Shown here: piece by piece, positions 1 through 64,000 of the stretch
Position numbering within the stretch: the first letter of the stretch is position 1
Layout: every line of letters begins with the position of its first letter
From: Phormidium ambiguum IAM M-71
Lineage (GTDB): Bacteria; Cyanobacteriota; Cyanobacteriia; Cyanobacteriales; Aerosakkonemataceae
Direction: 5' to 3'
Assembly (NCBI RefSeq): GCF_001904725.1
Contig: NZ_MRCE01000022.1
Coordinates: forward strand, 24,644-88,643
DNA: 64,000 nucleotides
The notes under the pieces: generated by a model
The model's database searches: none
Told to the model about the DNA's origin: nothing
What the model saw: only the letters and a program-made list of their open reading frames with translations
Made by a program: the position numbers and the translations under genes

Positions 1-11
1 TGCCTTTCTTC

Positions 12-36
12 CCTTCTGCCTTCTGCCTTCTGCCTT
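12..36. repeat. Heptamer STRR (CTTCTGC)n
   Basis: A run of about three and a half CTTCTGC heptamers lies at the left edge and ends over the stop codon of the following minus-strand gene. Related runs occur near 44.7, 53.3, 55.4 and 56.4 kb. This is the short tandemly repeated repetitive type known from cyanobacterial intergenic DNA. Confidence 0.8.
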
Positions 37-937
37 ATCTTCTTCTAAAGCCACCGCTGCGGCTACCGAAGCCGGAGGTACTGCGACTGCGACTACCGCT
101 GCCGAAGCTGGAGGTGCGACCAGAACTAGGAGCAGATCTACCTGATTGTCTCAGGGTGCTGGAACCGAAACCGGAACCTGTGGCTCTTTCTCCAGGTGTG
201 GTACGGCTAGGACGAGATAAGGAAGGGTTATTTCTTAATGCGCCTGTGGTGCGGATATAGGCTGGGCGATTTCTGACGGCTGCTGGTGGTTGGTTGTACC
301 GTTGTTGGTAACTGGTTGTGGCTTGGCTGTAGGTGTTGCCATAGCCACCGTAGCCAGTCATGACGGACATTCCAGGTTGATACATTGGTGGTACATAGTA
401 TCTGGGGGCAAACAACATATTGCCGACTAAGTTACCTGCGACTGCCCCTGCAAATGGTGCCCAGAAACCACCGCTTTCTTGACGGACGATTACCGTTTGG
501 GGTTGTCCGGTTTGGGGATCGGGCCGGGATTCGGTAACGGCGTGGATGTACTCAATTTTGAAGTCTTCTGGGATGTGTAGGGATGTTTGACCGTTCTCTG
601 TTACTTTTAGGTAGCTTTTTTTACCTGCTGAGACTTCTTCTGGCGTGAGTTGGGCCATTTGTAACTCTGAGGTGCGGAAGTTAGCGGGTGTTCCTGGTGG
701 GGTGTTGAGTAACATCAGGCTGTATTCCCCGTTGGCATCGTTGTATCTGGCTTGCTGTACGGGGTATTCTCCGGCACTGATTTTGCTGGCAACTGTTCTG
801 GTGGCGGCGTTTTGGTTTCCGGTTGAGGTGTTGGAAACTGTGTTACTACCGCAAGCTACGGTTGTCCAACACAAGGTTAATGAGAGAAAAAGGACTGTAA
901 GTTTACGGAGTGTCGATCGCTGAAAATTAATGTTCAT
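35..937 (-). CDS. Putative exported lipoprotein with Arg/Ser/Gly-rich tail
   Basis: I do not recognise a named family. From the internal ATG at 937 the protein begins with a basic stretch, a hydrophobic segment (LTVLFLSLTLCW) and then TVACG, which resembles a lipobox; export and lipid attachment are therefore inferred. A frame-open TTG lies 36 nt upstream, but starting there would bury the signal peptide, so the ATG is preferred. The middle holds a short glycine-rich hydrophobic stretch (AGAVAGNLVGNM). The last 60 residues are low-complexity Ser/Gly/Arg ending in GGFRRR, probably disordered. The next gene in the same direction encodes a DUF1517-like protein. Confidence 0.6.
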   Translation of the reverse strand: MNINFQRSTLRKLTVLFLSLTLCWTTVACGSNTVSNTSTGNQNAATRTVASKISAGEYPVQQARYNDANGEYSLMLLNTPPGTPANFRTSELQMAQLTPEEVSAGKKSYLKVTENGQTSLHIPEDFKIEYIHAVTESRPDPQTGQPQTVIVRQESGGFWAPFAGAVAGNLVGNMLFAPRYYVPPMYQPGMSVMTGYGGYGNTYSQATTSYQQRYNQPPAAVRNRPAYIRTTGALRNNPSLSRPSRTTPGERATGSGFGSSTLRQSGRSAPSSGRTSSFGSGSRSRSTSGFGSRSGGFRRR

Positions 938-1022
938 GATACCTGTACGGTTCTGGAATCTGTGGTTAATCAATCAATCTCTAGAGCCTGGAAAAAACTT
1001 TTTCCAACTTTCAAATATAGAA

Positions 1023-1625
1023 CTATAGAGGAATGACTTCTGGGTAATATTCTATTATTTGATCGTCGGTTAATTCATCACCTAATTTAGCTGGCGACCA
1101 ATGAACTTGGATGGCTCTTAGACTTCTTTGATAATGTAAATTAATCAGGGCTTTTAAACCAGCTTTGAGAGCGCTAATATTGGAAAGATCTGTTTCTAAT
1201 TCTGGCACTTCGCCTTCAAATGCTACTGTAATCATAACAATTAAGTTGTTGGTAACTGGAATGGAAAAAGGTTCGGTTTCTCCTACCTGTTCGCTACCGT
1301 ATGATTCACTTTTGTAGCGTTGAGCCGAGTCGGTAAATAAGTAGTTTACTTCATCACCAGCTTCGCCTTCGTCCCAAAATACGTTGCCTTCATTGGCTGC
1401 CGATCGCCAATACAGGTCATTTTGTAATAAGTTTAGGCAAATTTGTTCTAAGCCTTCACCTAAGACATCGATTTCACCTTCTGCATCTATTGCGTCTCTA
1501 GCAGCTTGATTTAGTACGCCAATTAAGGGGGCGACTTCCTTACCTGCTAAATGAATGAATATTCGACTGACAACAAAGCGGGTACGCCCTGTCATTTTGC
1601 TAAAGCGATCGCGCCAATTGCTCAT
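1023..1625 (-). CDS. DUF1517-like protein
   Basis: About 200 residues. The C-terminal half matches my recollection of the cyanobacterial DUF1517 pattern: a hydrophobic strand (LIVMITVAFEG), an LKAGLKALINL helix, a strand ending in HWSP, then GDELTDDQIIEYYPEVIPL at the very end. An aromatic/acidic centre (YWRSAANEGNVFWDEGEAGD) precedes it. The function of the family is unknown to me. GTG and ATG are adjacent at the start; the ATG is chosen because AGG in AGGTTAAGTG is better spaced from it. No signal peptide or membrane segment is visible. Confidence 0.72.
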   Translation of the reverse strand: MSNWRDRFSKMTGRTRFVVSRIFIHLAGKEVAPLIGVLNQAARDAIDAEGEIDVLGEGLEQICLNLLQNDLYWRSAANEGNVFWDEGEAGDEVNYLFTDSAQRYKSESYGSEQVGETEPFSIPVTNNLIVMITVAFEGEVPELETDLSNISALKAGLKALINLHYQRSLRAIQVHWSPAKLGDELTDDQIIEYYPEVIPL

Positions 1626-1690
1626 CACTTAACCTCACAAGTCCAGTGCTTTTTCACTTATTTTAAATTATTTCCTCTGTCAATAATTCA

Positions 1691-3250
1691 TCATTGTTGA
1701 TGAGGAAAATTTTTCACAAAATTGGATATTATACTACTTTCGGGTAAAGTATATTTTACAGGTTGAATGGACATAATTTCATCTGGATCGCTCATGTTTG
1801 AGGTTTTAATCCAGTGTTTGCCAAAGTTTGGATGATTATATACTGGTAACGTTTGGTCGCTAGAGTTGGATAATACGGTTTGAGTCGGAGCATGAAAAAA
1901 CCGTAATCTTTTGGGAATATTTAAAGTTGGTTTGATTAGTTTTATTTGAAATGTCTGACTGAGTTTTGTTGTCAAAATATCGGCAATTTTTTGGAGTTTT
2001 ATTTGTTCTCTTGGTGAATAATTTTGAGGATTATTCATTTGTAACATTTGCAAAAATCGGACAATATTTCTTTGCGTTTCTTCACTGTCTAAAAAAGGTA
2101 ATATGGCAACAAATGCTGCACAAAATAATTGATTATCATTGTCCATTGCAAAGGTAAGCATGGTACGCCGACGACCAACTTTTATAGTTGGTGGTTGGGA
2201 TAAAGGGGGATATTTTTGGGCTATTTTATAATAAGCGGTGGATAAAATTATGTGAGCTTCATGGTCTAGGGGAGCGTCAATGATAATTTGAATTGTGGGT
2301 AAAGTTTGGTGAAAAAACTTACGTAAATCTTCGGAACTGAAGCGATAAATTTGTGTGCGATCGCCATCAGGACTTAAATCTAACCACTCACAAATTATGC
2401 CATCAGTTTTTAACCCAAATCGAGATACAGAATACAATTTTGCTCCTGTTAAATTGGCTCCTGATAAATTAGCATCAGTCCAATCAGCGTGGATTAATCT
2501 GGCTTCTCTCAAATCGGCATGAACTAAACTAGCATTATGTAAATTAGCATTACTTAAATCGGCTCCAGTTAAATTAGCACCGCTTAATTTAGCATCACTT
2601 AAATCCGCCCAGCGCAAATTTGCACCTCGCAAATCTACCCAACGTAAATTTGTCCCGCTTAAATTCGCTCCACTTAAGTTACAAAAACTCAAATTAGCTT
2701 GCCTAAATTCCGCATTTGCTGCATTAGCAGTGCTTAAATCGGCTCTACTTAAATCTGTACTTTGTAAATTAGCTGCTTCTAAATTGGCAGCAATTAAAGA
2801 AGCGCCTCGCAAGTCAGCAGCACTCAAATTAGCTCGACTTAAATTAGATTGTCTCAGTTTTGCTTCTCTGAGATTAGCATTATTTAAGTTAGCACCTGTG
2901 AGATTAGCTCTACTCAATTCAGCCCGAATTAATTCGGCTCTAATCAAGGTTGCTTCGACTAATTCTGCATCACCTAAATTAGCCAAAATTAGATTGCTGA
3001 CATTGAGAATCGCATGACTTAAGTTTGCTTGAGATAAGTTAGCTCCACTGAGTCTAGCAACATTCAACTTGGCGTAGCTTAGGTCTGTTCTACTCAAGTT
3101 TGCTCGACTAAGATTAGCTATGCTTAGGTTGGATTGACTGAGATTTGCACCACTTAAGTTGACTCCGCTTAGTTGCGCTTCGCTTAAATTGATTGCGGCA
3201 AAGTTACGTTCTCCATTTGCATAACTGCTGAGTAATTCTTCTATTTCCAT
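1691..3250 (-). CDS. Pentapeptide-repeat protein with conserved C-terminal domain (copy A)
   Basis: 519 residues. From about residue 18 to 270 the sequence is almost unbroken A(N/D)LSx pentapeptides, which fold as a right-handed quadrilateral beta-helix. A non-repeat domain of roughly 240 residues follows, starting near YSVSRFGLKTDGI and containing CEWLDLSPDGDR and KFFHQTLPTI. It is clearly paralogous to the next gene (3367-4917), with the same layout and matching junction sequence, so the pair arose by tandem duplication. The long antisense frames over this gene are artefacts of the repeat. Biochemical role unknown; protein-protein or protein-DNA mimicry is only a possibility. Confidence 0.88.
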   Translation of the reverse strand: MEIEELLSSYANGERNFAAINLSEAQLSGVNLSGANLSQSNLSIANLSRANLSRTDLSYAKLNVARLSGANLSQANLSHAILNVSNLILANLGDAELVEATLIRAELIRAELSRANLTGANLNNANLREAKLRQSNLSRANLSAADLRGASLIAANLEAANLQSTDLSRADLSTANAANAEFRQANLSFCNLSGANLSGTNLRWVDLRGANLRWADLSDAKLSGANLTGADLSNANLHNASLVHADLREARLIHADWTDANLSGANLTGAKLYSVSRFGLKTDGIICEWLDLSPDGDRTQIYRFSSEDLRKFFHQTLPTIQIIIDAPLDHEAHIILSTAYYKIAQKYPPLSQPPTIKVGRRRTMLTFAMDNDNQLFCAAFVAILPFLDSEETQRNIVRFLQMLQMNNPQNYSPREQIKLQKIADILTTKLSQTFQIKLIKPTLNIPKRLRFFHAPTQTVLSNSSDQTLPVYNHPNFGKHWIKTSNMSDPDEIMSIQPVKYTLPESSIISNFVKNFPHQQ

Positions 3251-3366
3251 CAGGCTACCTTGCCATCAAACAGGGGACAATTGAATTAACTGAATCAGTG
3301 GAGTTAAATTCTCCTAGCTTTTATTTTAAGTCTCTAATACAGAAATTTCAAAACCTGATTATGAAT

Positions 3367-4917
3367 TTAAAGATAAGAATTTTTGAGGAAATCAAAGATT
3401 AAATTTATTGGCGGTAATATTAATTTTGCGTCCGGGATTCTATTTGGTAAATTTTCCCAAACATTTTTGATGACAAAGCGTTTTCCAAAGTTAAAATCCT
3501 GATAAATGTTTAATGCCTGTTCGCTGGAATTTGTCAGTGTAATTTGTGTAGGAGCTTTAAAAAAGTCAATTTTACTGATATTTTTACTTAAGTATTTTCC
3601 TGCCTTAATTTTTTTGATATTTTTAATGGTCTGATTGATATAATTATTGATTTTTTCCAATTCCTTTTTCTCTGATTCTAGTAGTAAATATTCTTCTGCT
3701 TGTTCTTGGATGATTTCCGATATAGCTAGAATATGCTCTTGCACATTTTTGCTATTTTCAAATGGATTTACTGCTAAATAAGCACTAATAAATAGCTGTT
3801 CATCACTATCAATTCTTAAAGTAATTGTCGTTCTTCGTTCGCTCACTTCGATACTGGCTGGACGGGTAAAACTAGAGTATTCTTGGGATATTTTATAATA
3901 AGTTGCGGCTAAAATAAAGTTGGCTTGCTGGTCTAAAGAAGCGTCTACAATTATCCTAATTGTTGGGGAGGTTTGATGAAAGAATTTTCTGGCTTCTTCA
4001 GCGTTTAAACGATAAATTTGCGATCGATCGCCATCAGGACTCAAATCCACCCATTCACAATTTATCCCTTCAGTTTTTAGTCCAAAACGTGAGACTGCGT
4101 AGAGTTTTGCTCCTGTTAAATTGGCTCCGGTTAAATCCGCGCCAATCCAATCTACCTGAATCAAATTAGCTTGAGATAAATCTGCGTGTACCAAACTAGT
4201 ATTCATTAAATTGGCATTACTTAAATCTGCGCCGCTTAAATTTGCGCCACTTAATTTGGCTTCACTCAGATTAGCCCAACGTAAATTTACACCACTTAAA
4301 TCTGCCCATCTTAAATTTGCGCCTCGCAAATCTGCTCCTGTCAAATTCGCCATTCCTAAATTTGCTTGTCTCAATTCTGCACCACGTAAATCTGTACCGC
4401 TTAAATCGGCTCGACTTAATTCTGCACCATGCAAATTGGCTTGTTGTAAATTAGCTCCTGTTAAACTAGTTCCTCGCAAATTTGCTTCACTTAAATTGGC
4501 TCCTCTTAAATTCGCTAATCTTAACCTAGCTTCTCCTAAATCTGCTCCGGTAAGATTAGTTTCGCTTAAATTAGCACCGCTCAGTTCCGCTCGGATTAAT
4601 TCAGTACGAATCATTGCTGCTTGAAACAAATCAGCTTCTCGTAAGTCAGCCCTGGCTAAATTAGCGACGTTGAGAATTGCACCAGATAAATTTGCTTGAG
4701 TGAGATTTGCGCCGCTAAGTCTGGCAACATTCAGTTTTGCTTGGTTCAAATTTACTTGGCTGAGGTTAGCTCCACTGAGATTCGATATACTCAGATTTGC
4801 TTCGCTCAAATTTGCTCCACTCAAGTTGATTCCGCTTAAGTTTGCTTCTGTTAAGTTAACTCCCGTGAAATCTCGGACTCCTTGGGAATATTTATTTAAA
4901 AATTCTTCTACTTCCAT
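3367..4917 (-). CDS. Pentapeptide-repeat protein with conserved C-terminal domain (copy B)
   Basis: 516 residues, organised like its downstream neighbour: about 250 residues of A(N/D)L pentapeptides followed by YAVSRFGLKTEGI, CEWVDLSPDGDR and KFFHQTSPTI. The two copies agree best in the helix and at the helix/C-domain junction and diverge in the last 120 residues, where this copy is more Lys/Ile-rich. The 116-bp gap to copy A has no obvious terminator, so co-transcription is possible. No signal peptide or membrane segment is seen, so both are probably cytoplasmic. Confidence 0.88.
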   Translation of the reverse strand: MEVEEFLNKYSQGVRDFTGVNLTEANLSGINLSGANLSEANLSISNLSGANLSQVNLNQAKLNVARLSGANLTQANLSGAILNVANLARADLREADLFQAAMIRTELIRAELSGANLSETNLTGADLGEARLRLANLRGANLSEANLRGTSLTGANLQQANLHGAELSRADLSGTDLRGAELRQANLGMANLTGADLRGANLRWADLSGVNLRWANLSEAKLSGANLSGADLSNANLMNTSLVHADLSQANLIQVDWIGADLTGANLTGAKLYAVSRFGLKTEGINCEWVDLSPDGDRSQIYRLNAEEARKFFHQTSPTIRIIVDASLDQQANFILAATYYKISQEYSSFTRPASIEVSERRTTITLRIDSDEQLFISAYLAVNPFENSKNVQEHILAISEIIQEQAEEYLLLESEKKELEKINNYINQTIKNIKKIKAGKYLSKNISKIDFFKAPTQITLTNSSEQALNIYQDFNFGKRFVIKNVWENLPNRIPDAKLILPPINLIFDFLKNSYL

Positions 4918-5518
4918 GAGACTACCTTAGAAACACCCAAATTTAACAAATAAAAGTTATTTTTTTTAGCCAATAAATGCCTTAAACAGTAAATAGCGGA
5001 TGAATCTAGGCATTTTAGGCGCATATTCAGAAATGGAATTGATGTGTGATGGCATTTTACATAGAGTGAGGATTGATTGTAATGTTTAACTATAACTACA
5101 GACTGTTAAGGTTTTGCTATTTTTAACTAAAAGAATTTATACTAAGCGAATGTTTACTAAGATACATTACAGTTTACCGCAGGTTCTACCACAAAAATCC
5201 CGTCTATGACATCACATTATGATAAGCTGTGCTGCATTTAAATTAGATAGTTTGGAAACCGAAGAAAATTGGTCTAATCCTCTCTTGTGCCCCCCAGCCC
5301 CTCTGCGGTCTCAATAAGCGTTTTAAATGCGTGATAGTTTATGTTGCATGGTGCTGTCATTGGTTACAGAGGGTACTAAGGAAAATAGGTAATTTGGGTA
5401 GCAGCTGGGAGTAGTGTACTGAGTAGGTCTTTACCGATCGCTCTGGCAATTGTTATCCTAACAGGTGATCGTTGTACAGTCATCGAAAATAATTAATTGT
5501 AATTTTTAGTATACAAAG
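4918..5518. other. Intergenic region between divergent genes
   Basis: Six hundred bases between the minus-strand pentapeptide genes and plus-strand tyrA. It must hold both promoters. I see no convincing gene, RNA or strong hairpin; the longest frames are under 30 codons and lack ribosome sites. Confidence 0.6.
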
Positions 5519-6370
5519 ATGAATATTGGAATTATTGGATTAGGTTTAATTGGTGGTTCTTTAGCATTAGATTTACGATCGCTTGGTTATCAAGTGTTGG
5601 GTGTCAGTCGGCGGGATAAAACTTGTCAAAGGGCGATCGAACGGCGCATTGTTGATGATGCTAGTGTGAATTTTTCTCTGTTAGCCGCAGCAGATGTCGT
5701 GTTTATTTGCACGCCTTTAGATTTAATTATTTCGACTCTTGAACAATTAATTCCTCATCTTTCACCCACCACAATTGTAACTGATGTGGGTTCAGTTAAA
5801 TCACCAATTGTGGCAGAAGCAGGGAAAATTTGGCCGAATTTTATTGGCGGACATCCAATGGCGGGAACTGCGGAAAGTGGTATAGATGCGGCACAATCTA
5901 ATTTGTTTATGGGTAAACCTTATGTATTAACTCCAGTAGAAAATACTACGCCTGACTCAGTTAAAATAGTGGGAGAAATTGTCCGATCGCTCCAAGCTAA
6001 ATTTTATCTTTGTCGTCCTGAAGAACATGACCAAGCTGTAGCTTGGATTTCTCACCTACCAGTGATGGTTAGCGCTAGTTTAATTGATGCTTGTTTGAGT
6101 GAAACAGATGTGAATGTATTGGAATTAGCCCAAAATCTGGCTAGTTCGGGTTTTCGGGATACGAGTCGGGTAGGCGGCGGCAATCCCGAATTGGGAGTTT
6201 TGATGGCAACATATAATCAAGAGCAGTTATTGCGATCGCTCTTTTCCTATCGCCAAACTCTCGATCGATTAATTACCCATATCCAAAAAGAAGATTGGAG
6301 TTCTTTAAAAGATACACTGCAAAAAACCCAGCAAGCTAGACCAGAATTCCTAGCAGCTAAAGATCTGTAA
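5519..6370 (+). CDS. tyrA: Prephenate/arogenate dehydrogenase
   Basis: 283 residues. The N-terminus is a Rossmann fold with GLGLIGGSLA at residues 7-16; FICTPLD and TDVGSVKSPI follow, then the family signature GGHPMAGTAESG. It oxidatively decarboxylates arogenate (or prephenate) in tyrosine synthesis; cyanobacterial enzymes of this type usually prefer arogenate and NADP, but the substrate cannot be settled from sequence alone. There is no ACT domain and no fused chorismate mutase. The ATG at 5519 begins the Rossmann strand directly, so the start is well fixed. It stands alone on the plus strand. Confidence 0.93.
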   Translation: MNIGIIGLGLIGGSLALDLRSLGYQVLGVSRRDKTCQRAIERRIVDDASVNFSLLAAADVVFICTPLDLIISTLEQLIPHLSPTTIVTDVGSVKSPIVAEAGKIWPNFIGGHPMAGTAESGIDAAQSNLFMGKPYVLTPVENTTPDSVKIVGEIVRSLQAKFYLCRPEEHDQAVAWISHLPVMVSASLIDACLSETDVNVLELAQNLASSGFRDTSRVGGGNPELGVLMATYNQEQLLRSLFSYRQTLDRLITHIQKEDWSSLKDTLQKTQQARPEFLAAKDL

Positions 6371-6424
6371 ATCTCGATCGTCTTACTCTTGCTTTAAGTT
6401 CCCAGAAATAAATTTGCCATCAAA

Positions 6425-6453
6425 TTGACATACAGCTGCAATCAAAGTGTCAT
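6425..6453 (+). promoter_or_regulatory. Possible sigma70-type promoter for the HhoA-like protease
   Basis: TTGACA is followed after 17 bases by TGTCAT, four of six matches to the -10 consensus, about 170 bases before the protease start. The -35 is perfect and the -10 is weak; no other support. Confidence 0.3.
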
Positions 6454-6621
6454 ACCAAATATTTACAATCAAAAACGTAAGCAAAACAGTCTAGATCTAC
6501 TACTAAAGATAAGTCTTATGCGGTGTCTCCGGATCAGAACTAACTACTTCTGAGAGTAAGAACTATTGCCACACCACAACCAACAACACCAGAATTGAAG
6601 TTTCAGGAGAAATAGAAAAAA

Positions 6622-7857
6622 ATGGAAATCAAAGATACAAAACCTAACAATCAAGGAACTAAGAAATTTACTATGCCAAAAGTACTCACTTATTTATCAT
6701 TGGTGCTGTTAGGGTCTGGAATTAGCTTGGCAGGTAGTAATTTATTGTCACAAAGTAATCTGCCTTCTCAAGCAACTGACAAAACAGCTAGCTCTAACTT
6801 AGTAGCCCAATTACCATTTAACTCTGATAGCAATTTTGTCACTAATGTAGTGCAGAAAGTAGGACCAGCAGTAGTGAGAATTGATTCTTCGAGAACTGTT
6901 AGTTCAAGAATGCCCAGAGAGTTTGAGGAAGATCCATTTTACGGGGAATTTTTCGGTGGTCGCCAAAGACCAGGATACCCAAGCTCCCGTCAAGTCAGTG
7001 AAACAGGCTCAGGATTTATTATCAACTCTGACGGTCATATTTTGACTAACGCTCACGTAGTTTCCGGCACTAACACGGTGAGAGTTACCTTGAAAGATGG
7101 TCGAGCTTTGACAGGTAAGGTACTGGGTGCAGACTCCGTGACTGACGTAGCAGTGATTAAAGTTGATGCTCAAAACTTGCCAGCAGTAAAACTAGGTAAT
7201 TCTGATAATTTAAAACCAGGTGAATGGGCAATTGCGATCGGTAATCCCCTTGGTTTAGATAGTACCGTAACTACAGGAATTGTCAGCGCCACAGGTCGCA
7301 GCAGTCGTCAAGTCGGCGTTCCCGACCAAAGAGTAAGATTTGTGCAAACCGACGCAGCAATTAACCCCGGTAATTCCGGTGGCCCACTGTTAAACTCAGC
7401 TGGTGAAGTGATTGGCATCAACACCGCAATTATTCAAGGTGCCCAAGGTATTGGTTTTGCTATCCCAGTCAACACTGCCCAAACTATTGCTAACAAGCTC
7501 ATCTCCCAAGGTAAAGTACAACATCCTTACTTGGGCATTCAAATGGTAGACCTGACTCCTGAGATTAAGGAAAATATTAACAGCGATCCTGAACTCAATT
7601 TAAACGTCAATCAAAACGAAGGCGTGTTAATTGTCCGAGTCATGCCCAACTCCCCCGCAGAGAAAGCTGGATTACGTTCTGGTGATATTATCAGCAAAAT
7701 CAACAAACAATCAGTAAAAGATTCTAACTCCGTACAACAAGCCGTAGATGCTAGCAGTATTGGTGCTCAGTTGCCAATGGAAGTGCGTCGCGGTGGTCAG
7801 AATGTTGATTTAATCGTGCAACCTGGTGCTTTACCAAACAGACAGCAACAAGAGTAA
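6622..7857 (+). CDS. HtrA/Deg-family periplasmic serine protease (HhoA/HhoB/HtrA type)
   Basis: 411 residues. A basic N-terminus and one hydrophobic segment (about 20-40) act as signal or anchor, placing it in the periplasm or thylakoid lumen. The trypsin-like domain has the catalytic triad: His in ILTNAHVV (about 144), Asp in VTDVAVIKVD (about 175) and Ser in NPGNSGGPL (about 252). A single PDZ domain follows, with RVMPNSPAEKAGLRSGDII. One PDZ and this length fit the cyanobacterial HhoA/HhoB/HtrA trio, involved in protein quality control under light and heat stress; which of the three cannot be decided here. A strong hairpin terminator lies about 95 bases after the stop. Confidence 0.93.
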   Translation: MEIKDTKPNNQGTKKFTMPKVLTYLSLVLLGSGISLAGSNLLSQSNLPSQATDKTASSNLVAQLPFNSDSNFVTNVVQKVGPAVVRIDSSRTVSSRMPREFEEDPFYGEFFGGRQRPGYPSSRQVSETGSGFIINSDGHILTNAHVVSGTNTVRVTLKDGRALTGKVLGADSVTDVAVIKVDAQNLPAVKLGNSDNLKPGEWAIAIGNPLGLDSTVTTGIVSATGRSSRQVGVPDQRVRFVQTDAAINPGNSGGPLLNSAGEVIGINTAIIQGAQGIGFAIPVNTAQTIANKLISQGKVQHPYLGIQMVDLTPEIKENINSDPELNLNVNQNEGVLIVRVMPNSPAEKAGLRSGDIISKINKQSVKDSNSVQQAVDASSIGAQLPMEVRRGGQNVDLIVQPGALPNRQQQE

Positions 7858-7863
7858 GAAAAA

Positions 7864-7890
7864 GTGTGTTGTTGCGCTTGGGCGCTAAAT
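7864..7890. repeat. Degenerate copy of the GTTGCGCTT palindromic repeat
   Basis: The stretch with TTGTTGCGCTTGGGCGCTAA resembles one arm of the perfect palindrome at 60131-60170 and the longer relative at 30133-30181, suggesting a mobile or amplified intergenic repeat family. Confidence 0.5.
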
Positions 7891-7952
7891 CTCGCAAACA
7901 CAGTGTATCGGCAAAATGTCGTGCTCTAGACCAATAGCCTAAATTTGTTTCC

Positions 7953-7980
7953 AGGGATAGGTGTTTCGCCTATCCCTTTT
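7953..7980 (+). terminator. Intrinsic terminator after the HtrA-like protease gene
   Basis: A perfect 9-bp stem (AGGGATAGG with CCTATCCCT) and a 7-base loop are followed by TTTT. It lies about 100 bases after the protease stop and ends only two bases before the ATG of the next gene. Confidence 0.8.
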
Positions 7981-7982
7981 GT

Positions 7983-8873
7983 ATGATTAAGGAGGAAGTC
8001 GTATTAACTAATAAGGTTTTTAAGGAATTTGTGGTGTACTTATTCAAATATCTAGAAAATAGCTCAAAATCTTTTTTAATCGGGTTAGGTATTGTACTGG
8101 TAGTTTTAATTGGATTTATTGATTACCTAGTCTCACCCGACATTGCTTCCATATTTTTTTTAATTCCTGTAGCATTAGCAAGTTGGTTTGTCAGCGAAAA
8201 ATTTGGCGTAATAATATCTATTATTTGCACTGTAGTTTGGTTTTTGATTAATTATTTACAGGGTGAAGCACCATTAACGAATTATCTGCCTTATTGGAAT
8301 GCTTGCATTCGACTGGCATTTTATTTGACAATAAACTATTTGATTGGTGAATTACACCATGCCCGACAACGGGAAAGCAAATTAGCTAGAACTGATGAAA
8401 TAACTGGTGTGGCTAACCGAAAGTTATTTATTGAGTTAGCTAATATGGAGTTAAAGAAGTCGCGCCGTTATGGGCATCCTTTCACCATAACTTATATTGA
8501 TTTAGATAATTTTAAAAATATTAATGATTATGGTGGTTATAAAGTTGGCGATCATGTTCTACAAGTAATCGCACAAACTATTAAAAATACGGTGCGAGAG
8601 ACTGATATTGTAGCGCGAATTGGGGGAGACGAATTTATTATTTTCTTGCCGGGATTGGCTTATGAACCTGCTCAAATAGTCATTCATAGAGTCCGTGACT
8701 TTCTTTTGGAAACTATGGACAAAAATTTGTGGCCTGTCACTTTTAGTATTGGTGCTATTACTTATATTAATTGTCCAGAGAGTGTTGATGAAATCATCGA
8801 AAAATCAGATTATTTGATGTATTGTATCAAAAATAAAGGTAAAAATATCATTGAACATATTACAGAGATTTAA
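7983..8873 (+). CDS. Membrane-bound diguanylate cyclase (GGDEF)
   Basis: 296 residues. Several hydrophobic segments fill residues 30-120 (for example FLIGLGIVLVVLIGFIDYLV), followed by a C-terminal GGDEF domain with an intact GGDEF motif near residue 214. An RETD I-site lies exactly five residues before it, so it should make c-di-GMP and be product-inhibited. TDEITGVANRKLF opens the domain. The start is uncertain: the ATG sits two bases after a terminator hairpin with no ribosome site before it, while a strong GGAGG lies at 7991-7995 inside the frame; the next in-frame GTG is near 8029. No EAL domain is present. Confidence 0.88.
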   Translation: MIKEEVVLTNKVFKEFVVYLFKYLENSSKSFLIGLGIVLVVLIGFIDYLVSPDIASIFFLIPVALASWFVSEKFGVIISIICTVVWFLINYLQGEAPLTNYLPYWNACIRLAFYLTINYLIGELHHARQRESKLARTDEITGVANRKLFIELANMELKKSRRYGHPFTITYIDLDNFKNINDYGGYKVGDHVLQVIAQTIKNTVRETDIVARIGGDEFIIFLPGLAYEPAQIVIHRVRDFLLETMDKNLWPVTFSIGAITYINCPESVDEIIEKSDYLMYCIKNKGKNIIEHITEI

Positions 8874-8919
8874 TAGATTGATTTAGTTTGGCGATCGCTA
8901 AAATTGTTAATGGTAATTT

Positions 8920-9009
8920 TTAAGAATTGGGAAATAGAAAGGAAATTGCTAAAATCCCAAATAAGCTGATTATGGCAACAGAAATTACGGCTAAAAGTGT
9001 TGCGATCAT
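8920..9009 (-). CDS. Candidate 29-residue single-pass membrane protein
   Basis: A short minus-strand frame encodes MIATLLAVISV, then AIISLFGILAISF and a polar LFPNS end: one continuous membrane segment with almost no charge. This resembles in style the tiny subunits of photosynthetic and respiratory complexes, but I cannot match it to a known one. No clear ribosome site is visible (CAACCATTTATT before the ATG), and it stands alone between a diguanylate cyclase gene and a histidine kinase gene. Chance is a real alternative. Confidence 0.3.
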   Translation of the reverse strand: MIATLLAVISVAIISLFGILAISFLFPNS

Positions 9010-9184
9010 AATAAATGGTTGATGAATGCAAAAATTGACAAGTTATGGGAGAAGGCAAAGTTTTAGGCCAGTATTGCGGTCTTAACTGCCTTGGGAATTG
9101 TGATAAAAAAGTAATTAATATGGGTTTTCTTAGTTTTAAGTTATCAAGTGGATATGACAGAGTGATGAATTTTTTGTGTCAAAG

Positions 9185-10282
9185 CTATGACTTCGCTAAG
9201 GGGAGAAAAAAGCTAAATGTACTACCTTGACCAACTTTGCTTTCTACTTCAATTCGACCGCCTTGTAGTTCTACTAAGCGACGAGAGATAGCTAAACCAA
9301 TTCCGGTTCCTCCAGAATACCTTGACCGGGAACGATCGGCCCGCCAAAAACGTTCAAATACGTGGAGTAAATCTTCTGGGGAAATTCCTTGTCCGGTGTC
9401 GATTACGGCAATCCAAAGTTTGTTTGATTCAGTCCAAGCTCGCAAAGTAATTGTACCTTGGCTGGTGTAGCGAACGGCGTTGCCTAATAGGTTAACTAAG
9501 ATTTGTTCTACGCGATCGATATCTGCTAACACTAAAGGTATTTGTGCTGGACATTTTAAGCGTAAAATCGGGCCATCTTCTAATAATTGATCGGCGAATT
9601 TTTGCACTAGGGACTCAAACAAAGGTCGCAAATTTACAGGTTGTAAATTAATGGGTAAGTATCCAGCTTCGGCTTTGGAAAGTTCCTGTAAATCATTAAC
9701 TAATCTTTCTAAACGCTTAGTTTCTCTAGCTAATTGCTGATAAATTTCTGGTGATGGTTCAATTGTGCCATCGGCGAGTTCTTCTAAGTAACCACGAACT
9801 ACTGTTAATGGGGTGCGTAATTCATGGGATAAATCGCTGACTAATTCTCGGCGGCGAACTTCTACTCCTTCGAGACTGGAAGCCATTTGATTAAAACTAG
9901 TTCCGAGTTGATTTAGTTCGGGAATTTCTAATGATGGTACTCGTTCATTTAAGCGTCCTGTGGCAAATTTTTGGGTAATTTCTTCCATTTGATTTAATGG
10001 TTGAACGATGCGCCGCGATACCCAATAACTTAATGCACCAGCAGCGGTCGCGCCAGCTAAAACTGACCAAAAAGTGCTACGACTCCAAGCAATTTCAAAT
10101 CCTTGAATTAGTCGAGTTCGGGCGTAACGGAGTTGATAACCGTCGCCTTCTAGTTGTTCTAAATGAAGGATAAATATTTTAGGTGAGGAGACTTTACCAA
10201 TAATTACTAAGCTGAGTACTCCTACTATCATGACTAGGAGGTGGGAGAGGAATAAACGCGATCGCAAACCAACTTTACTCAT
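9185..10282 (-). CDS. Sensor histidine kinase, HAMP type
   Basis: 365 residues. Two membrane segments (about 10-30 and 70-88) enclose a small external loop; a HAMP domain (RRIVQPLNQMEEITQKFA) follows, then HisKA with the phospho-accepting His in DLSHELRTPLTVV, and an HATPase domain with N box (LLGNAVRYT), DTGQGI and GGTGIGLAIS. The gene lies 14 bases downstream of the response regulator in the same operon, so the two are a cognate pair. The external loop is too short to suggest a ligand domain. Architecture resembles BaeS-like kinases, but no specific cyanobacterial Hik is identified. Confidence 0.92.
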   Translation of the reverse strand: MSKVGLRSRLFLSHLLVMIVGVLSLVIIGKVSSPKIFILHLEQLEGDGYQLRYARTRLIQGFEIAWSRSTFWSVLAGATAAGALSYWVSRRIVQPLNQMEEITQKFATGRLNERVPSLEIPELNQLGTSFNQMASSLEGVEVRRRELVSDLSHELRTPLTVVRGYLEELADGTIEPSPEIYQQLARETKRLERLVNDLQELSKAEAGYLPINLQPVNLRPLFESLVQKFADQLLEDGPILRLKCPAQIPLVLADIDRVEQILVNLLGNAVRYTSQGTITLRAWTESNKLWIAVIDTGQGISPEDLLHVFERFWRADRSRSRYSGGTGIGLAISRRLVELQGGRIEVESKVGQGSTFSFFLPLAKS

Positions 10283-10296
10283 AAAATTATGAATAT

Positions 10297-11001
10297 TTAA
10301 CCAGGGTCTTCAAATTTGTAACCGACACCAATTACAGTTTTGATAAAGGTGGGATTTGCTGGGTCTGGTTCAATTTTTTTTCGCAGTCTGGCGACGTGAG
10401 TATCGACTACTCGTTCATCACCAAAAAAGTCATCTCCCCAAAGTTTATCTATTAGTTGAGTACGGTTCCAAGCGCGATTAGGTTGGCTAATAAAAGTGCT
10501 TAACAAGTTAAATTCTAACGTAGTTAAGTCTAAAGTTTCCGATCGATCTGACTGAAGTTGTCGTTGGGCAATTCGTTGGTCTATGTCAACAGTAAAATGT
10601 GGTGTGCGATAGATTAAACTGTTGCCTCCTTGTCGCAAACTGCGGCGTAATAATGCGCGAACTCTTGCAACTAATTCTCTGGGACTAAAAGGTTTAACTA
10701 AGTAATCATCTGCGCCTGTGGATAAGCCGATTACGCGATCGATCTCTTCTCCTTTTGCCGTTAACATTAAAATATAAGGGTCTTTCGATCCCGGTTTTTG
10801 GCGAATGCGGGCGCAAACTTCTAAACCATCTAAACCCGGAAGCATTAAGTCTAAAATAATTAAATCTGGTTGTTGTTGTTGAAAAATTTGCAGGGCACTT
10901 AATCCATCCCGACTTTGTTGACAAGAAAATCCTTCTTTTTCCAAAGTCAATTGAATTAATTTGGCAATTTCTGGTTCATCTTCGACAATTAGTATTTCCA
11001 T
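10297..11001 (-). CDS. OmpR-family response regulator
   Basis: 234 residues. The receiver domain has acidic residues at EDE (7-9), phospho-accepting Asp51 in LDLMLPG, Thr in MLTAKG and Lys in DDYLVKPFSP. A winged-helix DNA-binding domain follows, with LTTLEFNLLSTF and DTHVARLRKKIEPDP. It is the first gene of the pair with the histidine kinase and probably controls target genes by binding direct repeats; the targets are not visible here. Confidence 0.93.
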   Translation of the reverse strand: MEILIVEDEPEIAKLIQLTLEKEGFSCQQSRDGLSALQIFQQQQPDLIILDLMLPGLDGLEVCARIRQKPGSKDPYILMLTAKGEEIDRVIGLSTGADDYLVKPFSPRELVARVRALLRRSLRQGGNSLIYRTPHFTVDIDQRIAQRQLQSDRSETLDLTTLEFNLLSTFISQPNRAWNRTQLIDKLWGDDFFGDERVVDTHVARLRKKIEPDPANPTFIKTVIGVGYKFEDPG

Positions 11002-11192
11002 TAATTCATTTACCTAAAAAATCTCAATTTTTAATTTAAATATCATCAAAATTATGATATTTTTGCTAAGGTTCCCAATTCAGGAAGCACCTCCTTTTAA
11101 AAACATATTATCAACTAAATTGGAAATTGCCCAATTAAAAGAAGATAAAGCCCGATAATTCACACAAAATTTGCCTGTATAAATCAGGAAAG

Positions 11193-11218
11193 GAGCGGGT
11201 TTAGGATCAAACCCACTC
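11193..11218 (-). terminator. Hairpin downstream of prxQ-like gene
   Basis: A 10-bp stem (GAGCGGGTTT with AAACCCACTC, one mismatch) and a 6-base loop lie 17 bases after the stop of the peroxiredoxin gene on the minus strand. The following bases (CTTTCCTGATTTATA) are only moderately T-rich, so termination is probable rather than certain. Confidence 0.55.
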
Positions 11219-11234
11219 TTCTAACTCCAATAGT

Positions 11235-11792
11235 TTAAGAAGATACCTCCTGCAATTCTGTCAAACGTGCTAAAACTTCTTTACTATGAGTTGATGGATT
11301 AACTCCTGTAAAAATTTCCCGAATTACTCCATCGGGGTCAATAATAAAAGTGTGGCGCATGGAAAGTACTCCTAACCAAGAACCGTAACCTTTACTCACG
11401 TTGCCATCGGTATCAGCAAGTAAGGGAAATTTTAATCCTTCTGAATCACAAAATTCGGCATGGGTATTTACAGAATCAGCACTAACACCAATTATTTGAG
11501 TATTTATTTGTTGGTATTTTGGTAAATCTTGTTGAAATCTTCTGGCTTCTAAAGTACAACCAGAAGTAAAATCTTTGGGATAAAAATAAAGGACTACCCA
11601 TTTACCAAGATAGTCAGTGAGTGAGACTTCACCATCTCCCGTATTTGTGGGTAATGTAAATGTCGGTGCGGGTTGATTTAATGGCGGAAGTTTGCCTCCT
11701 AGAGCATTTGCACCGGGAATCAAGTTAAACCAAGGAAGTACAGCTAAACAAAGCACGAGTAAGAGGTTAAAAAGGTGACGATAGAGTTTCAT
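11235..11792 (-). CDS. Exported peroxiredoxin, PrxQ/BCP type
   Basis: About 185 residues starting at the internal ATG (MKLYRHLFNLL); an upstream TTG adds only four residues. A signal peptide is clear (LLLVLCLAVLPWFN, then GANALGG), so the enzyme acts in the lumen or periplasm. The thioredoxin-like fold shows the peroxidatic motif YFYPKDFTSGCTLEA. The second Cys is in EFCDSEGLKFPLL, later than the usual PrxQ C-x4-C position, so the enzyme may be 1-Cys or use an atypical resolving Cys. It reduces peroxides with thioredoxin or a similar donor. Confidence 0.88.
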   Translation of the reverse strand: MKLYRHLFNLLLVLCLAVLPWFNLIPGANALGGKLPPLNQPAPTFTLPTNTGDGEVSLTDYLGKWVVLYFYPKDFTSGCTLEARRFQQDLPKYQQINTQIIGVSADSVNTHAEFCDSEGLKFPLLADTDGNVSKGYGSWLGVLSMRHTFIIDPDGVIREIFTGVNPSTHSKEVLARLTELQEVSS

Positions 11793-11890
11793 TAAAAGAA
11801 TCAAAGACGCTACTTTACATAATTTTACAAGGTTTTAATTGACTGTGTGCTTTTCTAGATACTCTTTGGATTATTTTCAGATTAAACAAG

Positions 11891-13189
11891 TTAGATAAAA
11901 AAGATAAATTTGATTTGTAATTGCCAGTTTTCGTTTTGTCGCCAAAGTTGAATTTCTCGAATAAATTCCCGAAAATAAAATCTTCGTTCTGATTCAGACA
12001 AATCTTGCCAAAATTGAGGAATTGAAACTGCTTGGGCTGTTTCGCGCAAATTTACTGGTGGTAATTCAGCTAGTTTTGATTGAAGTTGGGCAATTTCTGT
12101 GCGAAGTTTGTAGGCGCGAATTTCGGATGTTTCTTGGTCTAAAATTCCTTGTTGAATTAAGTTAGGTAGTTGGGTGAGAATTTGTTGTTTTTGGGCGATC
12201 GCATTTCCCAGATTGGTTTTAATTTCTCCCATGTCTGGTAATTGCATTTGAGCAACGGCTTTTGGCAATTCTTGGCAAGTCATTTGAATGGTTTCATCCA
12301 ATATTTCTTGATATGGAATAGCTCGACATTTGGGCTTTTTAGGGCATTTTATTGGGCGTAAATAAAGATATTCTTTGTCTTTTCTATGGGTAGTAACTTT
12401 GACGATATTCATGGGCGATCGACATTCACCACAAGTTACTAATCCGGCTAAAGAACGAGGTGCGCTGGCGGTACGGGGGGACATTCGTTGATTGCGGCGC
12501 AAAAGGCGATCGATCTGTGCTGCTTCTTCTCTAGAAATTATGGCAGCATGAGTATCAGAAATAATTTGATTGTTTTGATAAGCTAAATCTCCGCGATAAA
12601 CGGGATTAATTAACCAACGTTTTCCTGTGGATACTGATATTTTTTTCCCATATTTCTTGGCTAAATAACGAACTGCACCTCGCAAAGAACCAAAGAGTAA
12701 AAATTGTTCAAAAAAGTAGCGGACTACGGGCGCAGAACTTTTATCTATAATATATTTGTCTTTACCTCTACGATAACCATAAGGTGCTTTGCCAGGGGGA
12801 GGCAAGGCTTTTAAACGATTGCGAGCGTGTCCTTGTTTTAAGCGGCGACTACGTTGAGTGTTGTTAATTTCTTGTAATAGTTTGAGTAAGTCAATTTTGC
12901 TGGAATTAGTAAATTTGGTTTCTGATTCACCGATGATTATTGTAATGCCTAGAGATTCAATTTCGGTTAAGCGATCGCACACTTCTTGTACAGAATCTCC
13001 TAATTCAGCTAAACTGCGAATTAATAAATTTTTTGGGGGATTGTTTTGACTTTCCATCAACAGTTTTTGTAACTGTTCTCGTCCTCCAAAATCTTGATAA
13101 ATTCGCTTTATTTCTAGGGAAAAATTTGATGGATTTGGATTTGCTTCCCAGAGGGGATCGCTGTAAATATAAGCAATGTTTTCGGTCAT
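11891..13189 (-). CDS. XisF-like large serine recombinase with atypical catalytic domain
   Basis: 432 residues. The N-terminal 100 residues form a resolvase-like domain (AYIYSDPLWE, with Ser10 in the position of the resolvase nucleophile). A Recombinase domain follows (PPPGKAPYGYRRGKDKY, LINPVYRGDLAY), then a zinc ribbon (CGECRSPM and KCPKKPKC), a coiled coil (about 320-380) and a C-terminal tail. This order matches XisF, the fdxN-element recombinase of heterocyst-forming cyanobacteria. The resolvase arginines usually found as YxRVS and LDRLGR are replaced here (YIYS and LAELGD), while the Arg in GGREQL is kept. No element edges were found nearby. Possibly a domesticated or element-specific recombinase. 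Confidence 0.82.
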   Translation of the reverse strand: MTENIAYIYSDPLWEANPNPSNFSLEIKRIYQDFGGREQLQKLLMESQNNPPKNLLIRSLAELGDSVQEVCDRLTEIESLGITIIIGESETKFTNSSKIDLLKLLQEINNTQRSRRLKQGHARNRLKALPPPGKAPYGYRRGKDKYIIDKSSAPVVRYFFEQFLLFGSLRGAVRYLAKKYGKKISVSTGKRWLINPVYRGDLAYQNNQIISDTHAAIISREEAAQIDRLLRRNQRMSPRTASAPRSLAGLVTCGECRSPMNIVKVTTHRKDKEYLYLRPIKCPKKPKCRAIPYQEILDETIQMTCQELPKAVAQMQLPDMGEIKTNLGNAIAQKQQILTQLPNLIQQGILDQETSEIRAYKLRTEIAQLQSKLAELPPVNLRETAQAVSIPQFWQDLSESERRFYFREFIREIQLWRQNENWQLQIKFIFFI

Positions 13190-13252
13190 TAGCTTATCAT
13201 CATTTTTAGCAAATTATCTGAATAATCTTTTATTTTTTAATTATGAATTTCA

Positions 13253-13615
13253 TCAAATTTGACTCAATTCGATAATGTTCCCGTCCGGGTCTTTGGTAAA
13301 CAAAGCTAAACGCCCGGAATTACTAATTTGAAAAGGACAATCATGAGAGATTAAATGTTGTTTAGCGGCTTCTAAGTCGGTAACAGAAAAGGCTAAATGG
13401 CGATTGCGTCCCCACTTTTCCGTGTTTACCATATCTGGGATAATTTGTTCGGCAACGATTAGGTGAATTTGGAAATTACCAATTTCATACCAAGTACCAG
13501 GGAATTTTAGCGATCGATCTATTTTAGATAATCCCAATACTTTACCGTAAAAATTTTCCGATCGTTCTAAGTTGGAAACAAGAATAGCTGCGTGAAGGCT
13601 TTGAGTAATCTGCAT
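13253..13615 (-). CDS. VOC-family (glyoxalase/dioxygenase-like) protein
   Basis: 120 residues in two beta-alpha-beta-beta-beta modules. HAAILVSNLERSENFYGKVL opens the first, NRHLAFSVTDLEAAKQHL the second, and FTKDPDGNIIELSQI closes it. Candidate metal ligands are His in LHAAI, His in IHLIVA, His in RHLAFS and Glu in IIELSQ. The fold covers glyoxalase I, extradiol dioxygenases and fosfomycin/bleomycin resistance proteins; the substrate cannot be told. It lies 63 bases upstream of the recombinase gene in the same direction. Confidence 0.85.
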   Translation of the reverse strand: MQITQSLHAAILVSNLERSENFYGKVLGLSKIDRSLKFPGTWYEIGNFQIHLIVAEQIIPDMVNTEKWGRNRHLAFSVTDLEAAKQHLISHDCPFQISNSGRLALFTKDPDGNIIELSQI

Positions 13616-14006
13616 GGTTGTTCAAGTAATACTATATATTAGCAAATTAATTTATTTTCCCATCCCCAATGGAGAATAATCTTAATTTAGCATCATTGTT
13701 ACAAATTGAGTGATTGAGACAAAGTAAGATTTGGTAACACAGATGTAACAGATGTTTGTGGCTTTGAATCCCACAGTTCCAGTTAAAGTCATAGGTGATT
13801 AAGCTTGTGTATGAGTCAATTCTCAAGTAATATATTAAGAAAAATTAGATGAAAATTAAAATTTAGGTCGATCGGAAGGTAATTAGATACAATATACAAC
13901 TGAGATGAATTTATTCTGGAATCAGTACAAGGCTACTAACATAATGACTGAATCCGATCGAATTCTACGGGGTGCCAATGATTAACTATTTTAGAAAGGT
14001 GTAAGT
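13616..14006. other. Intergenic region between divergent genes
   Basis: About 390 AT-rich bases separating the VOC gene (minus) and the coiled-coil gene (plus). It must hold both promoters. A 13-codon frame (13944-13985) just before the coiled-coil gene could be a leader peptide but has no independent support. No hairpin or known RNA is seen. Confidence 0.5.
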
Positions 14007-14624
14007 ATGTCAGAAATTAGCAAGGAGGAAATGCGGGAAAGACTGGGAAATATTGACCAGATCCGCGATATTATTTTTGGGCCTCAATTGCGAGAATATG
14101 ATAATCGCTTCGACAAAATAGAATCTGATATTTCTCTGCTCCAGCAAGAGATGCGCGATCGCATCGATCAAGTAAAAACAGTTGTATCTACAGAACTACG
14201 TTCAGCCTTTGATTCATTAGAGAAAAAAGTGAGGTCTATTAGCTTAAGTTATCAAGAGGAAATTAGCGATTTACGTCAACAAGTCGATCGGGTAAATAAA
14301 AAATTTACTAACGCCATCGAAGGATTGGATCAAAATATTGACAATCAAACTAATTCACTTCGCAAAGAACTAACAGACAGCAGAACTAAACTACAAGAAG
14401 ATGTTCGGACTTTGAGGCTTCAAGTTTTTGAAGAATTAGAACGGCGTTTGTCAACTATGAGAGACGTGAAAGTTTCTAAAGATGATGTAGCAGAAATTTT
14501 GTTTGAATTGGGAATGCGACTTAAAGGAAATGAATTTGTTCCTCAGTTAAAACAAGCAGTAACAATTGATGATGATGTTTATACGGATGTGCCAATTATA
14601 GATCAAACAAAAAAATGGGAATAA
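14007..14624 (+). CDS. Coiled-coil protein, first gene of the GTPase/cyclase locus
   Basis: 205 residues with no membrane segment. Residues 1-30 contain RDIIFGPQLREYDNRF, a conserved-looking start; about 30-155 is a long heptad-rich coiled coil rich in Glu, Lys, Arg and Gln; about 155-185 forms a compact acidic/hydrophobic end (SKDDVAEILFELGMRLKG). AGAAAGGTG precedes the ATG. It is separated by 285 bases from the OmpA-type gene, in the same direction. I know no function. A scaffold or oligomerising partner for the GTPase/cyclase proteins that follow is an inference from position only. Confidence 0.72.
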   Translation: MSEISKEEMRERLGNIDQIRDIIFGPQLREYDNRFDKIESDISLLQQEMRDRIDQVKTVVSTELRSAFDSLEKKVRSISLSYQEEISDLRQQVDRVNKKFTNAIEGLDQNIDNQTNSLRKELTDSRTKLQEDVRTLRLQVFEELERRLSTMRDVKVSKDDVAEILFELGMRLKGNEFVPQLKQAVTIDDDVYTDVPIIDQTKKWE

Positions 14625-14909
14625 TCTAAAATTTACAACTTGAAAACTTAGTTGTTAGTTTTCTACTCCTGAGTTAATTCAAGTTGCCAGTTACAAATAT
14701 TGTTGGTTAGCTCCCCCCTAGATCTTACTCTGTGGAAAGACTATAACTATAAATAAGGGTGTAGAATTTAATCAAAGTCCTCCTTGTTATAGGTATAGCC
14801 TTTCCCCAAAGAGGGGAGATTTAGAGGGATCGAAAACATATAGATCGATCGCAAGCAACTTGCCTACTTAGTTTACTTCGCTAACCAGTAAAATCAGGGG
14901 TTATTACTT

Positions 14910-17465
14910 ATGAGCTTATCTCAAGAAAATCCAGCTGAAACGAATCAGCTGGAATATTTTGTTTCTGAGCCTAATCATCTCCATCAAAAAACAGAATTAG
15001 AGATAGAAAAGCTAGTGGACTTATTAGTTGACTTAAAAATTATTCATCAAGTGAATAGTACCAATGAATTAATAAATGATGAAAAAGATGATAAAGAAGC
15101 TTTGAGTTCAGCCACAGAATTTGAAGTACAAGATATTAGTATTGATAAATCAGAAGCAAAAGAACAGCAAGATTTACCAGAAGCAAATGAGATACCAGTA
15201 GAAATCGAAAAAGTAAACCAACAATTAATTTTATCTCCAGCCATCAGTAATCAAATAGAAATAGCTCGTCCTTCTGTATCATTGTTAGAATATTATGAAG
15301 AGAATATAGATGAATTATATGATGCTTATAAAAGATTGCAAGTCCTTTTGTTAGAACCAGAATTAAGTGAATTACAAGGGTTAATTTACCAGTTTGAGCA
15401 AAAACTTACTAATATTGAACAGCAAATTTATGAACCGCAAGAATTAATTAACTTACTTTTACCGATTATTTCCGAATTACTAAATCGAAAAATTAATGAT
15501 TCGCCAGAATCTAAAGCCTCTATAATTAATACTATAACTCCGATAATTCATGAATTAATTCAAGCTAAAACCCAGGAAGATAAAATCAGTATTGCTACTG
15601 CTATTGCGGCGGCAATTCCGCCAGCAATTTCTATAGAAGCACATCAAGAACCTGTAGAATTAGCAATAGCTATTGCTCCGATAATTGCTCGAGCAATTAA
15701 AGAACAAATTCATATAGATCCGCAGGGAATAATTGAGTCTCTTACCCCAATTATCGATCAAGTAATTAAGAATAAAAGGGAAGAAGATAAAGAGGCTTTA
15801 ATTTTAGCGATCGCGCCATTACTTCCCCCAGCAATTTCGGAACAAATTCGCAGTCATCCCCAGGAAATTGCTCAAGCGATCGCGCCAGAATTAGCCGCAG
15901 CAATTAGGGAACAAAATAAAATAGATGAAAATGCTATTTCCAAAGCATTAGCATCAGAAATGGGGAAAGCAATTAAAGAACAAATTGCTATTGAAAGGGA
16001 TGCAATGGTTGACGCGCTCTACCCCGTAATTGGCAGTACTATTAGTAAATACATGGCAGACGCAATTCGATCGATTAATGAAAAAATCGAAAATGCCATA
16101 AGTTTAGAAGGAATAAATCGGAAAATCCGCGCCAAAATGCAAGGGGTTTCGGAAGCAGAACTAATTTTTAGAGAAGCTATTCCTTTTACGGTTCGTGCTG
16201 TATTTTTAATTCACAAAAGTTCAGGTTTATTAATCGCTGATGCTCAACCAGAAAACCAACAAAAATTAGAATCAGACATGGTAGCAGGGATGCTTACAGC
16301 GATTCGGAGTTTTGTTAATGATTGTATTGCGCGATCGGGAGAAGTGTCGGAAATTGATGCGATCGACTATGGGAATTCTAAAATAATTCTAGAAGTAGCT
16401 GGTTATTGTTATTTAGCAGTAGTAACTCAAGGAAAAACTCCTCAGCGTTACATTCGTAAAATCCAAAAAAGTCTCTACAATATTGTGCAAGTAGCTGGTA
16501 ATGAAATTGAAAAATTTGCGGGAGATCCCGACACAATTCCCCAAAAAGTTCAACAAATATTAGCTAACTTAATTAAAATCAGCGAACAACCAACAAAAGA
16601 GAAAAAATTCCGACTTAATGGATTGTTGTTGGTGACATCTTTTTTGTTAGGGATTATTATTTTACCTTGGGGATTTCATTACTATCGTCAGGAGGTAGAA
16701 CGCCGATTAGAACAAGAAACAATGGAAGCTTTTGCATCAGTTCCCGAATTAGCTGTTTATCGTTTAAATGCAAATATTAGTGATGGTAAATTACAGCTTT
16801 CAGGAAGTTTACCAAATTCCGATCTGCGGACAAAAGCTGAAGAAATAGCGAGAAAAATTGCTCCAAATCAGTTAATTGAAAATAAAATTATTGCTGTAGA
16901 GTTACCGCCTAATCCTATAAATATAGCTTCGGAAATCAAACGAGTTACTTCCGCTTTAAATCAAATCAATGGTATTACTGTTTATTCTTCGTACACAAGT
17001 GGTAAAGTAATTGTAAAAGGCAAGGTATCTCAAATTGAAGATGGAGAAAAAATTACTCAAGTATTCAAGCAGATTCCCGGCGTAAAAACTGTAACTAATA
17101 CAGTCCAAATTCAACCACTGGCGATCGCCACTCGAATTTATTTTGATTCAGGAGCAACAGATCTAAAAGCAACAGACAAAAACAAAATTTTGCAAATCAA
17201 AACCTTATTAGAGCAAAATCCCGAATTGTCTTTGAGAATCATGGGTTACAGCGATCCTATTGGTTCTCCAGACACTAATCTAAAATTAGCACAATCCCGT
17301 GCAGAAACAGTGAGAAATGCCTTAATTACTCAAGGAATTGCTCCCAAAAGATTGCAAGCTCTAGCAGCACCTACACCTCCTTTAGGTGTGGATTCTCAAA
17401 AACCTTTATGGTTAGCAAGATGCGTTGAATTTCAACCAGTGGTGTCGCAGGAAAATAATCAATAA
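14910..17465 (+). CDS. Transmembrane protein: helical repeats, roadblock/longin-like domain, two BON domains, OmpA domain
   Basis: 851 residues. About 1-120 is acidic and disordered. About 175-395 holds imperfect helical repeats built on units like IAPIIARAIKEQI and LAPELAAAIREQ. About 420-530 (AVFLIHKSSGLLIADA, then MVAGMLTAIRSFVNDCI and ILEVAGYCYLAVVTQG) looks like a roadblock/longin-type regulator of small GTPases. One membrane helix lies at about 568-588. Two BON-like modules follow (600-665, 670-735), then an OmpA/MotB peptidoglycan-binding domain (740-845; RIYFDSGATDL, GYSDPIGSPDTNLKLAQSRA). Topology is N-in, C-out. The Rab-like GTPase gene starts two bases after the stop, so they are co-expressed and likely partners. 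Confidence 0.8.
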   Translation: MSLSQENPAETNQLEYFVSEPNHLHQKTELEIEKLVDLLVDLKIIHQVNSTNELINDEKDDKEALSSATEFEVQDISIDKSEAKEQQDLPEANEIPVEIEKVNQQLILSPAISNQIEIARPSVSLLEYYEENIDELYDAYKRLQVLLLEPELSELQGLIYQFEQKLTNIEQQIYEPQELINLLLPIISELLNRKINDSPESKASIINTITPIIHELIQAKTQEDKISIATAIAAAIPPAISIEAHQEPVELAIAIAPIIARAIKEQIHIDPQGIIESLTPIIDQVIKNKREEDKEALILAIAPLLPPAISEQIRSHPQEIAQAIAPELAAAIREQNKIDENAISKALASEMGKAIKEQIAIERDAMVDALYPVIGSTISKYMADAIRSINEKIENAISLEGINRKIRAKMQGVSEAELIFREAIPFTVRAVFLIHKSSGLLIADAQPENQQKLESDMVAGMLTAIRSFVNDCIARSGEVSEIDAIDYGNSKIILEVAGYCYLAVVTQGKTPQRYIRKIQKSLYNIVQVAGNEIEKFAGDPDTIPQKVQQILANLIKISEQPTKEKKFRLNGLLLVTSFLLGIIILPWGFHYYRQEVERRLEQETMEAFASVPELAVYRLNANISDGKLQLSGSLPNSDLRTKAEEIARKIAPNQLIENKIIAVELPPNPINIASEIKRVTSALNQINGITVYSSYTSGKVIVKGKVSQIEDGEKITQVFKQIPGVKTVTNTVQIQPLAIATRIYFDSGATDLKATDKNKILQIKTLLEQNPELSLRIMGYSDPIGSPDTNLKLAQSRAETVRNALITQGIAPKRLQALAAPTPPLGVDSQKPLWLARCVEFQPVVSQENNQ

Positions 17466-17467
17466 CT

Positions 17468-18001
17468 ATGTCTACAGTATCCAAAAAAATTTGTTTGGTG
17501 GGTGATTTCGGGGTAGGAAAAACCAGTTTAATTCGGCGGTTTGTCGAACGGCAATTTAGCGATCAATATTTGTCCACAGTTGGCGTAAAAATTTCCCAAA
17601 AGCAGATTAGTTTACCAGTAAATCCTGAACAGAAAATTCAAAATTTACAATTGATGATTTGGGATTTGGAAGGTCATACTAAATTTAAAACGATCGCACC
17701 TTCTTATCTACGAGGATCTAGCGGTGCAATTATAGTCGCAGATGTTACTCGTCAAGAAACAATGGAGCGCTTAGAAGAGCATATAAAGCTATTTTTATCA
17801 ATTAACTCTCAAGGTTTTATTATTATTGCTTTTAATAAATCTGATTTATTTGATGAAGAAAAAGTAGCTCAGTTATTAACAACTTACAACTTTAGCGAAC
17901 AACCGCGAGTAATTTCTACTTATGCGACTTCTGCAAAAACAGGTAAAGATGTTGATTTAATTTTTGAAAAACTTGCTTACAAAATAGTTTTTCCTGAATA
18001 A
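17468..18001 (+). CDS. Rab/Ras-like small GTPase
   Basis: 177 residues, essentially one G domain. G1 is GDFGVGKTS (12-20); switch I Thr is in LSTVGVK (Thr37); G3 is WDLEGHTKF (65-73); G4 is NKSD (123-126); G5 is TSAKTG (154-159). His70 stands where Ras/Rab have the catalytic Gln61, so intrinsic hydrolysis may be slow or need a partner residue. There is no C-terminal Cys, hence no prenylation; membrane recruitment would need a partner, plausibly the roadblock/longin-like protein encoded two bases upstream. The adenylate cyclase gene follows after about 60 bases. Confidence 0.92.
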   Translation: MSTVSKKICLVGDFGVGKTSLIRRFVERQFSDQYLSTVGVKISQKQISLPVNPEQKIQNLQLMIWDLEGHTKFKTIAPSYLRGSSGAIIVADVTRQETMERLEEHIKLFLSINSQGFIIIAFNKSDLFDEEKVAQLLTTYNFSEQPRVISTYATSAKTGKDVDLIFEKLAYKIVFPE

Positions 18002-18061
18002 AGTACAAAGCAAATATTTGTTATTTGATTTTTAACTATATAATGGTTCTGGAACTTGATT

Positions 18062-20047
18062 ATGAAATTAACTAAAATCTATGAAATTTTGCAACAAAAA
18101 TCTATTTTGAATTCCATAGATTATTTAGTAATTAATGAAGATTTCAAAATAATCGAAATTTCAGAAGGGATAATTAAATTTACGGAAATTTTACCAGAAT
18201 TAATCTTAAATAAAGATGTTCATGAAGTTTTTCCAGAATTAATTGGGATAGAAGATATTCTAGAGGAAATTTTGCAAGGCGATCGGCAATATTTTGATTT
18301 CAAAGGTATTGCGCGGTTAACTGATTGTAATTCTACTGCATACATAGATATTTATATTGTTAAGGACGATGAAATTAACAGTAATCAATTACTTATAATT
18401 CTAGAAGATGTTACCGAAAAAATGGTTTTAGAACAAACTTTAATTCAACGAAATAATGAATTAGAACTTTTATTTAGTAAGCTATCAAATTCTAATCAAT
18501 ATATTGATAAAATTATTGGATCGATGGCAGATGCTTTGTTAGTAACTAACAAATCAGGAAAAATTAAAACTGTCAATAAAGCTGCGGAAATTTTATTTGA
18601 ATACAATGAAAATGATTTAATTGATCGACATATTTCAATTATTATTAATAATCATGAAAGTCAATTTCAATCGATTTATGAAGAAAGACTGTCTATTGGC
18701 GAATCGTTATCAGATATAGAATTAATTTGTCAAACTAAAAGCCAAAAAGAAATTATTGTGGCGTTTTCTTGCTCTACTATTCCTACAGAAATACCAGGAA
18801 TTCAAGATTATTTGTATCTTGGTAGAGACATTACAGAAAAACTACTAATTGAACGGCAAAGGAAGCTGGTAGAAAAACGGTTATTCGCGCAATATTTTAT
18901 CAGTCGTATCCTTTCTAGTGTTGATACTCTTAAGGAAGCATTACCAAAAATTCTCCCGGCAATATGTGAAACTTTGAATTGGGATATAGGGGAATTTTGG
19001 ATTTCAAAAATCACCAGCGATAATCCTCAAATGCAATGTTTAGAAATCTGGGTTAAACCCCAGTTAAATATTCCCGAATTTGAGGAATTAACCAAGAAAA
19101 CAGCTTTTAATTTAGGTGAGAGTTTACCAGGGAAAGTTTGGGAATCAGGGGTTCCGATATGGAGTAATGATTTAGTTAACGACGTGAATGTTGCGCGATC
19201 GCAAATTGCTATTAGCGCGGGAATATCCACTGCTTTTGCATTTCCGGTTAATCATGAAAATGAAATTTTAGGAGTGATGGCTTTTTTTAGTTGTCAGCAC
19301 CAAGAATTTGATGACCACTTATTACAAACAATGCTAACTATTGGGAATCAAATCGGGCAGTTTATCCAAAAAGAAAAAGCAGAATTAGCATTACGTTATG
19401 AACAAGAACAAACCGAGCGGTTACTGTTGAATATTTTACCACATAAAATTGCCCAAAAGTTAAAACATCACCCCAGTACTATTGCTGATTATTTCAAGGA
19501 AGTGACTGTAATGTTCGGAGATATTGTGGGGTTTACACAGCTTTCTGCTACAGTCTCTCCAACGGAATTAGTAGAAATTTTAAATGCCATTTTTTCCGAA
19601 TTCGATCGATTAGTAGAAAAACATAACTTAGAAAAAATTAAAACTATTGGAGATGCTTATATGGTGGTAGCGGGATTACCAAAACCCCGCAAAGATCATG
19701 CGATCGCAATTGCAGAAATGGCACTAGATATGCAAAAAACAATCGATCAATATAATCTAGAAACTAACAGTTCTTTAAGTATGCGAATCGGCATTAATAG
19801 TGGAGATGTGGTTGCTGGCGTAATTGGCAGGAAAAAATTTATTTATGATTTGTGGGGTGATACCGTTAATATTGCTAGTCGTATGGAATCTCATGGATTG
19901 CCAGGAAAAATTCAAATTACAGAAGCAACTTATAAATATTTGCGCGATCGCTATTTATTTGAAAAACGCGGATATGTAGAAATCAAAGGCAAAGGAGAAA
20001 TGCTCACCTATTTTTTAACAGGTAGAATTGAAAATGTCAGACAGTAA
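18062..20047 (+). CDS. PAS-PAS-GAF class III adenylate cyclase
   Basis: 661 residues from the ATG at 18062 (an in-frame TTG lies six bases earlier). Order: PAS-like (about 15-120), PAS (150-260), GAF (280-440), short linker, class III cyclase (480-655). Numbered from the TTG, metal-binding Asp489 (MFGDIVGFT) and Asp533 (TIGDAYMV) are present. Lys529 and Asp598 (YDLWGDTVN) are the ATP-selecting residues, and Arg609 (NIASRM) is the transition-state Arg, so cAMP is the expected product. No membrane segment. The last 14 bases overlap the next small gene. Upstream neighbours encode a Rab-like GTPase and its probable partner. Confidence 0.92.
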   Translation: MKLTKIYEILQQKSILNSIDYLVINEDFKIIEISEGIIKFTEILPELILNKDVHEVFPELIGIEDILEEILQGDRQYFDFKGIARLTDCNSTAYIDIYIVKDDEINSNQLLIILEDVTEKMVLEQTLIQRNNELELLFSKLSNSNQYIDKIIGSMADALLVTNKSGKIKTVNKAAEILFEYNENDLIDRHISIIINNHESQFQSIYEERLSIGESLSDIELICQTKSQKEIIVAFSCSTIPTEIPGIQDYLYLGRDITEKLLIERQRKLVEKRLFAQYFISRILSSVDTLKEALPKILPAICETLNWDIGEFWISKITSDNPQMQCLEIWVKPQLNIPEFEELTKKTAFNLGESLPGKVWESGVPIWSNDLVNDVNVARSQIAISAGISTAFAFPVNHENEILGVMAFFSCQHQEFDDHLLQTMLTIGNQIGQFIQKEKAELALRYEQEQTERLLLNILPHKIAQKLKHHPSTIADYFKEVTVMFGDIVGFTQLSATVSPTELVEILNAIFSEFDRLVEKHNLEKIKTIGDAYMVVAGLPKPRKDHAIAIAEMALDMQKTIDQYNLETNSSLSMRIGINSGDVVAGVIGRKKFIYDLWGDTVNIASRMESHGLPGKIQITEATYKYLRDRYLFEKRGYVEIKGKGEMLTYFLTGRIENVRQ

Positions 20048-20231
20048 TCCTCAATTAACGCCAAACGAACTCGCAGAATGGCAGACGAAAATTGAAATTG
20101 CTAACCTGCATAACATTTTTTGCCACTGTCGTTATTGTGACAAAGAATGGGTAGCATCTACTTATGAAACCTGTAGTTGTGGTAGTAAAGAAGTAGAATA
20201 TATTCTTTGTTGGCAATTTCCTGACGATTAA
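20034..20231 (+). CDS. Small Cys-rich, probably zinc-binding protein
   Basis: 65 residues from the ATG at 20034 (a TTG two codons upstream is less likely). Cysteines cluster as CHCRYC and, after about 12 residues, CSCGS, with a final Cys near the end; this looks like a zinc-ribbon knuckle pair. The start overlaps the end of the adenylate cyclase gene in another frame, so the two are translationally coupled. Function unknown; a small regulator of the cyclase module or an independent metal protein are both possible. Confidence 0.68.
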   Translation: MSDSNPQLTPNELAEWQTKIEIANLHNIFCHCRYCDKEWVASTYETCSCGSKEVEYILCWQFPDD

Positions 20232-20250
20232 TACCAAATCTCCCAAATCC

Positions 20251-20271
20251 CCGAATTCTTGAAGAAGTCGG
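20251..20271. repeat. Copy of the CCGACTTCTTGAAGAAGTCGG hairpin repeat
   Basis: CCGAATTCTTGAAGAAGTCGG is a 10-bp inverted repeat with one mismatch around a single central base. A perfect copy lies at 50869-50889 and a variant at 51210-51238. It may also end transcription of the GTPase/cyclase operon, though no T-tract follows. Confidence 0.6.
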
Positions 20272-20369
20272 TAATTTGAACTTAATCACCCGATCGGGCT
20301 ATCCTATTGTAGGAAGACAAAAACAAAAAAATTCCGCAAGCTTAAGACAATAACCAAGCGAATTTAAGC

Positions 20370-23006
20370 ATGAGTATGAAAATTATTAAACTGCAAACAC
20401 TTAGAGGCCCTAATTACTGGAGTATTCATCGTCACAAACTAATAGAAATGTGGTTGGATCTCGAAGAAATGAACGAAGTTTATTCTAACGAGGTTCCCGA
20501 ATTTTATGAAGGATTAGTCGAAATTTTACCTAGTTTAGAAGAACACTTTTGCTCTCCGGGACATCGCGGAGGTTTCCTCAAGCGAGTCAAACAAGGTACG
20601 TTAATGGGGCACGTTATCGAGCACGTGGCTTTAGAATTACAAACTTTAGCCGGAATGCGTGTTAAATTCGGTCGCGCCCGTTCTACATCTCAAACAGGAA
20701 TTTATCGAGTCATATTTGAATATCGTCATGAAGTTGCAGGTCGTTATGCAGCAAAAGCCGCATTAAGATTAGTAGAAAATATTATCGATCGCGGTTACTA
20801 TCCCCACAAAGAACTAAAATTAGATTTAGAAGATTTAAGAAAATTAAAAGCAGAAACATCCCTTGGTTTAACTACAGAATCTATTCTTAAAGAAGCAGAA
20901 GCCCGCAAAATTCCTTGGACAGAATTACCAGCGCGAGGTATTGTTCAATTAGGTTACGGAATTCATCAACGCCGCATTGTTGCTGCCCAAACTTGCAATA
21001 CAAGTTTGCTAGGAACTGAACTTGCTTGTGATAAAGAAGGCACAATTACTATGTTACGGGAAGCTAACTTACCTGTTCCCAAAGGCACAGTAATTTACCG
21101 CTTTCGTCAGTTAGAAAATGCCATTGCAGAAATTGGTTTTCCGATTGTAATTAAACCTTTAGATGGCAATCACGGTAGAGGAATTACTTTAAATATTAAC
21201 TCTTGGCGTGATGCTGAAGACGCTTATGATTTAGCAAAAAGCGAATCTAAATCCGGCGGAGTGTTGGTGGAAAGGTATTATAGAGGACGTGATTTTCGGG
21301 TATTAGTAGTTAATGGCAAAGTTGTCGCTGTTGCCGAAAGAGTACCTGCTCATGTAATTGGAGATGGAAAATCAACAATTGCGGAATTAGTAGCAAAAGT
21401 TAATCAAGATCCGCGTCGAGGTGATGGGCATGAAAATGTTTTGACTCGGATTACTATTGATGAACATAGCGAACAACTTTTAGCCCAACAAAAATTAACT
21501 GTAAATAGTATTCCTGAAAAAGGAGAAATTTGCTATTTAAAAGCAACTGCTAATTTGAGTACTGGGGGAACGGCGAGCGATCGCACCACAGAAATCCATC
21601 CCCAAAATATTTGGATTGCCCAAAGAGCAGCCAGAATTATCGGTTTAGATATTGCCGGAATTGATATTACTTCTCCAGAAATTTCTCGCCCATTAACTGA
21701 AGTAGATGGCGTAATTGTAGAAGTTAATGCCGCACCCGGATTAAGAATGCACTTGCAACCAAGTGAAGGCACACCCCGCAACGTTGCTGCACCGATTTTG
21801 GATATGTTATATCCGCCCGATCGCCCACAGCAAATCCCCATTATTGCAGTCACCGGAACTAACGGCAAAACAACAACTACTCGCTTAATTGCTCACATTT
21901 TCCGCCAAACCAAAAAAACCGTTGGTTACACTACCACAGACGGCACTTATATCGGTGAATTTTTAGCCGAACCTGGAGATAATACAGGCCCACAAAGCGC
22001 CCAATTAATCTTACAAGATCCCTCGGTAGAAATCGCAGTTTTAGAAACAGCCAGAGGGGGAATTCTTCGGTCTGGTTTAGCATTTTCTCACTGTGATGTT
22101 GGCGTAGTTTTAAATGTTTCCGAAGACCATTTGGGATTGCACAATATCAACACTTTAGAAGACATGGCTCATGTTAAAAGTGTGATTGCCGAAGCGACTA
22201 ATCCTGATGGTTTTGTTGTATTAAATGCTGACGATCCATTAGTAGCAGCAATGGCGAAAAGCGATCGCGTAAAAGCTCAGGTAACTTACTTTTCAATGGA
22301 TCGTTGGAACCCAATTATTTGGGAACATATCCAAAATGGTGGAGTCGCCGCAGTTTATGACGATGGTTACATAATTTTCCTTTCCGGCGAAGATGTAATT
22401 CAAGTCGAACAAGCGGTGAATATTCCGTTAACTTTGGGCGGAAAAGCACCTTTCATGATTGCTAATGCTTTAGCTGCTTCTCTTGCTGCTTACGTTCAAG
22501 GCGTGAGTTTGGAAAATATTAGCACCGCTTTAAGAACTTTCCGTGCTTCAGTAGAACAAACTCCCGGAAGAATGAATTTAATTAATCGGGACAATTTCCA
22601 CGTTTTATTAGATTATGCTCATAACCCGGCTGGGTATCAAGCATTAGGTCAATTTGTGGAGAATTGGTCAACAGGAAAACGCATCGGTGTCATTGGCGCA
22701 CCAGGCGATCGCCGCGACCAAGATTTGCATAAACTAGGAGTGTTAGCTGCCCAAATTTTTGACCAAGTTATTATTAAAGAAGATGCGGATAATCGCGGTC
22801 GTAAATATGGTGAAGTTGCTGCCTTAATTGCTGAAGGAATTTCTCAAACAAACCCCGATTTTCCCTACGAAATTATTTTGAATGAACAAATAGCGATCGA
22901 AACTGCTTTAATCAAAGCGACAGAACATAGTTTAGTCGTAATTTTGCCCGATAAAGTCGATCGCGCCCTTGATTTACTCAAACAACCTATTTTGGTTAAC
23001 CAATAA
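20370..23006 (+). CDS. cphA: Cyanophycin synthetase
   Basis: 878 residues, the usual length. It polymerises aspartate and arginine into the nitrogen-storage polymer cyanophycin using ATP. The N-terminal domain starts with LQTLRGPNYWSIHRHKLIEM; the ATP-grasp half (about 210-480) contains FPIVIKPLDGNHGRGI and DITSPEISRPL; the Mur-ligase half (about 485-870) has the P-loop TGTNGKTTTTRL, VLNVSEDHLGLH and LLDYAHNPAGY. No cyanophycinase gene (cphB) is adjacent, although cphB often precedes cphA in cyanobacteria; upstream is the GTPase/cyclase operon. I did not find a full NtcA site (GTA-N8-TAC) in the 138-bp upstream gap. Confidence 0.97.
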   Translation: MSMKIIKLQTLRGPNYWSIHRHKLIEMWLDLEEMNEVYSNEVPEFYEGLVEILPSLEEHFCSPGHRGGFLKRVKQGTLMGHVIEHVALELQTLAGMRVKFGRARSTSQTGIYRVIFEYRHEVAGRYAAKAALRLVENIIDRGYYPHKELKLDLEDLRKLKAETSLGLTTESILKEAEARKIPWTELPARGIVQLGYGIHQRRIVAAQTCNTSLLGTELACDKEGTITMLREANLPVPKGTVIYRFRQLENAIAEIGFPIVIKPLDGNHGRGITLNINSWRDAEDAYDLAKSESKSGGVLVERYYRGRDFRVLVVNGKVVAVAERVPAHVIGDGKSTIAELVAKVNQDPRRGDGHENVLTRITIDEHSEQLLAQQKLTVNSIPEKGEICYLKATANLSTGGTASDRTTEIHPQNIWIAQRAARIIGLDIAGIDITSPEISRPLTEVDGVIVEVNAAPGLRMHLQPSEGTPRNVAAPILDMLYPPDRPQQIPIIAVTGTNGKTTTTRLIAHIFRQTKKTVGYTTTDGTYIGEFLAEPGDNTGPQSAQLILQDPSVEIAVLETARGGILRSGLAFSHCDVGVVLNVSEDHLGLHNINTLEDMAHVKSVIAEATNPDGFVVLNADDPLVAAMAKSDRVKAQVTYFSMDRWNPIIWEHIQNGGVAAVYDDGYIIFLSGEDVIQVEQAVNIPLTLGGKAPFMIANALAASLAAYVQGVSLENISTALRTFRASVEQTPGRMNLINRDNFHVLLDYAHNPAGYQALGQFVENWSTGKRIGVIGAPGDRRDQDLHKLGVLAAQIFDQVIIKEDADNRGRKYGEVAALIAEGISQTNPDFPYEIILNEQIAIETALIKATEHSLVVILPDKVDRALDLLKQPILVNQ

Positions 23007-23027
23007 CTCCTGAAATCTTGTATTATC

Positions 23028-23080
23028 TCGTTCCCTGTTTCCACCTGGGAACGAAATACAGAGGCTCTGCGTCTTGGTAT
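23028..23080. repeat. TCGTTCCC...GGGAACGA dispersed repeat
   Basis: An 8-bp inverted repeat (TCGTTCCC / GGGAACGA, 11-base loop) is followed by AGAGGCTCTGCGTCT. The combination resembles dispersed cyanobacterial repeats that pair a GGGAACG hairpin with GAGGCTCTGCCTC. It may double as the cphA terminator. Confidence 0.5.
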
Positions 23081-23116
23081 AAAAATAGCACAAATATTAA
23101 CTATAAAAATCCAACT

Positions 23117-23581
23117 ATGAGCAGAAGAAACGAAATTTCAGATGTAAAAATCCCCATTTGCATGGGTTTAGGTTCTGCCACGATTGGGATTTTTTTTATC
23201 ATAGGTACTTGGTCATATTATCGTGATACCACAACTTTTTTAAAAACAGCAATTACCACCCAAGGGACAGTAATTGAAGGGACAGTAATTGAAGGAACAG
23301 TAATTAAAGCTAAAAACACAAATCCAACAATCCAGTTTAAAACTAAAGATGGCAGAAATGTTATATTTAATTATACACATAATAGAAGCAGTTCCAGTGC
23401 ATTTCAAGAAGTATATAGTACAGGCAGTCAAGTCTCGATAATATATCAACCAAACCACCCAGAAACCGCTAGAATTAATACATTCTATCAGCTTTGGTTT
23501 GACTTATTAATTTCAGCTTTCATAGGAACAGTTTTCACGATCTCTGGAATTACTTTACTCATTCAATTAGCTAAAGGATAG
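23117..23581 (+). CDS. DUF3592-like membrane protein
   Basis: 154 residues from the ATG at 23117; the frame is open upstream but crosses the repeat element, so the shorter start (MSRRNEIS) is preferred. Two membrane helices (about 15-37 and 125-150) flank an external beta-rich region with PTIQFKTKDGRNVIF and VSIIYQPNHPETARI, the typical DUF3592 pattern. A tandem 15-bp repeat encodes GTVIEGTVIEGTVIK near residue 55. Function unknown. It ends ten bases from the convergent BrkB-family gene. Confidence 0.7.
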   Translation: MSRRNEISDVKIPICMGLGSATIGIFFIIGTWSYYRDTTTFLKTAITTQGTVIEGTVIEGTVIKAKNTNPTIQFKTKDGRNVIFNYTHNRSSSSAFQEVYSTGSQVSIIYQPNHPETARINTFYQLWFDLLISAFIGTVFTISGITLLIQLAKG

Positions 23582-23591
23582 GCAAAAGCTT

Positions 23592-24476
23592 TTACGAATT
23601 TATTCTTTTTTTTCTTTGCATTGCTTCGCCAACAATAATATTTAACTCGTTCCCAATTAGCAACACCAAACAACTGAGATAAATCCACAACTGTAGCACT
23701 ATAAAACCACCCACTGCACCATAAACTCGATTAAAATTTCCATAACTAGAAACATAACTTTTAAACCCTTGAGACAGAAATGCCCAAGCTAATGTAGCGA
23801 GAATTGCCCCTGGTAAAATTGGAGTTCCCGCAATCCAACGACTAGGGCCAAAACGGTAAATAAAAGCGATCGTTAAAGCTGCAATTCCCAAAGCCACAGG
23901 TAAACTTAATCGCTTCCAAAATCTTAAGACATCAAATTGCACCCAAGAATCTTGGCTAGCAGCAAGATTCACCAAAAAATCAGTAATAAATACAAATGTT
24001 AAAGCACTAATTAGTAGGAACATAGTGCCAATTGTTAGTAGGATAGAAACTAATCTAGCTTTCCAAAAAGGTCGGATTTTTTCGGGAGGAACTCGCTGCA
24101 TCTTATCTAAAGCATACATTCCTGCACTCATTCCCGCCGAAGCCGACCAAATCCAAAATAAAAAGCTCAAAGAAAATAGCGATTGGCTTTCCGTTCTCAA
24201 CACTTCTTGCACAAACCCACCGATGAGAAATGCCACCGCATCAGGTACAACTTTTATTAGTTTAACTAACAAACTTTCAAAAGTCGTTTTTAAGGGATCG
24301 AATAATGCGATCGCAGCTAGAAAAGCCATAATTGCCGGAAACAAAGATAGCATCAAATGATAAGTCATTTCTGCTGCTAATCCAGGTAATCTCTGACTGA
24401 AAGCACGCTTTAATACTTCTCGTGCAGTAGTGAAATGAAGATACTTAAAAAATTGAAAAAATCGAGTTAACAGCAT
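23592..24476 (-). CDS. YihY/BrkB-family inner membrane protein
   Basis: 294 residues with about six membrane helices. Family landmarks are LAAEMTYHLMLSLFPAIMAFLA near the N-terminus (given in part), WSASAGMSAGMYALDKM, RWIAGTPILPGAILATLAW and YGNFNRVYGAVGGFIVLQLW. Once called ribonuclease BN by mistake, the family consists of membrane proteins of unknown or transport-related function. It is monocistronic between convergent and divergent neighbours. Confidence 0.9.
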   Translation of the reverse strand: MLLTRFFQFFKYLHFTTAREVLKRAFSQRLPGLAAEMTYHLMLSLFPAIMAFLAAIALFDPLKTTFESLLVKLIKVVPDAVAFLIGGFVQEVLRTESQSLFSLSFLFWIWSASAGMSAGMYALDKMQRVPPEKIRPFWKARLVSILLTIGTMFLLISALTFVFITDFLVNLAASQDSWVQFDVLRFWKRLSLPVALGIAALTIAFIYRFGPSRWIAGTPILPGAILATLAWAFLSQGFKSYVSSYGNFNRVYGAVGGFIVLQLWIYLSCLVLLIGNELNIIVGEAMQRKKRINS

Positions 24477-24745
24477 TTTTTTAGCAAAATTTACTACTTT
24501 AGTTTAAACGAAACTCGATCGTCACCTTCAACAGAGTGTAGGGTGTCATACCACACCCCTCAAACGTAAAAAAATTGTAAATTCTCCCCAGCTAGATTAT
24601 TGTCAAAACTAAAATTTAGCTTAATATTTTAGTAAATTTTTGTAAATAGATCTAGGATTTTTCTGTGTACTCAAATTTGTCCAGAAACCTAAAATTATGG
24701 GATTAGCGTAAAATCGTTGTTTATAGTTTAAGTGAAAAAAAATTT

Positions 24746-25732
24746 ATGCTGAGAGTTGAACCACAAAACCGCCCCGTTCTGAAGCAAGGAATCAAAGGAG
24801 ATTGGGTAGTATTTCTGCAAGACCAATTAAATGGATGTGGCTATGGCCCATTAAACTTAGATGGAGATTTTGGCTCTCAAACATTAGTAGAAGTTAACAA
24901 ATTTCAAAAAAATCTCGGCCTTAAGGTAGATGGCATTGTTGGCAGAATTACTTGGACAAACCTTGATAAGCACAAAAAAATTATTGGCTGGATACCAGAA
25001 TGGCCTAGTTCTCTAACCTTACGAGGAATCGCTGGTGCTGATAGTTTGCAAAGAGTCCAAGCAACAATGATTCCAGAAGCACAAAAATTGATGGGTGCTT
25101 TTCCCCGGTTTTGGGGAAGATATTTCCAAGGTAATCTTAATTTTGGAGAATACCTGCGGGCTTTTGAAAATAAACCTCTAAGAAATGCGGGAATTAGACT
25201 TTTACCCATCTCTCGCCAAACTAATAGAGTAGATGAAACTCAACAAATAGGAGAACAATTAGGTGCCCTTCATGCTAGAGATGTTTTAAACACTTTTGGC
25301 GAAAGTTATTTAGCTTCTATACAAGTAGACGGCTTGTATTTTTTCCTAGATGTTGAACCAACCGATCCTTTATCAGTTGGTTTTTATATCGGATGGTCAA
25401 CCGCAGTAATTAAAAGTAGCACTAAGGTAAGATTTTTGCCTACTGTTTATCTCAATGCCGCAGATAGTACTACTACGAAAAATCTGAGTGCCGCAATGAA
25501 AGCTGGCGCACAATGTCATGGTTTATGGGTAGCTAATTACGGTAATAATCAAGCTCTAATTTCTCCTTGGGATAAAGCAAAAGCTAAAGTTGCTACCCCA
25601 GTTCCTTGTAAAGTACTTATGCGTCAATATGCTGGAGACATTAAAAATGGATTATATGATTTTAACCAAATGAATCCATTTTTAGATAATCAAGAATTAG
25701 TCCTCAAGAGATTGATTTTACCTCCTGCATAA
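24746..25732 (+). CDS. Peptidoglycan-binding protein with DUF1906-like glycoside-hydrolase-type domain
   Basis: 328 residues. A PG_binding_1 domain occupies about 10-75 (LKQGIKGDWVVFLQDQLN, LDGDFGSQTLVEVNKFQ). The remainder reads as a TIM-barrel of the DUF1906/Rv2525c type, with LYFFLDVEPTDPLSVGFYI (candidate acidic residues Asp and Glu), LPTVYLNAAD, GLWVANYG and LMRQYAGDI. No signal peptide is evident, so it may leave the cell by lysis, holin or a non-classical route, or act on cytoplasmic-side substrates. The next gene, 100 bases on in the same direction, also couples PG-binding to a cell-wall hydrolase fold. Confidence 0.72.
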   Translation: MLRVEPQNRPVLKQGIKGDWVVFLQDQLNGCGYGPLNLDGDFGSQTLVEVNKFQKNLGLKVDGIVGRITWTNLDKHKKIIGWIPEWPSSLTLRGIAGADSLQRVQATMIPEAQKLMGAFPRFWGRYFQGNLNFGEYLRAFENKPLRNAGIRLLPISRQTNRVDETQQIGEQLGALHARDVLNTFGESYLASIQVDGLYFFLDVEPTDPLSVGFYIGWSTAVIKSSTKVRFLPTVYLNAADSTTTKNLSAAMKAGAQCHGLWVANYGNNQALISPWDKAKAKVATPVPCKVLMRQYAGDIKNGLYDFNQMNPFLDNQELVLKRLILPPA

Positions 25733-25833
25733 CCATACAGCTATCCTCCCAAGTTTTCTCTTTTGGAAATTCGCAAATAACTCCTCTGTTATGGTAATTT
25801 GGGAGGAAATCCAAAATCTAGTAAGGATGATTT

Positions 25834-26913
25834 ATGGCTTTTAATATTAATGTTCTAAAGTTAGAAACAATTAGAAAAGGATCGACTGGTCTTTATGTTA
25901 CCGCTTGGCAACAATTTTTGCAGTCCAAAAGTTTTTCAATTGGTGCTGCCGATGGAGTGTTTGGAACTGTAACAGAGACAGCTACTCGCAATTATCAGGA
26001 GAGAAATAGTTTACCTGTAAATGGAGTGGTTGATACTACGACCTATCGCAAAGCTTTAGAACAGGGATATTTATTTTTTGTCCCTAATCGGACTGCTAAT
26101 ATGATTTTAAATTATCTCAATTTTGGGATAACAGAAATCAGGGATTTGCAGCGAAGTTTAAATGTTATCGGAACTTTGGTTCCCGCTTTAGCCATTGATG
26201 GTGATTTTGGGGCAAGGAGTGTAGAAGGATTAGGCGAAACTTACAAAAAAATTGATATTAACTTTCGTCCGAGATTAGAACAAACTCTTTCTACAGCGAC
26301 TAAACAAAAGTTAGGTACAGATTTGCCAGCCGCTTTGGATAATATTACTGAATATGCAAGAAGATTAAGACAACAATTAAGTGGTGCTCATTGGGTAAAG
26401 TTTTTTCCCGGTAGTATTTCTATAGCTGATTTAGCTTCGCCTTTTCGTCAAAGAGTGCAGGCATTTGAACAAGCTCTTCGAGTAGCAGGTGCCAGAATGG
26501 TAATTGCTGCTACTTATCGACCTCCACAAAGAGCTTATTTAATGCACTATGCAGCGCGAATTTCTCGTGGAGAAATTGCCCCTCAAAATGTTCCATCTTA
26601 TGCGGGTGTATCTGTTGATTGGGTGCATTATACGAATGCTGGTTCTGTGCAAGCGGCGCGAGATATGGTGAATGCTTATGGGATTGGGACTAATCCTGTG
26701 GCGTTAACTTCTCGCCATACTCAGGGTTATGCAATTGATTGGGAAATTACTTGGCAGGGTACGCTGAATGTCAAAAATGCTCAAGGTAGAATTGTGAGTA
26801 TTGGCACGCCTCGGACTAGTTATCAAAATAGCGTTTTGTGGCAAGTGGGTGCGACTTATGGCGTGATTCATTTGCGATACGATCCCCCACATTGGTCGAT
26901 CGATGGAGGTTGA
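25834..26913 (+). CDS. Peptidoglycan-binding M15-like DD-peptidase (endolysin-like)
   Basis: 359 residues. Two PG-binding-like modules come first: 10-75 (GSTGLYVTAWQQFLQ, GVFGTVTETATRNYQ) and about 105-160 (LQRSLNVIGTL, IDGDFGARSVEGLG). The C-terminal domain (about 190-359) carries an M15/VanY-like signature: ATYRPPQRAYLMHYAARIS, then SRHTQGYAIDWEI (His and Asp ligands) and YDPPHWSIDGG (final His). It should cleave peptide stems of peptidoglycan. No signal peptide is visible, as in phage endolysins. It ends ten bases from a convergent gene. Phage origin is possible but no other phage genes are nearby. Confidence 0.75.
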   Translation: MAFNINVLKLETIRKGSTGLYVTAWQQFLQSKSFSIGAADGVFGTVTETATRNYQERNSLPVNGVVDTTTYRKALEQGYLFFVPNRTANMILNYLNFGITEIRDLQRSLNVIGTLVPALAIDGDFGARSVEGLGETYKKIDINFRPRLEQTLSTATKQKLGTDLPAALDNITEYARRLRQQLSGAHWVKFFPGSISIADLASPFRQRVQAFEQALRVAGARMVIAATYRPPQRAYLMHYAARISRGEIAPQNVPSYAGVSVDWVHYTNAGSVQAARDMVNAYGIGTNPVALTSRHTQGYAIDWEITWQGTLNVKNAQGRIVSIGTPRTSYQNSVLWQVGATYGVIHLRYDPPHWSIDGG

Positions 26914-26923
26914 ATTAAGCGCT

Positions 26924-28333
26924 TTATTGAGCACGACTGGCTGCTAATTTGGCGTATTCTAAATTCCGCTGATATTCAGTAATTTTTTGCTGTGCTTTGG
27001 CGTAGTTAGGATGAGTTTGGGGGACTAGGTTTAAGTGTGCGATCGCTTTTTCCCACAAACTCACAACCTGATTCCATTCCTCTTTAGTTTTGGCTGTTTG
27101 AGTTAATTTTGCCGCACTCATAGCTTGATTTACTGCTTCTTTAAATGAGTCTAAACTAGGTTGTGTTGGTGTAACTGTTGGTGTAACTATTGCTGGTTTT
27201 TCAGAAGCAAAGTTAACAGGAAGAATCTGTTGAATTTCTGACCATTTTGCCCAAGTGTAAGTTGCACCTATACTGACAAAAAATAACAAAACAATTATTA
27301 ATTTTTTTCCGCGTTGCTTCGGTTTTGTTTCCCCAGTTTCTCTTTTTTGTTGCGTTGGGGGAGAATTTAATACTCCTTTTTTCATCTGAATTGATCCCAT
27401 TTCTCCCCGCAAATTATCTAATTCACTCTCTGTATCGTTAAGTACTTTCTGCGGTTTGATGCCCTGAGATTTTCGTTTCGCTTTAGTAGCAAAGTGTCGT
27501 CTAATTAGATATTCAAATTGATATAGATATACTGCAACAAAAATCCAAACTCCTATCGCTACTTTCTCTAAATGATATTGCTGCAAATAATTTTGAAAAC
27601 AGTAACTTTGAGCATAATATGTAGTTTGCAAACCACATTCTAAAATTGGTAAAAACGGGATAACTGTAATTAATACAGTTAGACTCGATATAACCATTAC
27701 TACTGGCGCATATATACCTTCTCCTAAACTCAATGGCCCGGGCAACCATCGCGGCCAATTTGAGGGCGATTTCCCTAAGAAACAGTGATGTAAGTAAGCG
27801 AATACAATTGCTGATAACAACAAAGCTAGACCAATAAATAAGAAAAAATTACCTGGACTTGTAGTACTAAATAAAATGCCCCAAAAGGCATTTATTCGGA
27901 ATACAATTGCTATCCATAAAACTAACAACAAAGTCCTCAACCACGAACTCGGATAGGGAAACCATTCCGGCCATTTATCCGATTGATTTTGCTGTTGAAT
28001 TTCCTGAATTTTTTCTATTTCAGCTAGGCGATCGGGTGATTCATTTATTTTTAATAATTTTATCCAAGCTGCTTTATCTTTCCCTTTTTCTTTAGCAAAA
28101 ATCTTAATACTATTAATAGTTGGAACAGCCAATTTATTCATTAATTTTTGAATATTTTGCACTGATAATTCTTGGTCTGGAATTTGTTTAGATTCCAGCA
28201 ATACCATTAAACAACCATCTTTGTAGAGTGCTTTGGCGATCGCAGCTTGATCTTGCAAAAGATAAGTAATGGAAGATGCGATCGCATCTACATCTCCCTG
28301 CTTAGCAAGTTCCAAAGTATTCGGGCTAATCAT
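26924..28333 (-). CDS. Multi-pass membrane protein with conserved cyanobacterial N-terminal domain
   Basis: 469 residues. Residues 1-95 form a soluble domain (LAKQGDVDAIASSITYLLQ, ALYKDGCLMVLLESKQIPD) that I recall at the N-terminus of several cyanobacterial membrane proteins. Three or four helices lie at about 130-275 (LLLVLWIAIVF, FFLFIGLALLLSAIVFAYLH). A charged linker, another helix (IIVLLFFVSIGATYTWA) and a C-terminal helical tail (KAIAHLNLVPQTHPNYAKAQ) follow, probably a short TPR-like hairpin. No enzymatic motif is seen; function unknown. Confidence 0.7.
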   Translation of the reverse strand: MISPNTLELAKQGDVDAIASSITYLLQDQAAIAKALYKDGCLMVLLESKQIPDQELSVQNIQKLMNKLAVPTINSIKIFAKEKGKDKAAWIKLLKINESPDRLAEIEKIQEIQQQNQSDKWPEWFPYPSSWLRTLLLVLWIAIVFRINAFWGILFSTTSPGNFFLFIGLALLLSAIVFAYLHHCFLGKSPSNWPRWLPGPLSLGEGIYAPVVMVISSLTVLITVIPFLPILECGLQTTYYAQSYCFQNYLQQYHLEKVAIGVWIFVAVYLYQFEYLIRRHFATKAKRKSQGIKPQKVLNDTESELDNLRGEMGSIQMKKGVLNSPPTQQKRETGETKPKQRGKKLIIVLLFFVSIGATYTWAKWSEIQQILPVNFASEKPAIVTPTVTPTQPSLDSFKEAVNQAMSAAKLTQTAKTKEEWNQVVSLWEKAIAHLNLVPQTHPNYAKAQQKITEYQRNLEYAKLAASRAQ

Positions 28334-28440
28334 AAGCTGATGTTGAGGAAAAATCTCTCAATTCCCAACATATCACTCATTTTAAGTAAATCGATCAGTA
28401 TTTCCACCAACTTTAAGAAATTTTTAGTAACTTAATTGCT

Positions 28441-28486
28441 AAAAAAAACAACTAAAGTCTGATTACACAGAAACGACTTTAGTTGT
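28441..28486 (-). terminator. Intrinsic terminator of the LCP gene
   Basis: A perfect 12-bp stem (ACAACTAAAGTC with GACTTTAGTTGT) and a 15-base loop. Read on the minus strand it is followed by a run of eight T. It sits 18 bases after the stop of the LCP gene. Confidence 0.85.
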
Positions 28487-28503
28487 CTAGCAAAAATTAA
28501 TTG

Positions 28504-29916
28504 TTAAAAATTAGCCGCAGTTTCTGGAGTCCAATCTTCTCCTATCCGCAAAGTTAAATCAGATTCGATATCACCAATAGAAGCGGGTTCGATTGCGCCC
28601 ATTCCTAAAGTTGATTGTAATTTTTCTGCTGCTTTAATATCACCTTTTTGCACAATAATTTGGGTTTTTGTTTGCGTTTCAGGCCAATCACGAATTAAAT
28701 AAATATTACTGAAACCTAACTTTCTTAAATATTGGGCAGCGCGACTACTCATGTTTGGTTGACCGGAAGCATTTTGAATAGCGATGCGAACAGAAGTTGT
28801 GGAATTATTATCGCTATCTTGGGCAATTTCCTTAACTTCTACACCGAAAAATTCTTGCATGACGCGATCGCGTTTTTCTTCATCAACTACCCAATAACTG
28901 CGCCCACCAAATTCTCCCGTTTCACTGAATCTTCCCGGTAACATCACCATTTTAATATCAGTTTGTTGCAAGTTCAGGCCAAAATTTGCCAAAGCTAGCA
29001 TTTCTTCCCAATTAATATTAGTATCGACATAATTTTGCATAACTGACATAATTTGCGGTAAACGAGGCAAAATACTAGGATTGATTAACCGTTCTCTTAA
29101 AGATTTTAATAATAACTGTTGTCTTTGTACTCTCCCAATATCACCATTTTCATCTTGACGAAATCTCGCAAATTGTTCTGCTTGCTCTCCATTTAGAGTT
29201 TGTAAACCTGGTTCTAAATCTATTTCTAAACGTTGAGTTACATCTTTATATTGCATTTTTCGTGGTACAAAAACTTCTACTCCACCGACTAAATCAACTA
29301 ATTGGCGGAAAGCTTCTGTTGTTACTCTAACGTAGCGATCGATCTTTACTCCATCCAAAGTGCTGCTAACAACTTCAGCGGCTAAAGCTGCACCACCATC
29401 GACATTTGCTTGATTAATTTTATCAATGCTTAAAAATGGATTATTTACATGAGTATCGCGGGGAATAGAAAGCATTTTCACCGAGTTATTTTTCGGATCT
29501 AAACGCAATAATAACAGTGTATCGCTGCGACCATTTAAACCAGCAGATGAGTCTGTCGGTGCATCAGGAACTCGGTCAACTCCCATCACTAAAATGTTAA
29601 CTGGGCGCGTCATTTTATGAACCGCAAACTTTTGGACAATATCAGTTAGCGATCGCGGTTGCTTTTCTGCGCCAACAAAAGGTAACGGTGCAAAAATTCC
29701 CGCATTAACTCCTAAAGTAGCCGCAGCAGCGGTCGTAACACCAAATACTAATCCCCAGAAAAAATGGCGATTTTTTGCAGTTGATTGAATTCGCTTGACT
29801 GCATTATTTTTTACAGTTTGCCACCGCTGAATCGGAGTAGTTTTTTCCGTTTCTGATGATAACTTAGCCGACTGAGATTCGGAACCATTATTTATCGGTT
29901 CTGCTGTATCCAACAT
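28504..29916 (-). CDS. LytR-CpsA-Psr (LCP) family protein
   Basis: 470 residues. A cytoplasmic N-terminus and one membrane helix (about 52-75, FFWGLVFGVTTAAAATLGV) place the LCP domain outside. That domain (about 95-330) shows VNILVMGVDRVPD, GRSDTLLLLRLDP, MLSIPRDTHVN and ARFRQDENGDIGRVQRQQ with the conserved Arg/Asp residues of the pyrophosphate-binding pocket. A LytR_C domain follows (about 375-450). Such proteins attach polymers to the cell wall; in cyanobacteria the polymer is not settled. It is monocistronic with a strong terminator. Confidence 0.92.
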   Translation of the reverse strand: MLDTAEPINNGSESQSAKLSSETEKTTPIQRWQTVKNNAVKRIQSTAKNRHFFWGLVFGVTTAAAATLGVNAGIFAPLPFVGAEKQPRSLTDIVQKFAVHKMTRPVNILVMGVDRVPDAPTDSSAGLNGRSDTLLLLRLDPKNNSVKMLSIPRDTHVNNPFLSIDKINQANVDGGAALAAEVVSSTLDGVKIDRYVRVTTEAFRQLVDLVGGVEVFVPRKMQYKDVTQRLEIDLEPGLQTLNGEQAEQFARFRQDENGDIGRVQRQQLLLKSLRERLINPSILPRLPQIMSVMQNYVDTNINWEEMLALANFGLNLQQTDIKMVMLPGRFSETGEFGGRSYWVVDEEKRDRVMQEFFGVEVKEIAQDSDNNSTTSVRIAIQNASGQPNMSSRAAQYLRKLGFSNIYLIRDWPETQTKTQIIVQKGDIKAAEKLQSTLGMGAIEPASIGDIESDLTLRIGEDWTPETAANF

Positions 29917-30070
29917 TTTTTACACTCCTACCACACCAAAAGCAATTGTGAGTTGCTTGTATCCAGCTAGTTTAATCTACTAACGGGAAATAGAAAACGG
30001 CTGATTGCCTTTTTTGTCAAGTCACAGCATTATACAGGGATTACGCTCTGTTGCAGAAGAGTATAATATG

Positions 30071-30102
30071 AAACCGCAGAGGCACAGAGAACGCAGAGGA
30101 AG
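30071..30102. repeat. CGCAGAGGCACAGAGAACGCAGAG dispersed repeat
   Basis: AAACCGCAGAGGCACAGAGA followed by ACGCAGAGG is the reverse complement of a stretch at 62272-62306; partial copies lie at 37121-37152 and 39931-40037. This is a common bacterial intergenic repeat of unknown role. Confidence 0.7.
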
Positions 30103-30132
30103 GGAAGAAAAGAATTTACCCAACTAACGAAA

Positions 30133-30181
30133 GTACGTTGTTGCGCTTTAGCGCCAGTTTAGCGCCCAAGCGCAGCAAGGT
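30133..30181. repeat. Long relative of the GTACGTAGTTGCGCTTTAGC palindrome
   Basis: Begins GTACGTTGTTGCGCTTTAGC and closes with TTTAGCGCCCAAGCGCAGCA, so TTGCGCTT and AAGCGCA pair across it. It borders the stop of the CIA30 gene. Shares its core with 60131-60170 and 7864-7890. Confidence 0.65.
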
Positions 30182-30183
30182 AT

Positions 30184-31662
30184 CTAATTAGGTTGTACGC
30201 TATTAAACAGGATTTGCCAATTTATTCTATTGGTAGCGGTTTCTGCTTCTTTAACTTCAAAGGTGAGGTTACAAGCTTTCGGTTCTTCTAACGCTTGTAT
30301 GCAAAGTTCCGCGAGATCTTCCCGACTAACTTTCCCGCGAATGTTGTCGCCTTGTTCAAAAACCAAATTTTTGCCACCCGCTTCTTCAGTTAATGCACAA
30401 GGTCTGATAATTGTGTAAGCAATTCCACTTTCTCTAACGCTATCTTCTCCCCGCAATTTCCAAGTTAAAATACCACCTAAAGCATCATTCATTCTTACTG
30501 CTGGGGGTTCTTCTTCTAAGTTAATTCCTGGACGACCTGGACGAGTCACCCCAGCCGAACTAACTAAGATAAACTGAGGTAAACTCGCACCATTATAAGC
30601 TTTAATTGAGTCAATTTGTAGCGCAAAACCGCCTGGGGTAAAGTTAGGATTGAGTGCGCCATCATATTCAAATTTGCTTAACATTAATTGGCAAGAACGA
30701 ATTTGACTAGCATCAATCTTTTCACTATCGGATAAAGTTTTGGCGCGAAAAACGGGAATTAAATCAGCAAAAGGAATGCGAATATCTAGCCAAGTATTTG
30801 GTATTGTATCGAAGGAGTAGCTATAACCAATTCCATCCCATTTGGTATCAGTACGCAGGAAAAATTTATAACGTTTGCCATCACCTTTGACACGCAATTC
30901 GACACCTTCGTAAGCAGATAAATCTAAAGGTGTATCAAAATTGCGAGTCCGAATTGAAGCGAAACCTCCCGAATTAGCAGTGGAAACATTCCCAGCAAAT
31001 AAAGCAGTGTTATCGACTAATTGAATATTACTGGCGCTAACTCCACCCATAACCACATCATCGATCGCACCCCACACATTCTTAATCTCTTCACTAGCAG
31101 TGCGAAAATCAAAAATCATTTTCTCATTAGCTTTCCCTAAATATTTCGCTGCTGCTTGCACCAAATTTTTCACACCTTGATATTCTACAAGTTCGGGAGA
31201 ATCTACCACTTGCGGCATATAAAATTTCACGCCTTGATAGTACTTTTCCCGATTAGGAGTGTCGCCTTCCACAGGTTGCACACGCGCACCAGTACAACAA
31301 ATTACCGCAGTAATATTGCGAAAAACTTGCTCAGTTAAAGTTTCTGGTTTAGTAATATCACCTGCGACTAATTCTAGGTTATTACCCAACATTTCTTGCG
31401 CTTTTTCTACATTTCGCACCAAAGCGCGGACTTGATAACCTCGTTCTACAAGTCGTTTAACTACACGCTTTCCCACACCACCAGTTGCGCCAACTACTAG
31501 CACTACTCCCACTCTTTTTCCTCCCTTAAATTGAGTAGATTTTTCATTTAATTTTCCGGTAAATATCCTCTGGATACAGTTGAGAAAAGGAATTACCTCA
31601 AAGTAAGTGAGAGTTTGGAAAAATCTGCCAAATTCCCAAGGTGCGCGATTATTTTCCGCCAT
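30184..31662 (-). CDS. NAD(P)-binding (NmrA/SDR-like) protein with nested CIA30 domain
   Basis: 492 residues. A Rossmann domain starts at about 50 (VVLVVGATGGVGKRVVKRL, VRALVRNVEKA, VICCTGARVQP). It is interrupted at about 180-355 by a CIA30-type jelly-roll (FDFRTASEEIKNVWGAIDDV, then GGVSASNIQL, FFLRTDTKWDGIGYSYSF), after which the reductase fold resumes (LVSSAGVTRPGRPG, AYTIIRPCALTEE). CIA30 is a complex I assembly factor in mitochondria; in cyanobacteria and plants this fused form is plausibly linked to photosynthetic complex or NDH assembly, which is inference. The N-terminus is not a clear signal peptide. Neighbours give no functional hint. Confidence 0.85.
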   Translation of the reverse strand: MAENNRAPWEFGRFFQTLTYFEVIPFLNCIQRIFTGKLNEKSTQFKGGKRVGVVLVVGATGGVGKRVVKRLVERGYQVRALVRNVEKAQEMLGNNLELVAGDITKPETLTEQVFRNITAVICCTGARVQPVEGDTPNREKYYQGVKFYMPQVVDSPELVEYQGVKNLVQAAAKYLGKANEKMIFDFRTASEEIKNVWGAIDDVVMGGVSASNIQLVDNTALFAGNVSTANSGGFASIRTRNFDTPLDLSAYEGVELRVKGDGKRYKFFLRTDTKWDGIGYSYSFDTIPNTWLDIRIPFADLIPVFRAKTLSDSEKIDASQIRSCQLMLSKFEYDGALNPNFTPGGFALQIDSIKAYNGASLPQFILVSSAGVTRPGRPGINLEEEPPAVRMNDALGGILTWKLRGEDSVRESGIAYTIIRPCALTEEAGGKNLVFEQGDNIRGKVSREDLAELCIQALEEPKACNLTFEVKEAETATNRINWQILFNSVQPN

Positions 31663-31750
31663 AATCTATCCTTGTTACTTAGTGCGATCGTCCTTCTTTA
31701 TTTTAAAATAGTAAAAGGTAATTGGTGATTCATGACGCGGATGTGAGCAA

Positions 31751-32203
31751 GTGATTCCAGAATTTGATGAAAACGGCAATCTACCACCAGGGATTCATTT
31801 TTGCGAATGGGAGGAATTTAAACAAAAATTTGGTACTAATTTAACTAGACGACGAATGATAGATGGTTTAGAACTAGCAATGACCCAATTAAAAGCAGCA
31901 GGTTGTAGAACCATTTATATCGACGGTAGTTTTGTCACCAGTAAAGACAAACCTGGAGACTTTGATGCTTGTTGGGAAGACAATGGGGTTGATATACTTT
32001 ATCTAAAATCTATTGCTCCTACTTTATCTAATTTTGCACTGCGACGTGCCGAACAAAAAAGCAAGTATAAAGGCGAAATTTTTCCGTCTAATTACCCAGC
32101 TAATGATTCGGGAACAGCCTATATAGACTTTTTACAATTTGATAGTAGAACAAATAAAAACAAAGGAATTATTGCCATAGATTTACAAAGGTGGAACCCA
32201 TGA
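31751..32203 (+). CDS. DUF6932-like nucleotidyltransferase-fold protein (putative toxin of a TA-like pair)
   Basis: 150 residues starting at GTG. The opening IPEFDENGNLPPGIH and the motif YIDGSFVTSKDKPGDFDACW match my recollection of DUF6932, a small nucleotidyltransferase-like family: GS, then after about ten residues DxD, as in MNT/AbiEii-type enzymes that modify proteins or RNA. Its stop overlaps the ATG of an HTH-protein gene (ATGA), a tight coupling typical of toxin-antitoxin and regulator pairs. Target unknown. Which member is toxic, if either, is not determined by sequence. Confidence 0.75.
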   Translation: MIPEFDENGNLPPGIHFCEWEEFKQKFGTNLTRRRMIDGLELAMTQLKAAGCRTIYIDGSFVTSKDKPGDFDACWEDNGVDILYLKSIAPTLSNFALRRAEQKSKYKGEIFPSNYPANDSGTAYIDFLQFDSRTNKNKGIIAIDLQRWNP

Positions 32204-32715
32204 TAAAAAACGAAAAAGAGTATCAAATTACCTTAGATTGGTTGCGGCGATTTGAACAGTCTGTAGCTGAATTAGATAACAATGAAAGCTTGAAAGCTGA
32301 CCAACCCCGTTGGCAACTGCATAGAGACTCATATCAAAGTCAAGTTAACGAATTAAAGTCAGAAATTGTTGAGTATGAAAGACTGATTAACTGTGACAAA
32401 AGCCAGCCCATTCAAATTAAAGTTGAGAATATGAATAAGCTACCGGATGCTTTAATTAAAGCTAGGATAGCCGCCAAAATTAGCCAGCAAGAATTAGCAG
32501 AAATATTAGGAATTGAAGAACAGAGAGTCAAGCAATACGAAGACACAGATTATCAATGTGCCAGTTTTGGAGAAATTCTCGAAGTTAGCACAGTTTTGGG
32601 TGTGGAATTTGCAACTGCTGTGGTGCAGGTAGATTTTGAGGAAATAGAAGTTGTAAAACAAAGTGCAGAAAAATGGCGAAAGGAAAAAGTAAGTCAGACA
32701 GTTAAAACTTTGTAA
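32200..32715 (+). CDS. HTH (XRE-like) protein coupled to the DUF6932 gene
   Basis: 171 residues from the ATG at 32200; an in-frame GTG nine bases earlier lies inside the preceding gene. Residues 1-75 are helical and charged (QITLDWLRRFEQSVAEL), probably a dimerisation or toxin-binding coiled coil. An XRE-type HTH follows (ARIAAKISQQELAEILGIEE, VKQYED). The last 50 residues are hydrophobic then basic. The ATGA overlap shows translational coupling. The long N-terminal helix plus HTH is a layout used by antitoxins that autoregulate; this is inference from arrangement. Confidence 0.78.
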   Translation: MIKNEKEYQITLDWLRRFEQSVAELDNNESLKADQPRWQLHRDSYQSQVNELKSEIVEYERLINCDKSQPIQIKVENMNKLPDALIKARIAAKISQQELAEILGIEEQRVKQYEDTDYQCASFGEILEVSTVLGVEFATAVVQVDFEEIEVVKQSAEKWRKEKVSQTVKTL

Positions 32716-32760
32716 ATGACGGGACTTGGCGTTAGGAACCATCGCAGGAGGCTATGTTCA

Positions 32761-32868
32761 ATGGATGGCACACTAAGCTATGCAGATATTCTGAAAAAAA
32801 CGCTGCAAGAAGCGACGCGAGTTCAACCTCGTTTACAAGCAATTAAGCTTTATAAATCGATTTACTGA
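32761..32868 (+). pseudogene. Short 35-codon frame, probable 5' remnant of a small gene
   Basis: AGGAGG at 32746-32751 is well spaced from an ATG encoding MDGTLSYADILKKTLQEATR and ending ...QAIKLYKSIY. The start looks like a genuine amphipathic N-terminus of a longer small protein, with an abrupt end after IKLY; I have a weak memory of similar N-termini in XisI-like families but cannot confirm it. It could be a complete small protein or a decayed gene. It lies between the HTH gene and a convergent hexosaminidase gene. Confidence 0.35.
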
Positions 32869-32898
32869 CACTCCAGCTTGATGAACTAATTACGATTT

Positions 32899-34254
32899 TT
32901 ACTTTATCATTGACGAAAATCGATCGATCCTTTCCCCACTCTTCCTCAATACCTGAGCATCCAATTTCCCTTCTTCTGCTGCTTTCATCAACGCATACAT
33001 CGCATCATAATATAAATTTTTATCATAAGAAAGTAAGATAAAATCAATTCCAGCATTAATCGATTTGACAGTAGCATTTTCCAACCCATCTTTACTTCCA
33101 TAAACTGCTTCCATGCCAAAATCATCGGTAATCAAAATACCGTCATGTTGCCAAGTTTTGCGGATAATTTCTGACACTACTTTATGAGAAAAAGAAGCTG
33201 CATTTTCTGGATCTACAGCCATTAATTTAGCGTGTCCAATCATTGTAAATGCTTGGGTATTTTTCATTACTTGCCAAAAGGGAACCCAATCATCATTAAT
33301 TAATTCTTCAACAGAAGCGGTTAATTCAGCTTCGGCAATATGAGTATCTGTTTTAACTCTTCCCAAACCTGGGAAATGTTTAATTGTACATTTAACATTA
33401 TATTGTTCTAAAGTTTGGCAGTACCATAAAGCAACTTTAGCGACGACTTCTTTATTTTCCGAAATTGCCCGCCGACTAATTTTAGAATATTTATCATTAG
33501 CAATTGTGATTCCTTTGTTTAAATCTACAACTGGCGCAAAATTCAAATTTACCCCGATTTCGGCTAATTCTTGGGCTTGTTTAGTTGCGTATTCAATAAC
33601 TTTTTGTTTTTGTTCATCAATGTTTTTGTTGTCATCAATTATTCTGCCTAAAGAAGGTAATTTAGTTAGTGGTGGTGATAATCTTGAAACTATGCCACCT
33701 TCTTGATCTGCGGCAATTAATAAAGGAGGTAAATCTTGACTTTGACGAATTTGTTGTAAAGTTTGAATTTCTTGTTTTATTTGGGCTTTTGTTTTACCAA
33801 GCACATTTCTTTTCGTGATAAAAACTCCAGCTATTCCTTGTTTTTCAACTAATAACTTAACTTCGTCAAAATCTCTATAACCAATGAGAAAATGCTGACC
33901 TAAATTAGGGAATTTTGGTGTATTGGTTGGTGTGTTGGGAGTTTGGGTAGTATCGGCGGTTAAATTTTCGATTACAGTTTTTTTGGTTAGCAAAAATTTT
34001 ACTTGGGAAGCTGTAGCTGTGGAAAGACCAAACCAAGCTAATGCTAAAATTATTACACTAAGTCGTCTTCCTTTTCCGCGAAATATTTTGTGAAAAGCCC
34101 TAATTTCTGTGAGAACTAAGAAGGTGCTAATCATAATAATTAGCCAAAATAAGAAGTTTCCCCAATCGGACCAAGCTGGTGTTCTAAAATAGAAAGATAG
34201 GAGAAAAACAGTAAAGGCTAAAAATAATCTCAGTAGTCTACTAGAATTACTCAT
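32899..34254 (-). CDS. GH3 beta-N-acetylhexosaminidase (NagZ-like), membrane-anchored
   Basis: About 451 residues from the ATG at 34254; six extra upstream residues are possible. Three short hydrophobic segments in the first 100 residues anchor it. The GH3 domain shows LLIAADQEGGIVSRL, LNFAPVVDLN, the NagZ signature KHFPGLGRVKTDTH (catalytic His/Asp region) and ILITDDFGMEAVYG with the nucleophilic Asp. It probably removes N-acetylglucosamine from muropeptides or chitin-like glycans. NagZ of E. coli is cytoplasmic, so the anchor suggests an exported variant. The AmpG gene at 54.1 kb fits the same recycling pathway but is far away. Confidence 0.88.
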   Translation of the reverse strand: MSNSSRLLRLFLAFTVFLLSFYFRTPAWSDWGNFLFWLIIMISTFLVLTEIRAFHKIFRGKGRRLSVIILALAWFGLSTATASQVKFLLTKKTVIENLTADTTQTPNTPTNTPKFPNLGQHFLIGYRDFDEVKLLVEKQGIAGVFITKRNVLGKTKAQIKQEIQTLQQIRQSQDLPPLLIAADQEGGIVSRLSPPLTKLPSLGRIIDDNKNIDEQKQKVIEYATKQAQELAEIGVNLNFAPVVDLNKGITIANDKYSKISRRAISENKEVVAKVALWYCQTLEQYNVKCTIKHFPGLGRVKTDTHIAEAELTASVEELINDDWVPFWQVMKNTQAFTMIGHAKLMAVDPENAASFSHKVVSEIIRKTWQHDGILITDDFGMEAVYGSKDGLENATVKSINAGIDFILLSYDKNLYYDAMYALMKAAEEGKLDAQVLRKSGERIDRFSSMIK

Positions 34255-34456
34255 AAAAAAAGCACACCCCAACCAATCTTCTCACCTAACTTTTTAAATA
34301 AAATGCGGTTATTTACCAACTCTGATTAAAATAATTCACACCTGGGAAAGATGGCAAGTTATTTTGTAATAATTGGTTAAATTAATCTGCAATGGGATAT
34401 CTGATGTTAAAGTCGTTGCAGTGACTAACCAAGCAGTATCTTAAACTAAGAGTACA

Positions 34457-37099
34457 ATGAGCGATCGCACGGCGATACCTAAAGCTAACATGATTGATGC
34501 TACTATTTCTGCCCAAACCTCTGAGACAGAGACTTTTAACTGCACTTGGAGTGGCGAAATTTGTACTATCGATGGAGTAATGTACCTCGAATGTTTGGAT
34601 AAAACGCGCTTTCGTGTCGCACAAAAAGTCTCGGAATGGATGGAAGGAAAGCGCCGTTGGCAAATTATCCCTAGCACTGATTCTACAGGCGAAGTTTCAC
34701 AAGTAACTTTGGTTAGCTCGGAAAATTTAGCTAGTGATGCAGAAACAGCGGATATCTGTCATTTGGTGGGAAGAGTTGTACAGCTTGGTAAACGCAATGC
34801 TTCAGTTCAGTTTAAAATAAAGCGATCGGATCAAAAAACTCTCAAGCTAACTTTAGTTAATTTCCATAATTTTAATCTTAAACTAAGTCAATTGCTAAAA
34901 GTGCAAGCGCAACGAGTGGGAAAAAATTTGCAAATTTTGAGCGCGGTATCTGTTGAGGAAACCCAGGAAAGCAGTGCAGAAAATCAAGTTAAAGATATCT
35001 CAATTTTACCAACAGGAGAAACTTCTAAAAAGTTGCGATCGACTGAATCTCCACCGCCAAATGATGCTGCTTTAACTGCACTTTTTGAGGAAACGCAACA
35101 GTCAGGATGGCAACTTGCGCCAGCAATTAAACGGCGTAATGGTTGGGAGTGGGAAGCAGTTTTGCCAACAACTGGGAAACGCGCCAGAGTTTTGCTTAAA
35201 GGTGAAAAAATTAAAGTTTATGAATATGCTTCAGAGATTAAAGAAATAGTTGAACGAGAAATACAAGTTGACGAACAAGAAAATATAACTAATAGATTAA
35301 TTGTGCGTCCTTTGGGTGCAGCGAAGGGAATTGGTGCTTCTTGTTTTCAAGTATTTATTGGCCCTTATGAAATAGTAATGGATTGTGGAACTCGTCCGAA
35401 AGGTTACGATCCTTTACCAGCATTGGATTATTTAGAAAACCCGAATTTATTGTTAATTACTCACGCACATCAAGATCATATTGGTGCAGTTCCGGTGTTT
35501 CATTCTCTGTTTCCGGGAGTTAGAATGATTTGCACTCCGGGAACGCGAGAAATTGCTCATGTGATGTTACAAGATTGTTTGAAAGTTCAGCAAATGAACG
35601 AAGATTCGCCGGAACTTTTTGATGAAACGGATTTAGAAAGAACTTTGTTTCGGTTAGAAACTAAAGCGATTGGAGAAGATTTTGAACCTTTACCAGGATT
35701 AAAAGTAAGATTTATTAATGCTGGTCATATTGTTGGTGCTGCTTGTATTTATATGCAATATGGCGATCGATCTTTAGTCTACACCGGAGATTACAATACT
35801 ACTTCAAGTCGGACAACGGAAGGTTTGAAATTAGCGGATTTGCCAAAAGCAGATATATTAATTACTGAGTCAACTTACGGCGCAGATAACCATCCTAACC
35901 GGAAAGCTCAAGAAAGTGCTTTACTAGAAGCGATCGCAGAAGTTGTCACCAAAGGCGGTAATGTGTTAGTTCCAGCTTTTGCGCTAGGAAGAGCGCAAGA
36001 AATTATTTTAGCAATTCGCACTTCTGCGGTATTTCATAAGTTAAAAATTCCCATTTTTGTTGATGGGTTAGTAAGAGCAGTTACCGATGTTTTTCGGGAT
36101 AATTTAACTTTACTTCCCCAATCAGTCAAAAATTTCGCCCAACAAAAACAAGAACCTTTCTTCGATCCTAATTCTCCTTCTCCTGTCATCCCCATTACTT
36201 CAACAAAACAACGACCTTTAGCAATGACAAAACCCAGTGTAATTATTGCTAGTTCCGGGATGTTAACGGGTGGCCCTTCAATTTATTATGCTACTACTTT
36301 GTTAGAAAGAGAAAATTCTGCCATTTTCATTTCTGGTTACACAGATGAAGAAAGTCCCGGTCGTTTGTTGCAAAATCTCAACACCGGAGATACGGTAACA
36401 TTAGACGGCAAAGAGTTAAATGTGAGAGCGCAAGTTCGCAAGTTTAATCTAAGTGCTCATGCTGACAAAGTTGGGTTAACACAAGTAATTCATCGGGTAA
36501 ATCCCCAGCATTTAATATTAATTCACGGTTCTCATGAAGCATTACATGAACTATCGCGTGCTGGAGATTTAAAAGAAAAATATTATGTTCATATTCCCTC
36601 AGTTGGTGATGAAATTGTTTATGGACAAGCACCGGAACATTTAAGTGCAAGAAGGTTAGCACAATTTGATTTACCGACAGAGTTTGAAGTAAATATAGAA
36701 GCAGAAGTCGAAGGTGCTTGGATTAGGATACCAGAAGAAATTATCGAAACAGATCCGCGTTGGCAACTGTTAGCTGGAAACGGGATTTTAAAAGCGAAAT
36801 GGGAAGGTTTTCATTTAAAACTTAGTCCGTTAACGCAAAAAGATATTGTGGTGGAAGAAGCGATCGCATCTGGGGAAGATTGTTGTGCAGTATGTAACTT
36901 TTTTCGCGCCGGAAAATGCCAATCTGAAGATAGTCCATTGTTTAGTTTTTCCGTAGATCCTACTAGTAAATGTTTAGAATTTGTCAGGCGAGGTGTAGTA
37001 GTAGAAACTAACATAGAACCCGAAGATGAAGAAGAAATTTTCGCAGAAGAAGACGAAGAAATGGATGATTTTTACTTGCTACCCGAAGATGAAAATTGA
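34457..37099 (+). CDS. Large MBL/beta-CASP metallo-hydrolase (RNase J/CPSF-like)
   Basis: 880 residues. About 1-280 is an unassigned N-terminal region, then a metallo-beta-lactamase domain with LLITHAHQDHIGAVP (about 334), FINAGHIVGAACIYMQY and SLVYTGDYN, followed by beta-CASP features (ILITESTYGADNHPNR, VPAFALGRAQEI, IIASSGMLTGGPSIYY) and FNLSAHADKVGL. This is the catalytic set of RNA-processing nucleases such as RNase J and CPSF73-type enzymes. A Cys cluster (CCAVCNFFRAGKC) and an acidic tail (EEIFAEEDEEMDDF) close the protein. The N-terminal extension and Cys cluster are unlike ordinary RNase J; the substrate is unknown. Confidence 0.87.
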   Translation: MSDRTAIPKANMIDATISAQTSETETFNCTWSGEICTIDGVMYLECLDKTRFRVAQKVSEWMEGKRRWQIIPSTDSTGEVSQVTLVSSENLASDAETADICHLVGRVVQLGKRNASVQFKIKRSDQKTLKLTLVNFHNFNLKLSQLLKVQAQRVGKNLQILSAVSVEETQESSAENQVKDISILPTGETSKKLRSTESPPPNDAALTALFEETQQSGWQLAPAIKRRNGWEWEAVLPTTGKRARVLLKGEKIKVYEYASEIKEIVEREIQVDEQENITNRLIVRPLGAAKGIGASCFQVFIGPYEIVMDCGTRPKGYDPLPALDYLENPNLLLITHAHQDHIGAVPVFHSLFPGVRMICTPGTREIAHVMLQDCLKVQQMNEDSPELFDETDLERTLFRLETKAIGEDFEPLPGLKVRFINAGHIVGAACIYMQYGDRSLVYTGDYNTTSSRTTEGLKLADLPKADILITESTYGADNHPNRKAQESALLEAIAEVVTKGGNVLVPAFALGRAQEIILAIRTSAVFHKLKIPIFVDGLVRAVTDVFRDNLTLLPQSVKNFAQQKQEPFFDPNSPSPVIPITSTKQRPLAMTKPSVIIASSGMLTGGPSIYYATTLLERENSAIFISGYTDEESPGRLLQNLNTGDTVTLDGKELNVRAQVRKFNLSAHADKVGLTQVIHRVNPQHLILIHGSHEALHELSRAGDLKEKYYVHIPSVGDEIVYGQAPEHLSARRLAQFDLPTEFEVNIEAEVEGAWIRIPEEIIETDPRWQLLAGNGILKAKWEGFHLKLSPLTQKDIVVEEAIASGEDCCAVCNFFRAGKCQSEDSPLFSFSVDPTSKCLEFVRRGVVVETNIEPEDEEEIFAEEDEEMDDFYLLPEDEN

Positions 37100-37120
37100 A
37101 ACTTCATAGAGATAAAACTC

Positions 37121-37152
37121 TCCTCTTCTCTCTGCGTTCTCTGCGTCTGGAG
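37121..37152. repeat. CTCTGCGTTCTCTGCGTC dispersed repeat
   Basis: A shortened plus-orientation copy of the repeat at 62272-62306, between convergent genes. Confidence 0.55.
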
Positions 37153-37180
37153 CGGTTTCAATTTAATTTGAGGTGCAAAA

Positions 37181-37513
37181 CTAACCAACCGCAAAATCTG
37201 TATATTGACGCATAACAGGTGGATCTAAACCTAAAACAATATCCTGCTTTGGTACACCAAGTTCAACTAATTTATTAGCTATACCAACCTCAGTTCCATC
37301 CTGCTGTATCCAAATTTTACCATTAATAATATCTAAGTGAAGTACAACACCATAAACCCGTTTTGATCCTTGCCAACCTACATAAACAAGCTGATAACGA
37401 TCGCGTTCAGTATCAAAAATTGTTTCCGCTTTAATGCGATCGTCCCAGACTAATTTAGAATGTTCAGTCAGCAACTCTTGGATATATTTTCGATAGGTTT
37501 CTAAGGTTGCCAT
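37181..37513 (-). CDS. xisI: XisI-family protein
   Basis: 110 residues. YRKYIQELLTEHSKLVWDD, YQLVYVGWQGSKRVYGVVLH (in part), IWIQQDGTEVGIANKLVELG and the closing YTDFAVG match the XisI family. With XisH and XisF it is required for excision of the fdxN element in Anabaena PCC 7120, but xisHI pairs occur in many cyanobacteria without that element. Its start lies inside the end of xisH (13-base overlap), so the pair is translationally coupled. The molecular role is unresolved. Confidence 0.93.
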   Translation of the reverse strand: MATLETYRKYIQELLTEHSKLVWDDRIKAETIFDTERDRYQLVYVGWQGSKRVYGVVLHLDIINGKIWIQQDGTEVGIANKLVELGVPKQDIVLGLDPPVMRQYTDFAVG

Positions 37514-37917
37514 CGTTCAATTACCTCCTGTTCAGTATCGTAACTTAATATATACAGTTTATTTTGTTGAACAACTTCTTGGATAAACGGTGCAAGGAAG
37601 AATTGCTCATAAATATTATTAGGTACTGCTAAATAAAGAATTCGCTCTTTTTCTTGAATTAATAACGCAGCACGATAAGCAATAAATTGTCCTAAAGCTC
37701 CATAAAATTCAGAAATTTTAGATGGACTAAGAAAACTTTTAATTTCAACTGCAATTCTTCGTTCGCCTTTTTCCGCCGCAATTACTTTTTCTGCACCTAA
37801 ATCAATTGCCAAAGCAAAACTACCTGCTTGCAGAGGATAAGGATCGTGAGTAATTAACCATCCATCTTTTTGGAGTGCAGTTTTAACAACTGTGTGAAAA
37901 GCATCTTTAGCAGACAT
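37501..37917 (-). CDS. xisH: XisH-family protein
   Basis: 138 residues from the ATG at 37917 (MSAKDAFHTVVKTALQKDG); the frame is open for 62 more codons upstream, but that part overlaps the divergent dehydrogenase gene and is non-homologous. Motifs AIDLGAEKVIAAEKGERRIA and VEIKSFLSPSKISEFYGALG carry the Asp and Glu-x-Lys pattern of a restriction-endonuclease-like fold, and LAVPNNIYEQFF follows. It overlaps xisI by 13 bases. Confidence 0.93.
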   Translation of the reverse strand: MSAKDAFHTVVKTALQKDGWLITHDPYPLQAGSFALAIDLGAEKVIAAEKGERRIAVEIKSFLSPSKISEFYGALGQFIAYRAALLIQEKERILYLAVPNNIYEQFFLAPFIQEVVQQNKLYILSYDTEQEVIERWQP

Positions 37918-38064
37918 AGTTATTTTTATTTTACAACTATCTGGAAAAAGGGTTGAGCAGGCGTACCAAACTAAAAGTTTAAAATTTCTCGAAAGTTTGC
38001 CATAATTAATTGAGATTAATACAAAGTCTAATATTATTAAACCATCAGGGAAACGGAAGAACTC

Positions 38065-39174
38065 ATGAAAGTAAAAGCAGCAGTTGCCTACAGTGCCAAA
38101 CAACCTTTAAGCATTGAAATGGTAGATTTAGAAGGGCCAAAAGAAGGGGAAGTTTTGGTAGAAATTAAAGCAAGTGGAGTATGCCATACTGATGCTTTTA
38201 CTCTTTCCGGGGCTGATCCAGAAGGACTTTTTCCGACTATTTTAGGGCATGAAGGCGCAGGAATTGTCGTGGAAGTAGGATCGGGGGTGAAAAGTTTACA
38301 AAAAGGCGATCGCGTTATTCCCCTTTATGTACCCGAATGTCGCCATTGCAAATTTTGCCTTTCCGGTAAAACAAACCTTTGTCAAGCTATTAGAGAAACT
38401 CAAGGAAAAGGCGTAATGCCAGATGGTAGCAGTCGCTTTTATTTAAATGGCAAAATGCTGCATCATTATATGGGAACTTCCACTTTTGCTAATTACACAG
38501 TAGTCCCCGAAATTGCTTTAGCAAAAATTCGGGAAGATGCACCTTTAGAAAAAGTTTGTTTATTAGGATGTGGCATTACAACTGGAATTGGTGCAGTAAT
38601 TAATACAGCAAAAGTTCAAGTTGGAGATAATGTTGTAGTTTTCGGTTTAGGTGGAGTTGGATTAAGTGTAATTCAAGGAGCAAAATTAGCTGGTGCAAAC
38701 ATGATTATTGGGGTAGATATTAACCCGAATAAAAAAGCATTAGGCGAAAAATTAGGTATGACTCATTTTGTCAATCCTAAAGAAGTAGAAGGCGATTTAG
38801 TTCCCTATTTAGTAAACTTAACTAATGGCGGTGCGGACTTTAGTTTTGAGTGTATTGGCAATGTAAATATCATGCGTCAAGCATTAGAATGCTGTCACAA
38901 AGGTTGGGGAACTTGTGTAATTGTTGGCGTTGCTGGCGCTGGTGAAGAAATTTCAACCCGTCCCTTTCAATTAGTTACTGGACGCACTTGGAAAGGTACA
39001 GCTTTTGGTGGTGCAAAAGGACGCAGAGATTTACCCAAAATTGTTGATTGGTATATGGAAGGTAAAATAAATATAGATGATTTAATTACCGAATTCATGC
39101 CGATTGAAGATATTAACAAAGCTTTTGATTTAATGCACGCTGGGAAATCAATTCGGAGTGTGGTTACCTTTTAG
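38065..39174 (+). CDS. frmA: S-(hydroxymethyl)glutathione dehydrogenase / class III alcohol dehydrogenase
   Basis: 369 residues. It oxidises the glutathione adduct of formaldehyde with NAD. Catalytic zinc ligands appear in [25 protein letters not shown] and [11 protein letters not shown]; the structural zinc site is [17 protein letters not shown]; the NAD fold is [25 protein letters not shown]-type class III features are present ([15 protein letters not shown]). The next gene, 43 bases on, encodes an MBL-fold hydrolase, suggesting a joint glutathione-linked detoxification unit. Confidence 0.95.
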
Positions 39175-39181
39175 ATGCCAT

Positions 39182-39204
39182 GACAGGTAGGATGCCTGTC
39201 CTAC
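39182..39204. repeat. Overlapping double hairpin (GACAGG/CCTGTC and GTAGGA/TCCTAC)
   Basis: Within 23 bases, GACAGG pairs with CCTGTC and GTAGGA pairs with TCCTAC; the two stems share bases and exclude each other. Similar GTAGGACAGGCATCC sequences are common cyanobacterial dispersed repeats. It separates the dehydrogenase from the MBL-hydrolase gene. Confidence 0.5.
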
Positions 39205-39217
39205 AAGAAGAAAACAA

Positions 39218-39928
39218 ATGACAAATAACAAAATGACTGAATCAGGAATTTTTGTACATCAATTTGAACTTGGGCCTTGGGATAATTTTATCTACTTGAT
39301 TGGCGATCGCGCAACTCGTACCTGTGCGGTAGTCGATCCCGCTTGGGACGCACCCACAATATTAGCAGAAGCGGAAAAATTGGATGTAAAAATTACTCAC
39401 ATTCTCTGCACTCACAGTCACTTCGATCATGTTAATCGAGTCAACGAAATATTAGAAGCTACTGACGCACCAGTTCACATGATGGGAGAAGAAATAGATT
39501 TTTCTGGGTTTAAATGTGAAAACTTAGTGCGTCATTCTCCTGGCGATAGTTTAACCATTGGTCAACATTTAGAAATTACCATGATGCACACCCCCGGACA
39601 TACACCCGGATGCACAAGTTATCGAATTCCTGATGCTTTAGTCACCGGAGATACACTGTTTATCAATGGTTGTGGACGCTGTGATTTTGTTGGCGGAAAT
39701 CCCGAAACAATGTTTTACACATTACAAGATTTAGTGCGAAAATTACCCCCAGAAACCACCATGTACCCAGGTCATAATTACGGCGACAAACCAACAGCAA
39801 CCTTAGATATGCAATTGCAAACAAATCCCTATTTACTCTTACCAACAGTCGAAGATTTTGTCAATCACAGAATGCAAGGAAAAACCCCAAATACACCCCT
39901 TCCCCCCGAACCAAAATGGCATCCTTAA
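39218..39928 (+). CDS. MBL-fold hydrolase, glyoxalase II / persulfide dioxygenase (ETHE1)-like
   Basis: 236 residues; a second ATG five codons in is an alternative start. The metal motif is THSHFDHVNR (HxHxDH), with HTPGHTPGCTSYR, VTGDTLFINGCGRCDF and YPGHNYGDK giving the remaining ligands. GCGRCDF resembles the GCGRTDF segment of ETHE1-type persulfide dioxygenases more than classical GloB, so either glutathione thioester hydrolysis or persulfide oxidation is possible. Position after the glutathione-dependent dehydrogenase supports a glutathione-linked substrate. Confidence 0.85.
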   Translation: MTNNKMTESGIFVHQFELGPWDNFIYLIGDRATRTCAVVDPAWDAPTILAEAEKLDVKITHILCTHSHFDHVNRVNEILEATDAPVHMMGEEIDFSGFKCENLVRHSPGDSLTIGQHLEITMMHTPGHTPGCTSYRIPDALVTGDTLFINGCGRCDFVGGNPETMFYTLQDLVRKLPPETTMYPGHNYGDKPTATLDMQLQTNPYLLLPTVEDFVNHRMQGKTPNTPLPPEPKWHP

Positions 39929-39930
39929 AA

Positions 39931-40037
39931 TCTCTCTTTCTTCTTGCTCTTCTCTTCGCGCTCTTTGCGGTTCAAAAAAATCTTCTTATTAAAACGCAAA
40001 GAACGCAAAGGACGCTAAGAAAGAGAAGAAAGAGAAG
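39931..40037. repeat. Long imperfect inverted repeat, pyrimidine/purine-rich
   Basis: A left arm (CTCTTTCTTCTTGCTCTTCTC... CTCTTTGCGGTT) and a right arm (AACGCAAAGAACGCAAAGG... AAGAGAAGAAAGAGAAG) are roughly reverse complements around AAAAAAATCTTCTTATT. Two copies of a dispersed repeat in opposite orientation would produce this. It could fold as a large terminator for the preceding gene. Confidence 0.6.
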
Positions 40038-40079
40038 TTTTGCTAATTCATTTAAGATTACTATTAAGTAGAGGGGAAA

Positions 40080-41579
40080 ATGCAAGAATCACAGCGTCAA
40101 AGATCGTTGCAAGCGTTAGAACAATTTCTCGCCACTCCCTTAGCAAGTTTACTGCAAAAAGATAATGCTATAAAAGCGGAATCTAAAACCTTAGATTTGT
40201 TTCATTCCGTCGCTGCTACCGTTCCCGCTTACCAAGCGTTTTTAAAAGCACAAAATATTAACCCAGAAACTATTCAAACTTTAGCTGATTTCTCCCAATT
40301 GCCGCAAGTTACTAAAGAGAATTATTTGAAAGTTTACTCGTTAGCTCAATTATGTAAAGATGGAAAAGTGGAAAGTTGCGATTTAATTGCTGCATCCTCT
40401 GGTTCTACTGGTAAACCAACTTTTTGGCCAAGATTTTTCAGCGATGAGTTAGCAATTACTATTCGGTTTGAACAAATTTTTCATGATAGCTTTTTCGCTG
40501 ATACTCGGCGGACTTTAGCGGTTGTTTGTTTTACTTTGGGAACTTGGGTAGGCGGTTTATTTACGACTAATTGTTGTCGCTATCTTGCTAGTAAAGGTTA
40601 TCCAATTACGGTAATCGCACCGGGAAATAATAAGGAAGAGATTTTCCGAGTTGTGCAAGAGTTGGGAGGTGCTTTTGAACAGGTGGTTTTGTTAGGATAT
40701 CCACCATTTATTAAAGATGTTGTTGATACGGGAATTGCACGGGGAGTTGAATGGCAGAAATTTAATATTAAAATGGTGTTTGCGGGGGAAGTTTTTAGTG
40801 AGGAATGGCGGAGTTTAGTTGGGGAAAGAGTTGGAGCGACTAATTTTTGCTATGACTCTGCGGCACTTTATGGAACTGCTGATGCGGGTGTTTTGGGAAA
40901 TGAAACTCCTTTGAGTATTTGCATTCGTCGTTGGTTGGCAAATCATCCCGAAGCAGCAAAAAGTTTATTTGGAGAATCGCGTTTACCAACTTTGGTACAA
41001 TACGATCCTTTAAGTCGGTTTTTTGAAGTCGAAAATGGGCAATTGTTGTTTTCTGGTGATAATGGAGTTCCTTTAATTAGATACAACATTTTGGATACTG
41101 GTGGGATAATTCCTTATGAGGAAATGTTGAGATTTTTGGCAGAATATGGTTTCGATCCGTTAACTGCTTTGACGCAGGAAAGAGGAGTTCGGGAGTTACC
41201 TTTTGTTTATGTTTTTGGCCGATCGAATTTTACAGTTTCCTATTTTGGGGCTAATATTTACCCGGAAAATGTTACGGTTGGATTAGAACAACCTGTAATT
41301 AAAGAATGGGTGACAGGGAAGTTTGTTTTGCAAGTGAAAGAAGATACAGATCAAAATAAATTCCTTTCAATTGTGGTAGAGTTAGCCCCAGGAATTGAAG
41401 CTAGTGAAGAGAAGAAATTGGCGATCGCCAATTCCATTCTCTCCCAACTGCAACGACTCAACAGCGAATTTGCTAACTACGTTCCTCAAACATATCAAAC
41501 CCCCCAAATCACACTCACTCCCACCGGAGATCCTGAGTATTTCCCCATAGGTGTTAAGCATCGCTACTCCAGAAAATGA
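40080..41579 (+). CDS. PaaK-like adenylate-forming enzyme (phenylacetate-CoA ligase family)
   Basis: 499 residues. AASSGSTGKPTFWPRF is the ATP-binding P-loop; LAVVCFTLGTWVGGLF and MVFAGEVFSEEWR are typical of the PaaK branch; DTGG and YVFGRSNFTVSYFGANIYPE mark the adenylation core and hinge. The C-terminal domain is shorter than in acyl-CoA synthetases. It should activate an aromatic or other carboxylic acid through an adenylate; the substrate and acceptor are unknown. Not in a visible biosynthetic cluster. Confidence 0.85.
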   Translation: MQESQRQRSLQALEQFLATPLASLLQKDNAIKAESKTLDLFHSVAATVPAYQAFLKAQNINPETIQTLADFSQLPQVTKENYLKVYSLAQLCKDGKVESCDLIAASSGSTGKPTFWPRFFSDELAITIRFEQIFHDSFFADTRRTLAVVCFTLGTWVGGLFTTNCCRYLASKGYPITVIAPGNNKEEIFRVVQELGGAFEQVVLLGYPPFIKDVVDTGIARGVEWQKFNIKMVFAGEVFSEEWRSLVGERVGATNFCYDSAALYGTADAGVLGNETPLSICIRRWLANHPEAAKSLFGESRLPTLVQYDPLSRFFEVENGQLLFSGDNGVPLIRYNILDTGGIIPYEEMLRFLAEYGFDPLTALTQERGVRELPFVYVFGRSNFTVSYFGANIYPENVTVGLEQPVIKEWVTGKFVLQVKEDTDQNKFLSIVVELAPGIEASEEKKLAIANSILSQLQRLNSEFANYVPQTYQTPQITLTPTGDPEYFPIGVKHRYSRK

Positions 41580-41584
41580 AAAAA

Positions 41585-41603
41585 GGCAGAAAATATTTCT
41601 GCC
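41585..41603. terminator. Bidirectional terminator-like hairpin
   Basis: Perfect 8-bp stem GGCAGAAA / TTTCTGCC with a 3-base loop between convergent genes (stops at 41579 and 41618), followed by CTATTTATA on the plus strand and TTTTCATTTTC on the minus strand. Confidence 0.65.
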
Positions 41604-41617
41604 CTATTTATACTAGT

Positions 41618-42064
41618 TTAAGAAGCAGAACCTTCGGCACTCTTCAAAACTTCAATATTATCTTCCTCAGCAGCTATTCTCGCTTCGATCGCTTCCAGAA
41701 CAGCTACCTCTGCTTCTTCCGCAGCCGCAGCAGCAAGTAAGATAGCTGCGATCGCATATTCTTCCGCTTCTTCAGCACGTTTTAGCAGCTTATCTTTCGC
41801 CCTTTGTGTTCTCCATTCCGCCACCTCAGTTTCAATTTCCGTCTTCTTCGCCTCAATCCGTTGAGCTATTTTCTCCTTCGCAGTGCTAATTTCCTGCTTT
41901 TTGGTTTCTAACTTGGCTTTTGCCGCTTCTAGCTTCTCTTTAATAGTCGATTCTGCTTCCTTAGAAGCCGTATTCAGTTTGTCCTTAACCTGAAGTAACT
42001 GGTTTTCAATTCCAATCAGCTGTACTTTTAGATCGTCACAGAATTTTTCAATTTTTTCGCTCAT
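41618..42064 (-). CDS. Ala/Glu/Lys-rich coiled-coil protein
   Basis: 148 residues, nearly all helical coiled coil (EKLEAAKAKLETKKQEISTA, KRAEEAEEYAIAAILLAAAA). No membrane or signal segment. GGAG lies directly against a first ATG but six bases before a second ATG two codons in; the second (42064) has normal spacing and is chosen. Function unknown; a structural or phycobilisome/carboxysome-like role cannot be claimed. Confidence 0.72.
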   Translation of the reverse strand: MSEKIEKFCDDLKVQLIGIENQLLQVKDKLNTASKEAESTIKEKLEAAKAKLETKKQEISTAKEKIAQRIEAKKTEIETEVAEWRTQRAKDKLLKRAEEAEEYAIAAILLAAAAAEEAEVAVLEAIEARIAAEEDNIEVLKSAEGSAS

Positions 42065-42070
42065 CACCAT

Positions 42071-43434
<1,364 letters not shown>

Positions 43435-43482
43435 AGGCAGGGGGGCAGGGGTGCAGAGGTGCAGGGGGGCAGAGAGTAAAAA

Positions 43483-43604
43483 ATTCCCCTTTCCCTTTTC
43501 CCCTTTCCCCCTTTCCCCTTTCCCCTTTTCCCTTTTCCCCCTTTCCCCTTTTCCCCTTTCCCCCCTTTTCCCTTTTCCCCTTTTTCCCCTTTTTCCCCTT
43601 TCCC
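43483..43604. repeat. C/T-rich low-complexity tract
   Basis: About 120 bases of CCCTTTTCC-type runs between gap and the dehydrogenase gene. The frame stays open through it, giving a spurious Phe/Pro/Leu/Ser extension. Purine/pyrimidine asymmetry could favour triplex or slipped structures. Similar shorter tracts are at 44634-44690 and 53360-53394. Confidence 0.8.
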
Positions 43605-43612
43605 CAATCATC

Positions 43613-44626
43613 ATGAGAGTAGCAGTTTTTAGCACTAAACCTTACGATCGCCGTTTCCTCGAAGCTGCCAATGCCAAACATGGCCATGAATTAGAGTTTT
43701 TTACAGCTGAATTTAATGCTTATACTGCTCCTTTGGCAGCAGATTTTCCAGCAGTTTGTATATTCGTAAATGACAATGCTGATGCTAAAGCTTTAAAAAT
43801 ACTTGCTTCACGCGGCACTAAATTATTAGCCCTCCGTTCTGCGGGTTTTAATCATGTAGATTTACAAACAGCAGCAGATTTAGGAATTACGGTTTTGCGC
43901 GTTCCAGCATATTCACCTTATGCAGTTGCAGAACACGCTGTCGGGTTAATTTTAACTTTAAATCGCAAAATTCATCGGGCTTTTAACCGCGTTCGGGAAG
44001 GCAATTTTGCTTTGGAAGGATTGATGGGTTTCGATCTTCATGGTCGCACGGTTGGCGTGATTGGTACGGGGAAAATAGGCCAAATTTTTGGCAATTTAAT
44101 GAAGGGTTTTGGTTGTCAAATTTTGGCTTACGATCTATATCCTAATGCTGATTATGCTGCCTCTGGTGCGAAATATGTAGATTTACCTGAGTTGTTTGCT
44201 AATTCGGATATTATTTCTCTACATTGCCCGTTAACTCCTGAAACTCATCACTTAATTAATGAACAGGCGATCGCGCAAATGAAAGAGGGACTAATGCTCA
44301 TTAATACCAGTCGCGGTGCATTAGTTAACACCGAAGCAGTAATCGCTGGATTAAAATCTGGGAAAATTGGTTACTTGGGTTTGGATGTTTACGAACAAGA
44401 AGAAAACTTATTTTTTGAAGACCTTTCTACTGAAATTATTCAAGATGATGTTTTCCAGAGATTGTTAACTTTTCCCAATGTAATTGTTACTGGACACCAA
44501 GCATTTTTCACCGAAGATGCAGTGCGAAATATCTGTGAAACAACTTTACAGAATGTCAGCGATTTTGCCAAAGGTATTACTTCTCAAAATGAAGTTAAAG
44601 CCCCGCAAAAAGTAGCTGCTAGTTAG
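43613..44626 (+). CDS. D-2-hydroxyacid dehydrogenase, D-lactate dehydrogenase-like
   Basis: 337 residues from the ATG at 43613; a longer reading starting at 43382 runs through the C/T tract and inside gap and is rejected. NAD site [16 protein letters not shown]; catalytic Arg in [12 protein letters not shown], Glu in the [11 protein letters not shown] loop region and His in [12 protein letters not shown]. The enzyme reduces pyruvate to D-lactate with NADH in fermentation. Downstream of a glycolytic gap gene, which makes co-function plausible. Confidence 0.92.
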
Positions 44627-44633
44627 GGACTGG

Positions 44634-44738
44634 GGAAGTGGGGAAAAAAGGGGAAAAGGGGAAAAGGGGAAAAGGGGAAAAGGGAATTTTACCTTCTGCC
44701 TTCTGCCTTCTGCCTTCTGCCTTCTGCCTTCTGCCTTC
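44634..44738. repeat. GGGGAAAA tract and (CTTCTGC)6 STRR
   Basis: A run of GGGGAAAA octamers (44634-44688) is followed by about six CTTCTGC heptamers (44692-44738) between convergent genes; the STRR ends at the stop of the hybrid kinase gene. Confidence 0.85.
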
Positions 44739-44740
44739 AA

Positions 44741-47700
44741 TTATTGCAACAATTCTTGCATAACTTTTAATAATTCTTTAGTGGTGTAAGGTTTTGGTAA
44801 AAATTTATTGGCAGTGGTATTTTCTACTTCTTGTAAGTGTGTACCAGATACTAACCCACTAGAGGCAATTGTTTTGACTTGGGGATTAATTTTTTGTAGG
44901 GCGCGAATGGTATGAGCACCATCTAATACTGGCATCATCATATCTACTAAAACCAAACTAATTTCGTGTTTGCGTTCTGCATAAATAGTTAATGCTTCTA
45001 CGCCATTTCTGGCTGTCAAAACTTGATAATTATAAGCTATTAAGGAACTCTTGGTAATTTCTCGAATTGAAGTTTCATCATCTACAACTAAAATTAATTC
45101 GCCGTTTCCTATTGGTAATTCCCATTCTTCCTCTTCTAAATCTGCTATTTCTTCTACAGCCGGAAGATATACTTTAAACTCACTACCTTTGCCTAATTTG
45201 CTGGAAACAGTAATAAATCCCTTGTGACTTTTGATGATGCCAATCACAGTGGCAAGTCCTAAACCTGTACCTTTTCCAACTTCTTTGGTAGTAAAGAAAG
45301 GTTCAAAAATGCGATCGAGAACTTCTGGAGGAATCCCATGTCCTGTATCGCTAACAGTAATTACTACATAAGACCCTGCTTGGGCATCTATTTGCAATTG
45401 AGCATCATTTTCACTAATTACTAAATTTTCGGCACTAATAGTTAAAGTTCCACCTTTAGGCATAGCATCACGGGCATTAACACACAAATTCATTAATACT
45501 TGATGCAAGTGAGTGGCATCACCATAAACCGCCCACAATTCCTTTGATATATCAGCGTAAATATTGATATATCTAGGAAAAATTTCTTCGGCAATTTTCT
45601 TAATTTCCTTAATTAAATGGCGAATTTGTAAAATTCCATACTCTCCATCTAATCCCCGTGCAAAAGATAAAACTTGTTTGATTAATTCACTACCTCTTCT
45701 GGTACTATCTTCGAGAATTTCTAACCATTGTTGTCCCTGTTTACTAGTAATTTGTAATTGTAAAAGTTGTACTGCCATCAGAATTGGCGCTAAGATATTA
45801 TTCAAATCGTGAGCAATTCCTCCGGCTAGAGTGCCAATGCTTTCCATGCGTTGCGATCGCAAAAATTGTCGCTCCATCAATTTTTTCTGCGTAATATCAG
45901 TATTGACCATCAAAATTGCTTTTGGTTCTCCTACTGAATTACGCACTAATGTCCAACGACTCTCAACAATTATTTCTTTACCATCTTTTGTTACCTGTTG
46001 TAATTCTCCTTGCCATTCCCCTTTGCTAATTACAGTTTGATAAATATATTCTAATTGTGCTGGTACTTCTCTATAAAGCAGATTATTAGCACATTTATCT
46101 TTAACTTCTGCTTTTTTCCAACCGTATAATCTTTCTGCTCCTTTATTCCAAAATAAAATCCGATGATTTAAGTCACGAACTAAAATTGCGTCAGTTGCCA
46201 CATCAAGTAAAGCAGCTTGTTCAAGAATTTTTTGTTCGGCTAATTTGCGTTCAATTAGTTCTAATTGTACTTGTTGATAAAGTTGTGATTGTTGAATTGC
46301 AATTTCTAATTGAGTTGCTAATTGTTTGAGCAATTCGATTTCCCAATTTTGCCAATGGCGCGAAGCTAAACAATTATGAGCAACTAACAAACCCCATAGT
46401 TGATTTTCTTGTAAAATGGGAACAACTAAATTTGCACGAACTTGAAATTGATTTAGTAACTCAATGTGACAAGGTGATAAACCTGCATTAAAAATGTCTT
46501 CAATTGCTTGAATTCCCCCTCGTTCATAAATTTGTCGTAACTCAGGATTTTGGAAGAAAGAATCTGAAATTTGTGCGCCTAAAATTGGTTGCCAATTCTG
46601 AGCAACTGATTCGACCACAACAACACCACTCCAATCTGGCTCAAAGCGGAAAATCAAAACTCGATCGCTCTCGAGCAAGCGCCGCACTTCTGTGACTGTC
46701 GTATTGAGAATTTCATTTAAATTCAAAGATTGACGAATACGTTGGGAAATTTCTGCTACTAATCTTTCTCTTTGTGCTTGTTGGAGCAAAATTTTCTCGA
46801 CTTGTTTGCGATTTGTAATGTCTTGGCGAATCGCAATATATTGATAGGGATTTTTTTCCGCGTCTAGAAAAGGAATAATTGTGGTATCTACCCAGTAAAT
46901 ACTGCCATTTTTCGCCCGATTTTTAATTTCCCCTTTCCAAATTTTACCTTGAGAAATAGTTTGCCAAATTTCTTGGAAGAACTCTTTAGAATGGTAGCCA
47001 GAATTAATAATTCGGTGATTTTGTCCGATTAATTCTTCTCGACTATAACCGCAAATTTCACAGAATTTATCATTTACATATTGAATTACACCTTTACGAT
47101 CGGTAATTGCCACGATCGCTGATTCATCCAAAGCAAATTTAAAATCGACTAATTCCTTAACAGAAGTTTGTAAAATTTCTTCTGCCTGTTTGCGTTCGCG
47201 TAGCGCAGCTTGCTGTTCGGTAATATCTTGACCAATACCGATCGTTCTACCATCAGATAACCTGACATTCGCCCAACTAGTATTCAATATGCGACCATCT
47301 TTAACCAAAGTTTGAAAATTTTTCCATTGGCGATCTTCGGCTTTTTCAATAAATTTCCAAACTTGTCTTCGATATTCTGGATCGGGATACAACTTGGCTA
47401 AAATATCCGGCAATTCTTGTAATTCTTCTAAACTCCACCCCAACACATTTACCCACTCACGGTTAACCATTTGTAGCTTTCCTTCTCGATCGAAGAAGCC
47501 CAACATCACGGGAATCCGATCGAAAATAGTTTTCAGAGTTTCTTTTTGTTGTTGGGTAACTGCATTCAACGCTTGATTGACAGATACATTATTACTAATC
47601 AATCCTAAAAATTCTTTTTGAGCAATCAATAAACTTTCTGCCCGCTCATATCCTACTAAATTTTGCCGTAATTCTATCTGACTAATTACCTGACGACTTA

Positions 47701-48145
47701 ATTTTTGCAGGGCACTAATTTGTTTTTGTGTTAATTGTCGAGGATGACGATCGATAACGGATAACGTTCCTAAAGCAAACCCATCAGATGTAATTAATGG
47801 CGCACCAGCATAAAATCTAATGTAAGGTTCCCCAGTCACTAAAACATTATCTACAAATCTTGGGTCTTTTCGAGCATCCTCAACAATTAAGGGTTCATTT
47901 TGCAAAATCGTATAATTACAAAACGCTATATTGCGCTTAGTTTCACTAACTGTTAGCCCTAGTTTAGATTTGAACCATTGCCGCTCGGCATCTACTAAAC
48001 TAATGAAAGCGATCGGTGTATCACAAATCTCAGCAGCTAAACTAACTAAATCGTCAAATACGGCTTCTGCTGGAGTATCCAATATGCGATACTGATGCAA
48101 CACTGCTAAACGTTTAATTTCATAATCGGGAAATACAGTTTTCAT
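44741..48145 (-). CDS. Hybrid histidine kinase: GAF-PAS-PAS-GAF-PAS-HisKA-HATPase-REC
   Basis: 1134 residues, soluble. GAF 1 (about 20-160), PAS (205-310), PAS (335-445), GAF 2 (460-625), PAS (640-755), HisKA with His779 ([11 protein letters not shown]), HATPase ([21 protein letters not shown]) and a C-terminal receiver with Asp1068 ([12 protein letters not shown]). In GAF 2, Cys559-His560 ([11 protein letters not shown], then VRANLVVPI) aligns with the bilin-binding Cys-His of phytochromes and cyanobacteriochromes; the DxCF second Cys is absent (DSFF). It could therefore be a light sensor of the red/green type, or a non-pigmented relative. The partner of its phosphorelay is not in this window. 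Confidence 0.9.
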
Positions 48146-48611
48146 AAGAATAGAGTTTTTCTGTCGATCGTAGTAGATGAATTAATCAAAGTCTTCTATT
48201 ATTGGAATACCCTATTAACAGACTAGCCTAACCACCTACTTAATAATTAGTTATTTATTCTTTGTAATAAAATACTTTTTTTGCCAAATGAAAATTTTCC
48301 CTAAATTTTACATACAAATATTTTATTACTTACCCTTTTCTTTTTATATTTTTAGCAAGTTTTTTTACAAATAGGAACTTAGATCCGGTTTTGCTGATTA
48401 TCTAATAAATAAGCCTCATTAATCATCTCAAGGAACGATCCCAACCTTTACCCCTGAATCACCGTCAAAAGCTGTAACTATACCTTTAGGTTAGTTGGAG
48501 TAGTTCATGTTTAACACCCCTGACAGATTCCGACTGATATTAATTCCATTAATTTAGAGTTAAGCTCATCAAGCTTAATAATAATAGTAAAATTGAGATA
48601 ATTGTCAGATC
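48146..48611. other. AT-rich intergenic region between divergent genes
   Basis: About 465 bases. AT-rich runs (48270-48370) give a 28-codon Phe/Tyr-rich frame with no support. No hairpin, repeat or RNA motif is evident. It must carry the hybrid kinase promoter and that of the 145-residue gene. Confidence 0.5.
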
Positions 48612-49049
48612 ATGAACTATGAATACAGTCATCCTCAAAAGCGAAATGTCCAGCCAAATCTCCTAGAAGAAGAAATTTTACTGGGATTACAAATATGCGG
48701 ACAACTTTTAATTCAATCTAAAGATATTATGTTAGGTGCGCTTGCCTATCAAGGGTGGTTAGAATATGGGCGCTGTTTGGTAATTGTTAACCTACCAACA
48801 ATCACTGAAGTTATGGATGAAATTGAATTACCAATGGCACTAATGCTGCACAACGATCCAAACGTTAAAATGTTTGGTGCAGAAGAATTAATCAAACAAT
48901 ATAATCCTCAAACTGAAGGAATATTGGTTGTTTCACACACAAATTTAAGTTATTGTATGGCTTGTGCTTCCATTTTTGCCCCCAGCTTTCCCCCGCAGGT
49001 TTGTTATGAAGAAGTCATGAGTAGACCTAGCGAGTTTGAACTTAACTGA
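48612..49049 (+). CDS. Hypothetical protein
   Basis: 145 residues, no recognised domain. An alpha/beta pattern is visible: an N-terminal helix (LEEEILLGLQICGQLLIQS), hydrophobic strands (CLVIVNLPTITEV, GILVVSHTNLSYCMACA) and a Pro-rich end with Cys residues in CMACAS and QVCYEE. It is followed by a strong bidirectional terminator. No operon context, and I cannot assign a function. Confidence 0.6.
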   Translation: MNYEYSHPQKRNVQPNLLEEEILLGLQICGQLLIQSKDIMLGALAYQGWLEYGRCLVIVNLPTITEVMDEIELPMALMLHNDPNVKMFGAEELIKQYNPQTEGILVVSHTNLSYCMACASIFAPSFPPQVCYEEVMSRPSEFELN

Positions 49050-49096
49050 CTTCTCTATTTTTAGCAAATGCAATTTCATATAATCAAAAAACAAGC

Positions 49097-49127
49097 ATAA
49101 CCCAGAACAGAAAATGTTCTGGGTTAT
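49097..49127. terminator. Bidirectional intrinsic terminator
   Basis: Perfect 13-bp stem (ATAACCCAGAACA / TGTTCTGGGTTAT) with loop GAAAA, between the convergent stops at 49049 and 49134. ATGATTTT follows on the plus strand and GCTTGTTTTTTG on the minus strand. Confidence 0.88.
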
Positions 49128-49133
49128 ATGATT

Positions 49134-49562
49134 TTAGTGATGAATCAGAAAAGCAGGAATTTCTACAAAGTGATAATAAACTAATCCAGCAATCACTAAA
49201 GTGTAAAGTGTTGAACCACCAATTCCAAATAATAGGTCTCGCTGCAAATTTCGCTGTTCTCCTGCTAAAAACATATCCATTGCTCCAAATTGCATCATCA
49301 AAATTCCTAATACATTGGAAAGCCAATAACCGATAACTGTCCCTGGTAAAAACCACTCAGCATTAAGCCAACCAATTAAATAGCCAAATACTAAAGAAAC
49401 TGGCAAATTGAAAAATAAATCATTCCACCAAGATAGAGGAGAAAGCATATACCCAATCCCCACTAATAATCCTCCCCGCAGTTTTCTAAACATAGTTCTT
49501 CTAGCAAAGATAAAATATTTTTTGACAAACCAAACTGCAATTATTGTAATAGTTAATGGCAT
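49134..49562 (-). CDS. Small multi-pass membrane protein
   Basis: 142 residues with about four hydrophobic segments: residues 3-18, a middle segment (NLPVSLVFGYLIGWL), TVIGYWLSNVLGILMMQFG and STLYTLVIAGLVYY. A basic patch (KLRGG) follows the first. I do not recognise a family. A second ATG 23 codons in is a possible start. It is divergent from the cobalamin-riboswitch/cbiX unit, about 100 bases away, so a cobalt- or B12-related role is possible but only by position. Confidence 0.6.
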   Translation of the reverse strand: MPLTITIIAVWFVKKYFIFARRTMFRKLRGGLLVGIGYMLSPLSWWNDLFFNLPVSLVFGYLIGWLNAEWFLPGTVIGYWLSNVLGILMMQFGAMDMFLAGEQRNLQRDLLFGIGGSTLYTLVIAGLVYYHFVEIPAFLIHH

Positions 49563-49659
49563 TAATACTAGCTCTATTTTTTTATTGCCTTGCTTGATGA
49601 ATAAAAAAATCCTCTACCCCCCCATTTCGTTAAACCATTGAATCCGCTAAGATATCAAA

Positions 49660-49822
49660 GCACACAAAACTTAGCAATGTAGGGAAACTCCGGTGTAAAT
49701 CCGGGGCTGTGCCGCAGCTGTAAGCGAGAGATAGATTATCTTTAGTTGTAAACTGTCTACATCGCTAGCCAGAACGCCTACTTGTCAAAGCCCACTTTAA
49801 TTTCCTGCGTCGCACGGGAAAG
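49660..49822 (+). promoter_or_regulatory. Cobalamin (AdoCbl) riboswitch controlling cbiX
   Basis: AGGGAAACTCCGGTGTAAAT, CCGGGGCTG and the B12 box GCCGCAGCTGTAAGCG occur in the right order, followed by a variable arm and AGCCAGAACGCCTACT. The closing hairpin TTTCCTGCG / CACGGGAAA (49801-49821, one mismatch and one G-U pair) overlaps the AAAGGA ribosome site, which suggests translational repression when cobalamin is bound. Confidence 0.9.
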
Positions 49823-49834
49823 GATAATTAATTG

Positions 49835-50854
49835 ATGTCTACTTTAACTTCATCGACTCTGACCGCTGTAACTAATTTAGAATTACCTGCTTTGCCTCTA
49901 CAAAGACCTTTATTAATGGTTGGTCATGGAACTAAAGATGAGGATGGAAGACAGAGTTTTTTAGATTTTGCTGCTGCTTATCAAGAGTTAGATCGATCGC
50001 GCCCTGTAGTCCCATGTTTTTTGGAATTAACAAGCCCGACAATTCAAGAAGGGATCGATCGCTGTATCGCACAAGGTTATACAGAACTTTCAGTTTTACC
50101 AATTTTATTATTTGCCGCTCGCCACAACAAATTTGATATTACCAACGAATTAGACCGCGCCAAAATTAGACATCCTGAACTCAAATTTCACTACGGTCGG
50201 CATTTTGGCATTACACCAAATATATTGGAATTGTGGCGATCGCGTTTAGCCGAACTAGACAGCGAAACTCATCCCCGTTCCGAAACAGTTTTATTATTTG
50301 TTGGACGTGGTTCTAGCGATCCAGATGCTAACGGCGACGTTTACAAATTAGCTAGAATTCTTTGGGAAGGTAGCGGTTATTCCACAGTCGAAACTTGCTT
50401 TATTGGCATTACTCACCCACGTTTAGAAGAAGGATTTCGTCGCGCCAGACTTTATCAACCCAAACGAATTATCGTTTTACCTTACTTTCTATTCACCGGA
50501 CTTTTAGTTAAAAAGATTTTCGACATTACCGCTGAACAACAAGCGCAATTTCCCGAAATTGAAATGATTTGTTTGCCAGAAATGGGCATTCATCCCCAAC
50601 TACTTCAAGTGATCAGAGAACGGGAAATTGAAACCCAATTAGGCGAAGTGCAAATGAACTGTGAAATGTGTAAATTCCGCCTTGCTGCTATCAGTAAAAA
50701 CGGCAATGGACATAGCCACAGTCACGGACACGATCATCATCACCACCACGATCATCATCATGGACATAGCCACAGTCACGACCATTCACACCCACCAGTA
50801 GATCCTTACGCAGATTTAGAAAAATATCATCAAAAAATTTGGCAAGCACCCTAA
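49835..50854 (+). CDS. cbiX: Sirohydrochlorin cobaltochelatase (CbiX) with His-rich tail
   Basis: 339 residues from the ATG at 49835. Two CbiX/CbiK-type halves: [16 protein letters not shown] with [13 protein letters not shown] and [12 protein letters not shown], then [16 protein letters not shown] with [17 protein letters not shown]. This long form inserts cobalt into sirohydrochlorin at the entry to anaerobic B12 synthesis. After CEMCKFRL comes a run of about 28 residues that are mostly His with Gly, Ser and Asp ([20 protein letters not shown]...), probably a cobalt or nickel store or delivery site. A cobalamin riboswitch precedes it, fitting feedback control. Confidence 0.95.
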
Positions 50855-50868
50855 CGCTCACTAGATAT

Positions 50869-50889
50869 CCGACTTCTTGAAGAAGTCGG
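50869..50889. repeat. Perfect copy of the CCGACTTCTTGAAGAAGTCGG repeat
   Basis: Perfect 10-bp inverted repeat around one base, 15 bases after the cbiX stop; likely doubles as its terminator. See 20251-20271 and 51210-51238. Confidence 0.75.
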
Positions 50890-50984
50890 GTATTTAAATT
50901 CAGCTTATTTCCTTGCTTTGTTTCCTCAAGAAAGGTTAAATTCCTGACAACAAACGAGAAAATTTCAAATCTTGAGATCTAACA

Positions 50985-51200
50985 ATGAGCAAAGAATTTC
51001 TCATAGGGGAAAAAGTACGGGTGGTGGCATTACCGCCTTACGTGAAAACCGCCGAACCAATGCCAATGTTACGTCCGCCAGATGTGATTAAGTTAGGAGA
51101 AGAAGGAGTGGTGATCGATCGCCGTCCCGGAGGTTATTGGGGAGTGCGTTTCACCAGAGGCAACTTTTTACTCGACAGTCAGTACATCGAGTCTACTTAA
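50985..51200 (+). CDS. sipA: SipA, NblS-interacting regulatory protein
   Basis: 71 residues with a nearly invariant sequence: KVRVVALPPYVKTAEPMPML, PPDVIKLGEEGVV and GGYWGVRFTRGNFLLDSQYI. SipA is a small SH3-like protein that binds the histidine kinase NblS (Hik33) and modulates stress and phycobilisome-degradation signalling. NblS itself is not in this window. Downstream is a hairpin and a convergent HEAT-repeat gene. Confidence 0.93.
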   Translation: MSKEFLIGEKVRVVALPPYVKTAEPMPMLRPPDVIKLGEEGVVIDRRPGGYWGVRFTRGNFLLDSQYIEST

Positions 51201-51209
51201 CAAACAAAA

Positions 51210-51238
51210 ATCCCCGAGTTCTCTAAGAAGTCGGGGAT
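51210..51238. terminator. Hairpin between sipA and the convergent HEAT gene
   Basis: ATCCCCGA pairs with TCGGGGAT, extended internally by TTCT with AGAA across a G-G mismatch. It is a variant of the CCGACTTCTTGAAGAAGTCGG dispersed repeat placed between convergent stops (51200 and 51251). Confidence 0.65.
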
Positions 51239-51250
51239 CTGAATCTGGGA

Positions 51251-52021
51251 TTACAATAAATTTTCTGGTGAAATTACTTCTTCTTGAGCCATTTTTTCAA
51301 TCACTTGCAGTCCGCGTGGGTCGCCAACTCGTAACAGGGAAGCTTTCGCATCTTCTCTAACACTCATATCAGAGTCTTCTTCCATCACCTGAATCAGAGC
51401 ATCGATCGCACCAGCATAAACCACGTTAGAAGGAAGTTCCCGACAAAGTTGCCCCAAAGACCAAGCACAGTTACTCCGCACCGCCGCCACAGGATCTTGA
51501 ATTAAAGCTTCAATCAACGGAGGAATAGCAGCGACCACAGCTTCATAACCTAACTCAGCCATCTGCGCCAAAGAACTAGCCGCCCACAAGCGTACAGCCG
51601 AAATATCAGTGCGTAAAGCATCCGTGAGGGGGGCGACAGAACGGCGGTCTCGACAGTTCCCCAGAGCCCACACAATGCCTTTGCGAACATAACCATTCCA
51701 ATCTCGGTTTAATTGGGTAATTAATGGTTCTACAGCATCAGCACTAGGATTTCGTCCCAAAGCATAAGCAGCACTTACTCGTACCAACGGACAAGCATCT
51801 GTCAGCAAGCGAATTAAATGGGGAATAGCGCGGGAATCTTCTATTTCACAAAAAGCTCTAGTTGCTAGCATTCGTTGTGGCGTTTCCGCTGCATTCAACA
51901 GCGCCAACATTGCCTCTGGATCTGGTTTAGCAACTTCTTCTTCAATAGGTTCTAGCCGATCTAACGGACTTTGCAGATCGGCTTCTGGGTCAAGTAGGGT
52001 CAGGTCGTCGTCGTCATACAT
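51251..52021 (-). CDS. HEAT-repeat protein
   Basis: 256 residues. An acidic N-terminus (MYDDDDLTLLDPEADLQSP) is followed by about five HEAT/PBS-lyase-type repeats, e.g. AIPHLIRLLTDACPLVRVSA, AVEPLITQLNRDWNGYVRKG, AVAAIPPLIEALIQDPVAAV. Such proteins include the phycobilin lyase CpcE and NblB, and generic scaffolds; without a CpcF partner or pigment genes here, a scaffold is safest. It converges on sipA. Confidence 0.85.
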   Translation of the reverse strand: MYDDDDLTLLDPEADLQSPLDRLEPIEEEVAKPDPEAMLALLNAAETPQRMLATRAFCEIEDSRAIPHLIRLLTDACPLVRVSAAYALGRNPSADAVEPLITQLNRDWNGYVRKGIVWALGNCRDRRSVAPLTDALRTDISAVRLWAASSLAQMAELGYEAVVAAIPPLIEALIQDPVAAVRSNCAWSLGQLCRELPSNVVYAGAIDALIQVMEEDSDMSVREDAKASLLRVGDPRGLQVIEKMAQEEVISPENLL

Positions 52022-52298
52022 AGCTGTAAATTACCTTATCAGACCTGGTGCCATCAGTCTGTTACGCAGGTTGGCGATCGATAAATCTATTTGTTTTTGA
52101 TTGTAGAGTGGCAGAAGGAAGGAATATTTCATTTTTCCCTGCTTTTTGGAGATAAACACTAAAAAACTACAACTAAATTTAGGACTACGCTCAAACCTGA
52201 AATTATAACGTTTTTTTCAAGTTTTGATCCTTATTTTAGTATATTGGACTACATTAAGACTAAATTGAATAGCAACTCTTAAACATCAGGAGCAGAAT

Positions 52299-53306
52299 GT
52301 GACAGATCACCTAGAACAATATCGACGGTTAGCGCGTGCAATTAGATTCGTTCCCCCTTTGCGGGAATCTGAGTTAACAGAAACCAAGGAAAATCATACA
52401 ACCTTGGCTTCATCAGTATCGCATTTTTCGCCAACAAAGATATCATCATCAGCGCCAGTTGAGGAAAATTTCGGCCCACCACCCGATCCATCTGAACATA
52501 TAGCAGCTTTGGTACAAAAAGCAGTTTCTGGTCATACTGTTTTACCAGTTGCTTATAGTATTCAGGAAAATATAGGCGATCGGATTAGTCGGTTAAGCGA
52601 TCGCACAGAAACTCAACAGCATCAACCATTAATTATTCTGCCGAAAATTCCCGCCCCCGATCCTAACTGGACTCCAACTACTCCAGTTACTCATCAACAA
52701 ACTGCTCAAGTCGAAGTAGCTACCAATCACATACCAGAAACTTCAACTAATGGAAAATCGATCGTTGAGCAAGTAGCTTCAGCAGAAATAAAATTACAGG
52801 AAATTTCCACTCCTCCAGTATTAGAAAATCAACCTTCAGAGGAGTTAGTAGTAACACCTTTGAACAACGAAGATTCTGCTATAGAAACTCCCTCAGAATT
52901 AGTAGAAGTTTGTACATTAGCGACAAATGTTTCTCCCGTAGAAACACCAGAGTTAGAACAAGCTCCAGAAATTGCTGTTGAATCAGAAAAAGTTTCCCCA
53001 GCACCTATTCAAGAATCTGTGACTACTGAAGTAACAGAAAATATAACCGTTCCAGAAGTAGTCAAAGAACAATTAAAAGATGTTGCTAAACCGTTGCCAA
53101 AAGTAGCAGAAAAAGCTACAAAACCACCAGCAATAGCAGGTAAAAAATCATCCCCTAAAGGATTGATTACAGAAATTGTTTGCCCTAAATGTGGTTCTAA
53201 CAAAGTTAAAGAAAAAGTAGAGGCTAACGGTCAACAAAAATATAACTGCAAAAACTGTGGTAAACGTTGGCGCGTCGATCCAAAAACAAATGGAGGAAAT
53301 GATTAA
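52299..53306 (+). CDS. Protein with long disordered linker and C-terminal zinc ribbon
   Basis: 335 residues starting at GTG after AGGAGCAGA. Residues 1-30 contain a basic, ordered-looking start (LEQYRRLARAIRFVPPLRES). About 40-290 is Pro/Glu/Val/Thr-rich and probably disordered. The C-terminus is a four-Cys zinc ribbon (CPKCGSNKVKEKVEANGQQK, then YNCKNCGKRWRVD), the type seen in transposases and in RNA- or DNA-binding proteins. No transposase core is present. Function unknown. Confidence 0.65.
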   Translation: MTDHLEQYRRLARAIRFVPPLRESELTETKENHTTLASSVSHFSPTKISSSAPVEENFGPPPDPSEHIAALVQKAVSGHTVLPVAYSIQENIGDRISRLSDRTETQQHQPLIILPKIPAPDPNWTPTTPVTHQQTAQVEVATNHIPETSTNGKSIVEQVASAEIKLQEISTPPVLENQPSEELVVTPLNNEDSAIETPSELVEVCTLATNVSPVETPELEQAPEIAVESEKVSPAPIQESVTTEVTENITVPEVVKEQLKDVAKPLPKVAEKATKPPAIAGKKSSPKGLITEIVCPKCGSNKVKEKVEANGQQKYNCKNCGKRWRVDPKTNGGND

Positions 53307-53331
53307 CTAGGGAACTGGGAAAGGCTCCAAG

Positions 53332-53394
53332 GCAGAAGGTAGAAAGCAGAAGGCAAAAATTCCCCCTTTCCCCCTTTCCCCCTTTCCCCCTTTC
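53332..53394. repeat. STRR remnant plus CCCCCTTT tract
   Basis: GGCAGAAGGTAGAAAGCAGA is a degenerate reverse-complement STRR, followed by (CCCCCTTT)4 up to the GNAT stop codon. Confidence 0.7.
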
Positions 53395-53399
53395 TCTTG

Positions 53400-53870
53400 C
53401 TAAAAATGTTTCACCATCCACAGAGATTGGGTTTGAAAACCTAACTGCGAGTATAGATTAACTGCTGGTTGATTGGATTGAAAAACCTGAAGACTAATTT
53501 GACGATCGCCCCGATTTTTTGCCCACTCTTCGCCCAAGTACATTAAACTTTTGCCAATGCCTTGGCGACGATGTTCGGGAGCAACGTAAAGGAGAAAAAT
53601 GTGGGCATGGCGATCGCCTTTTACCTGATCGATTCCATTACCCACCCACAAACAACCAACTTTAATTTCCCGATCGTTTTCTAACTTTTTTTCCACCCAC
53701 CAAACCGGAGTTTCTGCTGAAAAATACTTTTCAACTGTCATCGCTAAATGAGAGAAATTTTGATCGGGAAACAATTCTTGGTAAGTTTTTTGCATGAACT
53801 TAACCAACGTGGCCCGATCTAAACTCGAACCAGTAACAAATTGATAATTTGGTGGTAATTTGTACTTCAT
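53400..53870 (-). CDS. GNAT-family N-acetyltransferase
   Basis: 156 residues. The acetyl-CoA loop RRQGIGKSLMYLGEEWAK and the following NRGDRQISLQVFQSNQPAVN with YSQLGFQTQSLWMVK are typical of GNAT enzymes. IFLLYVAPEH is the strand before the loop. Its ATG directly follows the TAA of a 47-residue membrane-protein gene (TAAATG), so they are coupled. The acceptor is unknown; RimI-like protein acetylation and small-molecule acetylation are both possible. Confidence 0.88.
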   Translation of the reverse strand: MKYKLPPNYQFVTGSSLDRATLVKFMQKTYQELFPDQNFSHLAMTVEKYFSAETPVWWVEKKLENDREIKVGCLWVGNGIDQVKGDRHAHIFLLYVAPEHRRQGIGKSLMYLGEEWAKNRGDRQISLQVFQSNQPAVNLYSQLGFQTQSLWMVKHF

Positions 53871-54014
53871 TTAAGAGGCAGAACTTACCTCTTCAACTGG
53901 TGCAGGTGCTGCCATATCCGCAGGTAAAAAGATGCGCGAACTCACCGCTAATAACGCCACTAAAAATATTAGCAAAATCAAAAAAGGAGCAACGTATTGA
54001 CGAAAAATAGCCAT
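53871..54014 (-). CDS. 47-residue single-pass membrane protein coupled to the GNAT gene
   Basis: Reads MAIFRQYVAPFLILLIFLVA, then LLAVSSRIFLPADMAAP and an acidic VEEVSSAS end. One membrane helix (about 9-27), N-in by the positive-inside rule. Its stop abuts the GNAT start, so the two are likely co-translated. I know no family; codon choice is ordinary for the neighbourhood, supporting a real gene. Confidence 0.6.
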   Translation of the reverse strand: MAIFRQYVAPFLILLIFLVALLAVSSRIFLPADMAAPAPVEEVSSAS

Positions 54015-54087
54015 AGTTATGATTGTTTGGTCTGAGTAAAAAAATTGTTTTCCGAGAAGTTTCCTTGTCTCTATTTAAAGTTTACAA

Positions 54088-55374
54088 CTACAAATCAAAA
54101 TCTTCTCGTTCATCTAATCCCGGTCTAGGCATTGGTTGAGGTTTTGGGTTCCAAGGTGCGACTATTGGTAAAAGTGCTAATCCAGGTAAAGCCGCGAAAA
54201 TACTAATTAAGAAAAATAAAGGCCAACCTGTTTTTTCGGCGACAAAGCCGGAAGGAGCCACCAAAAGATCTCGACTGACAGCCATAAAACTAGTCAGCAA
54301 AGCGTATTGAGTCGCGGAAAAACGCTGGTTACAAAGACTCATTAAAAAAGCCACAAAACCTGCGGCGGCGAGTCCCCCACAAAAGTTTTCTATATTAATA
54401 CTCAACACTAAAAGCGGATAACTTTTTCCGGCTTGGGCGAGGGCAAAATAACCGATATTACTTAACGCTTGGAGGAAACCAAATATCCACAAAGAGCGAT
54501 TAATTCCGATTTTACTGAGAACTGCGCCTCCGGTTAATGTTCCCACAATCGTAGCAATTAAACCCATTCCGCCCCGAATTGCGCCGATTTCTTTTTGGGC
54601 AAAACCCGTTTTGATGAGAAAGGTAGTAGAAAGACTACTGAGAAATGCGTCCCCAAGACTGTAAAGGATGATGAATAGCAGAATGGTAAAACCTAAACCC
54701 AAGCCATGACGGTAGAAGAAATCGCCAAAAGGTAAAACGACAGCTTCTTCTAAAGTTTCGGGTCGATTATGGTCTTCTGGTGGCTCTGGCGCGAAGAATG
54801 AGGCGACTACACCGACGAGCATGAGGAGGGACATGAACAGGAAAACTGAAGGCCAGGGGATGCTGTCGGCGAGAATAAAGGCTATTGAACCTGTGGCTAA
54901 AAGGGCGAGACGATATCCCAAGACGAAAACGGCTGCACCTGCACCCATTTCCAATTTTTCTAATACGTCGGTGCGGTAAGCATCAGCAGCAATGTCTTGG
55001 GTAGCGCCGAAAAAGGCAATTAGTAAAGCGTTAAAGGCGAGAAGTTGTAAAGCTTGTTTGGGGTTTTGGAAGTAGAGGGCGGCGATCGCTAAAATTAAAG
55101 CTACTTGAGTTATTGCCAACCAACCACGCCTACGTCCCAAAAATGGCGGGATATAGCGATCGAGTATAGGCGACCACAAAAACTTTAGTGAATAGGGCAA
55201 ATTAACTAAACCAAACAACCCAATTGCACGTACATCAACTTTTTCTAATGTCAACCAAGCTTGTAGGTTGCTTCTCGGTAACAAAAAAGGCAACCCAGAA
55301 GAGAATCCTAATAACAAAAGAGCCGCCATTTTGCGACTCTGAAAAACTTTGAGAAGAGATGAAACTGATTTCAC
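54088..55374 (-). CDS. AmpG-like MFS muropeptide transporter
   Basis: 428 residues, about 12 membrane helices. Hallmarks: GFSSGLPFLLPRSNLQAWL, LKFLWSPILDRYIPPFLGRR, FGATQDIAADAYRTDVL, ILYSLGDAFLSSLSTTFLI and LCNQRFSATQYALLTSFMAV. AmpG imports anhydro-muropeptides for cell-wall recycling. The GH3 hexosaminidase at 32.9 kb would act on similar products. No signal for beta-lactamase regulation is nearby. Confidence 0.9.
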   Translation of the reverse strand: MKSVSSLLKVFQSRKMAALLLLGFSSGLPFLLPRSNLQAWLTLEKVDVRAIGLFGLVNLPYSLKFLWSPILDRYIPPFLGRRRGWLAITQVALILAIAALYFQNPKQALQLLAFNALLIAFFGATQDIAADAYRTDVLEKLEMGAGAAVFVLGYRLALLATGSIAFILADSIPWPSVFLFMSLLMLVGVVASFFAPEPPEDHNRPETLEEAVVLPFGDFFYRHGLGLGFTILLFIILYSLGDAFLSSLSTTFLIKTGFAQKEIGAIRGGMGLIATIVGTLTGGAVLSKIGINRSLWIFGFLQALSNIGYFALAQAGKSYPLLVLSINIENFCGGLAAAGFVAFLMSLCNQRFSATQYALLTSFMAVSRDLLVAPSGFVAEKTGWPLFFLISIFAALPGLALLPIVAPWNPKPQPMPRPGLDEREDFDL

Positions 55375-55440
55375 AATTAACTAAGTAGCTCCTCTAAACT
55401 TGGAGTGATTTTCGCATAAAAAGGGACTGGGGGATTTTTA

Positions 55441-55471
55441 CCTTCTGCCTTCTGCCTTCTGCCTTCTGCCT
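55441..55471. repeat. Heptamer STRR (CTTCTGC)4
   Basis: About four heptamers six bases downstream of the lexA stop, between two minus-strand genes. Confidence 0.85.
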
Positions 55472-55476
55472 TTCCC

Positions 55477-56091
55477 CTAATAGTTGCGCCAAACGCCGAA
55501 TAATGTTCCTTGGATTTGGACTTGTTCTGCGGGTGCTTCGATGGGTTTATATTTGGCGTTGGCGGGTTTGAGGATGACGCGATCGCTTTTGCGGTAAAAG
55601 CGTTTTAAAGTTGTACCATGTCCTTCGACTCTCGCCGCGACAATGGTGCCATTCTTCACTTTGTCGGGTTCGGCGACGGGACGTAGAATTACTAAATCAC
55701 CATCAGCAATATGATCTTCGATCATGCTGTCACCCATTACCCTTAAAGCGAATGTTTTTGGTGGTAATGCGTTAGCCAGGTCGAGTTTTTCTACGGAATC
55801 GGTGTAAGGTTCTACCATGCAACCTGCGGCGATCGCGCCTAAGATCGGTACGCTACTACTAGGTTCGGTTTCTTTTGGCGATCGCAAAATTCTATAAGTC
55901 CGAGCTTTGCCATCTGACCAAGTAATATATCCTTTCTCTCGCAAATGATCTAAACGACTTTGAACAGGTGCAGGCGATTTTAAATTCATCGCTCGCATCA
56001 TTTGTCGAATTGACGGGGCATAATGATGCTGGTTGATGTATTCCACTAGCCAGTCGTAGAGTTCTTGTTGAGCTTCTGTGAGGGTTTCCAT
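55477..56091 (-). CDS. lexA: LexA repressor, self-cleaving type
   Basis: 204 residues. The N-terminal winged helix (PSIRQMMRAMNLKSPAPVQS, RLDHLREKGYI) binds DNA; the S24 domain has the Ala89-Gly90 scissile bond (GAIAAGCMVEP), nucleophile Ser122 (RVMGDSMIEDH) and general base Lys163 (TTLKRFYR). All three are intact, so RecA-promoted self-cleavage is expected, unlike some unicellular cyanobacterial LexA proteins that lost these residues. A consensus LexA box lies about 80 bases upstream of the start, suggesting autoregulation. Confidence 0.96.
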   Translation of the reverse strand: METLTEAQQELYDWLVEYINQHHYAPSIRQMMRAMNLKSPAPVQSRLDHLREKGYITWSDGKARTYRILRSPKETEPSSSVPILGAIAAGCMVEPYTDSVEKLDLANALPPKTFALRVMGDSMIEDHIADGDLVILRPVAEPDKVKNGTIVAARVEGHGTTLKRFYRKSDRVILKPANAKYKPIEAPAEQVQIQGTLFGVWRNY

Positions 56092-56170
56092 AGTAAATTT
56101 TAGGTTAGTGTTCTAGACAGTTGGTGAGTATTTTTGAGCGATCGATTTTCCACTCAAAAATTTATCTTCT

Positions 56171-56184
56171 AGAACATTCGTACT
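56171..56184 (-). promoter_or_regulatory. LexA-binding box upstream of lexA
   Basis: On the minus strand the sequence is AGTACGAATGTTCT, a full match to the cyanobacterial LexA consensus RGTACNNNDGTWCB as I recall it. Its position about 80 bases before lexA fits autorepression. Confidence 0.75.
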
Positions 56185-56314
56185 ATTAAAAACCCCTTTT
56201 TGTCCAGTGTTTTATCGAAAAGAATAAAACTTCAAGTAAAAATTTAGTTCAAAAGCTCAACTTTTTGTCCAGAATAATTCGATATTTAAGCAACAACACT
56301 AAATATGGGGAAAT

Positions 56315-56340
56315 GGTGCGTTACGTTTCACTAACGCACC
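56315..56340. repeat. GGTGCGTTA...TAACGCACC hairpin repeat
   Basis: Perfect 9-bp inverted repeat with an 8-base loop, followed by CTACAGATAGG. GGTGCGTTA/TAACGCACCCTAC units are widespread dispersed repeats in cyanobacteria. Lies between lexA and argF. Confidence 0.7.
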
Positions 56341-56413
56341 CTACAGATAGGACACGGCAGAAATGATTGAGCAGCTGAAAACAGCTAGAAAGCTGAACAT
56401 AAAAGCCTTCTTC

Positions 56414-56447
56414 CCTTCTGCCTTCTGCCCTCTGCCTTCTGCCTTCT
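56414..56447. repeat. Heptamer STRR (CTTCTGC)n near argF stop
   Basis: Four to five heptamers, one with a C substitution (CCTCTGC), just downstream of the argF stop. Confidence 0.85.
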
Positions 56448-56451
56448 TGCA

Positions 56452-57372
56452 TTAATCTGCGCCGAGTAAACTAGCTAATAAAGCCTTTTGTGCGTGCATT
56501 CGATTTTCTGCTTGATCCCAAACTCTTGACTGAGAACCTTCGATCGCTTCGTCTGTAATTTCTTCACCACGATGAGCAGGCAAGCAATGTAAAATAATCG
56601 CATCTTTGTCAGCCACGCTCATCAATTGTTCGTTAACTTGATAAGGTTGAAAAATGGGAATTCGATTATCAGCTTCAGCTTCTTGACCCATGCTAGCCCA
56701 AACATCTGTGTAAATCACGTTTGCGCCTTTAGTAGCAGCAATGGGATCTGTGGTAATTGTAACTTCTGTGCGATCGCCTGCTATTGCCTTAGCTTTTGCT
56801 ACTATATTTGAGTCTGGTTGATAATCCGAAGGTGAAGCAATTCTCACATTCATTCCCACCATCGCACAACCCAACATGAGGGAATTAGCCATATTATTCC
56901 CATCGCCAACATAAGTCAAAGTTAAACCTTCCAGCTTACCAAAACACTCTTGTGTTGTTAATAAATCCGCCAAAACTTGACAAGGATGTTCCAAGTCAGT
57001 TAAAGCATTAATTACCGGAATTTTGGCATAGTTAGCAAAAGTTTCTAAATCCTTTTGTTCAAAAGTTCTAATGGCTAAAATATCCAAATACCGATCCAAA
57101 ACTCTCGCCGTATCTTGTAATGGTTCGCCGCGACTGACTTGAGTAACATTAGGAAGAAGATCGATTACTTGTCCTCCCAGTTGGTACATCGCCACCGTAA
57201 AACTTACTCTAGTTCTAGTGGAAGCTTTGGAAAAGAGTAATCCTAAAACTTTATTACAACGAATATTTACTTTTTTAGCTTTCATCTGTGTAGCAAGATC
57301 CAGAAGTTGGAGAATTTCTTCTGGAGTTAGGTCTGCTAGGCTTAATAAATCTCTTCCTTTGAGTGTTTCCAT
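56452..57372 (-). CDS. argF: Ornithine carbamoyltransferase
   Basis: 306 residues from the ATG at 57372 (METLKGRDLLSLADL), preceded by TAGGAAAAAGC; the frame extends 22 codons further upstream without support. Carbamoyl-phosphate site SKASTRTRVSF, ornithine-side motifs DLEHPCQVLADLLT and HCLPAHRGEEITD. Makes citrulline for arginine synthesis. Arginine is a substrate of cyanophycin synthetase at 20.4 kb, but the genes are not linked. Confidence 0.96.
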   Translation of the reverse strand: METLKGRDLLSLADLTPEEILQLLDLATQMKAKKVNIRCNKVLGLLFSKASTRTRVSFTVAMYQLGGQVIDLLPNVTQVSRGEPLQDTARVLDRYLDILAIRTFEQKDLETFANYAKIPVINALTDLEHPCQVLADLLTTQECFGKLEGLTLTYVGDGNNMANSLMLGCAMVGMNVRIASPSDYQPDSNIVAKAKAIAGDRTEVTITTDPIAATKGANVIYTDVWASMGQEAEADNRIPIFQPYQVNEQLMSVADKDAIILHCLPAHRGEEITDEAIEGSQSRVWDQAENRMHAQKALLASLLGAD

Positions 57373-57518
57373 GCTTTTTCCTAAAATTAAGTAAAATACA
57401 ATTTGCTTTCCTGAGATTTTCTCCCAAGAAATCAGCATTTTAAAAAGTTAACAGATATTTTCCCCGAAGCCTAGCTGTAAATTGGGAATTTTCTGACATA
57501 AAGATAGTTTCTGCATTT

Positions 57519-57932
57519 TCACCCAAACACATAATTTTGGGCAACTTTCCAATAACGGGAAAAACGTTTCAAATCAATATAACCGTCATAATCTAGAAAA
57601 GGATCGATCGCCACCACCAACAACTTAACTTCTTTCTCAATTTCCCCACAAATCTCTTGAAATCTCGGACTAGGACTTTCCGCAGTCACGACAGTATCAG
57701 CATTATGTTCTTTGGCAAAAGCTAACACCTCATTTGCCACATCACCGCGACGAATCACTACAGGTAACTCTAACAAACATTCATAAATAAAAGTAATTCG
57801 TTTCAAACTAATTTGCCATTCTTTAAGTAACGCTTCATCCCAAACCCAAATAGCTGGCGCATCAGGATATGCCAAAAAAGCCGGATTTTTTGGACTCAAA
57901 CAATCACCATGTATCCAAATAATTTCACTCAT
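57519..57932 (-). CDS. Photolyase alpha/beta (antenna-type) domain as a separate protein
   Basis: 137 residues with no full photolyase. IIWIHGDCLSPKNPAF, AIWVWDEALLKEWQISLKRI, ELPVVIRRGDVANEVLAFAK and HNADTVVTAE give the alternating strand/helix pattern of a photolyase N-terminal domain, which usually binds an antenna cofactor. The C-terminal FAD domain is missing but is encoded as an independent gene just upstream on the same strand (58091-58945), so the pair reads as a split photolyase or cryptochrome. Confidence 0.72.
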   Translation of the reverse strand: MSEIIWIHGDCLSPKNPAFLAYPDAPAIWVWDEALLKEWQISLKRITFIYECLLELPVVIRRGDVANEVLAFAKEHNADTVVTAESPSPRFQEICGEIEKEVKLLVVAIDPFLDYDGYIDLKRFSRYWKVAQNYVFG

Positions 57933-57959
57933 TTCTCAACCAAAATTTATCTAAAACAT

Positions 57960-58079
57960 CTGTGTTCATCTGTGTTCATCTGTGGACATCTGTGGTTAAA
58001 AAAAGCGATCGCAAAAACAGACAACCTATATATACCATCTGTGTACCCTACGGGAAGGCTGCGCCTACATCTGTGGGTT
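57960..58079. repeat. CATCTGTG tandem repeats with inserted small element
   Basis: CATCTGTGTT units recur four times (57958-57997), then GTACCCTACGGGAAGGCTGC followed by GCCTAC interrupts a further CATCTGTG pair (58038-58078). GGCGCAGCCTTCCCGTAGGG is a common cyanobacterial dispersed repeat, so one repeat may have inserted into another. Confidence 0.55.
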
Positions 58080-58090
58080 AAAAAATAATC

Positions 58091-58945
58091 TCAACCTCGC
58101 CTTTTCCCCTTTTGCCAACTTTGACTACCACTGCGATTTTCCAAAGGTGCAACTTTAGGAAACAACCGCTGTTCCAACTCCTCATAACTACCTTCAAAAT
58201 CGCATTTACCATACAAAGGACATTGACGACAATAAACCCCTTCAGTGTAACGTTCTAAATTTTCCCGATTAAAAAAGTATGGCTTATGACTAAAAGTACT
58301 AGCAACCCATTGCCAAGACAGATTATTACTAGCGGGATCTCCATCTAATAGATGTGACAAAAACCATTGTGCGCCAACTTGCCAACGCACTCTTCGCCAA
58401 TGGACAATATAAGCTGCCATCCACATTCTGGCATGGTTGTGTAAATAGCCGTGCGATCGCAAATCCCGACTAAAATTATCGATACAAACTAAACCTGTAC
58501 TTCCCGAAATAACATCTTCTGGAAGAGTATCTGCATAATCTTTCACACTATAACCAGTTTTGTATGATTCTCGATCGTGCCAAATTTTATTTCCCAATTC
58601 AACGTATAATCTTTGCCAATAATCTCGCCAACCCAACTCCGTAATTAATTTGGTAGCATCATCTTGATTTTTCACTTTCCCTAAAACAGTATCACGCACT
58701 TCTGCTAAACTGAGTACGCCATAGCGAATATAAGGTGAAAGCTTAGTAACAGCACCAGATAGGAAATTGCGTGATTTAGCGTAACTTACTGGTTCAATTT
58801 TGTGCAGCATTTTCTCAGATGCTTTCCTTCCACCCAATGTTTCGCTAATATACTCATCTTGTGCTGCTGCATCGGGAAATTGCTCTTTGAGGTAAGCAAC
58901 TAATTCATCGCGGTTAGTAAATTCGCGTTGCATATCTTTAGTCAT
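58091..58945 (-). CDS. Stand-alone FAD-binding domain of photolyase/cryptochrome family
   Basis: 284 residues. It lacks the N-terminal alpha/beta domain but has the FAD-domain landmarks: SPYIRYGVLSLAEV, ELGWRDYWQRLYVELGN, HGYLHNHARMWMAAYIV, HLLDGDPASNNLSWQWVAST and KPYFFN. Substrate could be a cyclobutane or 6-4 dimer, or it may be a light sensor. All four cysteines are distinctive: Cys154, Cys239, Cys242 and Cys248 (YCRQCPLYGKC). Their pattern recalls the iron-sulfur (FeS-BCP) photolyases, though the last spacing is shorter. The gene just downstream (57519-57932) encodes the missing alpha/beta domain. Confidence 0.85.
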   Translation of the reverse strand: MTKDMQREFTNRDELVAYLKEQFPDAAAQDEYISETLGGRKASEKMLHKIEPVSYAKSRNFLSGAVTKLSPYIRYGVLSLAEVRDTVLGKVKNQDDATKLITELGWRDYWQRLYVELGNKIWHDRESYKTGYSVKDYADTLPEDVISGSTGLVCIDNFSRDLRSHGYLHNHARMWMAAYIVHWRRVRWQVGAQWFLSHLLDGDPASNNLSWQWVASTFSHKPYFFNRENLERYTEGVYCRQCPLYGKCDFEGSYEELEQRLFPKVAPLENRSGSQSWQKGKRRG

Positions 58946-59050
58946 TTGGCATCTATTCCGCGCTTTTTCCAGTGTTTTTAGGGTAACTTATATCTGAGCA
59001 AAGCACAAAATTTACTCAACTGCTTTTACTGGTCTTTTAGGAGTGAGAAT

Positions 59051-60121
59051 ATGCGTTTCCTTCCCCCAATTTCCGCAATAATGAGTTTCAACAAGCAGAA
59101 AAATTGGTCTTTATTAAGTGTTTTCTTGCTACTATTTACAGTAGTTCCGGCAAAAATCTATCTCCAGACAGAAGCAAAAGCATTTCCTTCTACTAATACT
59201 TTAATAGCTCAAGAAACTGCCGCCACAAATTTTGCCTTGGCAAAAACTGTTTCGCAGCACTCAGGGGGAGTTAAGGGTATCGCTATTACTCCTGATGGTC
59301 AAACTTTAGTGACTGGGAGTAGCGACAAAACTATTAAAGTTTGGAATTTACAAACTGGTGAATTACAAAGAACACTTTCTGGACATACAGCACCAGTTTT
59401 AGCTGTAGCGATTAATAAAAATGGTACAACTTTAGTCAGTGGAAGTAGCGATCGCACCATCAAAATTTGGAACTTAAAAACCGGAAGATTGCAAAGGACA
59501 ATTTCTGGACATTCCGGCGGAATTTACTCAGTAGCTATTAGTCCCGATGGCAGAACTTTAGTCAGCGGCAGTGGTGATGGAACAATTAGAATTTGGAATG
59601 CCAGAACAGGTCTTCTGCAACGAACTTTGCGTCCCAATGCTGGCATGATTTTATCAGTTGCGATTAGTCCTGATGGAAAAACTGTGGCTAGTGGCAATCA
59701 AAATTTAACCGTTAAACTTTGGGACATTAGCAATGGAAAATTGCTGCGAACTCTCACCGGACACAGTAATTATGCAGTTTGGTCAGTTGCGTTTAATTCT
59801 GATGGAAAAAGATTAGCTAGTAGTTCCCATGATGGCGCAATTAAAATTTGGAATGCAGAAAATGGGGAATTATTAAACACTTTTAAAGATGAAAGTCCAG
59901 TTTTTTCCGTAACTTTTAGTCCAGATGGTAAAACTATTGCTAGTGGCAATCAAGCTAGTCAAGTGAAACTTTGGGATCTTAGCAATGGAAATGTTTGGCA
60001 AACTCTCACTGGACACGCCGACAAAGTGGAATCAGTAGCTTTTAGTCCTGATGGGAAAACACTAGTTACTGGTGGTAGTGGCGCTAAAGATACCAGCATT
60101 AGAATCTGGCGTTTGCAGTAA
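59051..60121 (+). CDS. Exported seven-blade WD40-repeat protein
   Basis: 356 residues; AGGAG at a good distance supports the ATG at 59051 (a second lies at 59081). A signal peptide or anchor (LLSVFLLLFTVV) is followed by seven WD40 units from about residue 70, each with GH/HS...SPDGxTLxSGSxDxTIKxWN-like pattern, so one complete propeller. The protein would sit in the periplasm or lumen as a protein-interaction scaffold. There is no kinase or other effector domain. A 40-bp perfect palindrome lies just after the stop. Confidence 0.88.
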   Translation: MRFLPPISAIMSFNKQKNWSLLSVFLLLFTVVPAKIYLQTEAKAFPSTNTLIAQETAATNFALAKTVSQHSGGVKGIAITPDGQTLVTGSSDKTIKVWNLQTGELQRTLSGHTAPVLAVAINKNGTTLVSGSSDRTIKIWNLKTGRLQRTISGHSGGIYSVAISPDGRTLVSGSGDGTIRIWNARTGLLQRTLRPNAGMILSVAISPDGKTVASGNQNLTVKLWDISNGKLLRTLTGHSNYAVWSVAFNSDGKRLASSSHDGAIKIWNAENGELLNTFKDESPVFSVTFSPDGKTIASGNQASQVKLWDLSNGNVWQTLTGHADKVESVAFSPDGKTLVTGGSGAKDTSIRIWRLQ

Positions 60122-60130
60122 TAGAAATGA

Positions 60131-60170
60131 GTACGTAGTTGCGCTTTAGCGCTAAAGCGCAACTACGTAC
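60131..60170. repeat. Perfect 40-bp palindrome
   Basis: GTACGTAGTTGCGCTTTAGC is followed immediately by its exact reverse complement, with no spacer, between convergent genes (stops at 60121 and 60183). It is the most complete member of the family seen at 7864-7890 and 30133-30181; it can also act as a bidirectional terminator. Confidence 0.95.
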
Positions 60171-60182
60171 CTAAATGCTTTT

Positions 60183-60851
60183 TTATGGCTTTTTATTACC
60201 AAAAACTTGGGCTTTATAGTCGTCAATTATTTGCCAAAGTTCTTGACGAGTACCAGCATTGAGTAAGTAGCGGTAAATAAACCAACCTGAGTAGATAATA
60301 CCAATTAGCTGGAAGAAAGGTTCAAAGAAGGGAATTTCATTGAAGGTATCGAGTAAACCTGAAAGTACTTTTATGCCAATGATAATGGCAATAATTCCAG
60401 CAACAACTGTCAAAGGTCGTTGATAATCTCTATAGAAATTACCTACAGAATCGGGTAAACGATCGATTAATTCCGCAATTTGTTGACCAATTTGTTGAAC
60501 CTGATTTTGGGCGGCGGTTAAATCTGGTTCCGCAGGTTCAGTTGTTACCTTAACTTCTACAGTGGGTAATTGTACTTCTACTTGAGGTGTGGGAGGTGTT
60601 GGGACTTTGGGTGTTTCCATAACTGGTTGGGGTGTAGGAGGTGTAGGGGGTGTAGGTGGCGCAGGAGGTGTCATTTCTGCTTTGATATTTAAACTTTCCG
60701 CAGCTGTAGGCGGTTTAACAGATGTGGGTTCTGTTTTTACCGCTAAATCTTCTGGTGGTGGGGATGGGACTTTCTCCTCTTTTTTCTTAATTGGTTCTGG
60801 AGGAGTTGGTGGTTCGGCTTTGTCAGCAGGTTTGTCAAATTGTGGTTCCAT
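60183..60851 (-). CDS. CAAD-domain protein (CURT1/thylakoid-curvature type)
   Basis: 222 residues. Residues 1-115 are Pro/Glu/Lys/Thr-rich and disordered. The C-terminal CAAD domain (about 115-222) has an amphipathic helix (QIGQQIAELIDRLPDSVGNF), two membrane helices (PLTVVAGIIAIIIGIKVLSG and FFQLIGIIYSGWFIYRYLL) and a final helix (RQELWQIIDDYKAQVFG). CAAD proteins include CURT1/CurT, which bend thylakoids, and aminoacyl-tRNA synthetase appendages. The Pro-rich extension is unlike a plain CurT, so a distinct thylakoid role is possible. Confidence 0.85.
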   Translation of the reverse strand: MEPQFDKPADKAEPPTPPEPIKKKEEKVPSPPPEDLAVKTEPTSVKPPTAAESLNIKAEMTPPAPPTPPTPPTPQPVMETPKVPTPPTPQVEVQLPTVEVKVTTEPAEPDLTAAQNQVQQIGQQIAELIDRLPDSVGNFYRDYQRPLTVVAGIIAIIIGIKVLSGLLDTFNEIPFFEPFFQLIGIIYSGWFIYRYLLNAGTRQELWQIIDDYKAQVFGNKKP

Positions 60852-61053
60852 GTTGATTTTACGAGAATGACAATTGAAACGAATGCTTACGAATTAAGAC
60901 TATCAGGATTAAGCGATCGCACTAAAGGACTTAGACATAATTGATAAAATTATTTTAGTTTTTAATAATGTGTAACTCTTGTTAGCCCGATCGTACATCC
61001 CTCTAGAGCTACATTAATCATTTATTATTAGGTGCTTTTTATCACCAACAGTT

Positions 61054-62220
61054 ATGTCCCAACGTCCTATCTATCTCGATAATCATGCGACTACACCCGT
61101 CGATGAAAGGGTGTTAACAGCGATGCTTCCTTACTTCCGCGAACATTTCGGTAATGCTGCCAGTATCAATCATTTCTACGGTTGGGAAGCGGAAGCCGCT
61201 GTGAAACAATCTCGACAAGTTTTAGCAGAGGCGATTCATGCCACACCTGAAGAAATTGTTTTTACTAGTGGCGCGACAGAAGCTAACAATTTAGCGATTA
61301 AAGGTGTCGCCGAAGCTTATTTTCAGAAAGGACGACATATTATTACTGTTCAAACTGAACATAATGCTGTTCTCGATCCTTGTGAATATTTACAATCTTT
61401 AGGATTTGAAGTTACTTTTCTTCCTGTACAACCGGATGGATTAATAGATTTAACTTTGTTGGAAAAAGCAATTCGTCCTGAGACAATTTTAGTTTCGGTA
61501 ATGGCGGCGAATAACGAAATAGGAGTTTTGCAACCTTTAGCAGAAATTGGGGCAATTTGTCGATCGCATCAAGTACTTTTTCACACCGATGCCGCCCAAG
61601 CTATTGGTAAAATTCCTCTCAATGTAGAGGAGATGCAAATTGATTTAATGTCTTTGACGGCGCATAAAATTTATGGGCCAAAAGGAATCGGCGCTTTGTA
61701 TGTCCGAAGACGCAATCCGCGAGTCAAATTATCCCCGCAAATTCATGGTGGTGGACATGAAAGAGGAATGCGATCGGGAACATTATACACCCCCCAAATA
61801 GTTGGTTTTGCCAAAGCAGTAGAATTAGCTATTTCGGAAATCGATTCCGAAACCAAACGACTAATTAAATTACGCCAAGATTTATGGGCAAAAATCTCTC
61901 AAATTGGCGATGTAATTTTAAACGGTCATCCAACTCAAAGATTACCAGGAAATCTAAATATCAGCATTAAAAATGTCGATGGCGCAGCACTTTTGTTAGG
62001 ATTACAACCAGTAGTAGCTATATCTTCTGGATCTGCTTGCACTTCCACAAAAACAGCACCTTCTCATGTTTTAATTGCCTTGGGACATGACCCAGAATTA
62101 GCTTTTGCGTCAGTTCGCTTTGGCATTGGTCGCTTTAATAATCAGGAGGAAATTGATACAGTTGCCGAACATTTCTGCAAAACAATTTCCTCACTACGAA
62201 CTGTTAATAAGATACAGTAG
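61054..62220 (+). CDS. Cysteine desulfurase (IscS/NifS type)
   Basis: 388 residues. YLDNHATTPVDERVLTAMLP opens the fold; TSGATEANNLAIKG and HTDAAQAIGKIP place the PLP; Lys about 205 (SLTAHKIYGPKG) forms the Schiff base; Cys about 329 in SSGSACTSTKTAPSH accepts sulfur. It delivers sulfur to Fe-S and thio-cofactor synthesis. No isc/suf/nif genes are adjacent, so whether it serves general housekeeping or nitrogenase cannot be told. ATG is preceded by CAACAGTT with no strong ribosome site. Confidence 0.93.
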   Translation: MSQRPIYLDNHATTPVDERVLTAMLPYFREHFGNAASINHFYGWEAEAAVKQSRQVLAEAIHATPEEIVFTSGATEANNLAIKGVAEAYFQKGRHIITVQTEHNAVLDPCEYLQSLGFEVTFLPVQPDGLIDLTLLEKAIRPETILVSVMAANNEIGVLQPLAEIGAICRSHQVLFHTDAAQAIGKIPLNVEEMQIDLMSLTAHKIYGPKGIGALYVRRRNPRVKLSPQIHGGGHERGMRSGTLYTPQIVGFAKAVELAISEIDSETKRLIKLRQDLWAKISQIGDVILNGHPTQRLPGNLNISIKNVDGAALLLGLQPVVAISSGSACTSTKTAPSHVLIALGHDPELAFASVRFGIGRFNNQEEIDTVAEHFCKTISSLRTVNKIQ

Positions 62221-62271
62221 TTTCCGGTGTTTTGAGGGAAAAAATTAGTCTAACATTCGACAAATTTTCCC

Positions 62272-62306
62272 TCTTTCCTCTGCGTTCTCTGTGCCTCTGC
62301 GGTTCT
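62272..62306. repeat. CTCTGCGTTCTCTGTGCCTCTGCGG dispersed repeat
   Basis: Reverse complement of 30071-30102; lies between convergent iscS and malQ. Confidence 0.7.
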
Positions 62307-62330
62307 ACCAACCTTTGTAAAACCTACAAT

Positions 62331-63848
62331 TCAACGATTGTAAATTTGATTCAATTTCAGTAATTTATCGCTCAATTCTTGAGTCAATAAATTAGAATCA
62401 GTAAACCGCCAACGCCAATTTCCTGCACTCACGCTTGGATCATTCATGCGGGCGCGATTATCCAATCCTAAAACATCTTGTAAAGCAATTATGGCCAAAT
62501 TGGAAACGGAACCTAACGCCATCCGAATGAAAACCCAATTAATTTCTTTGATTTCTTGGTAATGGGAATAACCTAAATATTCGGCAATGTATTGCTTTTC
62601 TTTTTCACTCGCTTTTTCCCACCACCCAATAATAGTATCATTGTCGTGAGTTCCGGGATAAACTACAGAGTTAGGGATGTAATTATGGGGTAAATAAGGG
62701 TTAGTGGCATCATCCGCAAAGGCAAACATTAAAATTCGCATTCCGGGGAAGTTAAAGCGATCGCGCAACTCCTCCACTTCTGGGGTAATAATTCCCAAAT
62801 CTTCCGCTAAAACTGGGAGATTTCCTAAAGCTTGACCTAACTTTTCAAAAAAGTCTTCCCCAGGCGCTTTAATCCATTCCCCTTTCATTCCCGTAGTTTC
62901 TCCAGCAGGTATCCGCCAGAAAGCTTCAAAACCCCGAAAATGATCGATTCTGACAATATCTACATACTGCAAAGTCGCTTTAAATCTGTCAATCCACCAA
63001 CTATAATTTGTGGATTGTAAATGTTCCCAATTATAAACAGGATTTCCCCACAATTGCCCAGTTTCGCTAAAATAATCGGGGGGAACGCCAGCCATCCAAG
63101 CAGATTCTAAAGTTTCAGGATCGAGGGCAAAATTTTCTTGATTTGCCCAAACATCAGCGCTATTATGACAAACATAAATGGAAACATCACCAATAATTTG
63201 AATGTTTTTTTCATTGGCATATTGACGTAATTCTTTCCATTGCTCAAAAAACTTAAATTGTAAGAATTGATGATACAAAATTAAGTCTTTTAAAACTTCC
63301 TTTTGTTCTTTGAGTGCTTGCGGTTCCCTTCTAGCAATTGCCTTTTCCCAGTTATTCCAAGCTTGTCCATGATTAACTTCTAAAAGCGACATAAATAATA
63401 CATAATCATCTAGCCACCAAGCTTGTTCTTGACAAAACTTTTCTAATTCAGAATTTGGTTGATTTTCTAACTTTAACCGAAAGCGTTCAAAAGCTAATTT
63501 TAAATAATCATATTTCTGAGTAATTACTGCATCAAAATTAACGCGATCGTAAGCACTTTCCCCATTCCCTGTTATTGGGTTTAATTCTTCTGATTTCAGC
63601 AATCCTTCCTTGACTAATTGTTCTAAACTAATCATTAATGGATTGCCAGCAAAAGCACTATAATTCATCGTATAAGGCGAGTGTTCATATCCCGTCGGCC
63701 CTAACGGTAACACCTGCCAATATTTTTGACCACTTTTTACTAAAAAATCAACAAAATTGTAAGCTGCTTTTCCTAAATCACCTATGCCAAATTCGCTAGG
63801 CAAAGAAGTAGGATGTAGTAAAATACCACTGCTGCGTTGCAAAGTCAT
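62331..63848 (-). CDS. malQ: 4-alpha-glucanotransferase (amylomaltase, GH77)
   Basis: 505 residues from the ATG at 63848 (MTLQRSSGILLHPTSLPSEF; a TTG three codons upstream is less likely). GH77 landmarks: GIGDLGKAAYNFVDFLVKSG, nucleophile Asp in VDIVRIDHFRGFEAFW, acid/base Glu in VLAEDLGIITPEVEEL and YPGTHDNDTIIGWW. It disproportionates maltodextrins released from glycogen. Unlinked to other glycogen genes here. Confidence 0.95.
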   Translation of the reverse strand: MTLQRSSGILLHPTSLPSEFGIGDLGKAAYNFVDFLVKSGQKYWQVLPLGPTGYEHSPYTMNYSAFAGNPLMISLEQLVKEGLLKSEELNPITGNGESAYDRVNFDAVITQKYDYLKLAFERFRLKLENQPNSELEKFCQEQAWWLDDYVLFMSLLEVNHGQAWNNWEKAIARREPQALKEQKEVLKDLILYHQFLQFKFFEQWKELRQYANEKNIQIIGDVSIYVCHNSADVWANQENFALDPETLESAWMAGVPPDYFSETGQLWGNPVYNWEHLQSTNYSWWIDRFKATLQYVDIVRIDHFRGFEAFWRIPAGETTGMKGEWIKAPGEDFFEKLGQALGNLPVLAEDLGIITPEVEELRDRFNFPGMRILMFAFADDATNPYLPHNYIPNSVVYPGTHDNDTIIGWWEKASEKEKQYIAEYLGYSHYQEIKEINWVFIRMALGSVSNLAIIALQDVLGLDNRARMNDPSVSAGNWRWRFTDSNLLTQELSDKLLKLNQIYNR

Positions 63849-64000
63849 AATTTCCAATAATTTAAGACATAAAAGACTTTAATTCAAGGTAAATAATTAC
63901 CTTGACCTATTGGATATTACTAAATATCATCTGGTTTCAGCATAACTCTTAAGTATGATTTTGGATTTGCCATAACAATTGATTTTTTCCTAATTTGCGA

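What the first reader, a model, noticed from the sequence alone, without database searches (positions are those of the whole stretch)
14007..20231. Five-gene locus: Rab-like GTPase, wall-linked roadblock/OmpA protein and adenylate cyclase
A coiled-coil protein, a single-pass protein with a cytoplasmic roadblock/longin-like domain and periplasmic BON and OmpA domains, a Rab-like GTPase two bases later, a PAS/GAF adenylate cyclase and a coupled Cys-rich protein lie in one direction. Established: roadblock proteins regulate small GTPases (MglB/MglA), and OmpA domains bind peptidoglycan. Inference: a GTPase switch tied through the membrane to the wall and to cAMP signalling, perhaps in polarity, motility or septum/envelope sensing. 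I know of no description of this exact combination.
Basis: partly seen in the sequence, partly recalled or inferred. Interest (0 to 1): 0.85.

Follow-up and report, generated by a model that had tools for sequence, protein, structure and literature searches.

The report
Rab-like GTPase switch anchored to wall
A cyanobacterium carries a conserved four-gene signalling unit in which a small Rab-like GTPase sits next to a membrane protein, with a longin-like domain and a wall-binding domain, and an enzyme predicted to make cyclic AMP; the gene set was described in 2014, but its cyclic-AMP version and the longin-like fold look new, and its job is still untested.

Summary
The genes are real and correctly placed. 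The combination is not undescribed: coiled-coil protein + (unknown domain, TM, OmpA) + GTPase + signalling enzyme is the 'Group 1 Rup' neighbourhood of PMC4316618 (passages read). Its passages name GGDEF/EAL proteins or histidine kinases as typical outputs; 'adenylate' and 'cAMP' are absent from its main text. Here the output is an adenylate-type class III cyclase. I add: (1) the unknown domain models as longin-type (Sec22b Z 14.1, MglB 10.5), so 'roadblock/longin-like' holds, longin rather than roadblock; (2) the outputs share an N-terminal PAS domain, with the conserved Gln on the helix behind it; (3) in a sample of first-type loci the GTPase gene follows in 109 of 128, the coiled-coil gene precedes in 104 of 126, a PAS-type output follows in 96 of 122, including a cyclase in 37 of 122; a Mesorhizobium plasmid shows the same four-gene order with a cyclase. 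The small Cys-rich fifth gene looks like a passenger. Wall binding, GTPase-longin binding and cAMP control are inference.

The parts
14007..14624 (+). coiled-coil protein (205 aa), conserved first gene of the unit
   Evidence: only weak, coiled-coil-type matches; homologue upstream in 104 of 126 first-type loci; 24% identity, E 6e-10, to the first gene of the Mesorhizobium unit, coiled-coil make-up may inflate this
14910..17465 (+). 851-aa single-pass membrane protein: 23-residue repeats, longin-type domain, TM, BON, OmpA
   Evidence: TM (about residues 575-597) read by eye from the sequence
15522..16073 (+). eight head-to-tail 23-residue helical repeats (residues 205-388)
16188..16589 (+). 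longin-type domain (residues about 427-560)
   Evidence: AlphaFold2 model, VIA-align Z 14.1 to the Sec22b longin over 126 residues
16938..17117 (+). BON domain (residues 677-736)
   Evidence: Pfam PF04972
17139..17363 (+). OmpA-type peptidoglycan-binding domain (residues 744-818)
   Evidence: Pfam PF00691
17468..18001 (+). Rab-like small GTPase (Group 1 Rup type), G3 motif DLEGH without the catalytic Gln
18062..20047 (+). output enzyme: N-terminal PAS with conserved-Gln helix, second PAS, GAF, class III adenylate-type cyclase
18062..18511 (+). shared N-terminal PAS domain + signalling helix (Q125, Q129 counted from ATG 18062)

Best explanation
This is a Group 1 Rup small-GTPase signalling unit with an adenylate cyclase as its output. 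Most likely mechanism: the 851-aa protein spans the inner membrane once and its OmpA domain holds peptidoglycan, so it reports the state of the envelope. Its cytoplasmic longin-type domain is the docking and exchange (or GAP) platform for the Rab-like GTPase, as longin and roadblock domains are for Rab, Rag and MglA. The GTP-loaded GTPase engages the N-terminal PAS-helix module that the output enzymes of these units share, and so switches the attached enzyme, here a cyclase making cAMP. The coiled-coil protein is probably a scaffold. Shown: genes, domains, order, conservation, predicted folds. Inferred: every binding and signalling step.
For: Gene set as described for Group 1 Rup. Order conserved in the cyanobacterial loci examined and, with a cyclase, on a Mesorhizobium plasmid (GTPases 38% identical). 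Longin-type fold. No Robl_LC7 match in the genome and only one Ras match in a short stand-alone frame, so the longin-type domain is the obvious candidate partner. Outputs of three enzymatic kinds (HK in 80, cyclase in 37, GGDEF in 7 of 122 first-type loci; added up by me) carry one N-terminal module, which models as PAS, as expected of a common input module. The cyclase has the adenylate-type Lys and Asp and the catalytic Asn and Arg (alignments; residue roles recalled). 20 cNMP_binding domains, 17 above the curated cut-off, exist in the genome.
Against: No interaction was tested or modelled; a shared fold shows no function (note). Pfam listed no longin or roadblock family and the PDB profile search gave only chance matches. 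AF2 rests on 73 cyanobacterial sequences, mean pLDDT 72. 19 of 128 first-type loci had no GTPase within 1.5 kb downstream (in L089, L114 and L187 one lies further on), and 11 of the 19 also lack the coiled-coil gene, so the membrane protein can exist alone. 26 of 122 loci show no PAS-type output. The shared N-terminal module is less conserved (38) than GTPase (63), coiled coil (61), longin (56) or cyclase (65) among 33 complete cyclase-bearing loci. The conserved Gln lies on the helix behind the PAS domain, which does not obviously suit a trans-acting catalytic Gln. The genome has 22 further class III cyclase domains, so cAMP is not specific to this unit.
Confidence: 0.6

Rival explanations
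1. An MglA/MglB-like polarity pair: the 851-aa protein is a membrane-bound MglB-type GAP and the GTPase an MglA that marks a pole or septum.
For: Roadblock proteins also match the model (MglB Z 10.5 over 106 residues); MglB regulates MglA (established).
Against: [quoted passage not shown] the C-terminal helix of a longin is predicted with confidence (residues 201-210 of the model mean pLDDT 95) and is not covered by the MglB match (model 81-191); no Robl_LC7 match; 0 of 71 small Rup coupled to MglB in the 2014 survey.
Confidence: 0.12
2. The shared PAS-helix of the output enzymes is the GAP: its conserved Gln acts in trans on a GTPase that lacks the G3 Gln, so the enzyme times its own activation (hinted at in the 2014 paper).
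For: G3 residue is H 54, S 44, Q only 13 of 117; Gln at position 129 in 97% and at 125 in 94% of 143 unique modules; Gln also near the same place in the N-terminal modules of second-type loci, by eye.
Against: Both Gln sit in the long helix that follows the PAS sheet, a usual coiled-coil signalling position; 13 of 117 GTPases do have the Gln.
Confidence: 0.25
3. The genes are only neighbours: an OmpA-type envelope protein, a GTPase and sensory enzymes that act separately.
For: 19 of 128 first-type loci without a GTPase within 1.5 kb downstream; the fifth gene shows that neighbours can be passengers.
Against: Conserved order with a median gap of 8 bases between membrane protein and GTPase, also in an alphaproteobacterium, while the kind of output enzyme changes but keeps the same N-terminal module.
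Confidence: 0.08

Closest known systems
Group 1 Rup GTPase systems (Wuichet & Sogaard-Andersen 2014, PMC4316618; outline and passages read)
   Same: Four conserved genes: Rup GTPase without G3 Gln, coiled-coil protein, unknown domain-TM-OmpA protein, signalling enzyme with an N-terminal invariant Gln
   Different: Output here is an adenylate-type cyclase, not the typical GGDEF/EAL protein or histidine kinase; the unknown domain is assigned a longin-type fold and the N-terminal region a PAS fold here
MglA/MglB (Myxococcus, Thermus)
   Same: Small Ras-like GTPase next to a protein with a related alpha/beta domain
   Different: GTPase is Rab-like with G3 Asp; the partner domain is longin-type, membrane-bound and tied to an OmpA domain; no Robl_LC7 match
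Eukaryotic and Asgard longin/roadblock platforms (TRAPP, Mon1-Ccz1, CPLANE, Ragulator)
   Same: Longin-type domain paired with a Rab-like GTPase at a membrane
   Different: Bacterial, with a wall-binding domain and a nucleotide-messenger enzyme as output; no sequence-level match found; binding untested
Actinobacterial conservons (CvnA-D; from the passages of PMC4316618)
   Same: GTPase, roadblock-type regulator and sensor enzyme in one locus
   Different: No Robl_LC7 match here; an OmpA/BON membrane protein and a coiled-coil protein instead (CvnC was not searched for)

Membership tests
Group 1 Rup system | single-domain Ras-superfamily GTPase of 150-240 aa | tested here: met
   177 aa, Ras PF00071 5e-29
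Group 1 Rup system | G3 motif keeps Asp, lacks the catalytic Gln | tested here: met
   window WDLEGH; among 117 unique first-type relatives Asp in 117, Gln in 13
Group 1 Rup system | neighbouring coiled-coil gene | tested here: met
   14007-14624; 104 of 126 loci
Group 1 Rup system | protein with conserved unknown domain, TM helix, OmpA domain | tested here: met
   TM by eye
Group 1 Rup system | signal output module with N-terminal region holding an invariant Gln | tested here: met
   Q129 97%, Q125 94% of 143 unique modules; which of the two is the paper's Gln was not established
Group 1 Rup system | output typically GGDEF/EAL or histidine kinase | tested here: not met
   cyclase here; 'typically' is the paper's word, so this marks a variant, not an exclusion
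Group 1 Rup system | placement in the Rup clade of the GTPase tree | not tested
   no reference Rup or MglA set was at hand; 38% identity to the Mesorhizobium WSM1497 GTPase; M. loti has a Group 1 Rup per the paper
MglA/MglB | GTPase G3 without the conserved Asp | tested here: not met
   Asp present in 117 of 117
MglA/MglB | Robl_LC7 partner | tested here: not met
   no PF03259 match in the genome or among the 8 families listed for the 851-aa protein at E up to 1
Longin domain | beta2-alpha-beta3-alpha-alpha topology (definition recalled) | tested here: met
   predicted model only: E83-91 E97-101 H111-131 E139-143 E146-153 E156-163 H168-190 H201-215; Sec22b 126 of 127 residues, Z 14.1, rmsd 2.7
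Longin domain | sequence-level match to a longin family | tested here: inconclusive
   none listed in Pfam or in the PDB by profile
Longin domain | binds a small GTPase or trafficking partner | not testable with these tools
   no complex prediction offered
Class III adenylate cyclase | adenine-specifying Lys and Asp, catalytic Asn and Arg | tested here: met
   IKTIGD, YDLWGDTVNIASR aligned with mammalian adenylate cyclases; residue roles recalled

The most novel reading that the evidence does not exclude
The unit is a bacterial Rab-longin pair: a membrane-anchored longin domain that regulates a Rab-like GTPase in cyanobacteria and alphaproteobacteria. The 2014 survey hypothesises that the Rab/Ras/Rho/Ran group came from Group 1 Rup by transfer, and PMC3521125 derives longins from prokaryotic roadblock-type domains; so the pairing that runs eukaryotic membrane traffic might have existed, already together, in bacteria, where it couples the cell wall to second messengers. 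Against it: PMC4915359 finds that phylogeny does not resolve how eukaryotic and prokaryotic small GTPases are related (passage), and PMC10933270 reports the roadblock/longin families as thought to be of archaeal origin (passage).
Probability: 0.25. Interest if true: 0.88.

Novelty: new variant of a known kind. Interest (0 to 1): 0.62.

Why it matters
The 2014 survey said that no Rup member had been experimentally characterised and that its GAP was unknown; I saw no experiment on one in the listings of my searches, which cover open-licence papers only. Naming a longin-type candidate partner and a common PAS input module turns 'unknown function' into three direct assays (exchange, hydrolysis, enzyme activation). 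A bacterial longin-Rab pair would also bear on how the eukaryotic trafficking switches arose, and the OmpA link would make this a small-GTPase system that reads the cell wall.

Tried and rejected
Roadblock by sequence: no Robl_LC7 in the 851-aa protein or genome. PDB profile search with the domain alignment: only beta-glucosidase matches at E 1.2 and above. In the VIA list for the domain the 50 rows shown are longin, roadblock and adaptor-type entries; no PAS entry was among them. Defence system: the PADLOC matches are weak coiled-coil matches, a weak GTPase match (5.8e-4) and Pycsar-cyclase models on the cyclase domain (best 1e-13); no effector gene was looked for. Fifth gene as a part: rejected, since in four genomes outside the genus that hold both genes it lies about 1.9 Mb or more away (G022, G184) or on another contig (G378, G314; drafts); it is adjacent in the window and in L112, Phormidium sp. 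LEGE 05292, whose contig has the same length as that of the same-genus genome G388. Promoter and terminator scans: 15 promoter-like sites against 28.4 expected, 5 terminator-like against 4.1; nothing used. Repeats in the two gaps: none found. Search for longin + cyanobacteria: the 20 of 150 papers listed have unrelated titles. Co-evolution of GTPase and longin surfaces was not tried: too few diverse pairs. The cyclase label on a tree of the longin domain changes at least 9 times in 93 loci (5 forced by starred branches; shuffled mean 29, so it is clustered), fasttree with long branches that meet; gain and loss cannot be told apart.

Selection and rows dropped. From, all 63 places outside the window with E <= 1e-90 were fetched, plus 17 weaker ones chosen by hand. 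The two sets overlap in genomes; identical proteins were counted once, near-copies were kept, so counts are not independent. Dropped before the counts: loci L109 and L110 (no longin-domain ORF), the split L093 and the 490-aa L108 (under 550 aa); loci whose contig ends too near were left out of the matching denominator. One search used GTPases over 140 aa near the membrane-protein gene, identical ones once (131 of 138). One search used matches over 100 residues. ORFs were called by a simple script of mine and domains by phmmer/HMM and a GGDEF regular expression, so counts are approximate.

Full report
What is there. Four genes on the + strand between 14007 and 20047 form the unit: a 205-aa coiled-coil protein, an 851-aa membrane protein, a 177-aa Rab-like GTPase 2 bases later, and a cyclase of about 660 aa whose likely start is ATG 18062. 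Pfam gives BON and OmpA in the second, Ras in the third and PAS, GAF_2 and Guanylate_cyc in the fourth. A fifth ORF (20034-20231), overlapping the end of the cyclase gene, encodes a small Cys-rich protein.

Already in print. Wuichet & Sogaard-Andersen (PMC4316618; outline and passages read) describe Group 1 Rup GTPases whose neighbourhoods hold a coiled-coil protein, a protein with a conserved unknown domain, often followed by a membrane helix and OmpA, and a signalling enzyme, typically GGDEF/EAL or histidine kinase, whose N-terminal region has an invariant glutamine. They note that Group 1 Rup lack the G3 glutamine and that the GAP is unknown; 0 of 71 small Rup were coupled to MglB. The words 'adenylate' and 'cAMP' do not occur in the main text; the supplement, which lists the neighbourhoods, was not read, so a cyclase may be listed there. 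The window's unit meets the listed features except the typical output kind.

Conservation. Of 388 genomes drawn from the class, 154 match the 851-aa protein at E <= 0.001, many only by the OmpA part; 61 of 388, the window's own included, have a match at E <= 1e-90 (counted by me). I fetched 80 loci from these genomes and 80 named cyanobacterial loci (the best 80 of 540). Among 136 unique first-type proteins, the GTPase gene follows in 109 of 128 (87 within 50 bases, median gap 8), the coiled-coil gene precedes in 104 of 126, and an output enzyme with the same N-terminal module follows in 96 of 122; 37 of 122 include a cyclase, 9 of these as the only such output, and 31 of 122 hold two or more outputs (sums mine). 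In 19 of 128 no GTPase lies within 1.5 kb downstream, though in three of them (L089, L114, L187) one lies further on. A second type, whose longin-type domain is 23-29% identical to the window's, has the GTPase in 14 of 14 and the coiled-coil gene in 13 of 14. On plasmid pWSM1497 of Mesorhizobium the order is hypothetical protein, OmpA family protein, 'Rab family GTPase', adenylate/guanylate cyclase; its GTPase is 38% identical to the window's and its first gene is similar (24%).

The unknown domain. An AlphaFold2 model of residues 345-575 (73 sequences) has mean pLDDT 72; the blocks from residue 425 to 554 lie at 71-95 except one loop block at 58. Foldseek's best PDB matches are longin-type domains (Ykt6, 8.9e-5; TM-score by target 0.47-0.70 in the first five). 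VIA-align gives Sec22b Z 14.1, 126 residues, rmsd 2.7; Vamp7 13.7; Ykt6 12.8; Fuzzy-Inturned 12.3; a Lokiarchaeota longin 11.8; the Mon1-Ccz1 entry 10.5; MglB 10.5 over 106 residues, without the last helix. Longins and roadblocks are said to be circular permutations of each other (PMC3521125, passages); the strand and helix order here, with a confident C-terminal helix, is the longin one. Tran et al. [quoted passage not shown] I saw no paper on a bacterial longin domain beside a Rup GTPase in the listings or the passages named, which is a limited search. In front of the domain lie eight 23-residue repeats (residues 205-388).

GTPase. PDB sequence matches are led by Rabs (1e-22). Among 117 unique first-type copies G3 has Asp in 117, and at the Gln place His 54, Ser 44, Gln 13. 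It is the genome's only Ras match in a short frame (180 aa); seven other matches lie in frames of 331 to 1049 aa.

Output module. 143 unique N-terminal modules align; E59, G62 and R85 are the best conserved, Gln 125 and 129 are in 94 and 97%. The module models as a PAS domain (mean pLDDT 82; Foldseek YtvA 1.2e-5; PYP-type Z 12.2) followed by a helix 118-149 that holds both Gln. So the region of the 'invariant Gln' is a PAS-helix module. In second-type loci the gene after the GTPase is often a 132-135-aa stand-alone protein or one of about 330 aa, with Gln at a similar place by eye; of five of these scanned, one (L107) matches a cyclase family. The N-terminal module occurs once in the window's genome.

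Cyclase. The catalytic domain aligns with mammalian adenylate cyclases (5e-81) and has the Lys, Asp, Asn and Arg of ATP-using class III enzymes (roles recalled). The genome has 23 such domains and 20 cNMP_binding domains, 17 above the curated cut-off.

Per-domain conservation among 33 complete cyclase-bearing loci (median identity times coverage): cyclase 65, GTPase 63, coiled coil 61, longin 56, BON 45, GAF 45, second PAS 44, OmpA 41, N-terminal PAS 38, repeats 21. The coiled-coil protein is about as conserved as the GTPase; the shared N-terminal module is not specially conserved, which is a point against its being a tight common docking site.

Fifth gene. Present in 26 of 60 genomes searched, the window's own included, but on other contigs or about 1.9 Mb or more away in four genomes outside the genus that also hold the unit; adjacent in the same-genus L112. 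Probably not part.

Verdict. A real, conserved, already described kind of GTPase unit, here in a cAMP variant. The added value is a longin-type fold for its 'unknown' domain and a PAS-helix module common to its outputs. Interaction, nucleotide-state control and physiology are untested.

Noticed in passing
window 15522-16073 (residues 205-388 of the 851-aa protein): Eight contiguous 23-residue helical repeats lead into the longin-type domain; the N-terminal region is poorly conserved and orthologues differ much in length.
   Followed up: partly
window about 14670-14888: About 200 bases between the coiled-coil and membrane-protein genes are missing in L112 (gap 88 against 285 bases); looks like a small insertion here or a loss there.
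   Followed up: no
window 20034-20231: Small Cys-rich (zinc-ribbon-like by eye) gene found in 26 of 60 genomes searched, own included, apart from this unit in the four compared outside the genus.
   Followed up: partly
L094-L108 (second-type loci): GTPase often followed by a stand-alone 132-135-aa domain or an unassigned protein of about 330 aa, then often a GGDEF-EAL protein or histidine kinase.
   Followed up: partly
L045, L069, L070, L115, L167, L190: Copies of the membrane protein (about 760-1200 aa) without GTPase or coiled-coil gene nearby.
   Followed up: no
window 11891-13189, - strand: Resolvase/recombinase-like protein (recalled motif, not searched) upstream of the unit; a gene of similar length and strand lies upstream in L112.
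   Followed up: no
window 20370-23006: Looks like cyanophycin synthetase (ATP-grasp plus Mur-ligase-like; recalled, not searched), directly downstream.
   Followed up: no
window 49632-49799: Cobalamin riboswitch, 37.6 bits.
   Followed up: no
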